64,000 nt of DNA from Streptomyces kaniharaensis (GTDB lineage: Bacteria > Actinomycetota > Actinomycetes > Streptomycetales > Streptomycetaceae): positions 2,118,001 to 2,182,000 of the forward strand of contig NZ_WBOF01000001.1 in NCBI RefSeq assembly GCF_009569385.1, written 5' to 3'. The position numbers were made by a program, and so were the translations under genes. Shown here one piece after another: positions 1 through 64,000 of this stretch. The first letter of the stretch is position 1; each line of letters begins with the position of its first letter. The notes under the pieces were generated by a model. It saw nothing but the letters and a program-made list of their open reading frames with translations. It searched no databases and was not told where the DNA came from.

Positions 1-31
1 CGCAGGAAGTCGGACGGGCCGACCTCCTGCG
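1..31 (-). terminator. Hairpin terminator after the GNAT gene
   Basis: Arms at 1-13 and 19-31 pair with one mismatch around a 5-nt loop. The hairpin lies just beyond the stop codon of the minus-strand acetyltransferase gene, so it is probably its terminator. The left edge is the window edge, so the stem could be longer. No T-run is seen, as is usual in high-GC actinobacteria. Confidence 0.6.
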
Positions 32-43
32 CCGGGCCGGGGC

Positions 44-478
44 CTAGCCGGCCGCGTAGCGGTAGACCTTCGAGTCCCGGGCCTGGAATCCGGCGCGCTC
101 GTAGAGGCGGTTGGCGGCCTCCCGGGACGGCCGGGAGGTCAGGTCGACGGTCCGGGCGCCCGCGTCCTTCGCCAGCCGCAGCGCCTCCTCGGTCAGGGCC
201 GCGCCTACGCCCTTGCCGCGCGTCGCGGAGTCCACGACCACGTCCTCGATCCGCGCCCGCAGACCGGACGGCAGTGGGGAGAGCACCAGGGTCAGCGTGC
301 CGACGATCACCCCGTCGAGCCGGGCGACCAGCAGCCGGTTGGTGGTGGCGGCCAGCAGCCGGTCGATCGCCTCGCCGTCCAGGGGCTCGGCCGAGGAGGA
401 GAGTTGCGGGAGCAGGCCGGCGAACGCGGCCACCAGTTCGTCGGTCGCCCCGTGGACGACCTCAACGTCAAGGCTCAT
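44..478 (-). CDS. GNAT-family N-acetyltransferase
   Basis: This 144-residue protein is a single GNAT domain, expected to move an acetyl group from acetyl-CoA to an amine on an unknown acceptor. The acetyl-CoA pyrophosphate-binding motif A is visible around residues 76-95 (DVVVDSATRGKGVGAAL, with the R-x-x-G-x-G core as RGKGVG), and motif B follows as RLYERAGF near residue 124. The length is normal for a stand-alone cytosolic GNAT. It is probably monocistronic: the upstream cyclophilin gene is 246 bp away and a hairpin follows the stop. The substrate cannot be read from the sequence. Confidence 0.85.
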   Translation of the reverse strand: MSLDVEVVHGATDELVAAFAGLLPQLSSSAEPLDGEAIDRLLAATTNRLLVARLDGVIVGTLTLVLSPLPSGLRARIEDVVVDSATRGKGVGAALTEEALRLAKDAGARTVDLTSRPSREAANRLYERAGFQARDSKVYRYAAG

Positions 479-639
479 GGCGCCGGACCCTAGCGGGGCC
501 GTGCGGCCTCCGCGCCCGTTTCCCGCGATGCCCGGGCGAACTGGCCGAATTCCGTTGCCGCATCGGCAAGTTGATCACCGTGCGCGGGCGGCCACCCGAA
601 GCCGGTCCGGCCTGCGAAGCCCCCGAAACGCCACCGCCC

Positions 640-656
640 CGGAGTGGGAAGTCGGC
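640..656. repeat. 17-bp sequence shared with 34596-34612
   Basis: The 17 bases starting CGGAGTGGGAAG are identical at 640-656 and 34596-34612. At the second place they form one arm of a terminator hairpin; here no matching second arm is seen. It may be a remnant terminator or a small dispersed repeat. The rest of the 479-724 gap shows no gene. Confidence 0.35.
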
Positions 657-691
657 AGGTCCGGCTCTCCACGGCGGGGCGGTACGCGTTA

Positions 692-709
692 CCGGACCGG
701 TGGGTCCGG
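692..709 (-). terminator. Short hairpin after the cyclophilin gene
   Basis: CCGGACC at 692-698 pairs perfectly with GGTCCGG at 703-709 around a 4-nt loop, about 15 bp past the cyclophilin stop codon. The 7-bp stem is short, so terminator function is only likely. Confidence 0.4.
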
Positions 710-724
710 CGGCTACTGGGCTGA

Positions 725-1219
725 CTACTCGACGATGCCGGACTTGGCGATGGTGACCTTCGCCGAGGTGCGGCCGCTCGGCGAGCCCTTGGACTCGATG
801 AGCTTCACGATGTCCATGCCCTCGACGACCTCGCCGAAGACGACGTGCTTGCCGTCCAGCCAGTCGGTCGGGATGGTGGTGATGAAGAACTGCGAACCGT
901 TGGTGTTGCGGCCGGCGTTGGCCATCGACAGCAGGCCCGCGCGGGTGTGCTTGATCGCGAAGCTCTCGTCGGCGAACTTCTCGCCGTAGATGCTCTTGCC
1001 GCCGGTGCCGTTGTGGTTGGTGAAGTCACCGCCCTGCAGCATGAACTGCGGGATCACGCGGTGGAAGCCGGAGCCTTCGTAGCCGAAGCCGTTCTGGCCG
1101 GTGGCGAGCTCGCGGAAGTTGCGGGCGGTCAGCGGGACGACGTCGTCGTACAGCTTGAAGACGATCCGGCCGGCCGGCTGGTCGTCGATCGTGATGTCGA
1201 AGAAAACGTTGGAAGCCAT
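725..1219 (-). CDS. Cyclophilin-type peptidyl-prolyl cis-trans isomerase
   Basis: A 164-residue single-domain cyclophilin that catalyses cis-trans isomerisation of Xaa-Pro bonds during protein folding. The active-site residues are all present: the [15 protein letters not shown] block (catalytic Arg, Gln), the [10 protein letters not shown] block (Phe) and [10 protein letters not shown] (Trp and His, the cyclosporin-binding region). There is no signal peptide, so it acts in the cytosol. I start it at the ATG at 1219 (MASNVFF), where homology begins; an upstream in-frame start at 1249 would add ten residues unlike the family. It is a complete, ordinary member of the family. Confidence 0.93.
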
Positions 1220-1328
1220 GCAGGGATCATGGCACGACCGGCCCGTCACCGCTCGCCACCCCCGGCCGGGCGCCGCGTGGCGCCGCTGTGTTATCCGGCG
1301 CCGTCCCGGCTCGAACCGCCCGGCGCGG

Positions 1329-2546
1329 TCAGCGGGTGAACACCAGCGAGACGTTGTGCCCGCCGAAGCCGAACGCGTTGGTGAGCGCGGCCGGTACGGC
1401 GCCGGTGCGCGGGGCTCCGGCGACGACGTCGAGCTTCACCGCCGGGTCCAGCCGTTCCAGGTTGGCGGTGGCCGGCACGATGCCGTCCCGGACGGCGAGG
1501 ACGGTGGCGAGGGCGCCGACCGCTCCGGCCGCGCCGAAGAGGTGCCCGGTGAGCGACTTGGTGGCGGTGACGGCCGGGTGGAGGCCGATCGCCTCGCTCA
1601 CCGACTCGGCCTCGGCGAGGTCGCCGATCTGGGTGGAGGTGGCGTGGGCGTGCACCAGCGCGATGTCCTGCGGGGCGAGCCCGGACTCGGCGATCGCCCG
1701 CCGCATCGCCCGGACCTGGCCCTCGGCCGCGGCGGCGGTGATGTGGTACGCGTCGGACGTGACCGCGGCGCCGACGAGCGCGGCGTGGGTGCGGGCGCCC
1801 CGGGCGGCGGCGAAGTCGGCGCGTTCCAGCACGACGACGGCGGCGCCCTCGCCGATCACGAACCCGTCCCGGTCGACGTCGAACGGCCGGGAGGCCCGGG
1901 CGGGTTCGTCGTTGCGGGTGGAGTGGGCCTTGGCCTGGGCGAACCCGGCGATCGGCAGCGGGCAGACACAGGCCTCGGCGCCGCCGGCGACGACGACGTC
2001 GGCGCGGCCGAGCCGGATCAGGTCGAGACCGAGAGCGATCGCCTCGGCGCCGGAGGCACAGGCGCTGACCGGGGTGTGGGCGCCGGCCCGGGCGCCGAGT
2101 TCGATGCTGACCATGGCGGCCGGGCCGTTGGCCATCAGCATGGGCACGGTGTGCGGGGACACCTTGCGGACGCCGGAGGCCTCCAGCACGTCGTCCTGGG
2201 CGAGCATGGTGACGGCTCCGCCGGTGCCGGTGCCGATGACGACGGCGAGGCGTTCCGGGTCGACGTCGGGCGTGCCCGCGTCGGCCCAGGCCTGCCGGGC
2301 GGCGATCAGCGCGACCTGTTCGCAACGGTCCGTCCGCCTGACCTGCACGCGGTCGAGGACCTCGGACGGCTCGACCTTGAGCCGGCCCGCGATGCGCACC
2401 GGAAGGGACGCCGCCCACTCCTCCTCGATGGCCGTGATGCCGGACTGCCCGGCCAGCATCGCGGCCCAGGTCGAGGTGACGTCCCCACCGAGCGGCGTGG
2501 TCGCCCCGAGGCCGGTCACGACCACGCGGTGGCTGTCGACATTCAT
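1329..2546 (-). CDS. Beta-ketoacyl-ACP synthase II-like (KAS II/FabF family)
   Basis: A 405-residue thiolase-fold condensing enzyme that joins malonyl-ACP to an acyl chain. The nucleophilic cysteine is Cys163 in SACASGAEA. The first active-site histidine lies in HAHATST near residue 300 and the second in GHLFGAAG. The usual motif at the first histidine is AHGTST, so an Ala replaces the Gly. A good ribosome site, AGGAGG, lies 10 nt before the ATG at 2546. It stands alone, with no acyl carrier protein, FabD or FabH nearby, so it is probably an accessory FabF rather than the main fatty-acid enzyme. A polyketide KAS alpha is unlikely because no chain-length-factor partner is next to it. Confidence 0.85.
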
Positions 2547-2760
2547 GGACTGTTTCCTCCTGGGTTTATCGAGAGATCACAAACGGGACCACTCCCGGTG
2601 TTCGATAGATCCGGGAAGCGGTCGAGCCATGTGCCACTCTGCCAGGGGGATGACAGACCATCAGGCCGGGAAGAACACCGATTCACCCGCCGCAGCCTTG
2701 TAGGTTTCCTCCAGTTTGCGGCGCGGGTCGCCGGGCCGGCGGAAGGTCGCGTGGAAACGC

Positions 2761-2798
2761 CGGAGCCCCCGGCCGATCGGAATCGGCCGGGGGCTCCG
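2761..2798 (-). terminator. Strong terminator after the acyl-CoA dehydrogenase gene
   Basis: A perfect 17-bp stem (2761-2777 with 2782-2798) closed by the 4-nt loop CGGA, lying 27 bp past the stop of the minus-strand acyl-CoA dehydrogenase gene. The rest of the 2547-2825 gap holds no gene; it should carry the promoter of the KAS gene. Confidence 0.85.
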
Positions 2799-2825
2799 GT
2801 GCGTCAGGGGCCCGGACTGTCCGGG

Positions 2826-3992
2826 TTACGGCAGGTTGCGGGCCATGACGATGCGCTGCACCTGGTTGGTGCCCTCGTAGATCTGCGTGATCTTCGCGTC
2901 CCGCATCATCCGCTCCACCGGGTAGTCCCGCGTGTACCCGTACCCGCCGAGCAGCTGCACCGCGTCCGTGGTGATCTCCATCGCCGCGTCCGACGCGAAG
3001 CACTTCGCCGCCGCACCGAAGAACGTCAGATCCGCGTCCCCGCGCTGCGACTTCGCCGCCGCCGCGTACGTCAGCTGCCGCGCCGCCTCCAGCTTCATCG
3101 CCATGTCCGCCAGCATGAACTGGACGCCCTGGAACTCCGCGATCGCCTTCCCGAACTGCTTGCGCTCCTGGACATACCCCTTCGCGTAGTCCAGCGCACC
3201 CTGCGCGATACCGATCGCCTGCGCCGCGATCGTCACCCGCGTGTGGTCCAGCGTCCGCATCGCCGTCGCGAAACCGGTGCCCTCCGCCCCGATCATCCGA
3301 TCCGCCGGAATCCGCACGTTGTCGAAGTACACCTCACGCGTCGGCGACCCCTTGATCCCCAGCTTCTTCTCCGGAGCACCGAACGACACACCCTCGTCGC
3401 CCTTCTCCACCACGAACGCCGAGATCCCCTTCGAGCGCATCGAAGGATCCGTCACCGCCATCACCGTGTAGAACTCCGACACACCCGCATTGGTGATCCA
3501 GCGCTTCACACCGTTCAGCACCCAGAAGTCCCCGTCCCGCACCGCCCGGGTCTTCATCCCCGCCGCGTCCGAGCCCGCCTCCGGCTCCGACAGGCAGTAC
3601 GAGAACATCCCCTCCCCGCGCGCCAGAGCCCCCAGGTACTTCGCCTTCAGCTCCTCCGAGCCCGACAGCTGCACCGGCAGCGACCCCAGCTTGTTCACCG
3701 CCGGGATCAGCGACGAGGACGCACACACCCGCGCGACCTCCTCGATCACGATCACCGTCGCCAGCGCGTCCGCCCCCGCACCGCCGTACTCCTCCGGCAC
3801 GTGCACCGCGTGCAGGTCGTTGCCCTGCAGCGCGTCCAGCGCCTCCTGCGGGAACCGCCCCTGCTCGTCCACCTCCGCCGCGAACGGAGCGATCTTCGCC
3901 TCGGCCAGCCCGCGCACCGCCTCACGGAGCATCTCGTGCTCCTCGGAGACACGGAAGAGATCGAAGTCAGCCGCCCCTGCGCTGCCCGCCAT
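2826..3992 (-). CDS. Acyl-CoA dehydrogenase
   Basis: A 388-residue FAD flavoenzyme that makes the alpha,beta double bond in acyl-CoA thioesters (beta-oxidation or branched-chain amino-acid breakdown). The three ACAD domains are present in order: N-terminal helices, the middle beta domain with CLSEPEAGSDAAG and the W-ITNAG segment, and the C-terminal helical domain with RKQFGKAIAEFQ, LLGGYGYTRDYP and the catalytic Glu in QIYEGTNQVQR. Length and motifs fit short or branched-chain ACADs (the AcdH group of streptomycetes); the exact chain length is not readable. Ribosome site GAGGCGGG precedes the ATG at 3992. It is a single gene with its own operator-like repeat and a strong terminator. Confidence 0.92.
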   Translation of the reverse strand: MAGSAGAADFDLFRVSEEHEMLREAVRGLAEAKIAPFAAEVDEQGRFPQEALDALQGNDLHAVHVPEEYGGAGADALATVIVIEEVARVCASSSLIPAVNKLGSLPVQLSGSEELKAKYLGALARGEGMFSYCLSEPEAGSDAAGMKTRAVRDGDFWVLNGVKRWITNAGVSEFYTVMAVTDPSMRSKGISAFVVEKGDEGVSFGAPEKKLGIKGSPTREVYFDNVRIPADRMIGAEGTGFATAMRTLDHTRVTIAAQAIGIAQGALDYAKGYVQERKQFGKAIAEFQGVQFMLADMAMKLEAARQLTYAAAAKSQRGDADLTFFGAAAKCFASDAAMEITTDAVQLLGGYGYTRDYPVERMMRDAKITQIYEGTNQVQRIVMARNLP

Positions 3993-4049
3993 GATGCCCG
4001 CCTCGTTCAGTGATCGAAGTGATCGAATCGGTCCGGGTTGGTTACCGGG

Positions 4050-4063
4050 TTAACTACCGTTAA
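4050..4063 (-). promoter_or_regulatory. Inverted repeat upstream of acyl-CoA dehydrogenase
   Basis: TTAAC-TACC-GTTAA is an inverted repeat about 58 bp before the acyl-CoA dehydrogenase start, in an AT-richer patch typical of promoters. TetR-family repressors of fatty-acid genes commonly use sites of this form. A tandem 9-bp repeat (AGTGATCGA twice, 4009-4026) lies between it and the gene. The function is inferred. Confidence 0.45.
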
Positions 4064-4163
4064 GTAGAGATCCTAGGGCTCCGACCTGCGACTGCCTAGC
4101 GTTTCCGGGCGCCCGGGCGGCCTCGGGGGCCGGTCCGCCGGGCGGATAGCATCAGGGCACCCA

Positions 4164-4187
4164 GTACTGGTCGAGGTACTGGTCGAG
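4164..4187 (+). repeat. 12-bp tandem repeat before the sugar dehydrogenase gene
   Basis: GTACTGGTCGAG occurs twice in direct tandem, ending 19 bp before the GTG of the UDP-glucose dehydrogenase gene. It covers the region where the promoter start or 5' leader should be, so it may be an operator or a replication-slippage duplication. Confidence 0.6.
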
Positions 4188-4206
4188 CCCGCACAAAGGG
4201 GAACCC

Positions 4207-5544
4207 GTGACCCTCCGCATCTCCGTGATCGGCACCGGCTACCTCGGCGCCACCCACGCGGCCGCCATGGCCGAGTTCGGCTTCGAGGTGCTGGGTCTGG
4301 ACATCGACCCCGAGAAGATCGCCACGCTGACCGCCGGCCGCGTCCCGATGTACGAGCCGGGGCTGTCCGAGCTGCTGGTCAAGCACGTGGCCGGGCACGA
4401 AGGGTCCACCGGCCGGCTGCGCTTCACCACCTCCGTGAAGGAGGCCGCGGAGTTCGGCGACGTGCTGTTCATCTGCGTCAACACCCCGCAGCGCAAGGGC
4501 GAGTTCGCGGCTGACATGTCGTACGTGGACGCCGCCATCGACGATCTCGCGCCGCACCTGACCCGCCCGGCGCTGGTGGTCGGCAAGTCCACCGTGCCGG
4601 TGGGCTCGGCGAGCCGGCTGGCCGAGCGGCTGGCCTCGCTGGCGCCGGTCGGCGCGGACGCCGAGCTCGCCTGGAACCCGGAGTTCCTGCGCGAGGGCTT
4701 CGCCGTCCAGGACACCCTGCGCCCGGACCGGATCGTGGTCGGTGCGCACAGCGAGCGCGCCGAGCGACTGCTGCGCGAGGTGTACGCGGAGCCGATCGCG
4801 GCCGGGGTGCCGTTCCTGGTCACCGACTACGCGACCGCCGAGTTGGTGAAGGCCGCCGCCAACTCCTTCCTGGCCACCAAGATCTCCTTCATCAACGCGA
4901 TGGCCGAGGTGTGCGAGGCGGCCGGAGCCGACGTCACCCAGCTCAGCGCCGCGCTCGCCCACGACGAGCGGATCGGCGGCAAGTTCCTCAACTCCGGCCT
5001 CGGCTTCGGCGGCGGCTGCCTGCCCAAGGACATCCGGGCGTTCATGGCCCGGGCCGGCGAACTCGGCGCGGACCAGGCGCTGACCTTCCTGCGCGAGGTG
5101 GACTCGATCAACATGCGGCGCCGCTCCCGGATGGTCGAGCTGGCCCGCGAGCAGTGCGCCGGCGGCTTCCTGGGCCGCCGGGTCGCCGTGCTCGGCGCCG
5201 CCTTCAAGCCCAACTCGGACGACATCCGGGACTCCCCCGCGCTCAACGTCGCCGCCCAGATCCAGCTCCAGGGCGCCCAGGTCACCGTCTACGACCCGAA
5301 GGCGATGGACAACGCCCGCAAGATGTTCCCGGGCCTGGCCTACGCCGACTCCGCCCTGGAGGCCGCCGAGGGCGCCCACGTGGTGCTCCACCTCACCGAG
5401 TGGCAGGAGTTCCGCACGCTCGACCCGGCCGAGCTGGGCGCGGTGGTCGCCGAGCGCCGCCTGCTCGACGGCCGCAACGTCCTCGACGCGGACGCCTGGC
5501 GGGCCGCCGGCTGGACGTACCGCGCCCTGGGCCGCCCGAGCTGA
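4207..5544 (+). CDS. UDP-glucose 6-dehydrogenase family protein
   Basis: A 445-residue NAD-dependent nucleotide-sugar dehydrogenase, most likely oxidising UDP-glucose to UDP-glucuronate for cell-surface or glycoconjugate sugars. The N-terminal Rossmann motif is VIGTGYLG (residues 7-14). The central domain has the KSTVPVG and NPEFLREG motifs, and the catalytic cysteine is Cys271 in GFGGGCLPKD. The C-terminal domain has the FKPNSDDIRDSPA segment. Length is typical of UGD and related enzymes. The GTG at 4207 follows an AAAGGGGA ribosome site. No glycosyltransferase genes are adjacent, so the product's use is unknown; UDP-ManNAc or GDP-mannose dehydrogenase activity is less likely but not excluded. 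Confidence 0.9.
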   Translation: MTLRISVIGTGYLGATHAAAMAEFGFEVLGLDIDPEKIATLTAGRVPMYEPGLSELLVKHVAGHEGSTGRLRFTTSVKEAAEFGDVLFICVNTPQRKGEFAADMSYVDAAIDDLAPHLTRPALVVGKSTVPVGSASRLAERLASLAPVGADAELAWNPEFLREGFAVQDTLRPDRIVVGAHSERAERLLREVYAEPIAAGVPFLVTDYATAELVKAAANSFLATKISFINAMAEVCEAAGADVTQLSAALAHDERIGGKFLNSGLGFGGGCLPKDIRAFMARAGELGADQALTFLREVDSINMRRRSRMVELAREQCAGGFLGRRVAVLGAAFKPNSDDIRDSPALNVAAQIQLQGAQVTVYDPKAMDNARKMFPGLAYADSALEAAEGAHVVLHLTEWQEFRTLDPAELGAVVAERRLLDGRNVLDADAWRAAGWTYRALGRPS

Positions 5545-5702
5545 ACCCGGGCGGCTCCGCTCCATCAGGCTCTGCTGCGTCCGATCGATCCGGCGTGCGG
5601 GCCTGGCATGTCGGACCGGCATCGCCGACCGGCTCCAGGAGCATCGCGGGTACCCGGCACGCCGCCGTGGAGGCCGTGCCCGAGAGCAGGGAGCCCGCCC
5701 GG

Positions 5703-6026
5703 ATGACGAAGTACCTCGTTCTCTACTGGTCGACGCAGTCGGCCCGTGATCGCATGGCCCAGGCAACTCCGGAGGAGACCAAGGCCGGTATGGACGCCTG
5801 GATGCGCTGGGCCCGGGAGGCGGGCTCCGCCGTCGTCGACCTCGGCTCGCCCCTGGGCCCGCTGAAGGGCAGGGGCAGCGAGGAGGGAGCCAACCAGATC
5901 AGCGGGTTCTCGGTGCTCCAGGCCGAGTCCGACGAGGCCCTGGACGCGGTGTTGGCCGATCACCCCCACCTGTCCTTCGGCGGAACCATCCTGGCGCTGG
6001 AGTTCCTGCCCGTGCCGGGCATGTAG
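5703..6026 (+). CDS. YciI-like (DGPF-type) small protein
   Basis: A 107-residue protein of the YCII-related ferredoxin-like fold. It begins MTKYLVLYWST and ends with a predicted strand (LALEFLPVPGM), as these small dimeric proteins do. Relatives are often found near ECF sigma factors or as stand-alone genes; their biochemical role is mostly unknown. The ATG at 5703 is preceded by GGGAG. The gap before it (5545-5702) shows no gene. No catalytic activity can be assigned. Confidence 0.75.
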   Translation: MTKYLVLYWSTQSARDRMAQATPEETKAGMDAWMRWAREAGSAVVDLGSPLGPLKGRGSEEGANQISGFSVLQAESDEALDAVLADHPHLSFGGTILALEFLPVPGM

Positions 6027-6060
6027 CTCCGGCGCGAAGGCCCGCCGGCCGCCGCGCGGT

Positions 6061-6088
6061 CGGCGGGCGACCGGCGGGCGACCGGCGG
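6061..6088. repeat. 11-bp tandem repeat
   Basis: CGGCGGGCGAC repeats about two and a half times between the YciI-like and CoA-binding genes. It is a simple GC-rich tandem repeat with no evident function. Confidence 0.5.
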
Positions 6089-6126
6089 ACGGGAATCGCG
6101 CACCAGCGGGCTTCGTTGGGACCGGC

Positions 6127-6540
6127 ATGACGAGCTACGGCGACGACACCACGGTCCGCGACATCCTGACCGGCACGGGCGACACCTGGGCGGTGGTCGG
6201 CCTCTCCACCAACACCGCCCGCGCCGCCCACGGCGTGGCGCAGGTCCTCCAGCGCTACGGCAAGCGGATCGTCCCCGTCCATCCCAGGGCCGAGACGGTC
6301 CTCGGCGAGCCCGGGTACCGCACGCTCTCCGAGATCCCGTTCCCGGTCGACGTCGTCGACGTGTTCGTGAACAGCTCGCTGGCCGGCGAGGTGGCCGACC
6401 AGGCGGTGGCGATCGGTGCGAAGGCCGTCTGGTTCCAGCTCGGCGTGATCGACGAGGCCGCCTGCGAGCGGACCCGGGCCGCCGGGGTCTCGATGGTGAT
6501 GGACAGGTGCCCCGCCATCGAGATCCCCCGGCTCGGCTGA
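6127..6540 (+). CDS. CoA-binding domain protein (YccU-like)
   Basis: A 137-residue stand-alone Rossmann-like CoA-binding domain. The first strand and glycine loop are WAVVGLSTN (residues 20-28), followed by IVPVHPRAE and PVDVVDVFVNS, the usual landmarks of the CoA_binding_2 family. The late Cys in MDRCPAIE (near residue 130) is conserved in the family. It resembles the nucleotide-binding part of succinyl-CoA synthetase alpha without the catalytic histidine domain. It is cytosolic and its function is unknown; the family is widespread. Confidence 0.85.
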   Translation: MTSYGDDTTVRDILTGTGDTWAVVGLSTNTARAAHGVAQVLQRYGKRIVPVHPRAETVLGEPGYRTLSEIPFPVDVVDVFVNSSLAGEVADQAVAIGAKAVWFQLGVIDEAACERTRAAGVSMVMDRCPAIEIPRLG

Positions 6541-6546
6541 GCCGCG

Positions 6547-6738
6547 CTACCGGACCGGCACGGCGACGTCGCAGATCGGCTCGTTCGGGTCGGGCCCGGT
6601 GTGGTGGCCGAAGTAGATCTCGCGGGCGGAGCCGATGACCCCCAGGCCCTCCTCCTCGGCGGCCCGGTGGACCGCCTCGTAGGCGCCCAGGATGTGCGGG
6701 TACTCCATCTGGGCCCGGGTCAGCCGGGTGTCCTCCAC
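6547..6738 (-). pseudogene. Fragment of a GyrI-like effector-binding domain
   Basis: The 63 encoded residues (MEDTRLTRAQMEYPHILG...) look like only the last third of a GyrI-like small-molecule-binding domain, the module found at the C-terminus of many MerR and AraC regulators and in free-standing GyrI proteins (about 155 residues). Landmarks are the LGAYEAVHRAAEEEG helix and the final DVAVPV strand. No DNA-binding domain or first half of the effector domain is encoded upstream; the stop codon of the dipeptidase gene lies only 34 bp away. It is probably a deletion remnant. It could still be expressed as a tiny protein. Confidence 0.5.
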
Positions 6739-6758
6739 GCCGGTCGGGCTCCCGTCTG

Positions 6759-6776
6759 CCCCAAGGGGAGGGTCAA
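6759..6776 (-). promoter_or_regulatory. MerR-type promoter remnant (tentative)
   Basis: Read on the minus strand, TTGACC (6776-6771) is followed directly by CTCCCCTTGGGG, an arrangement like the -35 element plus dyad of self-regulated MerR genes. It lies just ahead of the GyrI-like fragment and overlaps the dipeptidase stop codon. No convincing -10 is seen, so it may be chance or a decayed promoter. Confidence 0.25.
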
Positions 6777-8014
6777 CAGGAGACGTGTCGACGGCCGGAC
6801 TCGCCCCGCGCGCCGTCCAGCTGCGCGATGGTCGCGATGGACGGACGCCGGCTCGCCCGCAGGCCCGCGGCGATGGACTCGGCGTCGCGCAGCACGCGGA
6901 CGGCGTTGTGCCACGTGAGCTTGGCCAGGTCGGCCTCGGACCAGTGGCGGCGCAGGAGTTCGGCGATCAGGTTGGGGTAGCCGGCCACCGAGCCGAGGCC
7001 GTCGGGGAGGAAGGCGGTCCCGTCGAAGTCGCCGCCGATGCCGATGTGGTCGATCCCGGCGACCTCGCGCATGTGGTCGAGGTGGTCGGCGACGGTGGCC
7101 GGGGTTGCGATCGGGCGCGGGTGCTCCGCCTCGAAGGCGCGCTGCCGGGCCATCCCGGCGGGGGTGGTGTCGAGCGGGTGGAGGCCGTGGGCGCGCATGT
7201 TCTCGTCGGCCCGGGCCGTCCACTCGATGGCGGCGGGCAGGATGAACTTGGGCACGAAGGTGGCCATCGCCACGCCGCCGTTGGCGGGCAGCTGGGCGAG
7301 CACGTCGTCCGGGATGTTGCGCGGATGGTCGCAGACCGCGCGGGCGGAGGAGTGCGAGAAGACCACCGGCGCCTCGGTGACCCGCAGGGCGTCGCGCATG
7401 GTGTCGGCGGAGACGTGCGAGAGGTCGACCAGCATGCCGAGCCGGTTCATCTCCCGGACGACCTCCTCGCCGAACCGGGTGAGCCCGCCGGCCGCCGGCT
7501 CGTCGGTCGCGGAGTCGGCCCACGGCACGTTGTCGTTGTGGGTGAGCGTCAGGTAGCGGACGCCGAGCTCGTACAGGGCGCGCAGGGTCGCGAGCGAGCA
7601 GTCGATGGAGTGGCCGCCCTCGGCGCCCATCAGGGAGGCGATCCGCCCCTCGGCGCGGGCGGTCTCCATGTCGTCGGCGGTGCGGGCGAGCCGGAGCCGG
7701 TCGGGGTAGCGCTCGGCGAGGGCGTGGACGAAGTCGATCTGCTCCAGGGTGGCGCTGACCGCGTGGTCCCCGGCCAGCCGGGTGGGCACGTAGACGGACC
7801 AGAACTGCGCGCCGACCCCGCCCTCCGCGAGGCGGGCGAGGTCGGTGTGCAGGCGGTCGCTCTGGTCGCGGGCGAGGTCGAGCGCGCCGAGGTCGTAGCC
7901 GGCCTGTTCGCGCATCGCCCACGGGAGGTCGTTGTGGCCGTCCACCACGGGGGCGGTGCGCAGCAGGGCCCGGGCGCGGTCCAGCGGGGTCGGGGAGTCC
8001 AGCTCAGAGGTCAT
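6773..8014 (-). CDS. Membrane-dipeptidase family (M19) peptidase
   Basis: A 413-residue zinc metallopeptidase of the M19 (renal dipeptidase) family, expected to cleave dipeptides, including some with a D-residue. The metal ligands are visible in order: DGHNDLP near residue 25, the bridging Glu in MGAEGG near residue 129, HSSARAV near residue 220, and IGIGGDFDG near residue 323. There is no signal peptide, so it is probably cytosolic. Start at ATG 8014. It is followed head-to-tail by purE, 43 bp upstream on the same strand, but the functions are unrelated. Length is normal. Confidence 0.9.
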
Positions 8015-8057
8015 GCGACCTGTTCTACCCGAACCCCGCCGCGGGCCCCTCGACCGG

Positions 8058-8582
8058 CTACTTGCCGAAGCCGAAGGAGCCGGAGCCGGCCACCTTGGCG
8101 CGGAGCTTCCGGCCCTTCTCGGTGGCCTGGTTGTTCAGCTCGGTCTGGAAGTCGGTCATCCGCTCGGTGAGTTCGGGGTCGAACGCGGCCAGCATGCGCA
8201 CGGCGAGCAGGCCCGCGTTGCGCGCGCCGGCCACCGAGACGGTCGCGACCGGCACCCCGGCCGGCATCTGGACGATCGACAGCAGGCTGTCCATGCCGTC
8301 CAGGTAGCGCAGCGGCACCGGCACGCCGATGACCGGCAGCGGGGTGACGGAGGCGAGCATGCCCGGCAGGTGGGCGGCGCCGCCAGCGCCCGCGATGATC
8401 GCCTTCAGGCCGCGCCGGTGCGCGTTCTCGCCGTACTCGACCATCTCGCGCGGCATCCGGTGGGCCGAGACGACGTCGACCTCGTAGGAGATCTCGAACT
8501 CGTCGAGGGCCTGCGCGGCGGCCTCCATGACGGGCCAGTCGGAGTCCGAGCCCATGACGATGCCGACAAGAGGAGAAGTCAT
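8058..8582 (-). CDS. purE: N5-carboxyaminoimidazole ribonucleotide mutase
   Basis: A 174-residue class I PurE that converts N5-CAIR to CAIR in purine synthesis. The active-site loops are all present: [10 protein letters not shown] (residues 10-19), SAHRMP near residue 40 (catalytic His) and [11 protein letters not shown] near residue 68. The C-terminus is a little longer than usual. The start ATG at 8582 overlaps the purK stop in an ATGA, so the two are translationally coupled. Together PurK and PurE replace the single vertebrate-type AIR carboxylase. Confidence 0.95.
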
Positions 8583-9736
8583 TCGGTGATCGTTCCTCGC
8601 AGGTAGGCGGCCGCGTGACGGGCGCGCTCGCGGACGTCGTCGAGGTCGTCCCCGAAGACGTTGACGTGGCCGACCTTGCGGCCGGGCTTCACGTCCTTCC
8701 CGTACATGTGGATGCGCAGGCCCGGGTCGCGGGCCATGCAGTGCAGGAAGGCGTGGTACATGTCCGGGTAGTCGCCGCCGAGGACGTTGACCATCACCGT
8801 CCACCCGGCGCGCGGCCGGGGGTCGCCGAGCGGGAGGTCCAGCACGGCCCGCAGGTGGTTCTCGAACTGCGAGGTGACCGCGCCGTCCTGGGTCCAGTGC
8901 CCGGAGTTGTGCGGGCGCATGGCCAGCTCGTTGACCAGGATCCGGCCGTCCCGGGTCTGGAACAGCTCGACGGCGAGGTGGCCGGTGATGTCGAGCTCGC
9001 CGGCGATGCGCAGGGCGAGCTGCTGGGCCTCGTCGGAGAGGGCCGGGTCGAGGTCGGGGGCCGGGGCGATGACCTCGGCGCAGATGCCGTCCTCCTGGAC
9101 GCTCTCCACGACCGGGTAGGCGACGGCCTGGCCGCTGGGCGAGCGGACCACGTTGGCGGCCAGCTCGCGGACGTAGTCGACCTTCTCCTCGGCCAGTACC
9201 GGGACGCCGGCCAGGAAGGGGGCCTGCGCCTCCTGCTCGTCCTTCACGACCCAGACGCCCTTGCCGTCGTAGCCGCCGCGGACGGTCTTCAGCACGACCG
9301 GGTATCCCGCGCCCTCGCCGGCGAACGCGGTGACGTCGGCCGGGTCGGCGACGATCCGGTGCCGGGGGCAGGGCGCGCCGATGGAGTCGAGCCTGGCCCG
9401 CATCACGCCCTTGTCCTGGGCGTTGACCAGCGCGTCCGGGCCGGGCCGGACGGCGATGCCGTCGGCCTGCAGGGCCCGCAGGTGCTCGGTCGGGACGTGC
9501 TCGTGGTCGAAGGTGATCACGTCGCAGTCGGCCGCGAAGCGGCGCAGCGTGTCGAGGTCGCGGTAGTCGCCGAGCACCACCTCGGAGACGACCTGTGCCG
9601 CAGAGTCCTGGGGCGTGTCGGCGAGGAGCTTGAACCTGACCCCGAGCGGGATACCCGCCTGGTGTGCCATGCGGGCCAACTGCCCGCCGCCGATCATGCC
9701 CACCACTGGAAAATTCGCGTTGCCCGGGGAAGTCAC
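8579..9736 (-). CDS. purK: 5-(carboxyamino)imidazole ribonucleotide synthase
   Basis: A 385-residue ATP-grasp enzyme that makes N5-CAIR from AIR, bicarbonate and ATP, the step before PurE. Landmarks are [10 protein letters not shown] (residues 14-23), the ATP-grasp lid [17 protein letters not shown], the metal-binding [16 protein letters not shown], and the ATP-grasp C-terminal domain. I start it at the GTG at 9736 ([11 protein letters not shown]), since homology starts just after; the in-frame ATG at 9814 would add a 26-residue tail unlike the family. It heads the purK-purE unit. Confidence 0.93.
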
Positions 9737-9976
9737 CCCGCCAGGATATCCGGGCCGGTCGGGCACTTTGGAGCCGCGGGTGGGCCGTGAGTAGTGGACG
9801 CGCGTAGATGTCAACTTGGGCCCTGGCGGCTGAGCCGTTCGGTGGAAACCGGTAGCCTGGACGGCCAGGTCCTGGTCTACGCAGTCCGATCATGTGCGTG
9901 CACGCAGGGCACAAGGGGCGGGCAACGTACCCCGCGCACCGCCCTTTCGACCGCAGGCACATGGAGGCAGCCCGGT

Positions 9977-10528
9977 ATGGCGAAGTCCGCAGCTTCAAGC
10001 ACCCCGCTGGCGCAGAAACTGCGCGGGCTCACGGGAGAAGCCGTGAAGTTCGGCATCGTCGGCCTGGGCGGCGTGGTGGTCAACTTCGTCGTGTTCTGGG
10101 TCTGCATCAACGGCCTGCATCTGGCCACGCTGCGCTCGAACATCGCCGCCACGCTGATCGCCATCGCCACCAACTACCTCGGCTACCGCTACTGGCTCTA
10201 CCGGGACCGCGACGCCGCCTCCCGCAAGCGGGAGATCACGCTGTTCCTGGTGTTCAGCGGCATCGGCATGCTGATCGAGACCGGGCTGCTCGGCTTCTCG
10301 GTGTACGTGCTCGGCCTGGACTCGCACCTCGAGCAGGTCGCCGCCAAGGTCGTCGGCCTCGGGCTGGGCACGGTGTTCCGCTTCATCTCGTACCGCACCT
10401 GGGTGTTCAAGGCCCTGCCCGAGACCCCCGGGACTGGGGCGGCGGCTGCGGCCACCGGCGGCGAACTGGCCGCCCAGGCCGAGCTGATGCTGGCCGCCGA
10501 GGAGATCCGGTACGCCAAGGCCGAGTAG
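9977..10528 (+). CDS. GtrA-family membrane protein
   Basis: A 183-residue integral membrane protein with four hydrophobic segments at roughly residues 24-43, 53-70, 90-109 and 118-140, matching the GtrA fold. GtrA proteins are thought to help move lipid-linked sugars across the membrane for cell-surface glycosylation. Short positively charged loops ([10 protein letters not shown] and [10 protein letters not shown]) are typical. An Ala-rich acidic tail follows. The ATG at 9977 has GGAGG 9 nt upstream. It is divergent from purK and ends in a large palindrome. Confidence 0.85.
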
Positions 10529-10544
10529 GGCCCGCACACCTCGA

Positions 10545-10580
10545 CGCGGGGCCCGTGAGCACGTGCTCACGGGCCCCGCG
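10545..10580 (+). terminator. 36-bp perfect palindrome terminator
   Basis: The 36 bases at 10545-10580 are a perfect palindrome (18 bp each side, centre CACGTG). It lies 17 bp after the GtrA-family stop codon and would fold into a very stable hairpin, so it is read as its terminator. Confidence 0.8.
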
Positions 10581-10686
10581 CATTCCCCGAGTTGCCCGGC
10601 CCGCATCCCGGAAGGACAGTGGTTACCGGAGGCGGGCACGGCCGGCGAACGATCGAGGCCAGGGGGGTTTCCCAGGAGGGCTCGCC

Positions 10687-11379
10687 ATGGCGTTCGTCCA
10701 GATCATCGACTGCAAGACCGACAAGCTCGACGACCTCAACCGGCTCATGGACACCTGGGCCGAGACGACCAAGGGCAAGCGAACCGCCTCTCACGCGGTG
10801 GTCGCCACCGACCGTGCCGACACCAAGCACGTGGTGGAGATCGTCGAATTCCCCTCCTACGAGGAGGCGATGAGGAACTCGAACCTGCCCGAGACGGACC
10901 GGATCTTCCGCGAGATGGTGGCGCTCTGCGACGCGCCGCCCACCTTCACCGATCTCGACGTGGTCCGCGACTCCCAGTTCAACAAGACCACCGCGAACCG
11001 GGTCTTCGACGAGATCGCCAAGGGCAACCTCGACGTGATCGACGAGTGCATGGCCGACGACTACCGCGACCACGACTTCGGCAGCGAGGGGGACGCTGTC
11101 GGCATAGCGGCGTTCCGGGACCGCTGCGGCGGCTACATGGGCGCCTTCGACTTCACCTTCTCGATCGAGAGCCAGATCTCCGAGGGCGACGAGGTCGCCA
11201 CCCGGTGGACCTGGCACGCCACGCAGAAGGCCGACTTCATGGGCGTGCCGAACACCGGCAAGTCCGTCACCGGGCGCGGGACGACGACCTTCAAGTTCAA
11301 GGACGGGAAGATCAAGGAAGGCTGGTGGCAGTGGGACGTCATGGGCCTGATGCGCCAGCTCGGGGTGATGCCCGGCTGA
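10687..11379 (+). CDS. Two-domain ABM-like plus SnoaL-like protein
   Basis: A 230-residue protein with two small alpha+beta barrel domains. Residues 1-95 (MAFVQIIDCKTDKLDDLNRLM...) look like a dimeric ferredoxin-fold domain of the antibiotic-biosynthesis-monooxygenase type. Residues 100-230 look like a SnoaL/NTF2-like domain (YRDHDFGSEGDAVG, FSIESQISEGDEVATRWTW, GRGTTTFKFKDGKI). Such domains act as cyclases or hydrolases, or bind small molecules. The SnoaL part keeps the acidic and His positions (DDYRDHD) seen in ester cyclases. Start ATG 10687 follows AGGAGG. It stands alone; the substrate is unknown. Confidence 0.7.
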   Translation: MAFVQIIDCKTDKLDDLNRLMDTWAETTKGKRTASHAVVATDRADTKHVVEIVEFPSYEEAMRNSNLPETDRIFREMVALCDAPPTFTDLDVVRDSQFNKTTANRVFDEIAKGNLDVIDECMADDYRDHDFGSEGDAVGIAAFRDRCGGYMGAFDFTFSIESQISEGDEVATRWTWHATQKADFMGVPNTGKSVTGRGTTTFKFKDGKIKEGWWQWDVMGLMRQLGVMPG

Positions 11380-11415
11380 CGACCGGGCACCGGTGCCCAG
11401 TCCTCGCCCCGGCCG

Positions 11416-12693
11416 CTAGTCCTCGCCCTGGCTGCGGCCGAGGAAGAGGGCGAACACCGGTGGCTTCAGCGAGAGCAGTTCGAGCCGGCCGCCGTCCGCC
11501 TCCGCGAGGTCGCGGGCGACGGCCAGCCCGATCCCCGTCGAGTTGCGGCCGCTGACCGCGCGTTCGAAGACCCGGTTGCCCAGCTCCGGAGGCACCCCGG
11601 CGCCCTGGTCCTGCACCTCGACGACGACCGAGGTGCCGGAGGGCCGCACCCGCAGGGTGATCGCCCCGGCGCCGTGCATCAGCGAGTTCTCGATCAGGGT
11701 GGCGAGCACCTGGGCGACCGTGCCCGGGGTGCCGACCGCGACGACGCCGCGCAGGCCCTCCAGGGTGAGCACCCGGCCGGTCTCGCGCAGGGACGGGCCC
11801 CACTCCTCCACCTGCTGCTTGATGACCTCGTCCAGGTCGAAGGCGACCGCGGTGGGGCTGCGCGGGTCGCGCTGGGTGGTGAGCAGCCGCTGGACGACGT
11901 CGGTGAGCCGCTCGACCTGCTGGAGGGCGATGGTCGCCTCCTCCTTGACGGTCTCCGGGTCCTCGGCGAGGGCGGTGATCTCCTCCAGCCGCATGGACAG
12001 CGCGGTGAGCGGGGTGCGCAGCTGGTGCGAGGCGTCGGCGGCGAGCCGGCGTTCGGCGGTGAGCATCCGGGCGATCCGCTCGGCGCTGACGTCCAGCACC
12101 TCGGCGACCCGGTCGAGTTCGGGCACGCCGTAGCGGCGGTCGCGCGGGCGCGGGTCGCCGGAGCCGAGCCGTTCGGCGGTCTCGGCGAGGTCGGTGAGCG
12201 GGCGGGCGAGCCGCTTGGCCTGCCAGACGGCGAGGGCGACGGCGGCCTGGACGGCGAGCAACGCGACCACGCCGAGGAGCAGCAGCATGTTGGCGATCTC
12301 GTGGTCGACGCCCTCGCGGGACTGCTCGACGGTGACCGTCTCGCCGCTGTTGCCGTGCTCCACGGCCTTCAGCAGGTGGTTCCCGGCCGGGCGCTCACCG
12401 GCCGAGACGACCGCCTGGCCGGGGATCTGCACCTCGATGTAGCTGCCCTCGGTGACCTGGCTCTCGAAGGCCCGCCCGGTGACCCCCTCGTTGGCCGCGA
12501 TCCGGTTCTCCACCAGCGCGAGCACCCGAACCGCGGCCGCGTCCACCCGGTCCTGGGCCGAGCTGACGATGGTGCGCTTCTCGACCAGGGCCAGCGGCAC
12601 GCAGAACACCACGACCACCACCAGGACGACGCACAGCAGCGAGTTGATCATCCGGCGTTTCACGCTGCCGCTCCCCGTGGTGTTCCTCTTCAT
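11416..12693 (-). CDS. Sensor histidine kinase
   Basis: A 425-residue membrane histidine kinase, partner of the response regulator just upstream. A first membrane segment lies at about residues 15-35, then an extracytoplasmic domain of about 100 residues, then a second membrane segment near residues 130-152 and a HAMP linker. The phosphoacceptor is His223 in ADASHQLRTPL. The ATPase domain has IENSLMHGAG (N box), QDQGAGVP (G1) and GIGLAVARDL (G2). I chose the ATG at 12693, which has a CCGGAG site at good spacing, over the GTG 18 nt upstream. The signal sensed is unknown. Confidence 0.92.
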   Translation of the reverse strand: MKRNTTGSGSVKRRMINSLLCVVLVVVVVFCVPLALVEKRTIVSSAQDRVDAAAVRVLALVENRIAANEGVTGRAFESQVTEGSYIEVQIPGQAVVSAGERPAGNHLLKAVEHGNSGETVTVEQSREGVDHEIANMLLLLGVVALLAVQAAVALAVWQAKRLARPLTDLAETAERLGSGDPRPRDRRYGVPELDRVAEVLDVSAERIARMLTAERRLAADASHQLRTPLTALSMRLEEITALAEDPETVKEEATIALQQVERLTDVVQRLLTTQRDPRSPTAVAFDLDEVIKQQVEEWGPSLRETGRVLTLEGLRGVVAVGTPGTVAQVLATLIENSLMHGAGAITLRVRPSGTSVVVEVQDQGAGVPPELGNRVFERAVSGRNSTGIGLAVARDLAEADGGRLELLSLKPPVFALFLGRSQGED

Positions 12694-12726
12694 GGGCCGG
12701 GCTCCGGCCACGCTCCGCGTACGGGG

Positions 12727-13401
12727 CTAATTCTTCTCGAACCGGAAACCGACTCCGCGCACGGTGGCGATGTAGCGCGGGTTGGCGGCATCGTCGCCGA
12801 GCTTCTTGCGCAGCCAGGAGATGTGCATGTCGAGGGTCTTGGTCGAGGTCCACCAGGTGGTGTCCCAGACCTGCCGCATGATCTCCTCGCGGGTGACCAC
12901 CCGGCCGGCGTCCCGGACGAGCACGCGCAGCAGCTCGAACTCCTTGGCGGAGAGGGTGAGCTCCTCCTCGCCGAGCCAGGCGCGGTGGGACTCGATGTCG
13001 ATCTTCACGCCGTGCGCGCCGGTGGTGAGCTGGTCGACGTTGCCGCGCCGCAGCAGCGCCCGGACGCGGGCGAGCAGCTCGGCCAGGCGGAACGGCTTGG
13101 TGACGTAGTCGTCGGCGCCGGCGTCGAGGCCGACGACGGTGTCCACCTCGTCGGCGCGGGCGGTGAGCACCAGGACGGGGCAGCTCTTGCCGTCGGCGCG
13201 CAGTCGGCGGCAGACCTCCAGGCCGTCCATCTCGGGCAGGCCGAGGTCGAGGACGACGAGGTCGACCTCCTCGGTCAGGCCGGCGGCGAGCGCGGTGGGG
13301 CCGTCCTCGCGGACGAGCACCTCGTAGCCCTCGCGGCGCAGGGCCCGGGCCAGCGGTTCGGAGATCGCCGGATCGTCCTCGGCGAGCAGCACACAGGTCA
13401 T
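12727..13401 (-). CDS. OmpR-family response regulator
   Basis: A 224-residue two-domain regulator. The receiver domain has the acidic pocket AEDD, the phosphorylated Asp52 (VVLDLGLPEMDG), Thr in LTARAD and Lys in VTKPF. The C-terminal winged helix has the recognition region RDAGRVVTREEIMRQVW and ends with TVRGVGFRFE. It is followed by its kinase gene 33 bp downstream. A -10-like TACCAT (13413-13408) ends 6 nt before the ATG, suggesting a leaderless mRNA. A Rex-like operator lies 39 bp upstream of the start codon. Confidence 0.93.
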   Translation of the reverse strand: MTCVLLAEDDPAISEPLARALRREGYEVLVREDGPTALAAGLTEEVDLVVLDLGLPEMDGLEVCRRLRADGKSCPVLVLTARADEVDTVVGLDAGADDYVTKPFRLAELLARVRALLRRGNVDQLTTGAHGVKIDIESHRAWLGEEELTLSAKEFELLRVLVRDAGRVVTREEIMRQVWDTTWWTSTKTLDMHISWLRKKLGDDAANPRYIATVRGVGFRFEKN

Positions 13402-13439
13402 GTGGTGATGGTAGTCCGCCGGGGTATGGCCGATCGCCC

Positions 13440-13455
13440 TGTGAAGTAGTTCACA
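13440..13455. promoter_or_regulatory. Rex-type operator (redox)
   Basis: TGTGAAGTAGTTCACA is TGTGAA-N4-TTCACA. Both half-sites match the operator known for the NADH/NAD+-sensing repressor Rex of Streptomyces (TGTGAACGCGTTCACA); only the four central bases differ. It sits between the response regulator (start 13401, minus) and the peptide transporter (start 13731, plus), much closer to the former. Binding is inferred from the match alone. Confidence 0.6.
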
Positions 13456-13730
13456 GAGCGTGATCGTTATATAAGGCTTTGCGTCCGCTCAACGAACAGC
13501 TGCCGACCGGCTGTTTGCTGAAGATTCCGCCTTTGGATCTTGCAACCGAAGGAAGAGATGGGCATTTACCATGGATCAATCAGGTCGATCTTCTGCGATC
13601 TTGATCATTCCCCCACCTGATTCATGGTTTTTGTCATCTGATAACGCCCAATATCGCCACGTAGAGTGTTTCCGTCCACGTCCGCCGCCACCCCCTCAGG
13701 CGGACGCTGTCAGGCAAGGAACCCCTACTC
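13456..13730. other. Gene-free promoter region
   Basis: This stretch is AT-rich for the window and carries no convincing gene. It holds a small inverted repeat (AACAGC at 13495-13500 with GCTGTT at 13510-13515) and should hold the promoter of the POT transporter; a TTGTCA at 13631-13636 is one possible -35 element, but I could not settle the -10. Confidence 0.6.
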
Positions 13731-15239
<1,509 letters not shown>

Positions 15240-15265
15240 CGCAGGCCTCCTGCGCGACACCGCCT

Positions 15266-15306
15266 CCGGGGCCGGTGCGGATTCCTGAGATCCGCACCGG
15301 CCCCGG
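15266..15306 (+). terminator. Terminator of the peptide transporter gene
   Basis: A perfect 17-bp stem (15266-15282 with 15290-15306) and a 7-nt loop, 27 bp after the transporter stop codon. Confidence 0.85.
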
Positions 15307-15352
15307 TCGTTCTTCCCGGCGTGGCCCGCCAACGCCGTGCGAAGGTGACGGG

Positions 15353-17467
15353 ATGCCGACCGACACCCTGCCCCGCCAGCTCGCCCGCACCCGGCGCTTC
15401 GCCCTGGGCACCCCCGCCCACCCGGCCGTCACCGCCGACGGCGGCACCGTCCTGTTCCTGCGCAGCCGGGGCGGCACCGACCCGCTCACCTGTCTGTGGG
15501 AGCTCGACACCGCCACCGGCGCGGAACGGCTGCTCGTCGACCCGTCCACCCTCGCCGCCGACACCGAGCTCCCCGAGGTCGAACGCGTCCGCCGTGAACG
15601 CGCCCGGGTCGCCGCCACCGGCATCACCGCGTACGGCACCGACGCCACCGGCCGGCTCGCCGTCTTCGCCCTCGGCGGCGGACTCTGGCTCGCCGACACC
15701 ACCGACGGCACCGTCCGCCGGATCCCCACCGCCACCGAGGTGTACGACCCGCGCCTCGACCCGGCCGGCCACCGGATCGCCTACGTCGGCGGCGGCGCCC
15801 TCCGCGTGGTCGGGGCCGACGGCAGCGGCGACCGGGCGCTCGCCGAACCCGAGGCCGGGGACGTGACGTACGGCGTCGCCGACCACGTCGCCGGCGAGTC
15901 GATGCACCGCAGCCGCGCCCACTGGTGGTCACCGGACGGCACCGCACTGCTCGTCGCCCGCGTCGACAACCGCCCGGTCGCCCGCCTCTACCTCGCCGAC
16001 CCGGCCGATCCGCAGCGGCGGCCGCGCGTCGTCCGGTACCCGTCGGCCGGCACCGCCAACGCCGACGTGTCGCTCTGGCTGCTGGGCCTGGACACTGATC
16101 ACACCGGGAATGGGGGCCGCACCGAAGTCCGCTGGGACCGGGCCGGCTTCGAGTACCTCACCGCCGCCGGCTGGGACGGCCACGGCCCGTACGCCGCCGT
16201 GCAGACCCGCGACCAGCGCACCGTCCGCACCCTGGCGATCGAGCCCGACGGCAGCACCCGGCTGCTCGCCGAGCGGCGCGACGAGCACTGGGTCGAACTC
16301 GTCCCCGGCCTGCCGGTGCGCACCGCCTCCGGCGCCCTCGTCGACTCCGCCGACCACGGCGACACCCGGCACCTCACCGTCGACGGCAAGCCCGTCACCC
16401 CCGCCGGCCTCCAGCTGCGCGAGGTGCTCGGGACGGAGGGCGGGCAGGTGCTGTTCACCGCCCTCGACGACCCCACCGAGACCCACCTCTGGCTGTACGA
16501 ACCCGACCTCGGCATACGGAGGCTGAGCGACGGCCCAGGCGTCCACACCGGTGTTCGGCACGGCGGCACGCTGGTCCTCACCACCCGCTCCGAGCGCTTC
16601 CCGGCCGGCCGGACCACCGTCCACCGCGACGGCGCCCCGGCGCTCCCGCTGACCTCGCACGCCCAGCCGCCCGTCCTGACCGCGCGCCCCGAACTGCTCC
16701 GCCTCGGCCCGCGAGAACTGCGCGCCGCGCTCTTCCTCCCCGCCGGACACCGCCCCGAGGACGGCCCGCTGCCCGTCCTGCTCGACCCGTACGGCGGGCC
16801 CGCGATGAACATCGTCACCACCGGCGGCGGCTGGTGGGACCTGGTCTCGCAGTGGTTCGCCGACCAGGGCTTCGCCGTGCTCGTCATCGACGGCCGCGGC
16901 ACGCCGGGGCGCGGTCCCCGCTGGGACAAGACGATCTTCGCGGACCGGGCCACCCCCGCCCTGGAGGACCAGGTCGAGGGCCTCCACGAGCTCGCCCGGC
17001 TGCGGCCCGGGCTGCTCGACCTCGGCCGGGTCGGCATCCGCGGCTGGTCCTACGGCGGCTACCTCGCCGCGCTCGCCGTCCTACGGCGCCCGGACCTCTT
17101 CCACGCCGCCTCCGCCGGGGGCGCCCCCACCGACCAGCGGCTCTACGACACCCACTGGGTGGAGCGCTTCCTCGGCCACCCCGACGAGCACCCCGAGCGC
17201 TACGAGATCAGCTCGCTGATCGCCGACGCACCGAACCTGCGCCGCCCGCTGCTGCTGATCCACGGCCTGGCCGACGACAACGTGTTCCCCGTCCACGTCC
17301 TGCGGCTCTCCAGCGCCCTCCTCGCCGCCGGCCGCCCCCACGAGGTCCTCCCGCTCAGCAACACCGGCCACTCCCCCACCGACGAGACGGTGGCCGAGAA
17401 CCTGCTGCTGCACGAACTGTCCTTCCTGAAGCGCTCCTTGGGCATCGGACAGCCGGGCATCGGATAG
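15353..17467 (+). CDS. S9-family (DPP IV-like) serine peptidase
   Basis: A 704-residue prolyl-oligopeptidase-family enzyme. Residues 1-450 form the beta-propeller part, including DVTYGVADHVAGESMHR, which resembles the N-terminal-amine-binding Glu region of DPP IV. The C-terminal alpha/beta hydrolase has LDPYGGPAMN, VIDGRGTPGRG, the nucleophile Ser566 in GWSYGG, the acid in GLADDNVFP and His in NTGHSP. There is no signal peptide, so it is probably cytosolic and cuts peptides after uptake; dipeptidyl release is likely but not proven. The ATG at 15353 lies 47 bp beyond the previous terminator. Confidence 0.9.
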   Translation: MPTDTLPRQLARTRRFALGTPAHPAVTADGGTVLFLRSRGGTDPLTCLWELDTATGAERLLVDPSTLAADTELPEVERVRRERARVAATGITAYGTDATGRLAVFALGGGLWLADTTDGTVRRIPTATEVYDPRLDPAGHRIAYVGGGALRVVGADGSGDRALAEPEAGDVTYGVADHVAGESMHRSRAHWWSPDGTALLVARVDNRPVARLYLADPADPQRRPRVVRYPSAGTANADVSLWLLGLDTDHTGNGGRTEVRWDRAGFEYLTAAGWDGHGPYAAVQTRDQRTVRTLAIEPDGSTRLLAERRDEHWVELVPGLPVRTASGALVDSADHGDTRHLTVDGKPVTPAGLQLREVLGTEGGQVLFTALDDPTETHLWLYEPDLGIRRLSDGPGVHTGVRHGGTLVLTTRSERFPAGRTTVHRDGAPALPLTSHAQPPVLTARPELLRLGPRELRAALFLPAGHRPEDGPLPVLLDPYGGPAMNIVTTGGGWWDLVSQWFADQGFAVLVIDGRGTPGRGPRWDKTIFADRATPALEDQVEGLHELARLRPGLLDLGRVGIRGWSYGGYLAALAVLRRPDLFHAASAGGAPTDQRLYDTHWVERFLGHPDEHPERYEISSLIADAPNLRRPLLLIHGLADDNVFPVHVLRLSSALLAAGRPHEVLPLSNTGHSPTDETVAENLLLHELSFLKRSLGIGQPGIG

Positions 17468-17487
17468 CCGCGGCATCGGATCGACGA

Positions 17488-17525
17488 AGGCCCCCGCGCC
17501 CGCCACCCCGGGGGCGCGGGGGCCT
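17488..17525. terminator. Bidirectional terminator between S9 peptidase and hutI
   Basis: A perfect 14-bp stem of mostly G and C (17488-17501 with 17512-17525) between two converging genes, 21 bp past one stop codon and 16 bp past the other. It can serve both. Confidence 0.85.
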
Positions 17526-17540
17526 CCCGCCGTCCGGGTC

Positions 17541-18716
17541 TCAGACTTCCCGGACGCCTGCCCGCCAGACGGCCGCGGTGAGCGGCACACCCGGGCGGTA
17601 CGCGAGGTGCACGTGTGAGGGCGCGTCCAACAGCAGCAGGTCCGCGCGCGAGCCGACCGCGATCGTGCCCACGTCGCTGCGCCGCAGGGCGTGGGCGCCG
17701 CCCGCCGTCGCCGCCCAGACCGCCTCGTCCGGCGTCATGCCCATCTCCCGCACCGCCACCGCGATGCAGAACGCCATCGAACTGGTGAAGCTGGAGCCCG
17801 GGTTGCAGTCGGTGGACAGCGCCACCACCGCGCCCGCGTCCAGCAGCCGACGGCCGCTCGGGTACTCGGCGCGGGTGGAGAACTCCGCCCCCGGCAGCAG
17901 GGTCGCGACCGTCGCCGAACCCGCCAGCGCCGCCACGTCCTCGTCCGTCAGGTGGGTGCAATGGTCCGCCGAGGCGGCCCCCAGCTCGACGGCGAGCTGC
18001 ACGCCCGGCCCGTACGTGAGCTGGTTGGCGTGCACCCGGGGGGTGAGGCCGCGCTCGATGCCCGCCGTCAGGACGGCCCGCGCCTGGTCGCCGTCGAAGG
18101 CGCCCTTCTCGCAGAACACGTCCACCCAACGGGCGTGCGGAGCGCAGGCGTCCAGCATCTCGCCGGTGACCAGGTCGACGTAGCCAGCCGGGTCCTCGGC
18201 GTACTCGGGGGCCACGATGTGCGCCCCCAGGTAGGTGGTCTCCGGGGTGTGCTTCGCGGCGATCCGCAGCGCCCGGGCCTCGTCGGCCACGGTCAGCCCG
18301 TAGCCGGACTTGCACTCGATGGTGGTGGTGCCCTGGCGCAGCGCCTCCCGGACGAACCCGGCCAGGTTCGCGTCCAGTTCGGCGTCGCTCGCGGCCCGGG
18401 TGGCGGCCACCGTGGTCCGGATCCCGCCGGCGGTGTACGACTGGCCGGACATCCGGGCGTTGAACTCGGCGGTGCGGTCCCCCGCGAACACCAGGTGGGC
18501 GTGCGAGTCGACGAAGCCGGGCAGCAGCGCCCGGCCCTCGGCGTCGACGCGCTCGTCCGCCGCCGGGGCCTGGGCGGCCGGGCCGACCCAGGCGACGCGG
18601 TCGCCGTCGATCACCACGGCCGCGTCGGTCAGCAGGCCGAGCGGGCCGGTGCCCTGCCCGGGGTCGTTGGTGACCAGGCTGCCGATGCCCGTGATCAAGG
18701 TGGTCCTGGTACTCAA
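17541..18716 (-). CDS. hutI: Imidazolonepropionase
   Basis: A 391-residue amidohydrolase that opens 4-imidazolone-5-propionate to N-formimino-L-glutamate, step three of histidine breakdown. Metal and substrate residues appear in [15 protein letters not shown] (near residue 72), [24 protein letters not shown] and STDCNPGSS, the standard HutI series. I start it at a TTG at 18716, the only start with a ribosome site (GGAAGG, 8 nt away) that gives the family length. It is the last gene of the hutU-M20-hutF-hutI unit, 35 bp after hutF, and is closed by a shared terminator. Confidence 0.92.
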
Positions 18717-18751
18717 GACAACGCCTTCCGAAGGGAGTTGGACAAGAACGT

Positions 18752-20113
18752 TCAGCAGTCCAGCGCGCCGATCGCGGAGCGCAGCGCCCCCGGCACGTCG
18801 GCCACCAGCTGGTGCACGCCGTCCCGGACGACGTGCCGCCCGCCGACCACGACGTGCCGCACGTCCGCCGCCGAGGCCGCGAAGACCGCGATCTCGGCGC
18901 CGAGCCGGGGCGGCGGCCCGGCGGTGCGCACCGAGTCGAGGGCGATCACGGTGAAGTCGGCGAGCGCGCCGGCCTCGATCCGCCCGGCCTCCGGCCAGCC
19001 GAGCGAGGCATGCCCGTCCTCGGTGCCGGCCCGCAGCAGAGCGTTCGCCGTCCAGTGCCCGCGGGTGCGGGTGCGCAGCCGCTCGTCCAGCTCCAGCGCG
19101 CGCGCCTCCTCGAACGGGTCGATGATCGCGTGGCTGTCGCTGCCGAGGGTGACCGGGCAGCCGGCCGAGGCGAGCCGGCGGGCCGGGCCGATGCCGTCCG
19201 CGAGGTCCCGCTCGGTGGTGGGGCACATGCAGATGGTGGTGGAGCTGTCGGTGAGGAGCTTGACGTCCTCGTCGGTGAGGTGGGTGGCGTGGACGGCCGA
19301 GGTGCGCGGCCCGAGCGCGCCGTGGTCGGCGAGCAGCCGGGTCGGGGTGACGCCGTGTGCGGTGAGGCACGCGTCGTTCTCGGCGGTCTGCTCGGACAGG
19401 TGGACGTGCAGCGGCGCCTTGCGCATGGCGGCCCAGTGGGCGACGGTGCCGAGCTGCTCGGCGGGGACGGCCCGCACCGAGTGGATTGCGGCGCCGATCC
19501 GGGCGTGTTCGCGCGGCTTGAGCGCGTCGGCCCGCTCGGCCCAGGCGTCGGCGTCGCCGTCGCTGAAGCGCAGCTGCGGCCGGGTCGGTTCGGCGCCGAA
19601 GCCGGAGGACAGGTAGCAGGTGTCGAGCAGGGTGATCCGGATGCCGGCCCGGGCGGCGGCCTCGATCAGCGCCTCGCCCATCGCGTTGGGGTCGCCGTAG
19701 CGGGCGCCGCCAGGCGCGTGGTGCAGGTAGTGGAACTCGCCGACGGCGGTGATCCCGGCGAGCGCCATCTCGGCGTAGACGGCGGTGGCGAGTTCCAGGT
19801 AGCCGTCCGGGTCGAGCGCGCCGGCGAACCGGTACATGGTGTCGCGCCAGGTCCAGAACGTCCCGGAGCCGACCTGGACGTGCCCGCGCAGCGCCCGGTG
19901 GAAGGCGTGCGAGTGGGCGTTGGCCTGGCCGGGCACCAGCAGTCCGTCGAGGCGGACGGCGTCGGGCGGGCAGGGTCCGCTGTCCGGCTCCACCTGGGCG
20001 ATCTTCCCGTCGGGGCCGGTGGTGATCAGCACGTCCTGCTCGACCACCGGCCCGTTGGGGTGCGGCAGCCATGCGTACTGCGCCCAGTAGGCCACGGAGG
20101 TCGATGAGGTCAC
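18752..20113 (-). CDS. hutF: Formimidoylglutamate deiminase
   Basis: A 453-residue amidohydrolase-superfamily zinc enzyme that converts N-formimino-L-glutamate to N-formyl-L-glutamate and ammonia. Visible metal-site motifs are [13 protein letters not shown] (near residue 65), PLHVHLSEQ (near residue 235), [10 protein letters not shown] and [16 protein letters not shown]; the last, with its SDSHA, is typical of HutF and separates it from HutI. I chose the GTG at 20113, which overlaps the upstream stop as GTGA; another GTG six bases earlier is possible. Its presence means this organism uses the five-step pathway with a formylglutamate intermediate, so a deformylase is also needed. Confidence 0.9.
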
Positions 20114-21302
20114 TGACACGCCAGGTCCTCCAGTACGTCGGCCAGGGCGGCGACCCCGGCGAGGCAGTCGGCCTCCTCGGCGTGTTCGGCCGGGGAGTGG
20201 GAGACACCGCTCGGGTTTCGTACGAACAGCATGGCGGTCGGGATCGCGGACGCCAGGATCCCGGCGTCGTGTCCCGCGCCGGTGGGCAGCACCGGGGCGG
20301 CCAGCAGCTTGGCGAGGCGGTCGCGCAGCGGGCCGTCGAAGTCCACCACCGGGGTGTAGGACTCGCGGGTCAGCTCGACCCGGACGCCGTCGCGCTCGCC
20401 GCGCTCGGCGGCGGCCCGCTCGATCTCGGCGACCAGCTCGGTGAGGGTGCGCTCGTCGGCGGCCCGGGAGTCCAGCCAGCCACGGACCAGCGAGGCGATC
20501 GCGTTGGTGCCGTTGGGCTCGACCGCGACCTTGCCGAAGGTGGCCAGCGCGCCCGCCAGCTTCGCCTTCTTCCGCGCGGAGAGCACGGTATTGGCGTAGG
20601 TGAGCATCGGGTCGCGGCGGTCCTCGATCCGCGTGGTGCCGGCGTGGTTGGCCTCGCCGTGGAAGTCGAACCGCCAGCGGCCGTGCGGCCAGATCGCGCT
20701 GGCCACGCCGACCGGCTGGTCCTCGGCGAGGTACCGGCCCTGCTCGACGTGGAGTTCGACGAAGGCGCCGATCCGGGCCAGCCGGTCGCCGTCCGCGCCG
20801 ATCGCGGTCGGGTCGTAGCCGGCCCGCTCCATCGCGTCGGGCAGCCGGACGCCGTCGGCGTCGCGCAGCTCGTACGCGGCCTCGCGGCTGAGCACCCCGG
20901 CGCTGAGCCGGGAGCCGATGCAGGCCACGCCGAACCGGGCGCCCTCCTCGTCACCGAAGTTGACGATCGCCAGCGGCCGGGTGAACTCCACTCCCCTCAG
21001 GCGGAGTTCGTCCAGCGCGGCGAAGGAGGACACCACGCCGAGCGGGCCGTCGAAGGCGCCGCCGTCGGGGACGGAGTCCAGGTGCGAGCCGGTGACGACG
21101 GCGCCGCCGGCGTTCGGATCGCCCAGCCAGGCCCACTGGTTGCCGTTGCGGTCCAGCTCGTAGGTCAGGCCGCGGTTGCGGGCCTGCTGCTCGAACCAGG
21201 CCCGGCACTCGGCGTCGGCGGAGTTCCAGGCGAAGCGGCGGTAGCCGCCGGAGGAGGCGGAGCGGCCCACGGGGAGCAGCTCCGCCCACATCTGGTGAAA
21301 GC

Positions 21303-21306
<4 letters not shown>
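20110..21306 (-). CDS. M20 amidohydrolase (allantoate amidohydrolase-like) in the hut operon
   Basis: A 398-residue member of the M20 family branch that holds allantoate amidohydrolase, beta-ureidopropionase and N-carbamoyl-amino-acid hydrolases. Metal ligands are in [16 protein letters not shown] (His, Asp), FGDEEGARF (bridging Glu pair), ELHVEQG and SHSPAEH near residue 375; the dimerisation domain has [12 protein letters not shown]. It overlaps hutU and hutF by 4 nt on both sides (GTGA), so it is made with them. No standard HutG lies in the window, so I infer that this enzyme removes the formyl group from N-formylglutamate. Allantoate hydrolysis is the annotation similarity alone would give. 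Confidence 0.8.
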
Positions 21307-22973
<1,667 letters not shown>

Positions 22974-22991
22974 GTCCCGGCCTCCCTGCGG

Positions 22992-23038
22992 ATGAATTCA
23001 TTCAGGCTTGGTTCGACTGAATATATCCAAACATTCAG
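22992..23038 (-). promoter_or_regulatory. hutU promoter with repeated ATTCAG half-sites
   Basis: Half-sites ATTCAG (23000-23005), CTGAAT (23017-23022) and ATTCAG (23033-23038) alternate in direction, and the palindrome ATGAATTCAT lies at 22992-23001. On the minus strand TATATT (23025-23020) could be the -10, with hutU starting about 47 nt further on. A repressor bound to these sites would cover the promoter; the neighbouring RpiR-type regulator is one candidate. Confidence 0.5.
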
Positions 23039-23135
23039 CCCGCGACCAGACCCGAAATCCATCGCAACAGCACCGGCGTGAACCGGCCACCGGGCACGCC
23101 GAAGCGCCCGCCCGGCAGGTGCCGGAACGGGGGCC

Positions 23136-23465
23136 TCAGGCGGCGGCGTCACCGTCCCAGTCGATGCCGATCTCGGCCAGCCAGCGGCGGTCGTCGGCGT
23201 CGGGTGAGGCGGGAGCGGCGGGCGCCGGCGGGCGCGGGATGTCCTGGACCGGGCCGAGGCCGTACTTCTCGGCGGCCGCGGCGGCCCGGCCGTCCGGTTC
23301 GATGACGCCGACGTGGACGGCGGACTCGTCGCCCGGGTCGAGGACGGTCAGTTCGGGATCGGGCAGGCGCCGCAGGGTGACGCGGCGTCCGCAGGCGGGG
23401 CAGGACCATTCGTCGGCGCCCGAGGCCAGCCGGGCGACGAACTTCATCTCGTGGATCACGCGCAT
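23136..23465 (-). CDS. Small protein with a CPxC zinc-ribbon half
   Basis: A 109-residue protein I do not recognise by function. It starts MRVIHEMKFVARL and has one knuckle, WSCPACGRRVTLRR (near residue 22), similar to half of a zinc ribbon; no second CxxC is present, so two chains would have to share a metal, or none binds. The C-terminal half is rich in Ala, Pro and Asp and ends DWDGDAAA. Start ATG 23465 follows GGGGGTG. It lies between hutU and the RpiR regulator, and homologues may share that place. It is cytosolic. Confidence 0.65.
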   Translation of the reverse strand: MRVIHEMKFVARLASGADEWSCPACGRRVTLRRLPDPELTVLDPGDESAVHVGVIEPDGRAAAAAEKYGLGPVQDIPRPPAPAAPASPDADDRRWLAEIGIDWDGDAAA

Positions 23466-23544
23466 GGGCGGCACCCCCTGCAGTAGGGGATGCCCGGGTT
23501 TGTGACGACTACTCCAAACCGCGCCCACTCCAGACTGTGTCCGG

Positions 23545-24417
23545 TTACTCCAGGAACAGGCCACGCGCGGCCGCCGAATGCTCGATGGCCTCCAACCTGG
23601 CCTCGGCACCCGGGAGTTCGTCGCACATGGTCTGCAGCAACACCCGACCGAGCATCATCGGCGCGCACGCCGTGTCGAAGACCAGCCCGGTGCCGACGGC
23701 CGCGGGCAGCATCAGGTCGGAGAGCTTGGCGACCGGCGCGAACGCGCTGTCGGCGACCGTCAGCACCGTCAACCCGCACTCCCGGGCCACCGCCAGAGCG
23801 TCCATCAGCTCCCGCGGGTAGCGCGGCAGCGCGAAGCAGAGCAGCGCGGTGGCGCCGGCCGCGGCGGCCTGCTCCAGCCGGTCGGCGAGCATGCTGCCGC
23901 CCTCGTCGAGCAGCCGGATGTCCGGGTGCACCTTGGCGGCGAAGTACGCGAAGCCGCGCGCCTGCGCGGAGGCGGCCCGCAGGCCGAGCACCGGCAGCGG
24001 GCGGGAGGCGGCGAGCAGCCGGGCCGCGCGGATGATCGGCTCGGGGTCGGCGAGCAGGTCGGCGAGGTGGCGCAGGTGCTCGATCTCGGCGAGCACGGCC
24101 TGCTGGTGCTCGTTGCGCACGGCGTCGTCCGGCGTCTCCGGGGCGGGCGGCTCGCCCGCGCCGAGCCTCTCGCGCAGCTGCCTGCGCAGCGCCGGGTAGC
24201 CGTCGTAACCGAGGGCCACCGCGAAGCGGGTGACGGACGGCTGGCTGACCCCCGCGAGTTCGGCGACCTCCACGCTGGACAGGAACGGCGCCTCGTTGGC
24301 GTGCCGGACCAGCGAGTGCGCGATCCGCCGCTGGGTCGGCGTCAGCCGGTGCCCCTCGAAGAGCTGGAGCAGCCGCGCGGAGGGACCGACCGTGCCGGTC
24401 TCATCGATGGCGGTCAT
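23545..24417 (-). CDS. RpiR/MurR-family transcription regulator
   Basis: A 290-residue regulator. The N-terminal helix-turn-helix (RpiR type, residues 20-85) contains RRIAHSLVRHANEAPFLSSVE and the recognition helix region VSQPSVTRFAVALGYDGYP. The C-terminal SIS (sugar-isomerase) domain, residues 125-275, includes VLGLRAASAQARGFAYF and FALPRYPRELMDALAVA. SIS domains sense phosphosugars or related ligands, although some RpiR proteins sit in amino-acid operons. Start ATG 24417 follows GGAGG. It lies between hutU and hutH, which makes it the best local candidate for histidine-gene control; this is inference. Confidence 0.85.
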   Translation of the reverse strand: MTAIDETGTVGPSARLLQLFEGHRLTPTQRRIAHSLVRHANEAPFLSSVEVAELAGVSQPSVTRFAVALGYDGYPALRRQLRERLGAGEPPAPETPDDAVRNEHQQAVLAEIEHLRHLADLLADPEPIIRAARLLAASRPLPVLGLRAASAQARGFAYFAAKVHPDIRLLDEGGSMLADRLEQAAAAGATALLCFALPRYPRELMDALAVARECGLTVLTVADSAFAPVAKLSDLMLPAAVGTGLVFDTACAPMMLGRVLLQTMCDELPGAEARLEAIEHSAAARGLFLE

Positions 24418-24625
24418 CAGCGGTACCTCCGGATGCGAGCAACTCAGACGACGACTGTGCAGCAGCGCGCCGCACCTGGCAAAGACGTCTCGTACGGCGG
24501 GACGCCCGGTGAGACGTCCCGGTTGGCGGACAGGCTCGGGGTAACCCTGATTTGTCCCTGAGCCCGCCCGGATTACCCCCGCGAACGGATGGACCCGGCC
24601 CCGTCGCGGGCCCACGCTGGTGCCC

Positions 24626-25054
24626 ATGGACACTCGCCAGGACGAACTGCGGCGCGACCTCGACGCCACCCTGCAGGCCCGCAAGGAACTCGGCAAGGAG
24701 TACGAGTCGGAGCTGGTCGACTCGTTCCTGACCCGGCTCGAGTCCCGCCTGGACGCCCGGCTGGACAGCAGGGTCGCGCACCGGGTGGCCGAGCACCTCG
24801 ACGAGTACGAGCCCGCCCGCCGGCACCGTCCGCGCCGCTCCGGCTGGTCCGGCCGCCCGGGTTCGCGGCTAGCCGTGATCTCGCTGGCGCTCGGCATCCC
24901 GCTCACCGCGATCGCCAGCAGCCCCGAGAGCGGCGGGCTGGTCGGCCTGTTCGCCTGCTGGGCGGGCATCGTCGGGGTCAACTTCGCCGCCGCGTTCGGC
25001 GACCGCCGGGACCGCGAGGACCGCCCGGACCGGTCGCGGGGCGACTGGGACTGA
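24626..25054 (+). CDS. Hypothetical two-helix membrane protein
   Basis: A 142-residue protein of unknown function. Residues 1-65 are charged and helical (DELRRDLDATLQARKELGKE, then RLESRLDARLDSRVAHRV), likely a coiled coil. A basic linker follows, then two hydrophobic segments at about 80-97 and 103-122 and a charged Arg/Asp tail. Many streptomycetes carry a similar small protein, but I know no role. The ATG at 24626 is preceded by a possible -10 only, so the alternative GTG at 24620 cannot be excluded. It is convergent with hutH, with 25 bp between the stops. Confidence 0.65.
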   Translation: MDTRQDELRRDLDATLQARKELGKEYESELVDSFLTRLESRLDARLDSRVAHRVAEHLDEYEPARRHRPRRSGWSGRPGSRLAVISLALGIPLTAIASSPESGGLVGLFACWAGIVGVNFAAAFGDRRDREDRPDRSRGDWD

Positions 25055-25079
25055 GCCCGGCCGCCCCGCACCCGGCCGG

Positions 25080-26663
25080 TCAGGCCAGCGGGCCGGTGAC
25101 CTTCTCGACCGCCCGCACCAGCTCCCCGGAGGCGACCAGCGCGGCGGCGGCCTCCAGGTCCGGCGACAGGAAGCGGTCGCGGCCGGCACCGCCGACCCCC
25201 GCCTCCCGGGCCACGGCCAGCGCGGCGGCGGTGGCCGGAGCGATCCGGCCGGCCGCGTCCGCCTGCTGACGGATCTCCAGCGCGCGGGCGGCGGCGGTGA
25301 GCTCGACGGCCAGGATCCGACCCAGGTTCTCGACCGCCTGGCGCAGCTTGCGGGCGGCCGACCAGCCCATCGACACGTGGTCCTCCTGCATCGCGGAGGA
25401 CGGGATCGAGTCGACCGACGCCGGGACGGCGAGCCGCTTGTTCTCGCTGACCAGCGCCGCCTGGGTGTACTGGGCGATCATCAGACCGGAGTCCACGCCC
25501 GGGTCGTCGGCCAGGAAGGCCGGCAGGCCGTGCGAACGGGCCTTGTCCAGCAGCCGGTCGGTGCGCCGCTCGGAGATCGAGCCGAGGTCGGCGGCCGCGA
25601 TGGCGAGGAAGTCCAGCACGTACGCCACCGGCGCACCGTGGAAGTTGCCGTTGGACTCCACCCGGCCGTCCGGCAGCACCACCGGGTTGTCCACCGAGGC
25701 GGCCAGCTCGCGCGAGGCGACCAGCCGGGCGTGCGCGACGGTGTCCCGGCCCGCGCCGGCCACCTGCGGGGCGCAGCGGATCGAGTAGGCGTCCTGCACC
25801 CGCGGCGCGTCGTCCTGGTGGTGGCCGGTGAGGCCGGAGTCCTTGAGGACGGCCAGCATGTTGGCCGCGCTCAGCGCCTGGCCCGGGTGCGGGCGGATCG
25901 GGGCGTGCAGCTCGGGGGCGAGCACCTTGTCGGAGCCGAGCAGAGCCTCCAGGCTCATCGCGGCGGTGATGTCGGCGGTGGTGAACAGCCGCTGGAGGTC
26001 GGCGATGGCCATCACCAGCATGCCGAGCATGCCGTCGGTGCCGTTGATGAGGGCCAGGCCCTCCTTCTCCAGCAGCTCCACCGGCTCGATCCCGGCCGCG
26101 GCGAGCAGCTCGCCGGCGGGCTTCTCCACGCCGTCCGGGCCGGTGGCCACGCCCTCGCCCATCAGGACCAGCGCGCAGTGCGAGAGCGGCGCGAGGTCAC
26201 CGGAGCAGCCGAGCGAACCGAACTCCCGGACCACCGGGGTGATGCCCGCGTTGAGCAGGGCGGCCATGGTCTCGGCGACCAGCGGGCGCACGCCGGTGCG
26301 GCCGGAGGCCAGCGTCTTCATCCGCAGGAACATCAGCGCCCGGACCACCTCGCGCTCCACGACCGGGCCCATCCCGGCCGCGTGCGAGCGCACCAGCGAG
26401 CGCTGGAGCTGCGCGCGCAGTTCGGGGCTGATGTGGCGGACGGCGAGCGCACCGAAACCGGTGGACACGCCGTAGACGGGACGCGGCTCGGCCGCGAGAG
26501 CATCGATCCGCGCCCGGGCCGCCGCCATCTCGGCGAGCGCGTCGGGACCGATCTCGACCCGGGCGTTACCCCGGGCAACGGCCAGCACGTCCTCGGCGCT
26601 GACGTCGGCCTTGCCGACCTGGACGAGGGACGCGTCGGGGGCCGCAGCACTGTGCATATCCAT
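25080..26663 (-). CDS. hutH: Histidine ammonia-lyase
   Basis: A 527-residue enzyme that removes ammonia from L-histidine to give urocanate, the first step of the pathway. The MIO electrophile comes from the internal triad at residues 153-155 in GSLGCSGDLAPLSH; here it is Cys-Ser-Gly rather than the more common Ala-Ser-Gly, as I recall for other Streptomyces enzymes. Other family motifs are YGVSTGFGAL, QDAYSIRCAPQ and FHGAPVAYVLDF. I start at ATG 26663 (MDMHS), the form known in Streptomyces, rather than the ATG 9 nt upstream. It is transcribed alone, apart from the hutU operon. Confidence 0.95.
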   Translation of the reverse strand: MDMHSAAAPDASLVQVGKADVSAEDVLAVARGNARVEIGPDALAEMAAARARIDALAAEPRPVYGVSTGFGALAVRHISPELRAQLQRSLVRSHAAGMGPVVEREVVRALMFLRMKTLASGRTGVRPLVAETMAALLNAGITPVVREFGSLGCSGDLAPLSHCALVLMGEGVATGPDGVEKPAGELLAAAGIEPVELLEKEGLALINGTDGMLGMLVMAIADLQRLFTTADITAAMSLEALLGSDKVLAPELHAPIRPHPGQALSAANMLAVLKDSGLTGHHQDDAPRVQDAYSIRCAPQVAGAGRDTVAHARLVASRELAASVDNPVVLPDGRVESNGNFHGAPVAYVLDFLAIAAADLGSISERRTDRLLDKARSHGLPAFLADDPGVDSGLMIAQYTQAALVSENKRLAVPASVDSIPSSAMQEDHVSMGWSAARKLRQAVENLGRILAVELTAAARALEIRQQADAAGRIAPATAAALAVAREAGVGGAGRDRFLSPDLEAAAALVASGELVRAVEKVTGPLA

Positions 26664-26855
26664 ATACACCATCACATCAGGTGAATGAGAATATGACAAC
26701 AGGTACTCGCCATTCGGATTCTCCGCCGCCCCACGCGGCGCCGCACTCCGGCCGCCACATGCGGGTGCGAGTCCGAGGATGGGGCCGGTGATGGCCATCG
26801 GTCCCGGCATGCCGCACGCTGGTGGGGCACGGATACGTACGGAGGTGGCGGGGCG

Positions 26856-27704
26856 ATGACGCGGGCGACGGCGCGGCGGCGAGTGGTACGGCTGCGGGGA
26901 GACGGGCGCGGGGTGCGACCGGACGCGCTGGCGGCCGAGGAGCCGCTGGAGATCCGGGTCGGCGGCGAGCCGCTGACCGTCACCATGCGCACGCCCGGGC
27001 AGGACTTCGACCTGGTGGCCGGCTTCCTGGTCGGCGAGGGCCTCGTCCACGCCGCGGAGGAGCTGGCCGCCCTGCGGTACTGCGCCGGGACGGACGAGGC
27101 GGGCGCCAACACCTACAACGTCGTCGACGCCACCCTGCGCGGCGCGGCCCGCGCACTGCCGCTCTCCGCCCACCGCAACCTGCTCACCACCAGCGCCTGC
27201 GGCCTCTGCGGCCGGGACACCGTCGACGCGGTCCGCACCCACGTGCGGCACCCGGTCGCCGAGGACCCGCTCAGCGTCGAGCCGTCCCTGCTGTACGGCC
27301 TGCCGGACCGCCTACGCGCCGCCCAGCGCACCTTCGAGTCCACCGGCGGCCTGCACGCAGCCGGCCTGTTCGACGCGGCGACCGGCGAGCTGCTGTGCGC
27401 CCGCGAGGACGTCGGGCGGCACAACGCGGTGGACAAGGTGGTCGGCTGGGCGCTGCGCGAGGGCCGGCTGCCGCTGACCGGGCACGTCCTGCTGGTCAGC
27501 GGCCGGGCCTCGTTCGAGCTGACCCAGAAGGCCGCGCTGGCCGGGGTCCCGCTGCTCGCGGCCGTCTCGGCGCCCTCCTCGCTCGCGGTGGATCTGGCGG
27601 AGGAGCTGGGCCTGACACTGGTCGGCTTCCTGCGCGGGGAGAGCGCGAACGTCTACACCCGGCCGGACCGGATCGCCGAGCCCGCGCTCACTCGCGCCCC
27701 CTGA
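26856..27704 (+). CDS. fdhD: Formate dehydrogenase accessory sulfurtransferase
   Basis: A 282-residue FdhD protein, which passes sulfur to the molybdenum cofactor of formate dehydrogenase. The sulfur-carrying CxxC is in TTSACGLCGRDT (near residue 116). Other family marks are GQDFDLVAGFLVGEG, TGGLHAAGLFD and CAREDVGRHNAVDKVVGW, then RASFELTQKAA. The length is normal. It is divergent from hutH across 192 bp. No formate dehydrogenase gene is in the window; the histidine pathway predicted here would release formate, which could explain the location, though this is speculative. Confidence 0.93.
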   Translation: MTRATARRRVVRLRGDGRGVRPDALAAEEPLEIRVGGEPLTVTMRTPGQDFDLVAGFLVGEGLVHAAEELAALRYCAGTDEAGANTYNVVDATLRGAARALPLSAHRNLLTTSACGLCGRDTVDAVRTHVRHPVAEDPLSVEPSLLYGLPDRLRAAQRTFESTGGLHAAGLFDAATGELLCAREDVGRHNAVDKVVGWALREGRLPLTGHVLLVSGRASFELTQKAALAGVPLLAAVSAPSSLAVDLAEELGLTLVGFLRGESANVYTRPDRIAEPALTRAP

Positions 27705-27726
27705 GCCGGGGCCCTGTCGCGCGCCC

Positions 27727-28050
27727 TCAAGTCCGCTTGCGGCGGCTGACCACGACCAGCACGACGATCAGTGCGGTGACCAGCAGCAGGATCATGAAGA
27801 ACCCGAACACCCGGCCGACCGCCCAGCCGAACGCCCGCCCGACGACACTGCGCTTCTTCCGCTTGTAGCGCGACGACGCCACCTCGGTGACGTGGTGCGA
27901 CCCGACCACCACGTGCGCCGGCACCGGCACCCCGGGCACCCCGGCGACCGTCCGCACCACCGGCACCGCCTGCGCCGGCCCGGCCATCGCCACCGCGCCC
28001 CCGAAGGCCAGCACCCCCGCGACCGCCACACTCACCAACCGTCTGCCCAC
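27727..28050 (-). CDS. Small exported or membrane-anchored protein
   Basis: A 107-residue protein of unknown function. A signal sequence is clear (GRRLVSVAVAGVLAFGGAVA, cleavage probably after PAQA). A short Val/Pro-rich exported segment follows, then a basic patch (SRYKRKKRS) and a C-terminal hydrophobic helix (FFMILLLVTALIVVLVVV) with a positive tail, so the mature protein would be held in the membrane. I chose the GTG at 28050, which puts the signal peptide at the start; upstream ATG or GTG codons would add a disordered Gly-rich region. Its stop is 22 bp from the fdhD stop. Confidence 0.55.
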   Translation of the reverse strand: MGRRLVSVAVAGVLAFGGAVAMAGPAQAVPVVRTVAGVPGVPVPAHVVVGSHHVTEVASSRYKRKKRSVVGRAFGWAVGRVFGFFMILLLVTALIVVLVVVSRRKRT

Positions 28051-28248
28051 GGCCCCATCCCTGTTCCTCGGCACGCCCCCGCCGCCCGCCACCATCCCAC
28101 CGCCCCGGATCCGCCCGACACCCCCAACCCCACAACCGCGACCCACCCGCGACACCGCAGTCACCGAACCGGTACATCCGCGGACGGCCCGGGCAGGACG
28201 GCCGAGCCCCACGCCCCGTGTCGAGCAACTACGCGGACCGGTACCCGC

Positions 28249-30087
28249 TCACATCGCGGGCGGGGAGGCCGGGCCCGCCAGGGCCACGGCCACCAGGGCA
28301 CGCATGGCGCCGGCGGCCTGACCCAACGGCAGGGTGGCGTCGTCGGCGAAGAGTTCCACGAGCCAACCACCCGCGGCGTTCTGGCCTCCGGCCGCGACCA
28401 TGCCGCGGTAGCCGGAGACGAGCAGCATGGCTTCCTCGGCCGGGTCGTTGCCGGCGGCGCCGGCACGCAGGGCGAAGGCGCCACCGCGGACGGCACGGCG
28501 GGTCATGGGGTAGTGGCTGAGGTCGAAGACGGCGTCGGGGGCCTCGATCCGGGCGCGCTGGGTCTCCGCGCGGGTGCTGCTCGGGCCGCTGGTCATGCGG
28601 TAGACGGCGTGCTGGGCGGTGTGCATCAGCTGGGAGCCGGGCGGCACGTAGGAGACCCACCAGCCGACGGCATCGAGCAGCCGGGCGGCCGTCTCGGCGA
28701 CGACGACGAGCTTGCCGAGGGTGTCGGCGGCGTGGACGGCCCGGGTGGCGCCGCGCTGGTCGAGCGAGGAGAGGACGGCGGTGAGCAGCTGCCCGGGGTC
28801 GGCGCTGTGGGCGGCGCCGCGGATGCGCCGGCGGTCCCCGGCCCCGGCCCGCCCGGTGGGGCGGCCGCGGCCGTCGGCGCGGTGGTGGGGGTCGGCGGCG
28901 TCGGCGAGCAGCACGGTGGGGTCGGGCGCGAAGCCGGGGCCGTGGCTGCGGCCGGCGACGACGGGGTGGGCGGCGCGGGCGGCCTTGGCGCGGTACTGGG
29001 CGGCGTCGGCGAGCCGGAAGAGCCGGTCGGGGGTCGTGACGGGGCCGATGGAGTCGCCCGTCGACGCCACGCCGCATGCGACGCCCTCGCCTTCGGACAG
29101 CGCCAGTGCCCGCGCGCACAGCTCCTCGGCGACGGCCACGACCTCGTCGGCCTTCTGCCCCTCCGCCAGCAGGCAGAACTCGTCCCCTCCGAGCCGCGCC
29201 GCCAGGCTGCCGGCCAGTTTGGCGGCGGCCAGCGACAACTGGTGGGCGAACCGTTCCAGCAGCCGGTCGCCCATCTCGTGGCCGAGCTGGTCGTTGACCC
29301 GCTTGAGCCCGTTCACGTCGCAGACGACCAGCGAGACCACGGTGTTGTCGCGGTTGTGCGCCTCCAGGGCGCTCTCCAGCCGGGCGTCCACCGCGCGCCG
29401 GTTCGCGAGGCCGGTGAGCGGGTCGGAGAAGGCGAGTTTGCGCAGGTCCGCGAGGCGTTCGGTCTGGGCGAGGCCGGCCGAGATCTGGGCGGCGAGCAGG
29501 GTGGCGTAGTCGGCGTCGGCCTCGGTGAACCGGGGCATGCCGACGGACCGGGCGACGTACAGCTCGCCCCAGGCCTGCCCGTGCAGGACGATCGGCGCGA
29601 CCACACAGCAGGCCCGTCCGCGCCGGCGCAGCGCCGCGGCGCGTTCCTGGCAGTAGGCGCCGGCGGTGGGGTGTTTGTGCCCGGCGTGCGGTTCGGTGCC
29701 CTCCGCGGTCTGGAGCCAGGCGCGCGGCAGCCGCCCGGTGGTCCAGCGCTCCTCCAGGTAGGTGACGATCTCGGGGAAGTCGGCCACCGGGTAGGACTCG
29801 TCCTCGGGCAGTTCCTCCTCGCCGGGGGCGAGGTCGCCGTGGTTGACGAGCACCCGGAGCCGGCCGGATTCGCGGTCCCAGACGGACACGGCGGACATGG
29901 TGGCGTCGAGCGCCTCGGTGGCCCGGACGGCGGCGGCCCGGACGGCCTCCAGCGGGGTGAGCGCCCCGGCCATGTCCTGGGCGAGCTCGACCACGGACCG
30001 CAGCCGCAGGTCCGGCAGGGCGGCGGTCGGCTGCTGCGAAGGGTCACCGTCGCAGCCGCGCTCCGTCGTGATCGCCTCACTGCTCAC
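28249..30087 (-). CDS. Diguanylate cyclase with GAF-like sensor domains
   Basis: A 612-residue cytosolic signalling protein. Residues 20-200 form a GAF-like sensor domain (VVELAQDMAGAL...), residues 210-370 a GGDEF domain, and residues 400-600 a second region resembling a degenerate GAF. The GGDEF motif is intact (RLGGDEFCLL), with SDPLTGLANRR and CDVNGLKRVND upstream, so c-di-GMP synthesis is expected. No RxxD inhibitory site is seen five residues before GGDEF. In streptomycetes c-di-GMP controls development through BldD. I start at the GTG at 30087 with GAGG upstream. A pair of 20-bp direct repeats lies just before the start. Confidence 0.88.
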   Translation of the reverse strand: MSSEAITTERGCDGDPSQQPTAALPDLRLRSVVELAQDMAGALTPLEAVRAAAVRATEALDATMSAVSVWDRESGRLRVLVNHGDLAPGEEELPEDESYPVADFPEIVTYLEERWTTGRLPRAWLQTAEGTEPHAGHKHPTAGAYCQERAAALRRRGRACCVVAPIVLHGQAWGELYVARSVGMPRFTEADADYATLLAAQISAGLAQTERLADLRKLAFSDPLTGLANRRAVDARLESALEAHNRDNTVVSLVVCDVNGLKRVNDQLGHEMGDRLLERFAHQLSLAAAKLAGSLAARLGGDEFCLLAEGQKADEVVAVAEELCARALALSEGEGVACGVASTGDSIGPVTTPDRLFRLADAAQYRAKAARAAHPVVAGRSHGPGFAPDPTVLLADAADPHHRADGRGRPTGRAGAGDRRRIRGAAHSADPGQLLTAVLSSLDQRGATRAVHAADTLGKLVVVAETAARLLDAVGWWVSYVPPGSQLMHTAQHAVYRMTSGPSSTRAETQRARIEAPDAVFDLSHYPMTRRAVRGGAFALRAGAAGNDPAEEAMLLVSGYRGMVAAGGQNAAGGWLVELFADDATLPLGQAAGAMRALVAVALAGPASPPAM

Positions 30088-30101
30088 CGGCTCGCCTCGC
30101 T

Positions 30102-30161
30102 TCCGTGCTCGGTCCTGCCAGTCCGCGCTCGGCCGTGGTGGTCCGTGCCCGGTCCTGCCAG
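30102..30161 (-). repeat. 20-bp direct repeats upstream of the diguanylate cyclase
   Basis: Two 20-bp copies (30102-30121 and 30142-30161) differ at one base and have a 40-bp period, four helical turns. They lie 15 bp before the GTG of the GGDEF gene and could be paired regulator sites on one face of the DNA, or a leader-region duplication. Confidence 0.55.
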
Positions 30162-30302
30162 ATCCCCGAAGCGGCCGCACCCGTCCGGCCGCTCGCACCA
30201 AGACTATGGCGATTTCGTTCGGTTATGCCCCGTTTGTCGGGACGGACCCGCACCGACCGTACGGGCTTCAACCGTTCGGCACCCGCAGCGCGACACGCGG
30301 GA

Positions 30303-31454
30303 CTACTCCGCCTTGAGCCGGCGCGACAGCAGCCACGGCTCGACCAGGCCGAGCCCGCGCACCGGGCGGCGCCACATCGGCTGGAGGTTGAAGCGGTGCC
30401 CGGCGTCCGGGCCCGGCACCGGCAGGCCGGAGGCCGGCATCCCGGCGGCGGCCGAGAGCGCCTCGGCGAGGCCGGGCCCGTCCGTGTCGGCGGGCGCGAC
30501 GCTGCCGTTCTGCTCCAGCGCGGCAGCGAACTCGCCGTCGATCAGCACGGCGTCCTTGGGGGCGATCGAGGTGAGCCGGCTGGCCAGGTTGACGGTGGTG
30601 CCGAAGACGTCGCCCATCCGCGAGGTGACGGTGCCGAAGGCCATGCCGACCCGCAGCGCGGGGATGGTGTCGTCCTCGGCCAGCGCCTCGATCAGGCTGA
30701 GCGCGATCTCGGCGGCGGTCGCCGGGTCCTCGGAGACGTAGAGGATCTCGTCGCCGAGGGTCTTGATGACCCGGCCGCCCTGCCCGACGATCAGGTCGGA
30801 GCAGGTGTTCTCGAAGGTCTCGACGAGTTCGCCGAGTTCCTCCTCCTCCAGCCGGCGGGAGAGCCGGGTGAAGCCCACCAGGTCGGCGAAGCCGACGGCG
30901 AGCCGGCCGCTGGTCATCTCGTGGTCCTCGGCGGCCTGGACGACCCGGCCGGTGACGGCGGCGAGCTGGCGCCGCCAGACGTAGACGAGGAACTGCTCGA
31001 GCTCGGGCAGCAGCAGTTCGACCAGCGGGTAGGCGACGTCGGCGCGGGTCAGGCCGGGTTCGACGGACTGGGTGAGGTTCTCCAGGAACGTGTCCATCTG
31101 CCAGCCGGCCAGCCGCGCGGTGGTCTGTCCGGTGGAGCGGGCCACCTGGATCGCCATCGACTCGCTGAGCAGGCCGGACTCGACCAGGCCGGCGAGCCTG
31201 CGCAGCGCGATCACGTCACCGTCGGTGAGCGCCCGGGACTGCCCGATGTCGGGGAAGCCCATGGCCCGCCAGAACCGGGTGGCCAGCTCCATCGGGACGT
31301 CGGCGGCGCGCGCGGCCTGGTACGGGGTGTAGCGGCGTGGCGCGTCCAGGATCAGGCGTTCGAGTTCGAGCGCGACCGTCTGGTCGTGGGTGCCCGCCGT
31401 CCCGCCGCTGCTGCCGTCCTCTGCCACCGGTCCGTCCCCGTGCGGTTGCCGCAC
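30303..31454 (-). CDS. cya: Class III adenylate cyclase
   Basis: A 383-residue soluble cyclase that makes cAMP from ATP. Residues 25-175 look like the adenylate cyclase regulatory domain known from mycobacterial Rv1264 (RRYTPYQAARAADVP, then SRALTDGDVIALRRL). The catalytic domain follows: metal-binding Asp in FADLVGFTRLSRR, the second Asp in KTLGDEILY with the adenine-contact Lys, then DVFGTTVNLASR containing the transition-state Asn and Arg. There are no membrane segments. GTG 31454 follows a GAGG site. In Streptomyces cAMP made by Cya affects germination and differentiation. It neighbours birA on the same strand. Confidence 0.92.
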   Translation of the reverse strand: MRQPHGDGPVAEDGSSGGTAGTHDQTVALELERLILDAPRRYTPYQAARAADVPMELATRFWRAMGFPDIGQSRALTDGDVIALRRLAGLVESGLLSESMAIQVARSTGQTTARLAGWQMDTFLENLTQSVEPGLTRADVAYPLVELLLPELEQFLVYVWRRQLAAVTGRVVQAAEDHEMTSGRLAVGFADLVGFTRLSRRLEEEELGELVETFENTCSDLIVGQGGRVIKTLGDEILYVSEDPATAAEIALSLIEALAEDDTIPALRVGMAFGTVTSRMGDVFGTTVNLASRLTSIAPKDAVLIDGEFAAALEQNGSVAPADTDGPGLAEALSAAAGMPASGLPVPGPDAGHRFNLQPMWRRPVRGLGLVEPWLLSRRLKAE

Positions 31455-31597
31455 TTGCCTCGTGTCCTGCCTGTTCGGGCGCGCCCGCCACCCGGCGGGC
31501 AGTGGCGCGCCTCACACCGCTGCCAGGTGGAATGTTCGCACGGAATCGCGTGATCCGGAGCATCCGCCCGAGTCAAAGGGAGGTGAAGACTGCCGTT

Positions 31598-32491
31598 TCA
31601 GCGGGCTTCGGGGCGCACGTGGACGACGTCTCCCGCGCCCACCGCGCGCCGTGCGCCGTCGGGGGTGCGCACCACCAGGCGCCCGTCGCCGTCGACGGCC
31701 ACCGCCTCGCCGGTGAGCTCGCGGTCGCCCGGGAGGTGCACCCTGACCTGGCGGCCGAGCGTGGTGCAGCGGTCCACGTAGGCGGGGAGCAGTTCGCTGG
31801 CGTGCGGGTCGCCGGCGGTGGCCGTCCAGTCGGCGTACAGGTCGGCGAACTCGCGCAGCAGGGCGCGCAGCAGTATGGCCCGGTCCGTGACCGTGGCGCC
31901 GGCCAGCGCGAGGGAGGCGGCGGTGGGGACGGGCAGTTCGGCGTCGCGCAGCGAGACGTTGATGCCGAGACCGACGACGACCGCGCCGCCGCTCAGCTCG
32001 GTGAGGATGCCGCCGAGCTTGCGTTCCACGCCGTCGATCTCCACCTGGAGGTCGTTGGGCCACTTCAGCCCGACCTCCACCCCGGCGACCCGGCTCAGCG
32101 TGCTGGCGGCGGCCACGCCGACCAGGATCGGCAGCCAGCCGTACCGCTCGACCGGTACCTCCTCGGGACGCAGCAGGACGGAGAGGAACAGCCCGGACCG
32201 AGCCGGCGCCGTCCACTGCCGCTCCAGCCGCCCACGCCCGGCGCTCTGCGCCTCGGCCACCAGGACGGCCCCCTGCGGCGCGCCGGCCCGGGCCCGGGCC
32301 GCGAGGTCGTTGTTGGTGGAGCCGGTCTCGGTGACGACGTCGAGCGAGGTCCAGAGCCCGCCGGGGAGCACCAGGTCGCGGCGCAGCGCCTCCTCGTCCA
32401 GCGGCGGCCGGTCCAGGTCGGTCCACGGCGACGGCCCGACATGGCCGAGGCCGCGCAGTCCACTGCGGCGGGGGGATTCGGGTGCGGTCAT
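31598..32491 (-). CDS. birA: Biotin--[acetyl-CoA carboxylase] ligase
   Basis: A 297-residue biotin protein ligase, which activates biotin with ATP and attaches it to the lysine of biotin carrier domains. The biotinyl-AMP motif is SAGRGRLERQW (near residue 88), KWPNDLQVEIDG lies near residue 145, and GGILTEL follows; the C-terminal SH3-like domain ends the protein. The N-terminal helix-turn-helix of E. coli BirA is missing, so it is an enzyme only. It is divergent from pccB; the AccA2 biotin carrier encoded at 36621-38396 is its expected substrate. Confidence 0.93.
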   Translation of the reverse strand: MTAPESPRRSGLRGLGHVGPSPWTDLDRPPLDEEALRRDLVLPGGLWTSLDVVTETGSTNNDLAARARAGAPQGAVLVAEAQSAGRGRLERQWTAPARSGLFLSVLLRPEEVPVERYGWLPILVGVAAASTLSRVAGVEVGLKWPNDLQVEIDGVERKLGGILTELSGGAVVVGLGINVSLRDAELPVPTAASLALAGATVTDRAILLRALLREFADLYADWTATAGDPHASELLPAYVDRCTTLGRQVRVHLPGDRELTGEAVAVDGDGRLVVRTPDGARRAVGAGDVVHVRPEAR

Positions 32492-32711
32492 GGCCAGAAG
32501 ACTAGAGGCGTAGGCCGCCCGATTGTCCCGCAGAACGGGCGTTAACAACACTGTGTCGCTGACCATAACGGCTGGACATTACGTTGGCCCTCCGTGCTGG
32601 CTACGCTACTCAACGGTAGTTCGCAGCGCCGCCCTGCCCTCCTGCGCGAGCCCCGTTCCGGCCCGCGCGCAACCGAACAGGTCGCGGCCGATGATCAGGG
32701 AGAGCCACCGG

Positions 32712-34313
<1,602 letters not shown>

Positions 34314-34353
34314 GCCCCTGCCCCGAACACGGCCGTCGCGAGAGGATTGAGCC

Positions 34354-34575
34354 ATGGCCCCGATCCACGTGCTGCACGGGCAGCCGACCCCCGAGGAGCT
34401 GGCCACCGTCCTGGCGGTGGTCCAGGCCCGGGCCGCCGCCGCGCAGGCCGCCGCCGAGGCGGCGCGCCGGGCCGGCGTCGGCCCGGCCTCCCCGTGGAAC
34501 GACCGCGCCCGCCTGCTCCGTCCGGCGATCCGCCCCGGCGTCAACGCCTGGCGGACGTCCGGCTGGGCGAACTGA
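34354..34575 (+). CDS. pccE: Acyl-CoA carboxylase epsilon subunit
   Basis: A 73-residue protein of the actinobacterial carboxylase epsilon family, which binds and activates the alpha-beta complex. It has the family outline: an N-terminal strand (IHVLHGQPTPEELATVLAVV), an Ala-rich helix and a C-terminal motif SPWNDRARLLRP...WRTSGWAN. It follows pccB in the same operon and is closed by a hairpin. It is small and often missed in annotation. Confidence 0.9.
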   Translation: MAPIHVLHGQPTPEELATVLAVVQARAAAAQAAAEAARRAGVGPASPWNDRARLLRPAIRPGVNAWRTSGWAN

Positions 34576-34595
34576 GCGCACACCGGAACACCCCG

Positions 34596-34632
34596 CGGAG
34601 TGGGAAGTCGGCCGGGCCGCCTTCCCACTCCG
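34596..34632 (+). terminator. Terminator of the pccB-epsilon operon
   Basis: A perfect 12-bp stem (34596-34607 with 34621-34632), 20 bp after the epsilon stop codon. The left arm extended by five bases matches 640-656 exactly. Confidence 0.75.
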
Positions 34633-34668
34633 TGCACGTACCGGCGCCTGCGCCCGGATCACCGGAAA

Positions 34669-34688
34669 CCTGAGTACGGATACTCAGG
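34669..34688 (+). promoter_or_regulatory. Inverted repeat before the small membrane ORF
   Basis: CCTGAGTA-CGGA-TACTCAGG is a perfect inverted repeat (8-bp arms), 33 bp before the GTG of the 45-residue ORF. It contains GATACT, a fair -10-like hexamer. Operator or promoter function is inferred. Confidence 0.45.
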
Positions 34689-34721
34689 CGCCCCACCCAC
34701 CGCGCGACGCACCCTGGACAG

Positions 34722-34859
34722 GTGCTCTGGTCAGACCCCCGCGACGAGCCGTCCCCGGAAGCCCGCCGCGTGCAGGAGAAGATGCGCCGCGCCGGCCGGG
34801 TGCTCGCCGCCTTCGCCCTCGTGATCGCCGTCCTGCTCTTACTGGCCACCAAGTTGTGA
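34722..34859 (+). CDS. 45-residue single-pass membrane protein with a TTA codon
   Basis: The GTG at 34722 opens a 45-codon frame: a charged first half (LWSDPRDEPSPEARRVQEKM), then a basic turn and one hydrophobic helix (VLAAFALVIAVLLLLA) ending TKL. It looks like a real membrane microprotein. The codon at 34839-34841 is TTA, the leucine codon read only by the bldA tRNA in Streptomyces, so translation may be limited to late growth. It lies between the epsilon-subunit terminator and maf. No obvious ribosome site is present. Its role is unknown. Confidence 0.55.
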   Translation: MLWSDPRDEPSPEARRVQEKMRRAGRVLAAFALVIAVLLLLATKL

Positions 34860-34906
34860 CCCCGAGCGCGCGCCCTCACCCGAACGGCGGACACCGGCAC
34901 ACCCCC

Positions 34907-34912
34907 TACGCT
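34907..34912 (+). promoter_or_regulatory. -10 element of maf (leaderless start)
   Basis: TACGCT ends 7 nt before the maf ATG at 34920. With usual spacing, transcription would start at or next to the A of the start codon, so the mRNA would lack a leader. No ribosome site is present, which fits. Confidence 0.6.
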
Positions 34913-34919
34913 GGTGGGC

Positions 34920-35522
34920 ATGACCGACCCGCGCACCCTCGTCCTCGCCTCCGCCTCCCCCGCCCGCCTCGGGCTGCTGCGCCAGGCGGGCCTCGACCCG
35001 CGCGTGGTGGTCAGCGGCGTCGACGAGGACGCGATCAGCGCGGCCACCCCGGGCGAGCTCGCGCTCGTCCTCGCCGAGGCCAAGGCCAAGGCCGTCGCCG
35101 CGGAGCTCACCGACGGCGAGCTGGTGATCGGCTGCGACTCCGTCCTGGAGCTGGACGGCCGGGCCCTCGGCAAGCCCGCCGACGCCGCCGACGCGCTCGC
35201 CCGCTGGCAGTCCATGCGCGGCCGCTCCGGCGTGCTGCGCACCGGCCACTGCGTGATCGACACCGTGACCGGCGAGCAGTCCTCGGCCACCGCCTCCACC
35301 ACCGTCCGCTTCGGCACCCCGGACGACGCCGAGATCGCCGCCTACATCGCCACCGGCGAACCGCTGTACGTGGCAGGGGCGTTCACCCTGGACGGCCGCT
35401 CGGCGCCGTTCGTCGAGGGCATCGACGGCGACCCGGGCAACGTCATCGGCCTCTCGCTGCCGCTGCTGCGCACCCTGCTCGCCGACCTGGGCGTGCGCAT
35501 CACCGATCTCTGGGCGAAGTAG
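34920..35522 (+). CDS. maf: Maf-family nucleotide pyrophosphatase
   Basis: A 200-residue Maf/ham1-fold house-cleaning enzyme that hydrolyses nucleoside triphosphates such as dTTP or UTP, or modified nucleotides. The family motifs are [16 protein letters not shown] (residues 8-23), the catalytic [18 protein letters not shown] near residue 75, and the C-terminal [14 protein letters not shown]. Members of this kind take part in septum regulation or nucleotide quality control. The start is taken at ATG 34920 because of the -10 spacing; GTG 34914 is the alternative. It stands alone between the microprotein and the unknown gene. Confidence 0.93.
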
Positions 35523-35652
35523 CCCAGCCGCCAACTTCCCTTTCCCGAACGCCATTTGACGCACAACCAGCATCAACTCAGGCGCCATCGATGGTCGCGG
35601 CAGGCACCCCCCGCTAGGCTGTCCGCCGTTTCGAACGGGAGGGGACGCACCG

Positions 35653-36399
35653 ATGACCGACAGCGTGCTCAACGTGGTGCTGGGACTGGTGGCCAGCGCG
35701 ATCAGCGCGGGGCTCGGCTGGCTCGCCCAGGCCCTGCGGCGGCGCCGCAAGGTCGAGCGGGTCCGGGCGTTCTTCGGGCTGCCCGCCGGCGGCGAGTGCC
35801 TGATAGTGGTGAACCAGCATCCCGTCTCCCCCAGCGCGAAGAGTGTCTCGCGCAACGACGTGTACGCGCTGATGGAGCTGGCCGCCCTCGTCAAGGAGTG
35901 CGGGGCGCAGGCCGAGCTGGTCCCGCACGACGACGTCCGCCAAGGCCTCGGCAACAAGGCCGAGTTCTGCATCGGCGGCCCGGTCAGCAACGAGCGGACG
36001 GCGGCGCACCTGGCGTCCTGGCTGCCCGGAGCGAGCTATGCGCAGGACCCGGACGGCCAGGTGTCGGTCCTGACGGTCGGCACCGAGGAGTACCGGTACG
36101 GGAAGGAGACCGAGCCCACCGGCGGCCACTCCTTCGTGCTGCTCGCCCGGCTGCATCCGACGCCTGGCAGCCGGCCGGCCTTCCTCATCGCGGGCCAGAC
36201 CGCCGTCGCCAACCACGCCGCCGTCCGCTACCTGGTCGCCAACCACCGCAGGCTCGCCCGCCGGCACGCCCAGGCCGGGACCTTCGTGCTCGTCCTCAAG
36301 GTCGTCAATCCCAAGGCTTACGGCCCCGACGTCGTCGAGCTCGCCGCCGACGTGACGGCCGACGCCCTGCGCCGCACCCCGGTGTCCAGTGCCGCTTGA
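35653..36399 (+). CDS. Unrecognised membrane-anchored protein
   Basis: A 248-residue protein without a family I can name. Residues 4-27 form one hydrophobic helix ([20 protein letters not shown]) followed by basic residues (RRRRK), so the rest lies in the cytosol. The soluble part has alternating strands and helices ([72 protein letters not shown]), a pattern of a Rossmann-like or nucleotide-binding fold; this is guesswork. Start ATG 35653 follows GGGAGGGG. It is a single gene between maf and accA2 with a -35/-10-like pair (TTTGAC, TAGGCT) upstream. Confidence 0.6.
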
Positions 36400-36620
36400 G
36401 TGTGGCTAAGGCCACCGCCGCGCCACGCCGCCGCGTCGGCAGGCCCCGTCCCGCGGCCCGATCCGGCCGCACGGACCCCTACCTGCGACGTCGTCCGCCG
36501 AGCCCTCCAGAGGGCCGCCGGATACATCACGGTCCGTGTGGGATAGTTCACAACCTGGGGCTACTCGCCGGTACCGCCCAGGAATCCATAGACTCGACCA
36601 GGTTCAAGAAGGGAGCCACA

Positions 36621-38396
36621 GTGCGCAAGGTGCTCATCGCCAACCGCGGGGAAATCGCCGTCCGCGTCGCCCGGGCCTGCTCGGACGCCGGTATCGCCAG
36701 CGTCGCCGTCTACGCCGAGCCGGACCGGGATGCGCTGCACGTCCGCGCGGCCGACGAGGCTTACGCGCTGGGCGGTGACACCCCCGGCACCAGTTACCTG
36801 GACATCGCCAAGGTCCTGAAGGCCGCCGCGGACTCGGGGGCCGACGCCGTCCACCCCGGCTACGGCTTTCTGTCGGAGAACGCCGACTTCGCCCAGGCCG
36901 TCATCGACGCGGGCCTGACCTGGATCGGCCCGCCGCCGCAGGCGATCCGTGACCTCGGTGACAAGGTCACCGCCCGGCACGTGGCGCAGCGCGCCGGTGC
37001 CCCGCTGGTGGCCGGCACCCCGGACCCTGTCTCGGGCGCCGACGAGGTGGTCACGTTCGCGCGGGAGCACGGCCTTCCGGTCGCCATCAAGGCGGCGTTC
37101 GGCGGCGGCGGTCGCGGCCTGAAGGTCGCCCGCACGCTGGAGGAGATCCCGGAGCTGTACGAGTCCGCGGTGCGCGAGGCGGTCGCCGCCTTCGGTCGCG
37201 GCGAGTGCTTCGTCGAGCGCTACCTGGACAACCCGCGCCACGTCGAGACCCAGTGCCTCGCCGACAAGCACGGCAACGTCGTGGTCGTCTCGACCCGTGA
37301 CTGCTCGCTGCAGCGCCGGCACCAGAAGCTGGTCGAGGAGGCGCCCGCGCCGTTCCTGACCGACGAGCAGAACGCCGAGCTGTACCGCGCCTCCAAGGCC
37401 ATCCTGAAGGAGGCCGGCTACGTCGGTGCCGGCACCTGCGAGTTCCTCGTCGCCCTGGACGGCACGATCTCCTTCCTGGAGGTCAACACCCGTCTCCAGG
37501 TCGAGCACCCGGTGACCGAGGAGGTCACCGGCATCGACCTGGTCCGCGAGATGTTCCGCGTCGCCGACGGCGAGGAGCTGGGCTACGGCGACCCTGAGGT
37601 CCGCGGCCACTCCTTCGAGTTCCGCATCAACGGCGAGGACCCGGGCCGGGGCTTCCTGCCCGCGCCCGGCACCGTCACGCTGTTCGCCGCGCCGTCCGGC
37701 CCGGGTGTCCGTCTGGACTCCGGCGTCGAGACCGGCTCGGTCATCGGCCCCGCCTGGGACTCGCTGCTGGCCAAGCTGATCGTCACCGGCCGCGACCGCA
37801 AGCAGGCCCTGGAGCGCGCCAAGCGCGCCCTTTCCGAGTTCAAGGTCGAGGGCATGGCCACGGCCATCCCGTTCCACCAGGCCGTCGTCGTCGACCCGGC
37901 GTTCGCGCCCGAGGTCCACGGCAGCGACGAGCCGTTCAAGGTCTACACCCGGTGGATCGAGACCGAGTTCGACAACACCATCCCCGCGTTCGCCGGCGCC
38001 CCCGGTGAGGGCGAGGAGGCCGAGGGCCGCGAGACCGTCGTGGTCGAGGTCGGCGGCAAGCGGATCGAGGTCTCGCTGCCGTCCTCCCTGGGCGTCTCGG
38101 CGGCCCCGGCGGCGGGCGCGGCGGGTGCCGCGAAGGCCAAGCGCCGGGTGGGTGCCAAGAAGGCCGGTTCAGCCGTCAGCGGCGACACGCTGGCCTCGCC
38201 GATGCAGGGCACCATCGTCAAGGTCGCCGTCGAGGAGGGCCAGGTCGTCGCCGAGGGCGAGCTGATCGTGGTCCTGGAGGCGATGAAGATGGAGCAGCCG
38301 CTGAACGCGCACAAGGCGGGCACCGTGGTCGGCCTGAAGGCCGAGGTGGGCGCGAGCGTCAGCAGCGGCGCGGCGCTCTGCGAGATCAAGGACTGA
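36621..38396 (+). CDS. accA2: Acyl-CoA carboxylase alpha subunit (biotin carboxylase + carrier)
   Basis: A 591-residue alpha subunit that carboxylates its own biotin using ATP and bicarbonate, then serves carboxyltransferases such as PccB. Residues 1-450 are biotin carboxylase ([15 protein letters not shown]-grasp loop FGGGGRGLK, metal site [15 protein letters not shown]). An Ala-rich linker follows. The C-terminal biotinyl domain has the target lysine in LEAMKMEQP, 35 residues from the end. The GTG at 36621 has a GGGAG site, and TAGACT at 36589-36594 is a likely -10. It is closed by a UUCG-loop hairpin. BirA, encoded nearby, would biotinylate it. Confidence 0.95.
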
Positions 38397-38426
38397 CGCG
38401 TCCCTCCGGGGACTGACGGACGTCAC

Positions 38427-38464
38427 CGGCCGGTCCGTGCACCTTCGGGTGTGCGGACCGGCCG
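38427..38464. terminator. UUCG-loop terminator between accA2 and the DeoR gene
   Basis: CGGCCGGTCCG (38427-38437) pairs with CGGACCGGCCG (38454-38464); inside, CACC-TTCG-GGTG forms a second stem capped by a UUCG tetraloop. It lies between two converging genes and can serve both. Confidence 0.85.
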
Positions 38465-38488
38465 CGTTTCCGGCTTCGGGCGCCGGGC

Positions 38489-39472
38489 TCACCGCCCGCG
38501 CGGGACGCCCAGTTCGGCCAGCCGCACCGACATGCCGGCCGGGCCGCCGTGCGCGCCGGGGCGGCGCTGGCCGGGCAGCGGGGTGCCGCCGGGGGGCAGG
38601 GCCGCCCGGCGCGCCAGCGGGCCGGGCTGGGTCTGGTGGACGGGGCCGCTGCCGGTGCCGTGCACCGGGGCGTCCCCGGCCGGGGCGGCGCCGAGCGGCG
38701 CGAGGTCGATCTGCACCCCGCGGTCGGCGAGGGCGTCCAGTTCGCGGGCGGTGGAGTCGTCGGCGGTCGCGTGCTCGTCGGTGACCAGCCGCGTGATGGC
38801 CTCGGAGGCGACCGTCTGGAACATGCTGTCCGCGCCGAGCTTGGTGTGGTCGGCGAGGACGATGACCTCGGCGGCCGACTGCACCAACGCCCGGTCCACG
38901 CTCGCGGACAGCATGTTCGCGGTCGAGAGCCCGCGCTCGGCGGTGAGGCCGCTGCCGGAGATGAAGGCCTTGGAGACCCGCAGCCCGTGCAGGGACTGCT
39001 CGGCACCGCTGCCGACCAGCGCGTAGTTGGAGCCCCGCAGGGTGCCGCCGGTCATCACCACCTCCACCCGGTTGGCGTGCGCCAGCGCCTGGGCGACGAG
39101 CAGCGAGTTGGTGACCACGGTGAGGCCGGGCACCCGGGCGAGCCGGCGGGCCAGCTCCTGGGTGGTGGTGCCGGCGCCGACGACCACCTGGTCGCCCTCC
39201 TCCACCAGGCCGGCGGCGAGGTCCGCGATGGCGCTCTTCTCGGCCGCGGAGAGGTGGGTCTTCTGCGGATAACCGGGTTCGCGGCTGAAGCCGCCGGGGA
39301 GCACCGCGCCGCCGTGCCGGCGGTCGAGGAGCCCTTCTGCCTCCAGGGCCCGTACGTCCCGGCGCACGGTCACTTCGGAGGTCTGGACGACGCGGGCCAA
39401 CTCGCGGAGCGACACGGCTCCGTTGGCGCGCACCATTTCGAGGATCAACTGGCGACGTTCTGCTGCAAACAC
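38489..39472 (-). CDS. DeoR-family transcription regulator
   Basis: A 327-residue repressor-type regulator. The N-terminal DeoR winged helix (residues 1-57) has RRQLILEMVRANGAVSLRELA and the recognition region TSEVTVRRDVRALEAEGLLDR. The ligand domain (residues 75-235) has the phosphosugar-binding pattern VGAGTTTQELAR and TNSLLVAQAL. A Pro/Gly-rich tail of about 85 residues follows, longer than usual. The GTG at 39472 has TACCGT (39485-39480) ending 7 nt before it, so the mRNA is probably leaderless. DeoR proteins classically sense deoxyribose or sugar phosphates, so this is a candidate regulator for the nucleoside palindromes downstream; that link is inferred. Confidence 0.85.
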   Translation of the reverse strand: MFAAERRQLILEMVRANGAVSLRELARVVQTSEVTVRRDVRALEAEGLLDRRHGGAVLPGGFSREPGYPQKTHLSAAEKSAIADLAAGLVEEGDQVVVGAGTTTQELARRLARVPGLTVVTNSLLVAQALAHANRVEVVMTGGTLRGSNYALVGSGAEQSLHGLRVSKAFISGSGLTAERGLSTANMLSASVDRALVQSAAEVIVLADHTKLGADSMFQTVASEAITRLVTDEHATADDSTARELDALADRGVQIDLAPLGAAPAGDAPVHGTGSGPVHQTQPGPLARRAALPPGGTPLPGQRRPGAHGGPAGMSVRLAELGVPRGR

Positions 39473-39627
39473 AGAACCGACGGTAACCTGCGTGACCGTC
39501 TGCTTTCAGGCGTTTGCAGCTGGTAGCCGGAAATGCTCGCGCACGAGCGGCGCATGACCGTACAATACGCGCCGTCAGCAATCCGGAACTGCGCCCGCCG
39601 TCCGGGTGACGACCGGTCATGCGCGAA

Positions 39628-39653
39628 GGGCGGCCACCGATCGGTGACCGCCC
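39628..39653 (-). terminator. Terminator of the flavoprotein reductase gene
   Basis: 13-bp arms (39628-39640 and 39641-39653) with one mismatch, 19 bp past the minus-strand reductase stop codon. Confidence 0.7.
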
Positions 39654-39672
39654 TCAACTGTGCCCCGAATGC

Positions 39673-41118
39673 TCAGGATTCGCCCTCGGACCGCTTGCGG
39701 ATGTGCAGCTGCCGGGCAGCCTCGGCGGTCGAGCCGGAGACGGACGGGTAGACGGTGAAGGCGCTGGCCACCTGTTCGACCGTCAGATTGGCGTCCACCG
39801 CGAGCGAGATCGAGTGGATCAGCTCGCTGGCGCGCGGGGCGACCACGACGCCGCCGACGACGATGCCGGTGCCCGGGCGGCAGAACAGCTTCACGAAGCC
39901 GTCCCGGATGCCCTGCATCTTGGCCCGCGGGTTGCCGCGCAGCGGCAGCTTGACCTCGACCGCGTCCATCTTGCCGGCCTGCACGTCGGCCGCGGTGTAG
40001 CCGACGGTGGCGATCTCCGGATCGGTGAAGACGTTGGAGGCGACGGTCTTCAGGTTCAGCGGCTGCACCGCGTCGCCGAGCGCGTGGTACATCGCGATCC
40101 GGCCCTGCATGGCGGCCACCGAGGCGAGCATGAAGACGCCGGTGCAGTCGCCGGCCGCGTACACGCCCGGGGCGCCGGTGCGGGAGACCCGGTCGACCTG
40201 GATCTGGCCCCAGTCGTTGAGCTTGACCCCGGCCTCCTCCAGGCCCATGTCCGCGGTGTTGGGGATCGAGCCGACCGCCATCAGGCAGTGCGTGCCCTCG
40301 ATCACCGTGCCGTCGGAGAGGGTGACCTCGACCTTGTCGCCGATGCGCTTGGCGCTCTCGGCGCGCGAGCGGCTCATCACGTTCATCCCGCGGCGGCGGA
40401 AGACGTCCTCCAGCACCTCGGCGGCGTCCGGGTCCTCGCCGGGCAGCACCCGGTCGCGCGAGGAGACCAGGGTGACCTTCGAGCCGAGTGCCTGGTAGGC
40501 GCCGGCGAACTCGGCGCCGGTGACGCCGGAGCCGACCACGATCAGCTCGCGGGGCAGCTCCTCCAGGTCGTACACCTGGGTCCAGGTGAGGATCCGCTCG
40601 CCATCCGGCTGGGCGTCCGGCAGCTCGCGCGGGTGGGCACCGGTCGCGATCAGCACGGCGTCGGCGCGCAGCGACTGCACGGTGCCGTCGGGCGCGTCCA
40701 CCAGCACCTCGCGGGAGCCGTCCACGGCCTGCCCGCCGGCGCCGAGCCGGCCCCGGCCGCGCAGCACGGTGACGCCGGCCCGGGTGACGGACTGGGTGAT
40801 GTCGTGGGACTGCGCGATCGCCAGGCGCTTCACACGGCGGTTGACCTTGCCGAGGTCCACGCCGATGACCCGGGCGGCCTGCTCGTTCGGGGGCGTGTCG
40901 TCCGCGACGATGATGCCCAGTTCCTCGTACGAGCTGTCGAAGGTGGTCATCACCTCCGCGGTCGCGATCAGCGTCTTCGACGGCACGCAGTCCGTGAGCA
41001 CCGCCGATCCGCCCAGACCGTCGCGGTCGACGACGGTCACCTCCGCGCCGAGCTGTGCGGCCACCAGAGCCGCCTCGTAGCCGCCGGGTCCGCCACCGAT
41101 GATCACGATCCGAGTCAC
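39673..41118 (-). CDS. lpdA: LpdA-like NAD(P)H:quinone flavoprotein reductase
   Basis: A 481-residue flavoprotein of the lipoamide dehydrogenase fold: FAD Rossmann motif IIGGGPGGYEA at residues 6-16, NAD(P) motif VVGSGVTGAEFA near residue 188, FAD site GVYAAGDCTG near residue 325, and the C-terminal dimer domain. The usual redox disulfide CxxxxC is missing: the segment reads GGSAVLTDCVPSK, keeping only the second Cys. True dihydrolipoamide dehydrogenase or mercuric reductase activity is therefore unlikely; M. tuberculosis LpdA, which reduces quinones, has the same loss. GACAAT (41131-41126) lies 7 nt before the GTG at 41118, suggesting a leaderless mRNA; ATG 41127 is the alternative start. 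Confidence 0.85.
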   Translation of the reverse strand: MTRIVIIGGGPGGYEAALVAAQLGAEVTVVDRDGLGGSAVLTDCVPSKTLIATAEVMTTFDSSYEELGIIVADDTPPNEQAARVIGVDLGKVNRRVKRLAIAQSHDITQSVTRAGVTVLRGRGRLGAGGQAVDGSREVLVDAPDGTVQSLRADAVLIATGAHPRELPDAQPDGERILTWTQVYDLEELPRELIVVGSGVTGAEFAGAYQALGSKVTLVSSRDRVLPGEDPDAAEVLEDVFRRRGMNVMSRSRAESAKRIGDKVEVTLSDGTVIEGTHCLMAVGSIPNTADMGLEEAGVKLNDWGQIQVDRVSRTGAPGVYAAGDCTGVFMLASVAAMQGRIAMYHALGDAVQPLNLKTVASNVFTDPEIATVGYTAADVQAGKMDAVEVKLPLRGNPRAKMQGIRDGFVKLFCRPGTGIVVGGVVVAPRASELIHSISLAVDANLTVEQVASAFTVYPSVSGSTAEAARQLHIRKRSEGES

Positions 41119-41205
41119 GTGCACCATTGTCCCGCACGCCCGGAGCGCTGCCACGCCGGGGTACGGGCTTCTGTGCGATCGCCCAGTCGCCGTAGTCTGG
41201 CCCGC

Positions 41206-41643
41206 ATGCCCCTCTACGCCGCGTATGCCACCAACCTCGATGCCCGGCAGATGACCCGCCGCGCCCCGCACTCGCCGCTGCGCGGAACCGGGTGGCTGGA
41301 CGGCTGGCGGCTCACCTTCGGCGGCGAACAGCTGGGCTGGGAGGGCTCGTTGGCCACCGTCGTCGAGGACGAGAAGGACCAGGTGTTCGTCTCGCTCTAC
41401 GACGTCGCGCCGATGGACGAGGAGGGCCTGGACCGCTGGCAGGGCGTCCAGCTCGGCATCTACCGCAAGACCAGGCTGCGCGCGCAGACTCTGGACGGCG
41501 ACATCCCGGTCTGGACGTACGTGCTCAACGACTACGAGGGCGGCCTGCCCGCGGCCCGCTACCTGGGCCTGATCGCCGACGCCGCCGAGAGCGCCGGCGC
41601 CCCCCACGACTACGTGATGGACCTGCGCCGCCGCCCCTGCTAG
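41206..41643 (+). CDS. Gamma-glutamylcyclotransferase-like protein
   Basis: A 145-residue protein of the GGCT/AIG2-like fold, whose enzymes release 5-oxoproline from gamma-glutamyl peptides. It starts MPLYAAYATNLDARQM; the family's substrate-binding loop is usually YGSN and is replaced here by YATN. The acidic residue in LYDVAPMDEEGLDRWQG matches the place of the catalytic Glu. Activity on a given substrate is unproven. TAGTCT (41193-41198) ends 7 nt before the ATG at 41206, so the mRNA is probably leaderless. It is divergent from lpdA. Confidence 0.8.
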   Translation: MPLYAAYATNLDARQMTRRAPHSPLRGTGWLDGWRLTFGGEQLGWEGSLATVVEDEKDQVFVSLYDVAPMDEEGLDRWQGVQLGIYRKTRLRAQTLDGDIPVWTYVLNDYEGGLPAARYLGLIADAAESAGAPHDYVMDLRRRPC

Positions 41644-41818
41644 GGACCGTCACACCGGCCACCACCGACCCGCCACGCCGGCTCGACACACCGCGCCGGA
41701 CGGCCCCGAGCCGCCGGCCGGAACTGTGGATACCGACGAAACCCGCCGCCCGAAAAGCGCCACCGAGCTGTGCTTTCGGGTCAACCGGGTAACGATCCGG
41801 CACGCCGAACAGGATTTT

Positions 41819-41848
41819 CTACGCGCGTAGCCGATTCCCGTCTATCCT
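41819..41848 (+). promoter_or_regulatory. punA promoter with nucleoside-regulon palindrome
   Basis: The palindrome CTACGCGCGTAG (41819-41830) covers the expected -35 position; the -10 TATCCT (41843-41848) ends 7 nt before the GTG of punA. The same 12-mer is found at deoC and add. A bound repressor would block the promoter. Confidence 0.8.
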
Positions 41849-41855
41849 CGGACGT

Positions 41856-42677
41856 GTGAACGCAACTCCTCAGTCGGTCGTCTCCGCCGACCCCTACGCC
41901 GCCGCCCAGGCCGCCGCCGAGCGCCTGCGCGAGCTGACCGGTGCCGAGCGCCACGACGTCGCCCTGGTGATGGGCTCCGGCTGGGTGCCGGCCGCCGACG
42001 CCCTGGGCGAGACCGTGGCCGAGTTCCCGGTCACCGAGATCCCGGGCTTCCCCGCCCCCGCCGTCGCCGGCCACGCCGGCAAGATCCGCTCGGTGAAGAT
42101 CGGCGACAAGCGCGCCCTGATCTTCCTCGGCCGCAACCACTACTACGAGGGCCACGGCGTGGCCACCGTCGTCCACGGCGTGCGCACCGCCGCCGCGGCC
42201 GGCTGTGGCATCGTCGTGCTCACCAACGGCTGCGGCGGTCTGCGCCAGGGCTGGGTCCCCGGCCAGCCGGTCCTGATCAGTGACCACATCAACCTGACCG
42301 CGGACTCCCCGATCGTCGGCGCCAACTTCGTCGACCTCACCGACCTCTACTCCAAGCGCCTGCGCACGCTGTGCCGCGAGGTCGACCCGACCCTCGACGA
42401 GGCCGTCTACGTGCAGTTCCGCGGCCCGCACTACGAGACCCCGGCCGAGGTCAACATGGCCCGGGTGATCGGCGGCGAGCTGGTCGGCATGTCCACCACC
42501 CTGGAGGCCATCGCCGCCCGCGAGGCCGGCGCCGAGGTGCTCGGCATCTCCCTGGTCACCAACCTGGCCGCCGGCATGACCGGCGAGCCGCTCAACCACG
42601 AAGAGGTCCTGGAGGCCGGCAAGGCCTCCGCCGAGCGCATGGGTGAGCTTCTGGCGAAGGTCCTTGAGCGGATCTGA
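41856..42677 (+). CDS. punA: Purine nucleoside phosphorylase
   Basis: A 273-residue trimer-type phosphorylase that splits inosine, guanosine and their deoxy forms into base and (deoxy)ribose-1-phosphate. Family marks are [10 protein letters not shown] (phosphate site near residue 36), GRNHYYEGH, the base-binding Glu in [10 protein letters not shown] and Asn in [10 protein letters not shown]. The Glu/Asn pair indicates 6-oxopurine specificity. The GTG start at 41856 lies directly after a promoter, without a ribosome site, so translation is probably leaderless. A large terminator separates it from the downstream phosphomutase. Confidence 0.95.
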
Positions 42678-42703
42678 CCCCGATCCGGCGCACAATCATG
42701 AGC

Positions 42704-42759
42704 GACGGGGCCCACGGGCGGCCGTGATCGGCTGATCACACCCGCCCGCGGGCCCCGTC
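42704..42759 (+). terminator. Long terminator of punA
   Basis: 18-bp arms (42704-42721 and 42742-42759, one mismatch) enclose an inner hairpin GTGATC-GGCT-GATCAC. It lies 27 bp after the punA stop codon. Confidence 0.85.
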
Positions 42760-42827
42760 CGCATGTGCACCCCGTTTTGCGGAACTTCCGGCCGACCAAC
42801 CGACGCACTTCCGATGGAGCAGGCAGC

Positions 42828-44546
42828 ATGACGCAGGCACCCACCACCGACCTCCTCGCCCGGGCCCGGGCCTGGCTGGCCGAGGACCCCGACCCGCAGA
42901 CCCGCGAGGAGCTGACCGCGCTGCTGGCCCGGGCCGAGAGCCCGGAGGGCGCGGAGGACAGCAACCTCGCCTGGGCGGAGCTCACCGAGCGCTTCTCCGA
43001 CCGGCTCCAGTTCGGCACCGCCGGCCTGCGCGGCGAACTCGGCGCGGGCCCGATGCGGATGAACCGCGCCGTGGTGATCCGGGCCGCCGCCGGCCTGGTC
43101 GCGTACGTGAAGAAGCAGGGCCTCGGCGACCTCGTCGTCATCGGCTACGACGCCCGCCACAAGTCGTACGACTTCGCCCGGGACACCGCCGCCGTGGTGG
43201 TCGGCGCCGGCCTGCGCGCCGCGCTGCTGCCCCGCCCGCTGCCCACCCCGGTCCTCGCCTTCGCCGTCCGCCACCTGGGCGCGGCCGCCGGCGTCACCGT
43301 CACCGCCAGCCACAACCCGCCGCAGGACAACGGCTACAAGGTCTACCTGGGCGACGGCTCGCAGATCGTCCCGCCGGCCGACGCCGGGATCGCCGCCGAG
43401 ATCGACGCGATCGGCTCGCTCGCCGAGGTCCCGCTGGCCGAGGAGGGCTGGGAGGTGCTCGGCGAGGACGTCGTCGACGCCTACCTGACCCGGGCCGTCT
43501 CGATCGTCGACGAGCACAGCCCGCGCGACCTCGACGTCGTCTACACCCCGATGCACGGCGTCGGCCGGGACGTCCTGGTCGCCGCGTTCAAGCGGGCCGG
43601 CTTCCCGGCGCCCACCGTGGTCGCCGAGCAGGCCGAGCCCGACCCGGACTTCCCGACCGTGGCCTTCCCCAACCCGGAGGAGCCGGGGGCGATGGACCTC
43701 GCCTTCCGCACCGCCGCGTCGGTCGGCCCGGACATCGTCATCGCCAACGACCCGGACGCCGACCGCTGCGCGGTGGCCGTCCCCGCCAACAGCAACGCGG
43801 CCGGCAGCGGCAACGGCACCTCCGGCTGGCGGATGCTCCGCGGCGACGAGGTCGGCGCGCTGCTCGGCTCGGCCCTGGTCGCCAAGAAGGTCGAGGGCAC
43901 CTTCGCCACCACCATCGTCTCCGCCACCCTGCTCGGCCGGATCGCCGAGGCCGCCGGCCTCGGCTACGCCGAGACGCTGACCGGCTTCAAGTGGATCTCC
44001 CGCGCCGACGGCCTGCGCTACGGCTACGAGGAGGCGCTCGGCTACTGCGTCGACCCGCAGGGCGTCCGGGACAAGGACGGCGTCACCGCCGCCCTGCTGG
44101 TCGCCGAACTGGCCGCCACCCTCAAGAAGTCCGGCCGCACCCTGACCGACCTGCTGGACGACCTGGCGCTGGAGCACGGCCTGCACGCCACCGACCAGCT
44201 GTCCGTCCGGGTCCAGGACCTCTCGCTGATCGGCGCCGCGATGCGCCGCCTGCGCGAGCAGCCGCCGACCGTCCTGGCCGGCCTGACCGTCACCCGGGCC
44301 GACGACCTGACCGCCGGCTCCGCCGACCTGCCGCCCACCGACGGCCTGCGCTACTACCTGGCCGGCGAGGCCGTCCGCTCGGCGCGGATCGTCGTCCGGC
44401 CGTCCGGCACCGAGCCCAAGCTCAAGTGCTACCTGGAGGTCGTCCTGCCGGTCGCCTCCGCGGCCGAGCTCGTCGGCACCCGCGAGCGGGCCGCCGAACT
44501 GCTCGACGCGATCAAGCGCGACCTGGCGGTGGCCGCGGGCATCTGA
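42828..44546 (+). CDS. Phosphohexomutase family protein, probably phosphopentomutase (PGM2-like)
   Basis: A 572-residue alpha-D-phosphohexomutase, longer than ordinary PMM/PGM (about 450) and like the PGM2/phosphopentomutase branch. The four active-site loops are visible: phosphoserine in TASHNPPQDNGYK, metal site NDPDADR, sugar loop GFKWISRADG and phosphate loop RPSGTEPKLK. It sits between purine nucleoside phosphorylase and deoC. I infer that it turns ribose-1- and deoxyribose-1-phosphate into the 5-phosphates, joining those two enzymes; databases would probably call it phosphomannomutase. Start ATG 42828 follows GGAG. It has its own terminator. Confidence 0.85.
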   Translation: MTQAPTTDLLARARAWLAEDPDPQTREELTALLARAESPEGAEDSNLAWAELTERFSDRLQFGTAGLRGELGAGPMRMNRAVVIRAAAGLVAYVKKQGLGDLVVIGYDARHKSYDFARDTAAVVVGAGLRAALLPRPLPTPVLAFAVRHLGAAAGVTVTASHNPPQDNGYKVYLGDGSQIVPPADAGIAAEIDAIGSLAEVPLAEEGWEVLGEDVVDAYLTRAVSIVDEHSPRDLDVVYTPMHGVGRDVLVAAFKRAGFPAPTVVAEQAEPDPDFPTVAFPNPEEPGAMDLAFRTAASVGPDIVIANDPDADRCAVAVPANSNAAGSGNGTSGWRMLRGDEVGALLGSALVAKKVEGTFATTIVSATLLGRIAEAAGLGYAETLTGFKWISRADGLRYGYEEALGYCVDPQGVRDKDGVTAALLVAELAATLKKSGRTLTDLLDDLALEHGLHATDQLSVRVQDLSLIGAAMRRLREQPPTVLAGLTVTRADDLTAGSADLPPTDGLRYYLAGEAVRSARIVVRPSGTEPKLKCYLEVVLPVASAAELVGTRERAAELLDAIKRDLAVAAGI

Positions 44547-44562
44547 TCGCCGCCCCGACACG

Positions 44563-44607
44563 GAAGGGGCCCGCCGATCGCGTACTCGCGTACCGGCGGG
44601 CCCCTTC
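44563..44607. terminator. Bidirectional terminator
   Basis: A perfect 14-bp stem (44563-44576 with 44594-44607); an outer GACACGG/CCGTGTC pair (44557-44563, 44614-44620) could extend it. It lies between two converging genes. Confidence 0.85.
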
Positions 44608-44621
44608 GTTCGTCCGTGTCC

Positions 44622-45305
44622 TCAGACCGTGATCACCGTGATCAGCGCGGCCAGGCCGACCAGCGTCGGCACGATCACCCACCAGCACCAGCGGACCACG
44701 ACCGACCCGGCGGCGTCCGGACGGCCCGCGTTGCGCTCGGCCATCTCCTGGAGCACCCCGGTCACCTGGTCGGACCAGGCCCGCGTCGGGTCCGAGGAGC
44801 CCAGCACCTCCGGGACGGCGGGCATGGTGCCGCGCCCGAAGACCGTCCCCAGCCGGGAGCTGTGCTCCGCCCCGCCGCGCAGTGCGGCCCGGTTGGCCCG
44901 CTTGCGCTGGCGCAGTGACACCGGGACGGCCCACACCTGGAACTTCCTGCCGTCGGCGAGCAGTTCGACCGAGTACCCGGCGCGCAGCGCGTCCACCGCC
45001 GCCCACGGCGCGGTGATCGTCCGCCACGGGTTGCGCACCACCAGCCGCCGGTCGTTGGCCAGCACCGCCGGGCGCAGCGTGTAGGCGATCACCGGGAAGG
45101 CGAACACGGGCACCGCCGCGAGGGAGACGTACGGCGTCTTCCCCGTCCCGTTCAGCGCCGCGTCGCCGATCAGCCAGGCGGCCACGGCCAGCAGCAACAC
45201 GCCGGAGATCACTCCGGGAACGGAGCGGTACACGCGGTCCGCGTACACCGGCTCCCCGTCGGGGGCGGCGGAGCCCTTTTGGGGCTTGCCGTCGGAATCG
45301 CTCAT
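44622..45305 (-). CDS. PH-domain membrane protein
   Basis: A 227-residue protein with hydrophobic helices at about residues 30-52, 62-80 and 207-227. Between them a bacterial PH-like domain (residues 78-130) is suggested by LANDRRLVVRNPWRTITAPW and VELLADGRKFQVWAVPVS. Such proteins are common in actinobacteria; their role is unknown. The ATG at 45305 has CAGAAT (45318-45313) ending 7 nt before it, a possible leaderless promoter. It is divergent from deoC. Confidence 0.75.
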   Translation of the reverse strand: MSDSDGKPQKGSAAPDGEPVYADRVYRSVPGVISGVLLLAVAAWLIGDAALNGTGKTPYVSLAAVPVFAFPVIAYTLRPAVLANDRRLVVRNPWRTITAPWAAVDALRAGYSVELLADGRKFQVWAVPVSLRQRKRANRAALRGGAEHSSRLGTVFGRGTMPAVPEVLGSSDPTRAWSDQVTGVLQEMAERNAGRPDAAGSVVVRWCWWVIVPTLVGLAALITVITV

Positions 45306-45505
45306 GTCGACGATTCTGCCCCATGCCTGCGCGGATGAGGTCTCGATGCAGCATCGAAATACCGCCTCCGAACCGGCCTCGCCAGGCCTCGTCCGACCCC
45401 CTCCTCCCTGCCCCCGCTCCCCGATCCACGCGCGCCCCAACCCCGCCCCTCCACCCCACCCCAGATCTCGTTCCGGCCACGAAAGGTGGGCCCTCTAGCG
45501 GTCGG

Positions 45506-45524
45506 CTACGCGCGTAGATATGCT
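45506..45524 (+). promoter_or_regulatory. deoC promoter with nucleoside-regulon palindrome
   Basis: CTACGCGCGTAG (45506-45517) is followed after one base by the -10 TATGCT (45519-45524), which ends 6 nt before the GTG of deoC. The palindrome fills the promoter spacer, so a bound protein should repress. Confidence 0.8.
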
Positions 45525-45530
45525 GGTCTG

Positions 45531-46523
45531 GTGACTATGTCCACTGTTGCAGCCAATGCCCCCGGCGTTGCGGGCAGCGGCCTTGCGGACGTTGCGGCGT
45601 CCGAGGCCTCGCTCCGCCGCTTCTTGCACGGCCTGCCCGGCGTCGACCAGGTCGGCCTGGAGGCGCGTGCCGCCACCCTCGGAACCCGCTCGATCAAGAC
45701 CGCGGCGAAGGCCTACGCCATCGACCTGGCGATCTCGATGATCGACCTGACCACGCTGGAGGGCGCGGACACGGTCGGCAAGGTGCGCGCCCTGTGCACC
45801 AAGGGCAGGACCCCCGACCCGACCGACCCGACCACCCCCCGCGTCGCCGCCATCTGTGTCTATCCGGACATGGTCGCCACCGCGAAGGCCGCCCTGCGGG
45901 GCACCGACATCCAGGTCGCCTCCGTCGCCACCGCCTTCCCCGCCGGCCGCGCCGCCCTCCCGGTGAAGCTCGCCGACACCGCCGACGCGGTCGCCGCGGG
46001 CGCCGACGAGATCGACATGGTGATCGACCGCGGTGCCTTCCTCTCCGGCCGTTACCTCGACGTCTTCAACGAGATCGTCGCCGTCAAGGAGGCGTGCAAG
46101 CGCCCGGACGGCAGCTACGCCCACCTCAAGGTGATCTTCGAGACCGGCGAGCTGCAGACGTACGACAACGTGCGCCGCGTCTCCTGGCTGGCGATGCTGG
46201 CCGGTGCCGACTTCATCAAGACCTCCACCGGCAAGGTCGCCGTCAACGCGACCCCGCCGGTCACCCTGCTGATGCTGGAGGCGGTCCGCGACTTCCGCGC
46301 ACAGACCGGCGTCCAGGTCGGCGTGAAGCCCGCCGGCGGAATCAAGACCACCAAGGACGCCATGAAGTACCTGGTGATGGTCAACGAGACCCTCGGCGAC
46401 GACTGGCTGACCCCGCACTGGTTCCGCTTCGGCGCCTCCAGCCTGCTCAACGACCTGCTGATGCAGCGCCAGAAGCTCACCACCGGACGCTACTCCGGCC
46501 CCGACTACGTGACGGTGGACTGA
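45531..46523 (+). CDS. deoC: Deoxyribose-phosphate aldolase
   Basis: A 330-residue class I aldolase that splits 2-deoxyribose-5-phosphate into glyceraldehyde-3-phosphate and acetaldehyde. The Schiff-base lysine is Lys230 in ADFIKTSTGK; the second active-site lysine is in VGVKPAGGI, and the acidic residue is in DEIDMVID. At 330 residues it is of the long DeoC type, with an N-terminal extension. The GTG at 45531 is chosen because the -10 sits 6 nt upstream (leaderless); ATG 45537 is the alternative. The two ALDH genes follow in the same operon and can remove the acetaldehyde. Confidence 0.95.
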   Translation: MTMSTVAANAPGVAGSGLADVAASEASLRRFLHGLPGVDQVGLEARAATLGTRSIKTAAKAYAIDLAISMIDLTTLEGADTVGKVRALCTKGRTPDPTDPTTPRVAAICVYPDMVATAKAALRGTDIQVASVATAFPAGRAALPVKLADTADAVAAGADEIDMVIDRGAFLSGRYLDVFNEIVAVKEACKRPDGSYAHLKVIFETGELQTYDNVRRVSWLAMLAGADFIKTSTGKVAVNATPPVTLLMLEAVRDFRAQTGVQVGVKPAGGIKTTKDAMKYLVMVNETLGDDWLTPHWFRFGASSLLNDLLMQRQKLTTGRYSGPDYVTVD

Positions 46524-46528
46524 TCACC

Positions 46529-48004
46529 ATGGCCAAGAAGAAGAACATCGAGGAGCCGGTGAAGGCCTCCGGCCTCTTCACCTACGCCCCGGCCCCCGAG
46601 TCCCCCGCCGCCGCGGGCGACATCGCCACCTCCTACGGCCACTTCATCGGCGGCGAGTTCGTCGACTCCTCCGGCAGCGAGGCCCTGAAGACGGTCAACC
46701 CGGCCACCGAGCAGGTGCTCGCCGAGTTCGCCCAGGGCACCGACGAGGACGTGGACCGCGCGGTCGCGGCCGCGCGCAAGGCCTTCGCCGACTGGTCGGC
46801 ACTGCCGGGCAGCGAGCGCGCCAAGTACCTGTTCCGGATCGCCCGGATCGTCCAGGAGCGCAGCCGCGAGCTGGCCGTGCTGGAGTCGATCGACAACGGC
46901 AAGCCGATCCGCGAGACCCGCGACGTCGACCTGCCGCTGGTCGCCGCGCACTTCTTCTACTACGCGGGCTGGGCGGACAAGCTGGACTACGCCGGCTTCG
47001 GCCCGAGCCCGAAGCCGCTCGGCGTGGCCGGTCAGGTCATCCCGTGGAACTTCCCGCTGCTGATGCTGGCGTGGAAGATCGCGCCCGCGCTGGCGACCGG
47101 CAACACGGTCGTCCTCAAGCCGGCCGAGACCACCCCGCTGACGGCTCTGCGCTTCGCCGAGATCTGCCGCCAGGCCGGTCTGCCGAAGGGCGTCGTCAAC
47201 ATCGTCACCGGCGACGGCCGCACCGGCGCCGCGCTCACCGCGCACCCGGACGTCAACAAGGTGGCCTTCACCGGCTCCACCCCGGTCGGCCGGGCGATCG
47301 CCAAGCAGCTGGCGGGCACCCGCAAGAAGCTGTCGCTGGAGCTCGGCGGCAAGGCCGCGAACATCGTCTTCGACGACGCGCCGATCGACCAGGCGGTCGA
47401 GGGCATCGTCAACGGCATCTTCTTCAACCAGGGCCACGTCTGCTGCGCGGGCTCGCGCCTGCTGGTCCAGGAGTCGGTCCAGGACGAGCTGCTGGACGCC
47501 CTGAAGCGCCGGATGGCCACCCTGCGGGTCGGCGACCCGCTGGACAAGAACACCGACATCGGCGCGATCAACTCCGCCGAGCAGCTGGCCCGGATCACCG
47601 CGCTGACCGACGCCGGCGAGGCCGAGGGCGCCGAGCGCTGGTCGCCGACCTGCGAACTGCCGGGCACCGGCTTCTGGTTCAGGCCGACCCTGTTCACCGG
47701 CGTCAGCCAGGCCCACCGGATCGCCCAGGAGGAGATCTTCGGCCCGGTGCTGTCGGTGCTGACCTTCCGCACCCCCGCGGAGGCGGTCGAGAAGGCCAAC
47801 AACACCCCGTACGGCCTCTCCGCCGGCATCTGGACGGAGAAGGGCTCGCGCATCCTCTGGATGGCCAACAGGCTCAAGGCCGGCGTGGTCTGGGCCAACA
47901 CCTTCAACAAGTTCGACCCGACCTCGCCGTTCGGCGGCTACAAGGAGTCGGGCTACGGCCGCGAGGGTGGCCGCCACGGTCTGGAGGCCTACCTCGATGT
48001 CTGA
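46529..48004 (+). CDS. NAD-dependent aldehyde dehydrogenase
   Basis: A 491-residue catalytically complete ALDH. NAD-binding motifs are VIPWNFPLLM and VAFTGSTPVG; the general-base Glu271 is in LELGGKA and the nucleophile Cys305 is in NQGHVCCAGSR. EEIFGPVL and GVVWANTFNKFDP follow, as in the family. It starts 5 bp after deoC and overlaps the next gene by 8 nt. From its place I infer that it oxidises the acetaldehyde made by DeoC to acetate. Its partner is a half-length, inactive ALDH, so the pair looks like a split ALDH16. Confidence 0.92.
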   Translation: MAKKKNIEEPVKASGLFTYAPAPESPAAAGDIATSYGHFIGGEFVDSSGSEALKTVNPATEQVLAEFAQGTDEDVDRAVAAARKAFADWSALPGSERAKYLFRIARIVQERSRELAVLESIDNGKPIRETRDVDLPLVAAHFFYYAGWADKLDYAGFGPSPKPLGVAGQVIPWNFPLLMLAWKIAPALATGNTVVLKPAETTPLTALRFAEICRQAGLPKGVVNIVTGDGRTGAALTAHPDVNKVAFTGSTPVGRAIAKQLAGTRKKLSLELGGKAANIVFDDAPIDQAVEGIVNGIFFNQGHVCCAGSRLLVQESVQDELLDALKRRMATLRVGDPLDKNTDIGAINSAEQLARITALTDAGEAEGAERWSPTCELPGTGFWFRPTLFTGVSQAHRIAQEEIFGPVLSVLTFRTPAEAVEKANNTPYGLSAGIWTEKGSRILWMANRLKAGVVWANTFNKFDPTSPFGGYKESGYGREGGRHGLEAYLDV

Positions 48005-48926
48005 CACGACCTTCGCGCGTCTTGACGTCCTCAAGACCTACAAGCTGTACGTCGGCGGGAAGTTCCCGCGGTCCGAGAGCGGGCGGGTGTACGAGGTGAC
48101 CAAGGCGACATCAGCCGCTGACGCGGCGGGCAAGCGCGAGTGGCTCGCGAACGCCCCGCTGGGCACCCGCAAGGACGCCCGCGACGCCGTGCTGGCCGCC
48201 CGTGCGGCGGTCAAGGGCTGGGCCGGCACCACCGCGTACAACCGCGGCCAGGTGCTGTACCGGGTCGCCGAGATGCTGCAGGGCCGGCGCGAGCAGTTCG
48301 CCGCCGAGGTGGCCGTCTCCGAGGGCATCGGCCCGAAGAAGGCCGCCGCGCTGGTGGACGCCGCGATCGACCGCTGGGTCTGGTACGCGGGCTGGACGGA
48401 CAAGGTCGCCCAGATCGCGGGCGGCGCCAACCCGGTCGCCGGGCCGTTCTTCAACCTCTCCACCCCGGAGCCGACCGGCGTGGTCGGGATCGTCGCCCCG
48501 CAGGCCGGGTACGGGCACTCGCTGCTCGGCCTGGTGTCGGTGATCGCCCCGGCGATCGCCACCGGCAACACCGTCGTGGTCGCCGCCGCCGCGGACGCCC
48601 CGCTGCCCGCCCTGTCGCTGGGCGAGGTGCTGGCCACCTCGGACGTCCCGGGCGGTGTGGTGAACATCATCTCGGGCCGGACCGCGGACATCGCGCCCAC
48701 CCTGGCCTCGCACCAGGACGTCAACGCGCTGGACCTCACCGGTGCCATCGCGGCCGACGGTCCCGGCGCGGCGCCCGCCCTGGAGGCCGCCGCCGCGGAT
48801 ACCCTGAAGCGGGTGGTTCGTCCGGAGCTGGACCCGTTCGCCCGGGACTGGACCGACGCGCCCGGTACGGACCGGCTACTCTCGTTCCTGGAGACGAAGA
48901 CGGTCTGGCACCCGATGGGGATCTGA
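47997..48926 (+). CDS. Catalytically inactive half-ALDH
   Basis: A 309-residue ALDH-fold protein, about two thirds of normal length. The N-terminal and NAD-binding portions are recognisable (KLYVGGKFPRSESGRVYEV, GVVGIVAPQAGYGHSLLGLV, ATGNTVVVAAAADAPLPALS, GVVNIISG). The catalytic portion is missing: there is no ELGGK Glu, no GQxC cysteine and no EEIFGP, and the protein jumps to the ALDH C-terminus (ETKTVWHPMG). The start overlaps the preceding ALDH stop by 8 nt, so expression is coupled. The intact frame argues against a pseudogene. It is probably a structural or regulatory partner, like the dead second domain of ALDH16 enzymes. Confidence 0.8.
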   Translation: MSDTTFARLDVLKTYKLYVGGKFPRSESGRVYEVTKATSAADAAGKREWLANAPLGTRKDARDAVLAARAAVKGWAGTTAYNRGQVLYRVAEMLQGRREQFAAEVAVSEGIGPKKAAALVDAAIDRWVWYAGWTDKVAQIAGGANPVAGPFFNLSTPEPTGVVGIVAPQAGYGHSLLGLVSVIAPAIATGNTVVVAAAADAPLPALSLGEVLATSDVPGGVVNIISGRTADIAPTLASHQDVNALDLTGAIAADGPGAAPALEAAAADTLKRVVRPELDPFARDWTDAPGTDRLLSFLETKTVWHPMGI

Positions 48927-49009
48927 CCTCCCGTCGCCACCGAGTAGTACAACTCCACAGACTGGCCGTCCCCAGTGCCCTCTCCCCCCCAGGGCCCGGA
49001 CGGTCATTG

Positions 49010-49047
49010 GACGGACCCGCGCCTCTCCCCCCTGGCGCGGGTCCGTC
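49010..49047 (+). terminator. Terminator of the deoC-ALDH operon
   Basis: A perfect 14-bp stem (49010-49023 with 49034-49047), about 85 bp after the half-ALDH stop codon. Confidence 0.8.
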
Positions 49048-49111
49048 GACTTTCGAAGGTCCGATCCGGCCGGTTTCGGCATCGGGCCCGGATGCGTCAG
49101 ACTGGTGTCCC

Positions 49112-49750
49112 GTGAGTGACGCCCCGCTGAACCCTGTGACGACGACCCATGCCCGGGTGGTCCTGCTGTCCGGCCCCTCCGGATCCGGGAAGTCCTCGCT
49201 CGCCGAGCGCAGCGGCCTGCCGGTGCTCCAGCTCGACGACTTCTACAAGGACGGGGACGACCCCACCCTCCCGCGGCTGCCCGACGGCGCGGTCGACTGG
49301 GACTCCCCGCTCGCCTGGCACCGCGACCAGGCCGTCGCCGCCATCCGCGCCCTGTACGGGACCGGCCGCGCCGACGTCCCGGTGTACTCGATCCCGGACA
49401 ACGGCCGGGTCGCCACCCGGGAGCTGGACCTGGCCGGCGCCCCCGCGTTCATCGCCGAGGGCATCTTCGCCGCCGAGATCACCGCCGAGTGCGCGGCGGA
49501 GGGCCTGCTCGGCGACGCCCTGTGCCTGCGCAACGGCGCGCTGACCACGGCCTGGCGCCGGCTGCGCCGGGACGTCCGCGAGGGCCGCAAGTCGTTGCCG
49601 GTGCTGCTGCGCCGCGGCTGGCGGCTGATGCGTGCCGAGCGGTCCATCGTCGACCGCCAGGTCGCCCTCGGCGCCCGTCCCTGCGCCGGGCCGGAGGCCG
49701 CCCGCCGGATCACCGCGGCGGCCGGGCGGCGGCAGCTCTCGTCGGTCTGA
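49112..49750 (+). CDS. Uridine kinase-like P-loop kinase
   Basis: A 212-residue P-loop kinase like uridine kinase, which phosphorylates uridine or cytidine with ATP or GTP. The Walker A loop is SGPSGSGKSS (near residue 20), the substrate region is LQLDDFYKDGDDPTLPR, and the lid and Arg-rich helix are RRLRRDVREGRK. A place next to deoC and downstream of the nucleoside genes supports nucleoside salvage. The GTG at 49112 has CAGACT (49098-49103) 8 nt upstream. It converges on sigQ, with a strong terminator between them. Confidence 0.85.
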   Translation: MSDAPLNPVTTTHARVVLLSGPSGSGKSSLAERSGLPVLQLDDFYKDGDDPTLPRLPDGAVDWDSPLAWHRDQAVAAIRALYGTGRADVPVYSIPDNGRVATRELDLAGAPAFIAEGIFAAEITAECAAEGLLGDALCLRNGALTTAWRRLRRDVREGRKSLPVLLRRGWRLMRAERSIVDRQVALGARPCAGPEAARRITAAAGRRQLSSV

Positions 49751-49779
49751 TCCCCACGGTCCGATCCACCGCACGAGAA

Positions 49780-49818
49780 CGGCGGGCCCGGTGCGTCTCC
49801 CCCGCACCGGGCCCGCCG
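49780..49818. terminator. Bidirectional terminator between the kinase and sigQ
   Basis: A perfect 16-bp stem (49780-49795 with 49803-49818) with a 7-nt loop between converging genes. Confidence 0.85.
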
Positions 49819-49925
49819 CTTTCCGGACGGTCCTCGGGCTCCCCCGTGAACACCGCTCCCCCGAGCCGGCGTCCGCAGTCCGTGACCGTCCGCTACCCGT
49901 CCCCCGACGGGAGTCCCATTCCTTC

Positions 49926-50915
49926 TCAGGCGACCAGCTCGCCGAACGCCCGGACGGTGTCGCCCGACTTGTTCAGGTGCTCGTCGTCGCGCAGCCGGCG
50001 CAGCGCGCGCCAGATGCTGCTCTTGACCGTGCCGACGCTGATCCCCAGCACGTCGGCGATCTCCGGGTCGGTCTTGCCCTCGTAGTACCGCAGCACCAGC
50101 ATGGTCCGCTGGTTCTCCGGCAGCTTCGCCAGCGCCTGCCAGAGCACGGTGCGCAGCTCGGTGCCGCCCATCGCGTCGGTGTCGCCGGCCGTCTCCGGCA
50201 GCTCCTCGGTCGGGTACTCGTTGACCTTGCGGCGCCGCCAGGCGGAGATGTGCAGGTTGGTCATGGTGCGGCGGAGGTAGCCCCCCACCGCGGCCTTGTC
50301 GGTGATCCGGCCCCAGGCGCGGTAGGTGCTGAAGAGCGCGCTCTGCAGCAGGTCCTCGGCCTCGTAGCGGTCACCGGTGAGGTGGTACGCCGTGGCGTAC
50401 AGGGAGGCGCGGCGCTCGCGCACGTACGCGGTGAACTCCGTGATGTGGTCCTCCGCGCCGGCCGAGTGCTCCCCCTGCGCGCCTCCCCGTCCCGCCTCGG
50501 TGGTGCGGGCCGCGGCGGGGTTCAGCCGCAGCAGCGTCGCACCGGCGGCCTCGCGGCCGGCCGATTCCCCCGAACCGACCGTCCGCAGACCGGTCCCCCC
50601 GATCCCCCGCTGGCCCCGGTTCCCCCCCGGGGCGTCCTCGCCCTCCACGCGGACGGGGAGGATCCCCCGCAGCGTGAGGGTGTTGGCGGAGTCGGCCGCA
50701 CTCCCCATCCGGCCGATCCCGAACAGCTCCCCCGTCCTGCCGCCGCCGCTCACCCGGCGGGCGACAGGGTTTCCTCCGGTGCTGTGCGCGCACCCCCGTA
50801 CGGTCACGGCACCGGAGTTCTCGTCGGTCCTGATCTCGTACCGGGTCCGGTGGGTGGCTGACGAACGCGCGGTGCGGACAGCCGGGTTGGTCCGGGTCTG
50901 AAGCATGGCGTTCAT
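49926..50915 (-). CDS. sigQ: RNA polymerase sigma factor SigQ (SigE-type ECF)
   Basis: A 329-residue sigma factor. The conserved part is the last 170 residues: region 2 (TEFTAYVRERRASLYATAYHL, then AEDLLQSALFSTYRAW) and region 4 (ALAKLPENQRTMLVLRYYEGKTDPEIADVLG, then TVKSSIWRALRRL). The first 150 residues are Gly/Arg-rich and unlike sigma domains, so the true start may be later; ATG 50915 is the longest option. It is divergent from afsQ1, as in S. coelicolor, where the kinase-regulator pair activates sigQ and antibiotic genes under nitrogen-rich conditions. The AfsQ1 box lies in the shared promoter region. Confidence 0.85.
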   Translation of the reverse strand: MNAMLQTRTNPAVRTARSSATHRTRYEIRTDENSGAVTVRGCAHSTGGNPVARRVSGGGRTGELFGIGRMGSAADSANTLTLRGILPVRVEGEDAPGGNRGQRGIGGTGLRTVGSGESAGREAAGATLLRLNPAAARTTEAGRGGAQGEHSAGAEDHITEFTAYVRERRASLYATAYHLTGDRYEAEDLLQSALFSTYRAWGRITDKAAVGGYLRRTMTNLHISAWRRRKVNEYPTEELPETAGDTDAMGGTELRTVLWQALAKLPENQRTMLVLRYYEGKTDPEIADVLGISVGTVKSSIWRALRRLRDDEHLNKSGDTVRAFGELVA

Positions 50916-51038
50916 CGTGCGCCCCCTTGGTCGGTTCGAGCGGTTCCGGTGCCGCCCTCCAGCCGGCCGGTTGGCCCGCTGTCCTGCGGCGACATGGAAA
51001 ATCCTGCCCGGCGGTTGTGATGGCGCTGTCCGCCGACT

Positions 51039-51054
51039 GTCACAGGGATGTCAC
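51039..51054. promoter_or_regulatory. AfsQ1 binding box
   Basis: GTCAC-AGGGAT-GTCAC fits the AfsQ1 consensus GTnAC-N6-GTnAC exactly. It lies between the divergent sigQ and afsQ1 genes, 124 bp before the sigQ ATG as called here. AfsQ1 is known to act on sigQ in S. coelicolor. Confidence 0.8.
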
Positions 51055-51184
51055 AGGGGCGACGTGTTCGACCCGGTCCGCCTCCTGTCGTTCCGGACGC
51101 CGTTGGCGCTCATTCCGGTTCCCGTACGGGGAGTAACCGGCACCGGGGGGTGATTCGGCGCTTCCGGTGGGCCAAAATGGGGCC

Positions 51185-51862
51185 GTGCCTTTCCTCCTAT
51201 TGATCGAGGACGACGACGCCATCCGGACCGGCCTCGAACTCGCCCTCACCCGCCAGGGCCACCGCGTGGCCACCGCCGCGTCCGGCGAGGACGGTCTGAG
51301 GCTCTTCAAGGAGCAGCGGCCCGATCTGATCGTCCTGGACGTGATGCTGCCCGGCATCGACGGCTTCGAGGTGTGCCGCCGGATCCGCCGCACCGACCAG
51401 CTGCCGATCATCCTGCTCACCGCCCGCTCGGACGACATCGACGTGGTGGTCGGCCTGGAGTCCGGCGCGGACGACTACGTGGTCAAGCCGGTGCAGCCCC
51501 GCGTCCTGGACGCCCGGATCCGGGCCGTGCTGCGGCGCGGCGAGCGGGAGAGCTCCGACTCCTCCGCGTACGGCAGCGTGGTGATCGACCGGGCGGCGAT
51601 GACCGTCACCAAGGACGGGATGGACCTCCAGCTCACCCCGACCGAACTGCGGCTGCTGCTGGAGCTCAGCCGCCGCCCCGGGCAGGCGCTCTCCCGGCAG
51701 CAACTGCTGCGGCTGGTCTGGGAGCACGACTACCTGGGCGACTCCCGCCTGGTGGACGCCTGCGTGCAGCGGCTGCGGGCGAAGGTCGAGGACGTGCCGT
51801 CCGCGCCGACCCTGATCCGCACGGTGCGCGGCGTCGGCTACCGGCTGGACCCGCCGGCCTGA
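51185..51862 (+). CDS. afsQ1: Response regulator AfsQ1
   Basis: A 225-residue OmpR-family regulator closely resembling AfsQ1 of S. coelicolor along its whole length. The receiver has IEDDDA, Asp52 (IVLDVMLPGIDGFEV), LTARSD and VVKPV; the winged helix has LTPTELRLLLELSRRPGQ and ends RTVRGVGYRLD. It works with AfsQ2 to control antibiotic synthesis and nitrogen-related genes. The GTG at 51185 has CAAAAT (51173-51178) ending 6 nt before it, and no ribosome site, so a leaderless message is likely. afsQ2 follows by 58 bp. Confidence 0.95.
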   Translation: MPFLLLIEDDDAIRTGLELALTRQGHRVATAASGEDGLRLFKEQRPDLIVLDVMLPGIDGFEVCRRIRRTDQLPIILLTARSDDIDVVVGLESGADDYVVKPVQPRVLDARIRAVLRRGERESSDSSAYGSVVIDRAAMTVTKDGMDLQLTPTELRLLLELSRRPGQALSRQQLLRLVWEHDYLGDSRLVDACVQRLRAKVEDVPSAPTLIRTVRGVGYRLDPPA

Positions 51863-51920
51863 CCGCTCCTCCGTTCTCGTGCCCTTGTCCCGCTGAACTC
51901 TCGTACGACGACAGGCTCCT

Positions 51921-53465
51921 GTGACTGACCATCAGACGACGACCCGGTGCTTCGCCACGGGCCGGTGGCGGAAGCTGCGCTCGCTGCGGGTGCGACTGAT
52001 CGCGGTGTTCGCCGCGGTCGCGCTGCTCGCCGCCGTCTCGGCCTCCGGCATCGCCTACTGGCTGAACCGCGACGCCGTGCTCAAGCGCGCCCAGGACACC
52101 GCGCTCAACGACTTCCGGGTCTCGCTCAGCCGCAACGTCTCCGAGCTGCCGCTGAACGCGACCTGCCCGGAGCTGGCCGCGCTCGCCTCGAACGTCGCCA
52201 GCTCCGGGCTGAACTACGACGTCGTGGTGGTCGACCCGGCTCACCCCGAGTGCGCGGCCTCCTCCGACCCGACGCACTTCACGCTCGCCGACGTGCCGGG
52301 CACGCTGCAGTCCACCGTCGCCCGGCCCCGCAACGTCACCGAGAGCAACCCGTACCCGTACCACCTGTACTGGCTGCGGCAGAACATGGAGGGCCGGCCG
52401 TTCGTGATCGGCGGCACCAAGGTGGTGCCGAGCGGCCCGACGGCGTACATGTTCAAGTCGCTGGAGAACGAGCGGGCCGACCTCAACACGCTGGGCTGGT
52501 CGCTGGCCATCGCCACCCTGCTCGCGCTGATCGGCTCGGCGCTGCTCGCCCAGGCCGCGTCGGCGACCGTGCTGCGGCCGGTCAAGCGGCTCGGCGACGC
52601 CGCCCGGCGGCTCGGCGAGGGGCACCTGGACACCAGGCTCGAAGTCGACGGCTCCGACGAACTCGCCGACCTGGCGCGGACGTTCAACCGGGCCGCGGAG
52701 CAACTGCACGAGCAGGTCGAGGAGTTGAGCGCCCGCGAGGCGCAGAGCCGGCGGTTCGTCGCCGACATGTCGCACGAGCTGCGCACGCCGCTGACCGCGA
52801 TGACCGCCGTCACCGACATCCTGGAGGACGAGGCCGAGTCGCTGGACCCGATGATCGAGCCGGCCGTCCGGCTCGTCGTCAGCGAGACCAGGCGGCTGTC
52901 CGACCTCGTCGAGAACCTGATGGAGGTGACCCGCTTCGACGCCGGCACCGCCAAGCTGGTCGCCGACGAGGTGGACATAGCCGACCTGATCATGTCCTGC
53001 ATCGACGGCCGGGCCTGGTACGACGCCGTCGAACTGGACGCCCCGCGCGGCATCCTGGCCGTGGTCGATCCGCGCCGCCTCGACGTCGTCTTCGCCAACC
53101 TGATAGGCAACGCGCTCAAGCACGGCGGCTCGCCGGTGCGCGTCAAGGTCCGGGAGACCGACGGCTCGGTCGTGGTCGAGGTCTCCGACAGCGGCCCGGG
53201 CATTCCGGAGAACGTGCTGCCGCACGTCTTCGACCGCTTCTACAAGGCCGACCGGGGGCGGGCGCGCTCGGAGGGCAGCGGCCTCGGGCTCTCCATCGCG
53301 ATGGCCAACGCCCAGATCCACGGGGGGACGATCACGGCGGCGAACGGGGAGGTCGGCGCGGTGTTCACCCTCACGCTGCCGCTGACCCCGCCGCCTCCGC
53401 CGTCCGCGGGCGGGACCGGCGACGGCCTCGCCGGCGACGCCGCCGAGCACAAGGACTCCCAGTGA
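51921..53465 (+). CDS. afsQ2: Sensor histidine kinase AfsQ2
   Basis: A 514-residue membrane kinase, partner of AfsQ1. Membrane segments lie near residues 27-47 and 192-213, enclosing an exported sensor domain of about 145 residues that has two cysteines (NATCPEL, HPECAAS) that may form a disulfide. HAMP follows, then the phosphoacceptor His285 in FVADMSHELRTPL, and the ATPase boxes NLIGNALKHGG, DSGPGIPE and GSGLGLSIA. The C-terminus is Pro-rich. The stop overlaps the next gene by 4 nt, so the lipoprotein is co-made. Confidence 0.95.
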   Translation: MTDHQTTTRCFATGRWRKLRSLRVRLIAVFAAVALLAAVSASGIAYWLNRDAVLKRAQDTALNDFRVSLSRNVSELPLNATCPELAALASNVASSGLNYDVVVVDPAHPECAASSDPTHFTLADVPGTLQSTVARPRNVTESNPYPYHLYWLRQNMEGRPFVIGGTKVVPSGPTAYMFKSLENERADLNTLGWSLAIATLLALIGSALLAQAASATVLRPVKRLGDAARRLGEGHLDTRLEVDGSDELADLARTFNRAAEQLHEQVEELSAREAQSRRFVADMSHELRTPLTAMTAVTDILEDEAESLDPMIEPAVRLVVSETRRLSDLVENLMEVTRFDAGTAKLVADEVDIADLIMSCIDGRAWYDAVELDAPRGILAVVDPRRLDVVFANLIGNALKHGGSPVRVKVRETDGSVVVEVSDSGPGIPENVLPHVFDRFYKADRGRARSEGSGLGLSIAMANAQIHGGTITAANGEVGAVFTLTLPLTPPPPPSAGGTGDGLAGDAAEHKDSQ

Positions 53466-53791
53466 CCGCCCCCTGCACCACCACGCCCCGCTCCACCGCC
53501 CTGCGCCGCGGCTCCGGGGTGCTGCTCCTGCTCGCGCTGGCCTCCGGCTGCGGGATCCGCCCGACCGCCGTCCCGGTGGACGGGGGCGCCCCGGCCAGCC
53601 GGACGGCCTGCCCGACCGCCCCGCACGTACCGACCGCCCCGGCCACGCCGACACCGGCCGGGACCCTGCCCTCGTCCCACGCCGCCAAGTCCGGCCCGAG
53701 CCCGTCCCCGGCGCCGACCACCTCGGCGACGCCGTTGCCGGGCAACGCGTTCAGCGCCGTGCCCACGGCCGCCGCCAACGCCTGCAAGTAG
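53462..53791 (+). CDS. Lipoprotein of the afsQ locus
   Basis: A 109-residue exported lipoprotein. A signal sequence (LRRGSGVLLLLALASGCG) ends in a lipobox, LASGC, whose Cys would be lipidated. The rest is low-complexity Pro, Thr, Ala and Ser with two cysteines. The GTG at 53462 overlaps the afsQ2 stop (GTGA). A small lipoprotein gene also follows afsQ2 in S. coelicolor; it may help the kinase sense its signal at the membrane surface, but this is unproven. Confidence 0.8.
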   Translation: MTAPCTTTPRSTALRRGSGVLLLLALASGCGIRPTAVPVDGGAPASRTACPTAPHVPTAPATPTPAGTLPSSHAAKSGPSPSPAPTTSATPLPGNAFSAVPTAAANACK

Positions 53792-53803
53792 GACCGCGGC
53801 CCT

Positions 53804-53825
53804 GCCCTCCACCGGGGGGGAGGGC
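53804..53825 (+). terminator. Hairpin after the afsQ operon
   Basis: GCCCTCC (53804-53810) pairs with GGAGGGC (53819-53825), 12 bp after the lipoprotein stop codon. The short stem makes it a modest candidate. Confidence 0.5.
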
Positions 53826-53887
53826 GCGCGGCGGAATGTTCACGCCCGGCGTGGAACCACCGCGCCACGGCTCACGTCCTTCCCCCC

Positions 53888-54475
53888 GTGCAGCGAGATG
53901 GCACCAGGACAGGCGACGAGCGTTCCGGCGTACGGACCGACACCCGGCCCGCGGCGGCGGTCCACCGTTCCCTCCGGCAGGTCGGCGTGGCGGGCCTCGC
54001 CGTCCACCTGACGCTGGTGCTCTGGCTGGTGCTCAGACCCCTGCCGGTGGCCTGGGTCTACGACGCCAACCTGACGCCGCTCGCCTCCCTCCGCTCCTCG
54101 ACCGTCTGGCAGGTCGTCGGCGAGCTGCTCCTGCTGGCGCCGCTCGGCGTCTTGCTCCCGCTGGCCGGCGGACGGCTTCGGGCCCGCTGGCTGCCGTCCT
54201 TCCTCCGCACCACCGGTGCCTCCGCCCTGCTGGCAACGGGCCTGGAGTTCCTCTCCTCGTGGACGCCCGGGCACGTCCTCAACGTCGACCACATCCTGTT
54301 CGCCGTGATCGGCGTCGCCGTCGCCCACATCGCCTTCGTCCCCGCCATGCGGGCGCTGCTGCGGGACCGGCGGCCCCGGGTCCGGGCGCCCAAGGTGACC
54401 ACCCGCGTGACCCCTCCGGTCGCCGCCGTCGCCTCCGCCCGCGTCTACGCCGAGCCGACGTCGCCCACCCCCTGA
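53888..54475 (+). CDS. VanZ-family membrane protein
   Basis: A 195-residue membrane protein of the VanZ-like family. Hydrophobic segments lie near residues 32-52, 72-92, 105-120 and 132-150. The family's typical WVYDANLTPLASL (NxxP-type) loop and NVDHILFAVIGVAVA helix are seen. Teicoplanin-resistance VanZ is one member, but most members have no known role, and resistance is not implied. Start GTG 53888 is uncertain. Its 3' end overlaps the phzF-like gene on the other strand by 31 bp. Confidence 0.75.
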   Translation: MQRDGTRTGDERSGVRTDTRPAAAVHRSLRQVGVAGLAVHLTLVLWLVLRPLPVAWVYDANLTPLASLRSSTVWQVVGELLLLAPLGVLLPLAGGRLRARWLPSFLRTTGASALLATGLEFLSSWTPGHVLNVDHILFAVIGVAVAHIAFVPAMRALLRDRRPRVRAPKVTTRVTPPVAAVASARVYAEPTSPTP

Positions 54476-55119
54476 GCGGCCTCCCGGACCACCCGGCCGC
54501 CGACCTCGATCAGCCCGCCCGGGCGCGGCCCGGTCAGGATCCGCGAGCCGCGCCCCTGGGTGACGGTCAGCGCCCGCCCGAGCCTCGCGGTCAGCAGCAG
54601 CGCCGCCGCGCCCGTCGCCTCGTCCTCGTCGATCCCGTCGTCGCGGCCCGGGAAGGCCCGTGCCCGGACCGTTCCGGCCGCCTCGTCCTGCCACGCCCAC
54701 GCGTAGATCCACTCGCCCGGCGGCGGCACCTCCAGGGCGTCCACCTCGGCTGCCGCCCCGTACTGCCGCAGCGTGCGCGGCGGTGCCCACCCGGCGCGCG
54801 CCTCGATCAGCGTCAGCCCGCCCTCCCGCCGCACGCCCACCACGCCTGCGGGCGTGACCAGCCGGTCCACCCCGAGCAGCCACCCGGCACCCACGCAGGG
54901 GTGGCCGGCGAAGGGCAGCCGGAGCGTCGGGGTGTAGATGTCGATCTCCCCGCGCACCGGGTCGTCGACGAACACCGTCTCGCTGAAGCCGAGCTCCCGG
55001 GCGAGCGCCTGGCGCTCCGCCCGCCCCGGCACGGCCGCGCCGTCCCGGACCACCCCGAGTTCGTTCCCGTACTCGCCGCCGGGCCCGCAGAAGACCCGCA
55101 GCACCTCGTGATCAGTCAT
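54445..55119 (-). CDS. PhzF-family epimerase/isomerase-like protein
   Basis: A 224-residue PhzF-fold protein, shorter than the usual 260-300. The catalytic Glu is in GNELGVV (near residue 19), the second motif is LPFAGHPCVGAGWLL (near residue 70), and the C-terminal repeat has EDEATGAAALLLTARLG. PhzF enzymes isomerise small acids; the real substrate is unknown. Some strands of the second domain appear shortened, and its C-terminus overlaps the converging VanZ gene. Start ATG 55119. Confidence 0.8.
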   Translation of the reverse strand: MTDHEVLRVFCGPGGEYGNELGVVRDGAAVPGRAERQALARELGFSETVFVDDPVRGEIDIYTPTLRLPFAGHPCVGAGWLLGVDRLVTPAGVVGVRREGGLTLIEARAGWAPPRTLRQYGAAAEVDALEVPPPGEWIYAWAWQDEAAGTVRARAFPGRDDGIDEDEATGAAALLLTARLGRALTVTQGRGSRILTGPRPGGLIEVGGRVVREAAQGVGDVGSA

Positions 55120-55395
55120 CTCCCCACCCTTTCAGAACCCTTTCTGGGCGTGCCCGGCGGAGCGCAACGAGTCTGTGCTGAAAGGCCGCGACGGATGCCG
55201 GCGGGCTCCGGGGCGAGGCGCCGCAGGCCTCCGGGTGGACCCTGAGGCGGACCCCGACGTGCGGGTACGCCTCGCCGGTGAGGTAGCCGGCGGGCGGATC
55301 GGCTCGTGGGCGGAGGATTTCGACGGGGCGGCGGCGGAGCATGGAATCACGCCCGCCGGAGAGGCCGGACCGGGCGCCACGACACGGAGACCGCC

Positions 55396-55581
55396 ATGAG
55401 CCCGCGCCTTGCCCGCCCCCGTCACAACCGCGTCATCGCCGGCGTCTGCGCCGGCATCGCCCAGCGCTTCGGCCTGTCGGCCTGGACGGTCCGGCTGATC
55501 TTCCTCGCCTCCTGCCTGCTGCCCGGCCCGCAGTTCCTGATCTACCTCGCCCTCTGGCTGCTGCTCCCCCAGGAGCCGTGA
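55396..55581 (+). CDS. PspC-domain small membrane protein
   Basis: A 61-residue protein that is a single PspC domain: basic N-terminus (SPRLARPRHNRVIAGVCAGI), the conserved GLSAWTVRLIF turn and one membrane helix (PQFLIYLALWLLLP). PspC proteins link membrane stress to gene control; stand-alone forms like this are common in streptomycetes. The ATG at 55396 follows a GGAG site. The 55120-55395 gap before it holds no convincing gene and should carry the promoters of this and the divergent PhzF-like gene. Confidence 0.85.
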   Translation: MSPRLARPRHNRVIAGVCAGIAQRFGLSAWTVRLIFLASCLLPGPQFLIYLALWLLLPQEP

Positions 55582-55582
55582 A

Positions 55583-55633
55583 CGGCGACGGGCCGCCCGC
55601 CCCGGGGTCTCCGGGGTGGGCGGCCCGTCGCCG
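55583..55633. terminator. Very long bidirectional terminator
   Basis: 23-bp arms (55583-55605 and 55611-55633) pair with one mismatch around a 5-nt loop, between two converging genes. It is the longest stem in the window. Confidence 0.9.
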
Positions 55634-55647
55634 TGCCGGCGGCTTGC

Positions 55648-56010
55648 TCAGACGGTGAGGCCCGGCAGCGGCAGCGCCGTGGTCAGCCCGCCGACGGAGG
55701 CCTTGTCGACGCCGGGGACGTTCGGCAGGTCGGTGCGGTCGGTGACACCGGCGATCCGCGTCTCGGCGCCGGGCGCGGCCTGGCCGGCGGTCGGGGCGAG
55801 GGTGCCGAGCGTGCCCGTGACCTTGTCGCTGCTGGGCAGCTTGGCGGTGGTGTCGGCGACCGTGCCGGTGACCGCGGGGTTCGTCAGTGTGCCGCCGGGC
55901 AGCGCGACGCCGACGGGCGCCTGGGCGTCGGCGGACGCGGTACCGGCGCCAACCGCCGCGATGGCGATGCCGAGCGCCGCGGTGCCGGCGGCCTTGAGAG
56001 CCTGCTTCAT
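55648..56010 (-). CDS. Small secreted protein of unknown function
   Basis: A 120-residue exported protein. The signal peptide is clear: MKQALKAAGTAALGIAIAAV, with a cleavage site after GTASADA near residue 29. The mature part of about 90 residues is rich in Ala, Gly, Thr, Pro and Val, has no cysteine, and contains the repeated phrase LPGxT (ALPGGTL near the start, LPGLTV at the end). It lacks the chaplin domain. The role is unknown; a cell-surface protein is likely. Start ATG 56010 with GGGGA upstream. Confidence 0.7.
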   Translation of the reverse strand: MKQALKAAGTAALGIAIAAVGAGTASADAQAPVGVALPGGTLTNPAVTGTVADTTAKLPSSDKVTGTLGTLAPTAGQAAPGAETRIAGVTDRTDLPNVPGVDKASVGGLTTALPLPGLTV

Positions 56011-56159
56011 GAGTTCGTCCCCTTGAGTCCTCGTCGGTGGCCGACGCGGCACGCGGGACGGACGGCCGACCGTCGCCACGGCCCGTCGGCGATGACTGCC
56101 ACACCGTAGTGAGCGGGTCGCGCGAGGATCAAAGGGCGTTCACTCGGCGGAGTGAGTAG

Positions 56160-56204
56160 TCGGATGAACGCCAACTCCCTTGCCGGAAACCGGCGTTCAT
56201 CCGA
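56160..56204 (-). terminator. Terminator of add
   Basis: A perfect 13-bp stem (56160-56172 with 56192-56204) and 19-nt loop, 25 bp past the add stop. A second short repeat, TCACTC-GGCG-GAGTGA (56140-56155), lies beside it. Confidence 0.75.
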
Positions 56205-56228
56205 TCACCCGTACGAGGCCGGCGGTGC

Positions 56229-57386
56229 TCAGTTACCGCCGGTGCCCGCGCTGAACAGCCACTCCGCCTTGAGCTCGGCGTAGCCCGGCTTGATCACGTC
56301 ATTGATCATCGCCAGCCGCTCGTCGAACGGCAGGAACGCCGACTTCATCGCGTTGACCGTGAACCACTCCATGTCCCCGAGCGTGTAGCCGAAGGCCTCC
56401 ACCAGGTGCGCGAACTCCTGGCTCATGCTGGTGCCGCTCATCAGGCGGTTGTCGGTGTTCACGGTGACCCGGAACTTCAGCCGGCTGAGCAGCCCGATCG
56501 GGTGCTCGGCGTACGAGGTCGCCGCCGCCGTCTGGAGGTTGGAGGTCGGGCACATCTCCAGCGGGATGCGCTTGTCGCGCACGTACGCGGCCAGGCGGCC
56601 GAGCTCCACGCTGCCGTCCTCGTTCACGGTGATGTCGTCGACGATCCGCACGCCGTGGCCGAGCCGGTCGGCGCCGCAGCACTGCAGGGCCTCCCAGATC
56701 GACGGCAGACCGAAGGCCTCGCCCGCGTGGATGGTGAAGTGGTTGTTCTCGCCCTTGAGGTAGTCGAAGGCGGCCTGGTGGCGGGTGGGGGGGTAGCCGG
56801 CCTCGGCGCCGGCGATGTCGAAGCCGACGACACCCTGGTCGCGGTGGCGGTTGGCCAGCTCCGCGATCTCCTGCGAGCGGGCGGCGTGCCGCATCGCGGT
56901 GATCAGGGTGCCGATGCGGATGCGGTGGCCGGCCTTGCGGGCGTTGGCCTCGCCGAGGCGGAAGCCCTCCTGGACGGCCTCGACGACCTCGTCCAGGGTC
57001 AGGCCGGCCTCCAGGTGCTGCTCGGGGGCGTACCGGACCTCGGCGTAGACGACGCCGTCGGCGGCCAGGTCCTCGGCGCAGTCGGCGGCGACCTTGATCA
57101 GGCCCTCGCGGGTCTGCATGACGGCGCAGGTGTGCGCGAAGGTCTCCAGGTAGCGGACCAGCGAGCCGGAGTCGGCGGCCTCGCGGAACCACTCGCCGAG
57201 TTCCTTGACGTCGGTGGTCGGGAGGCCTTCGTAGCCGACCGCGGCGGCCAGCTCGACGACGGTCTCCGGGCGCAGACCGCCGTCGAGGTGGTCGTGCAGG
57301 AGCACCTTCGGCGCGCGGCGGATCTGCTCGGGGGTCGGGATGCGCGGGCCGGTGCCCGCGGCGGTGACAGGGATCTGCTTCTCCAT
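56229..57386 (-). CDS. add: Adenosine deaminase
   Basis: A 385-residue zinc enzyme that turns (deoxy)adenosine into (deoxy)inosine, feeding PunA. Metal and catalytic residues are in [14 protein letters not shown] (near residue 30), TIHAGEAFG (His and the catalytic Glu), HGVRI and [10 protein letters not shown] (Asp pair region). The ATG at 57386 is only 6 nt after a TATATT -10 box and has no ribosome site; the nucleoside palindrome lies four bases further upstream. The start is therefore confidently leaderless. Confidence 0.95.
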
Positions 57387-57392
57387 TGCGAA

Positions 57393-57414
57393 AATATAGC
57401 CCCTACGCGCGTAG
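57393..57414 (-). promoter_or_regulatory. add promoter with nucleoside-regulon palindrome
   Basis: On the minus strand, CTACGCGCGTAG (57414-57403) is followed after four bases by TATATT (57398-57393), then 6 nt to the ATG. It has the same layout as deoC. Confidence 0.8.
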
Positions 57415-57511
57415 ACCCACCACTGCCAACACGGCCGGTTCGTCGAAAGTCCACCGTGAATTCCACCGACCGGGCCAGCCGCGTCACCCGCACGCCCGCC
57501 GGCCGTCCCGA

Positions 57512-58483
57512 TCAGTCGTGCTGGAGCAGCCGCCCCCGCCGCGACAGCACGAAGTCCCGGAACGCCCGCACCGGTGGGGTGAGCGGCCGTCCCGCCGCCC
57601 AGGCCAGCCCGATCGCCCGCCGGGTGCGCGGCGCCGTCACCTCCAGCTCCACCACCCCCGGCCGCGGCACCAGGGCCGGCGGCAGCAGCGCCACGCCCAG
57701 ACCGGCCGCGACCAGCCCGCGCAGCGTCTCCGCCTCCTCCCCCTCGAACGCCAGCCGCGGCACGAACCCGGCCTCCGCGCAGAACCCGTCCGTGATCGCC
57801 CGCAGTCCGTACCCGCGCTCCAGCCCGACGAACGGCTCCTCCGCCACCTCCCGCAGCCGGATCCGCCGCCGCCCGGCCAGCCGGTGGTCCGCCGGGACGA
57901 CCAGGTGCAGCCGCTGCTCGTCCAGCGAGCGGGCGACGAAGGCCGGATCGTCCGGCAGCGGCGACACCAGGCAGAGGTCCAGCTCGCCGTCCTGCAGCCG
58001 CTCCAGCATCGCGGCGACGTAGTCCTGCACCAGCTGGAAGCGGACCTGCGGATGCGCCGCCCGGAACCCGCGCAGCAGCGCCGGCACCGTGTCCGTCCCC
58101 ATCGTGTGCAGGAAACCGAACGCCACTCGCCCGACCGCCGGATCCGCCTCCGCCCGGGCCGCCTCCGCGCCGCGCTCGACCTCGGCCAGCGCCCGCTCCA
58201 CCGAGGCCAGCAGCAGCCGGCCGGCCCTGGTCAGCCGAACCGTCCGGCCCTGACGGGCCAGCAGATCCACCCCCAGCTCCTCCTCCAGCCGGGCCACCGC
58301 GCGCGACAGCGTCGGCTGCGGCATGCCGAGCAGCGCCGCCGCCTGCGTCACGTGCTCCAGCCGGGCCACGGCGGCGAACTGGGCCAGCCGGGGTGCCAGT
58401 TGAACAGCCGGCAGATCCGGCCCCAACTCGGCCGGCCGGTACCTCGACTGCTCCGTGCCGTCCGCCGCTTCGTCCACGGTCAT
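57512..58483 (-). CDS. LysR-family transcription regulator
   Basis: A 323-residue LysR regulator. The N-terminal helix-turn-helix (residues 28-88) has [31 protein letters not shown] in continuous register and the wing [19 protein letters not shown]. The C-terminal co-inducer domain (residues 110-310) has the periplasmic-binding-protein fold ([16 protein letters not shown]). ATG 58483 is chosen over 58501 because GAGGTGG lies just upstream. It is divergent from the MFS gene it most likely controls. Confidence 0.88.
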
Positions 58484-58500
58484 CCCGCCACCACCTCGAC

Positions 58501-58567
58501 TCATACGCCAGTGCATCAATCATCCACGCTTCATGCATTGGACGCATCAACGCGACACGCCTACCGT
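58501..58567. promoter_or_regulatory. Divergent LysR/MFS promoter region
   Basis: The stretch holds TGCATCA at 58512-58518, TGCATTGG at 58534-58541 and CGCATCA at 58543-58549, repeated motifs of the type LysR proteins bind, and TACCGT (58562-58567), a -10 ending 7 nt before the MFS ATG. Confidence 0.5.
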
Positions 58568-58574
58568 CGAGGAC

Positions 58575-59858
58575 ATGCAGCCCTCGGATACCAGGGCATC
58601 CGTGCTGACCCCGGATGCCCCCGCCGCCGTCCCCACCCACCGCGACGACCGCCACCGCCCCGGCCAGCGCGCGTTCCGCCGCGCCAACCTCGCCCTGTTC
58701 GCCGCCGGTGTCGCCACGTTCGTCCTGCTCTACTCCACCCAGGGCCTGCTGCCGGTCCTCTCCGCCGACCTCGACCTCACCCCGGGCCAGGCCAGTTGGA
58801 CCGCCTCCGCCGCCACCCTCGGACTCGCCCTCGCCCTGCTCCCGGCCAGCGCCCTGTCCGACCGGTACGGCCGCACCGCCGTGATGACGGCCTCCACCCT
58901 CGCCGCCGCCGCGCTCGGCCTGGCCCTGCCGTTCGCGCCCGACCTCACCACCCTCGTCGTGCTGCGCGTCCTCCAGGGCGCCGCCCTCGCGGGGCTGCCC
59001 GCCACCGCGATGGCCTACCTCGCCGAGGAGGTCCACCCGAGCGCCCTGGCCTCGGCGATGGGCCTGTACGTGGCCGGCAACAGCATCGGCGGCATGGGCG
59101 GCCGGCTGCTCTCCGGCTGGACCGCCGCCGCCCTCGGCTGGCGCTGGGGCCTCGCCGCGTCCGCCGCACTCGCCCTGCTGGCCGCGCTCGCCTTCCGGCT
59201 GCTGATCCCCGCCGCCCGGCACTTCACCCCGGCCCCGGTGGACGCCCGCGCCCTCGCCCGCACGGTCGGACGGCACCTGCGCAACCCGCTGCTGGTGCGG
59301 CTGTACGCGCTCGGGCTGCTGTTCATGGCGGTGTTCGGCGCGGTCTACAACACCGTCGGCTACCGGCTGATCGCCGCGCCCTTCCACCTTCCGGAGTCGG
59401 TCGCCGCCTCGATCTTCGTGGTCTACCTGGTCGGCACCGGCACCTCCGCCGCGGCCGGGAGCCTCTGCGCCCGCCTCGGCCGCCGCGGCACCCTCTACGT
59501 CTCCATCGGCGTGACGGCCGCCGGGCTCCTGCTCTCCCTCACCGACTCCCTGGCCTGCGCCCTGCCCGGCCTGGTCCTGATCACCGCCGGCTTCTTCGCG
59601 GGCCACGCCACCGCGTCCTCCGCCGTCGGCCGCACCGCCACCGAGGGCCGCGCCCAGGCCTCCGCCCTCTACCTGATCGCCTACTACCTGGGCAACAGCC
59701 TCGGCGGGACGCTCGGCGCCGACGCCTACCACGCCACCGGCTGGCCCGGCGCCGCCGCCGTCGGCCTCACCGCCATGACCCTCGCCGCCGCCGTCACCCT
59801 CTACGCCACCCACCAGGCCCACTCGGCCCGGCAGTCAACACCTGCCGTCCGGGCCTGA
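58575..59858 (+). CDS. MFS transporter (YnfM-like)
   Basis: A 427-residue 12-helix major facilitator, probably an exporter of small molecules or sugars. The signature loop between helices 2 and 3 is [13 protein letters not shown] (near residue 98), with the second signature [11 protein letters not shown] in the other half. It pairs with a divergent LysR gene, as YnfM-type transporters often do. The substrate is unknown. The ATG at 58575 directly follows a -10 element (7 nt), so it is probably leaderless; no ribosome site is needed. Confidence 0.88.
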
Positions 59859-59867
59859 GTGCGCGAA

Positions 59868-59902
59868 AGGGGCTCGCACCTGGTCCTCAGGTACGAGCCC
59901 CT
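59868..59902. terminator. Bidirectional terminator between MFS and deoA
   Basis: 15-bp arms (59868-59882 and 59888-59902) with one mismatch and a 5-nt loop, between two converging genes. Confidence 0.8.
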
Positions 59903-59949
59903 CATCGACATTCAGGCAGCCGGTGGGCGGAAGCGGACGACAGCCTCGA

Positions 59950-61227
59950 CTACGCGATGCGGTCGAGGATGATCGGGGTCGGGGTGAACTCGGTGCCCGC
60001 GGGGGCGACCTCGACACCGCCGGCCAGGGCCTCGATGGCGTAGTCGTAGCGCTCGGGGGTGTCGGTGTGCAGGGTCAGCAGAGGCTGGCCGGCCACGACG
60101 GTGTCGCCGGGCTTGGCGTGCATCTCGACGCCGGCGCCGGCCTGCACCGGGTCCTCCTTGCGGGCGCGGCCGGCGCCGAGGCGCCAGGCGCAGACGCCGA
60201 CGGCGTAGGCGTCGAGCGCGGTGAGCACGCCGGAGGCGGGAGCGGGGATGACGTGCTGCTCGCGGGCCACCGGGAGCGGAGCGTCGACGTCGCCGCCCTG
60301 GGCGGCGATCATGCGGCGCCAGTGGTCCATCGCGGAGCCGTCGCGCAGCGCCTCGGCCGGGTCCTTGCCGTGCACGCCGGCCGCGGCGAGCATCTCGCGG
60401 GCGAGGGCGACGGTGAGCTCGACGACGTCGGCGGGGCCGCCGCCGGCCAGCACCTCCAGGGACTCGCGGACCTCCAGCGCGTTGCCGGCGGTGAGGCCGA
60501 GCGGGGTGGACATGTCGGTGAGCAGGGCGACGGTGTTGACCCCGGCGGTGGTGCCCAGGCCGACCATGGTGCGGGCGAGTTCACGGGCGTCGTCGAGGTT
60601 CTTCATGAACGCGCCGGAGCCGACCTTGACGTCCAGCACGAGCGAACCGGTGCCCTCGGCGATCTTCTTGGACATGATCGAGGAGGCGATCAGCGGGATG
60701 GCCTCGACGGTGCCGGTGACGTCGCGCAGCGCGTAGAGCTTCTTGTCGGCGGGGGCGAGGCCGTCGCCGGCGGCGCAGATCACCGCGCCGGTGTTGCGGA
60801 GCACGTCCAGCATCTCCTCGTTGGAGAGCAGCGCGCGCCAGCCGGGGATGGACTCCAGCTTGTCGAGGGTGCCGCCGGTGTGGCCGAGGCCGCGGCCGGA
60901 GAGCTGCGGGACGGCGGCGCCGCAGGCGGCGACGAGCGGGGCGAGCGGGAGGGTGATCTTGTCGCCGACGCCGCCGGTGGAGTGCTTGTCGCTGGTGGGC
61001 AGCGGCAGCGAGGAGAAGTCCATCCGGACGCCGGAGCGGATCATGGCGTCGGTCCAGCGGCTGATCTCGCGCAGGTTCATGCCGTTCAGCAGGATCGCCA
61101 TGGCCAGGGCGGACATCTGCTCGTCGGCGACCTCGCCGCGGGTGTAGGCGTCGATGACCCAGTCGATCTGAGCGTCGCTCAGCTCTCCGCGGTCACGCTT
61201 GGTCCTTATGACGGAGATGGCGTCCAT
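59950..61227 (-). CDS. deoA: Thymidine (pyrimidine nucleoside) phosphorylase
   Basis: A 425-residue phosphorylase that splits thymidine, deoxyuridine or uridine into base and pentose-1-phosphate. Family signatures: KHSTGGVGDK (phosphate site, near residue 80), SGRGLGHTGGTLDKLE (near residue 110), IMSKKIAEG and KVGSGAFMK (near residue 200). The C-terminal domain has MHAKPGDTVVAGQPLL. Broad pyrimidine specificity is possible. The ATG at 61227 has GGAG upstream. It is the last gene of the permease-permease-cdd-deoA unit and may also have its own promoter next to the palindrome. Confidence 0.95.
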   Translation of the reverse strand: MDAISVIRTKRDRGELSDAQIDWVIDAYTRGEVADEQMSALAMAILLNGMNLREISRWTDAMIRSGVRMDFSSLPLPTSDKHSTGGVGDKITLPLAPLVAACGAAVPQLSGRGLGHTGGTLDKLESIPGWRALLSNEEMLDVLRNTGAVICAAGDGLAPADKKLYALRDVTGTVEAIPLIASSIMSKKIAEGTGSLVLDVKVGSGAFMKNLDDARELARTMVGLGTTAGVNTVALLTDMSTPLGLTAGNALEVRESLEVLAGGGPADVVELTVALAREMLAAAGVHGKDPAEALRDGSAMDHWRRMIAAQGGDVDAPLPVAREQHVIPAPASGVLTALDAYAVGVCAWRLGAGRARKEDPVQAGAGVEMHAKPGDTVVAGQPLLTLHTDTPERYDYAIEALAGGVEVAPAGTEFTPTPIILDRIA

Positions 61228-61255
61228 TCGTGCTCCAAGTGGGGTTCAAAAGCGA

Positions 61256-61310
61256 AGAGTGTCGCGAGATGACCGGGTTTCGGCCCACTCACGACACTCT
61301 ACGCGCGTAA
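61256..61310 (-). promoter_or_regulatory. Stem-loop and nucleoside palindrome between cdd and deoA
   Basis: CTACGCGCGTAA (61299-61310) matches the regulon palindrome at 11 of 12 bases. On the minus strand it runs into TAGAGT (61301-61296), a possible -10. Arms 61256-61268 and 61288-61300 pair over 13 bp with one mismatch, so a transcript from that promoter would begin with a hairpin. It may also process or attenuate the message from cdd. Confidence 0.65.
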
Positions 61311-61322
61311 CAATTGCAGATG

Positions 61323-61715
61323 CTAGAGCCGCTCCGGCCCGAACGCGTCGGGCAGGACCTCACTCATCGGGCGTACGCCCGAGGGCAGCTCGATCAGCAG
61401 CTCCGGACCGCCGTGCTCGTACAGCAGCTGGCGGCAGCGCCCGCACGGCATCAGCAGCTCGCCGGCGCCGTCCACGCAGGTGAAGGCGACCAGTCGGCCG
61501 CCCCCGCCGGCGTGCAGCGCGGACACCAGCCCGCACTCCGCGCACAGCCCGAGCCCGTACGAGGCGTTCTCGACGTTGCAGCCGGTGACCAGCCGCCCGT
61601 CGTCCACCAGGGCCGCCGCGCCGACCGGGAACTTGCTGTACGGGGCGTACGCGTGGCTCATCGCCTCGCGCGCCGCCGCGCGCAGCCGCTCCCAGTCGAC
61701 CACGGGGGCCGTCAC
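61323..61715 (-). CDS. cdd: Cytidine deaminase
   Basis: A 130-residue tetramer-type zinc enzyme that turns (deoxy)cytidine into (deoxy)uridine, giving substrate for DeoA or uridine kinase. Motifs: APYSKFPVGAA, NVENASYG, the zinc and catalytic Cys-Ala-Glu in LCAECGL and the second zinc pair in PCGRCRQ. The GTG at 61715 overlaps the permease stop as GTGA, so expression is coupled to the transporter. Confidence 0.95.
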   Translation of the reverse strand: MTAPVVDWERLRAAAREAMSHAYAPYSKFPVGAAALVDDGRLVTGCNVENASYGLGLCAECGLVSALHAGGGGRLVAFTCVDGAGELLMPCGRCRQLLYEHGGPELLIELPSGVRPMSEVLPDAFGPERL

Positions 61716-62977
61716 TTGCCCTGGCCCTTGCGGTAGATCTGGCCGTCCGCCTTCGGCATCCGCAGGCGCTGCGAGGCCAGCGAGAGCACCACCAGGGTGA
61801 TCAGGTACGGCGTGGCCACGATCAGCGGGCGCTGCACCTGGTCGGTCAGGGCGTACCAGGCGCCCAGACCGCCGGAGACCACCAGCGAGATCACCGTGGC
61901 GGTGAACTTGCGGCGGTACAGCTGCCAGACCGCAAGCAGTGCCATCGCGATGGAGACGGTGAGGATCAGCACGTGCACCGACTCCGGGTCACGCAGCTGG
62001 AGGCTGTCGGTGAAGCCGAAGAGACCGGCGCCCATGGCGAGCCCGCCCGGCATCCAGTTACCGAAGATCATCGCCGCGAGGCCGATGAAGCCTCGGCCGA
62101 GGGTCTGGCCGTCCTTGTAGAAGTGCGCCGCGACCAGCGAGAGGTACGCACCGCCGAGGCCCGCGAAGGCGCCGGAGGCGATGACCGCGAGGTACTTGTA
62201 CTTGTAGACGTTGACGCCCAGCGACTCGGCCGCGGTCGGGTTCTCACCGCAGGAGCGCAGCCGCAGGCCGAAGACCGTGCGCCACAGCACGAAGTAGCTG
62301 ACCACGATCAGGGCGGCGGCGAGCAGCACGACCACCGAGATGTTGGTGACCATGCCGCCGAGCACGCCGGCCACGTCCGAGATGAAGAACCAGTGGTGCT
62401 TCTCGATGTCGGCCAGCCAGGACGACAGCCCCGGGATGGTCATGTACGGCAGCGGATCGGCCGGCGGGGACTGGTTCGCGCCGGCACCGGCGGAGATGTA
62501 GTCCTTGTAGTAGATCCGGTTGACGTACGCGCAGATGCCGGGGATCAGCAGGTTGATACCGACACCGGACACGATGTGGTCGACGCCGAAGGTGACGGTG
62601 ATGATCGCGTGCAGCAGACCGCCCGCGGCACCGCCGACCATGCCGGCCACCAGACCGACCCACGGGTTGACCAGGTACCCGGCCCAGGCACCGCAGAAGG
62701 TGCCGGCGACCATCATGCCTTCGAGGCCGATGTTGACCACGCCGGCCCGCTCGGACCAGAGACCACCCAGACCGGCCATGCCGATCGGCACGGCGGCGCT
62801 GAGCGCGGCGGTGATCTGACCGGAGGAGGTCAGCGAGTGGTTGCCGGTGGCCATGCCCACGGCGGAGAACAGGGCGAGGGCGCCCGCGATCAGCAGGAGC
62901 ACCACCGGCCAGGACAGCTTGTGCTTCTTGGCAGGCGCGCCGGGCGCCTTCGGACGAGCAGCGGTAGCCGTGCTCAT
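61712..62977 (-). CDS. Nucleoside ABC transporter permease (second)
   Basis: A 421-residue membrane permease of the branched-chain/BMP-type ABC family (LivM/YufQ-like) used for nucleoside import. It has a basic N-terminal tail and about nine or ten hydrophobic segments. The conserved cytoplasmic EAA-like loop is in FGLRLRSCGENPTAAESLGVNVYKYKY, and the family motif NIGLEGMM lies near residue 82. It overlaps the upstream permease (ATGA) and cdd by 4 nt. Clustering with cdd and deoA supports nucleosides as substrate; the binding protein and ATPase should lie beyond the window. Confidence 0.9.
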   Translation of the reverse strand: MSTATAARPKAPGAPAKKHKLSWPVVLLLIAGALALFSAVGMATGNHSLTSSGQITAALSAAVPIGMAGLGGLWSERAGVVNIGLEGMMVAGTFCGAWAGYLVNPWVGLVAGMVGGAAGGLLHAIITVTFGVDHIVSGVGINLLIPGICAYVNRIYYKDYISAGAGANQSPPADPLPYMTIPGLSSWLADIEKHHWFFISDVAGVLGGMVTNISVVVLLAAALIVVSYFVLWRTVFGLRLRSCGENPTAAESLGVNVYKYKYLAVIASGAFAGLGGAYLSLVAAHFYKDGQTLGRGFIGLAAMIFGNWMPGGLAMGAGLFGFTDSLQLRDPESVHVLILTVSIAMALLAVWQLYRRKFTATVISLVVSGGLGAWYALTDQVQRPLIVATPYLITLVVLSLASQRLRMPKADGQIYRKGQGK

Positions 62978-64000
62978 GCGGACACCTCCTTCTTCTCAGT
63001 GGCCGCGAGCTGGGCGGCGAGCTGCGCGCCGACCTTCTGCTGCTGGCGCTTCAGGCCGTAGCGGCGCACCAGTTCGTACGCGACGACGACGCAGATGACG
63101 ATGGTGCCCTGCATGACGGCGACGATCTCGAACGGGAAACCGCCGTTCTTCGGCAGCGGCAGCTGGGAGCCGGTGGAGTCCAGGAACGCGAACAGCAGCG
63201 CCGCGAAGGCCATGCCGATCGGGCTGTTCCGGCCGAGCAGGGCGACCGAGATGCCGAGGAAGCCGAGGCCGCTCTGGAAGCTCTGGCCGAAGTAGTACGA
63301 GTTCTGCAGCAGCTCGGGCAGACCGATCAGACCGGCCAGACCGCCGGAGACGGCCATCGAGATCATGACCATCTTCCGGACGTTCACACCCGACGCGGTG
63401 GCGGCGCTCTCCGAGCGGCCGGTGGCGCGCAGATCGAAGCCGAAGCGGGTGCGGGTCAGCACGAACTGGAAGGCCACGCCGACCAGGATGGCGATGAACA
63501 GGAAGCCCCAGAGGGTGCCACCGGCCGTGCTGATCGAGAAGAAGTGGCTGGACTGAGAGACCGGGTTGGTCTGGATCGAGTTGCTGGTGGCGCCCACCTT
63601 CGGGGCGAAGATGCCCGGGACCAGCAGCAGACCGACGATCGCGATCGAGATGGCGTTCAGCATGATGGTCGAGATGACCTCGCTGACGCCGCGGTAGACC
63701 TTCAGCGCACCGGCGATGGCGGCGTACAGGCCACCGGCCAGCATGGCGGTGATCAGCAGCAGCGGGATCTGGATGACGGCCGGCAGGTCGATCTGGCTGC
63801 CGATGTACGCCGTGAACAGCGCCGCGACCCGGTACTGGCCCTCGACGCCGATGTTGAACAGGTTCATCCGGAACCCGAACGCGGCGGCCGCGGCGGCCAG
63901 GTAGTAGGTGGTGGCCCGGTTGAGGATCGCCACCTGGCCGTCCGACTTGGTGGCGTACGTGATCATCACGTTCCACGCGTCGAACGGGTTCTTGCCGGAG
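62974..64000 (-). CDS. Nucleoside ABC transporter permease (first, 5' end cut off)
   Basis: A permease of the same family (YufP-like), truncated by the right window edge; at least 341 residues are present and the frame runs on to 64000. Visible features are NIGVEGQYRVAALF (the family motif near the first helices), YRGVSEVISTIMLNAIS, RFGFDLRATGRSESAATASGVNVRK (cytoplasmic coupling loop) and a final helix followed by a basic tail. It overlaps the next permease by 4 nt. Its real start and the operon promoter are outside the window; a nucleoside palindrome would be expected there. Confidence 0.88.
   Translation of the reverse strand, partial: SGKNPFDAWNVMITYATKSDGQVAILNRATTYYLAAAAAAFGFRMNLFNIGVEGQYRVAALFTAYIGSQIDLPAVIQIPLLLITAMLAGGLYAAIAGALKVYRGVSEVISTIMLNAISIAIVGLLLVPGIFAPKVGATSNSIQTNPVSQSSHFFSISTAGGTLWGFLFIAILVGVAFQFVLTRTRFGFDLRATGRSESAATASGVNVRKMVMISMAVSGGLAGLIGLPELLQNSYYFGQSFQSGLGFLGISVALLGRNSPIGMAFAALLFAFLDSTGSQLPLPKNGGFPFEIVAVMQGTIVICVVVAYELVRRYGLKRQQQKVGAQLAAQLAATEKKEVSA

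What the first reader, a model, noticed from the sequence alone, without database searches (positions are those of the whole stretch)
42828..44546. The 'phosphomannomutase' is probably the missing phosphopentomutase
The deoxynucleoside pathway here has phosphorylases and DeoC but no classic DeoB. The 572-residue phosphohexomutase between punA and deoC is of the long PGM2-like type, some members of which act on pentose phosphates. That would close the pathway.
Basis: partly seen in the sequence, partly recalled or inferred. Interest (0 to 1): 0.5.

Follow-up and report, generated by a model that had tools for sequence, protein, structure and literature searches.

The report
Stand-in for the missing phosphopentomutase
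A gene usually labelled phosphomannomutase is most likely the enzyme that lets this soil bacterium burn the sugar of DNA and RNA building blocks, filling in for a standard enzyme that its genome lacks; the same swap seems to have happened in two large groups of bacteria, but no activity has been measured.

Summary
In detail: an intact 572-residue PGM2-like mutase lies at 42828-44546 between punA and deoC, and no DeoB was found in the 8.77 Mb genome.

(1) Of 396 Actinomycetota genomes, 124 carry this mutase clade and 141 DeoB; one has both, and its DeoB is a cousin type.
(2) Of 143 Myxococcota, 54 have the mutase, 47 DeoB, none both.
(3) punA lies within 3 kb in 37 of 81 loci; one genome has deoC-mutase-deoD, the deoB slot.
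(4) The sugar loop has Ala where hexose enzymes have Ser in 78 of 80 loops.
(5) GlmM, ManB and Pgm are separate genes here.

Against: two Vibrionaceae and a Shewanella carry the Ala-loop mutase and true DeoB; mycobacterial PmmB, probably an ortholog, has measured phosphomannomutase activity (PMC3229593); 37 of 81 loci lack nucleoside neighbours, some sitting beside galE. Activity is untested. Phosphopentomutases of this superfamily are known from animals, yeast and an archaeon: a new member of a known kind.

The parts
42828..44546 (+). PGM2-like phosphosugar mutase, proposed phosphopentomutase (572 aa)
   Evidence: AlphaFold2 model mean pLDDT 95.2
43302..43319 (+). catalytic phosphoserine loop TASHNP (residues 159-164)
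   Evidence: invariant in the 41 sequences of A4
43749..43766 (+). metal-binding loop DPDADR (residues 308-313)
44022..44048 (+). sugar-binding loop GYEEALGYC (residues 399-407); Ala403 where hexose enzymes have Ser
   Evidence: loop roles from PMC5570346 passages
44397..44420 (+). phosphate-binding loop RPSGTEPK (residues 524-531)
41856..42677 (+). punA, purine-nucleoside phosphorylase: makes (deoxy)ribose-1-phosphate
   Evidence: TIGR01698 329.2 bits, cut-off 302.6
42704..42760 (+). stable hairpin between punA and the mutase, terminator-like without a T run
   Evidence: fold of 42690-42775: MFE -58.6 kcal/mol, z -6.9
44564..44606 (+). stable hairpin after the mutase
   Evidence: fold of 44540-44625: z -5.1
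44622..45440 (-). PH-domain protein between mutase and deoC; no assigned role
   Evidence: PF10756 23.5 bits, cut-off 22
45486..46523 (+). deoC, deoxyribose-phosphate aldolase: consumes deoxyribose-5-phosphate
   Evidence: TIGR00126 174.4 bits, cut-off 117.3
46526..48004 (+). aldehyde dehydrogenase; inferred to oxidise acetaldehyde from DeoC
   Evidence: family matches, none of those shown over its cut-off; the substrate is inferred
59950..61227 (-). deoA, thymidine phosphorylase
   Evidence: PRK05820 636 bits, cut-off 269
61323..61715 (-). cdd, cytidine deaminase
   Evidence: PRK05578 192.7 bits, cut-off 74
61712..63969 (-). two ABC permease genes next to cdd-deoA; probable nucleoside importer
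   Evidence: family matches below cut-off; nucleoside role inferred from neighbours

Best explanation
The 572-residue mutase is the working phosphopentomutase of this organism. PunA and DeoA release ribose-1-phosphate and deoxyribose-1-phosphate. The mutase moves the phosphate to carbon 5 by the usual mechanism of its superfamily (phospho-Ser161, Mg2+ at the DPDADR loop, a bisphosphate intermediate). Ribose-5-phosphate enters the pentose phosphate pathway; deoxyribose-5-phosphate goes to DeoC, giving glyceraldehyde-3-phosphate and acetaldehyde. It replaces the unrelated DeoB, not found in this genome nor, with one exception (a cousin type), in the sampled Actinomycetota genomes that carry this clade. 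Shown: gene, motifs, absence of DeoB matches, mutual exclusion, neighbourhood. Inferred: substrate, direction and mechanism. Side activity on hexose phosphates is likely.
For: No DeoB of either NCBIfam type found in the genome. 124 clade A and 141 DeoB genomes among 396 Actinomycetota, overlap 1 (G162), which is a PRK12383-type cousin. Among 299 DeoC-carrying genomes: 118 clade A only, 127 DeoB only, 1 both, 53 neither. By family: 26 with clade A, 34 with DeoB, 1 in both lists but in different genomes, 21 in neither; one-sided Fisher p 3e-7. In 143 Myxococcota: 54 clade A-like, 47 DeoB, 0 both; 7 of 15 genomes with only a more distant relative do have DeoB. punA within 3 kb on the same strand in 37 of 81 clade A loci (14 families) against 0 of 19 clade B loci. 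deoC-mutase-deoD in one strand in L051. After the two acidic/amide residues of the sugar loop 78 of 80 clade A proteins have Ala (61 EEA, 17 EQA), 2 Ser; 19 of 19 clade B have Ser. Animal PGM2 lacks that Ser; PGM1 and PGM2L1 have it (PMC5570346, passages). GlmM, ManB and Pgm are separate genes here.
Against: No activity measured. Overexpressed mycobacterial PmmB gave phosphomannomutase activity and its M. smegmatis mutant had half the lipoglycan sugar (PMC3229593, passages). Two Vibrionaceae and one Shewanella have the Ala loop and a full DeoB, so the loop is no proof. Two genomes of one family have the Ser loop yet sit in a punA-mutase-deoC cluster. In 37 of 81 clade A loci none of punA, deoD, deoC or deoA was found nearby; some of these sit beside galE or otsA-like genes. 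53 DeoC-carrying genomes have neither enzyme, so a missing DeoB does not always bring clade A: 123 of 255 genomes without DeoB have it. The genome-level p-values are not corrected for relatedness, and the clade limits were set after seeing the match lists.
Confidence: 0.83

Rival explanations
1. A second phosphomannomutase/phosphoglucomutase (the PmmB label). It makes mannose-1-phosphate or glucose-1-phosphate, and its place beside punA is historical.
For: Mycobacterial PmmB raised phosphomannomutase activity on overexpression and its mutant lost half the lipoglycan sugar (PMC3229593, passages); S. coelicolor sco4916 is called a possible alternative phosphomannomutase (PMC5982138, passages); deep clade A members sit beside galE or otsA-like genes; Bacillus PgcA is a phosphoglucomutase (PMC6797236, passages), and that it belongs to the same wider group is recalled.
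Against: The same genome has a separate ManB (PRK09542 759.6 bits, cut-off 618), Pgm and GlmM; P0001 scores 58 bits on the ManB model. In S. coelicolor disruption of the ManB gene sco3028 gives severe mannose-pathway defects although sco4916 is present (PMC5982138; the authors allow it residual activity). It does not explain mutual exclusion with DeoB in samples of two phyla. Superfamily members can be promiscuous (PMC6797236).
Confidence: 0.12
2. A glucose-1,6-bisphosphate synthase that makes the activator of the other phosphohexomutases.
For: Vertebrate PGM2L1, of the same CDD group as PGM2, and cyanobacterial Slr1334 do this (PMC9426568, passages).
Against: Slr1334 belongs to another subgroup, cd05800; PGM2L1 is vertebrate-only and has the Ser that is missing here (PMC5570346); a synthase would not be expected to exclude DeoB or to sit beside punA.
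Confidence: 0.03
3. The pathway is closed by another protein (a distant metalloenzyme or a third superfamily), and the mutase is unrelated to it.
For: 53 of 299 DeoC-carrying genomes have neither known enzyme, so other solutions may exist.
Against: The only PF01676 match in the genome is 20.9 bits, below the 24.3 cut-off; no other candidate was seen beside the phosphorylase.
Confidence: 0.02

Closest known systems
Animal PGM2 / yeast Pgm3 (Prm15) phosphopentomutase, CDD group cd05799
   Same: Similar length (human PGM2 612 residues), two Glu in the sugar loop not followed by Ser (PMC5570346, passages); yeast Pgm3 works downstream of purine nucleoside phosphorylase (PMC4039369, passages).
   Different: Eukaryotic; the bacterial enzyme sits in nucleoside gene clusters and has no measured activity. 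Direct sequence comparison was not made: none of the PDB hits is named PGM2. That Pgm3 is in the PGM2 group is recalled.
Thermococcus kodakarensis phosphopentomutase TK1777 (PDB 9ix8)
   Same: Alpha-phosphohexomutase fold acting on pentose phosphates (PMC11641776, passages); found by fold, TM 0.67 by query length.
   Different: Only 22% identical over the fold match, about 450 residues; other hexose mutases match the model as well or better.
Mycoplasma deoB/0733 and MPN066 (inferred phosphopentomutases)
   Same: 0733 is a putative phosphoglucomutase gene assigned as phosphopentomutase from its nucleoside-gene neighbours and 21% identity to TK1777 (PMC6609329, passages). MPN066 is listed as phosphopentomutase in another model (PMC3764002, passage); its superfamily is recalled.
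   Different: Another phylum, assignment also by inference; the sequences were not compared here.
Mycobacterial PmmB (Rv3308 / MSMEG_1695)
   Same: Probable ortholog: five named Mycobacterium/Mycolicibacterium loci (L182-L186) carry clade A members with punA near by, L182 also deoA and cdd, the order recalled for Rv3307-Rv3315c.
   Different: Published as a phosphomannomutase (PMC3229593, passages).
Bacillus subtilis PgcA
   Same: A bacterial phosphohexomutase (PMC6797236, passages); similar length and PGM2-clade placement are recalled.
   Different: Phosphoglucomutase with some glucosamine mutase activity; B. subtilis has DeoB (control).
DeoB phosphopentomutase (TIGR01696)
   Same: Proposed reaction and pathway position.
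   Different: Unrelated metalloenzyme family; P0001 has no match to it.

Membership tests
alpha-D-phosphohexomutase superfamily | Pfam domains PF02878, PF02879, PF02880, PF00408 over cut-off | tested here: met
alpha-D-phosphohexomutase superfamily | catalytic TASHNP, metal DxDxDR and phosphate RxSGTE loops | tested here: met
PGM2 group (cd05799) | assignment by the CDD model | not testable with these tools
   CDD is not among the libraries
PGM2 group (cd05799) | sugar loop with two Glu and no Ser after them (PGM2, not PGM2L1) | tested here: met
   GYEEALGYC in P0001; in clade A 61 of 80 EEA, 17 EQA, 2 EES; rule from PMC5570346 passages
phosphopentomutase (EC 5.4.2.7) | activity on ribose-1-phosphate and deoxyribose-1-phosphate | not testable with these tools
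   needs an assay
DeoB (TIGR01696 / PRK12383) | match to the metalloenzyme models | tested here: not met
   no match for P0001; none in the genome
ManB phosphomannomutase (PRK09542) | score over 618 bits | tested here: not met
   58.1 bits
Pgm phosphoglucomutase (TIGR01132) | score over 778 bits | tested here: not met
   57.7 bits
GlmM (TIGR01455) | score over 447.6 bits | tested here: not met
   112.7 bits
glucose-1,6-bisphosphate synthase (cd05800) | assignment to cd05800 and synthase activity | not testable with these tools
   CDD not available; no assay

The most novel reading that the evidence does not exclude
Ala-loop PGM2-type mutases are the standing replacement for DeoB in a large share of Actinomycetota (118 of 171 sampled genomes that have DeoC but no DeoB) and of Myxococcota. 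Most 'PmmB phosphomannomutase' annotations there, mycobacterial ones included, are then phosphopentomutases, and the pentose specialisation of the PGM2 group arose in bacteria, not in eukaryotes.
Probability: 0.55. Interest if true: 0.65.

Novelty: new member of a known kind. Interest (0 to 1): 0.52.

Why it matters
Muenks et al. 2017 leave open whether bacterial PGM2-like proteins are phosphopentomutases or still efficient phosphoglucomutases ('remains to be investigated', PMC5570346, section 8 read). The exclusion pattern turns that into one assay. If right, a gene annotated as phosphomannomutase in many Actinomycetota is misnamed, metabolic models of these organisms fill the gap wrongly, and a second, unrelated solution to the DeoB step is common in bacteria. 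In the listings of eight paper searches (some lists were cut) I saw no paper that assigns this function to the actinobacterial enzyme; most subscription journals are not held.

Tried and rejected
The Ala/Ser loop position as a stand-alone substrate test: rejected, because Vibrio owensii, a Vibrionaceae MAG and a Shewanella have the Ala loop with full DeoB, and two family f23 genomes have Ser inside a punA-deoC cluster. It stays as supporting evidence.

Operon with punA in this genome: weakened by the hairpin at 42704-42760; gaps in relatives were measured instead (44 loci given, 39 read).

TIGR01696 as the only DeoB probe: it scores the PRK12383-type cousin below its cut-off, so that family was searched too, in 80 of the 124 clade A genomes: 1 of 80. 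The other 44 were not searched.

Missed clade A members as the cause of the 53 'neither' genomes: 41 of the 53 were rechecked at E <= 1e-25 (the 12 left out carry clade B). 9 of 41 matched; one (G170, truncated, 42%) is similar, the other 8 are 29-33% identical.

Clade A as a genome's only spare hexose mutase: 60 of 60 genomes searched have 3 to 5 superfamily members, so this does not separate nucleoside-linked from unlinked lineages.

Clade limits: clade A is E <= 1e-95 plus G374, a truncated 56% match added by hand; the Myxococcota cut (E 2.5e-83 against 5.6e-77) was also set after seeing the list, and one match on its distant side (G466, truncated) has an Ala loop.

Tree: the careful search did not finish; the quick tree puts 61 clade A rows together (SH-aLRT 95) apart from 11 clade B rows (89), with one very long outgroup row. 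Treated as a guide only.

Fold search: confirms the superfamily, does not tell pentose from hexose.

Full report
WHAT IS THERE. The reading frame 42828-44546 (+) encodes 572 residues with all four domains of the alpha-phosphohexomutase superfamily. The catalytic motifs are intact: TASHNP at residues 159-164, DPDADR at 308-313, GYEEALGYC at 399-407, RPSGTEPK at 524-531. Seven NCBIfam models match and none reaches its cut-off, among them GlmM 113 of 447.6 bits, ManB 58 of 618, Pgm 58 of 778. An AlphaFold2 model from 41 aligned proteins is confident (mean pLDDT 95.2) and matches PMM, PGM and the Thermococcus phosphopentomutase by fold, which does not settle the substrate.

SURROUNDINGS. punA lies 150 bases upstream (TIGR01698 over cut-off) and deoC downstream, with a reverse-strand PH-domain gene between mutase and deoC. 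deoC is followed by an aldehyde dehydrogenase, and deoA, cdd and two ABC permease genes lie at 59950-63969. A very stable hairpin (z -6.9) separates punA from the mutase and another (z -5.1) follows the mutase, so in this genome the mutase may be its own transcription unit. Elsewhere the two genes are often close: of 44 loci given, 39 were read, and 25 of those have a gap of 60 bases or less, or an overlap (gaps are estimates, and one of them, -175, is an artefact of the start).

IS DEOB MISSING? By these searches, yes. TIGR01696 has no match in the genome, the PRK12383-type DeoB model none at E <= 1e-10, and the superfamily model PF01676 only one match below its cut-off. The genome is rated 100% complete.

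WHO DOES THE HEXOSE JOBS? The genome has five superfamily members. Besides this one they are GlmM (548.5 bits, cut-off 447.6), ManB (759.6, cut-off 618), Pgm (921, cut-off 778) and a guanylyltransferase-mutase fusion with none of the 25 models shown over cut-off. In S. coelicolor, disruption of the ManB gene sco3028 causes phage resistance and antibiotic sensitivity; the authors mention sco4916 only as a possible source of residual activity (PMC5982138, passages). That the window gene corresponds to sco4916 is my inference from remembered gene order.

PHYLETIC TEST, ACTINOMYCETOTA. The same 396 genomes were searched for the mutase (E <= 1e-50: 161 genomes), DeoB (E <= 1e-20: 141, of which 128 over the family cut-off) and DeoC (E <= 1e-10: 299). 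I split the mutase matches into clade A (124 genomes; 43-76% identity to the window protein, plus the window itself) and clade B (37 genomes, 37-42% among the rows listed). Clade A and DeoB meet in 1 genome, G162, where the match is a PRK12383-type cousin (442 bits on that model). Clade B meets DeoB in 11 of 37. Within the 299 DeoC genomes: 118 clade A only, 127 DeoB only, 1 both, 53 neither. Absence of DeoB does not always bring clade A: 123 of 255 genomes without DeoB have it, 118 of 171 of those with DeoC. At family level: 26 families with clade A, 34 with DeoB, 1 in both lists (f23, in different genomes), 21 in neither; one-sided Fisher p 3e-7 (51 genomes with none of the three had no family typed, and G162 was left out of the DeoB families). 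Genome-level p-values ignore relatedness.

PHYLETIC TEST, MYXOCOCCOTA. Named relatives from a public scan gave a centre for a second phylum. Of 143 genomes, 69 match the mutase at E <= 1e-50 and 47 have DeoB over cut-off. The 54 genomes with a closer match (E <= 2.5e-83) and the 47 DeoB genomes do not overlap; of the 15 with only a more distant match 7 have DeoB. PRK12383 was not searched there. Loci were fetched for 30 of the 54 and all 30 loops read EEA (29; L283 was misread there and read as EEALGY). Of 18 distant copies fetched (15 genomes and 3 second copies in closer-match genomes), 15 read EES, 1 (truncated, G466) EEA, 2 were not read. The cut was set after seeing the list.

COUNTEREVIDENCE FROM OTHER PHYLA. 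Of the 80 named loci, 50 genomes were searched for DeoB. Of 44 Actinomycetota none is over the cut-off, and Jiangella aurantiaca has a weak partial match. Two Myxococcota have none. Two Vibrionaceae and a Shewanella, all with the Ala loop, have full DeoB, and so does the Ser-loop Lachnospiraceae. The exclusion is thus not universal, and the loop alone does not give the function.

NEIGHBOURHOOD. In 81 clade A loci (80 of the 124 genomes), punA lies within 3 kb on the same strand in 37 (14 families), deoD in 2, deoC within 5 kb in 18; 44 have at least one of punA, deoD, deoC or deoA nearby and 37 have none of them. Some loci are cut by contig ends. In 19 clade B loci (17 genomes) punA is near none, and 1 has a nucleoside gene by the same test. 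Genome G133 has two clade A copies: one beside punA (L050), the other (L051) in the order deoC, mutase, deoD on one strand, deoC and mutase overlapping (deoD TIGR00107 277 bits, cut-off 232), which is the slot of deoB. Of the 80 named loci, chosen by similarity to a mycobacterial member, 53 have punA and 68 any of the four. Lineages without nucleoside neighbours include some with galE (L099, L107, L124) or gpmA and an otsA-like gene (L083); they may keep a hexose or mixed role.

SUGAR LOOP. In PGM1 the first Glu and the Ser of GEESF contact the sugar; PGM2 and PGM2L1 have FAFEE, and only PGM2L1, which acts on glucose-1-phosphate, has Ser next (PMC5570346, passages). Clade A has Ala there in 78 of 80 loops (61 EEA, 17 EQA) and Ser in 2; clade B has Ser in 19 of 19. 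Among the 80 named loci 78 have EEA, 1 has EES, 1 was not read. The two clade A exceptions (L105, L106) sit in a punA-mutase-deoC cluster.

LITERATURE. Phosphopentomutases of this superfamily are established for animal PGM2 (PMC5570346, passages and one section), yeast Pgm3/Prm15 (PMC4039369, passages) and Thermococcus TK1777 (PMC11641776, passages), and assigned by gene neighbourhood and weak similarity in a mycoplasma minimal cell (PMC6609329, passages). For bacterial PGM2-like proteins the question is left open (PMC5570346, section 8). The strongest contrary datum is mycobacterial PmmB: phosphomannomutase activity of about 0.6 mU/mg in an overexpressing strain, and half the arabinose and mannose in the mutant's lipoglycan fraction (PMC3229593, passages). 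Promiscuity is documented in this superfamily (PgcA, PMC6797236, passages). The joint loss of arabinose and mannose would also fit a pentose-phosphate defect, but that is my speculation.

VERDICT. It is a new member of a known kind; what is new is the breadth of the exclusion with DeoB in samples of two phyla, which makes an open question directly testable.

Noticed in passing
G162:C1:4818806-4819999 (L165, L181): One Streptomycetaceae genome carries a PRK12383-type DeoB-superfamily gene (442 bits, cut-off 254) besides the clade A mutase; Jiangella aurantiaca (L266) may have a similar one.
   Followed up: partly
family f14, 16 genomes such as G004 and G019: 16 small genomes of this family have DeoC but neither DeoB nor a full clade A mutase (G170 has a truncated 42% match); how they handle deoxyribose-1-phosphate is unexplained.
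   Followed up: partly
L099, L107, L124 (family f55); L083 (family f41): Deep clade A relatives sit beside galE, or beside gpmA and a trehalose-phosphate-synthase-like gene, suggesting a hexose or mixed role there.
   Followed up: partly
L105, L106 (family f23): Ser-loop variants nested inside the Ala-loop clade in the quick tree, in a punA-mutase-deoC-aldehyde dehydrogenase cluster with cdd (and deoA in L105) near by.
   Followed up: partly
L252: In a Shewanella genome that also has DeoB, an Ala-loop PGM2-like gene lies near adenosine deaminase.
   Followed up: no
window 47997-48926: A 309-residue frame matching only about the first half of aldehyde dehydrogenase models directly after the full aldehyde dehydrogenase of the deoC cluster; possibly a short paralogue.
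   Followed up: no
window 41856-44546: The closest named relative seen is Kitasatospora (L232: PunA 92%, mutase 78-79% identical), so the window probably comes from that genus or a near one.
   Followed up: no
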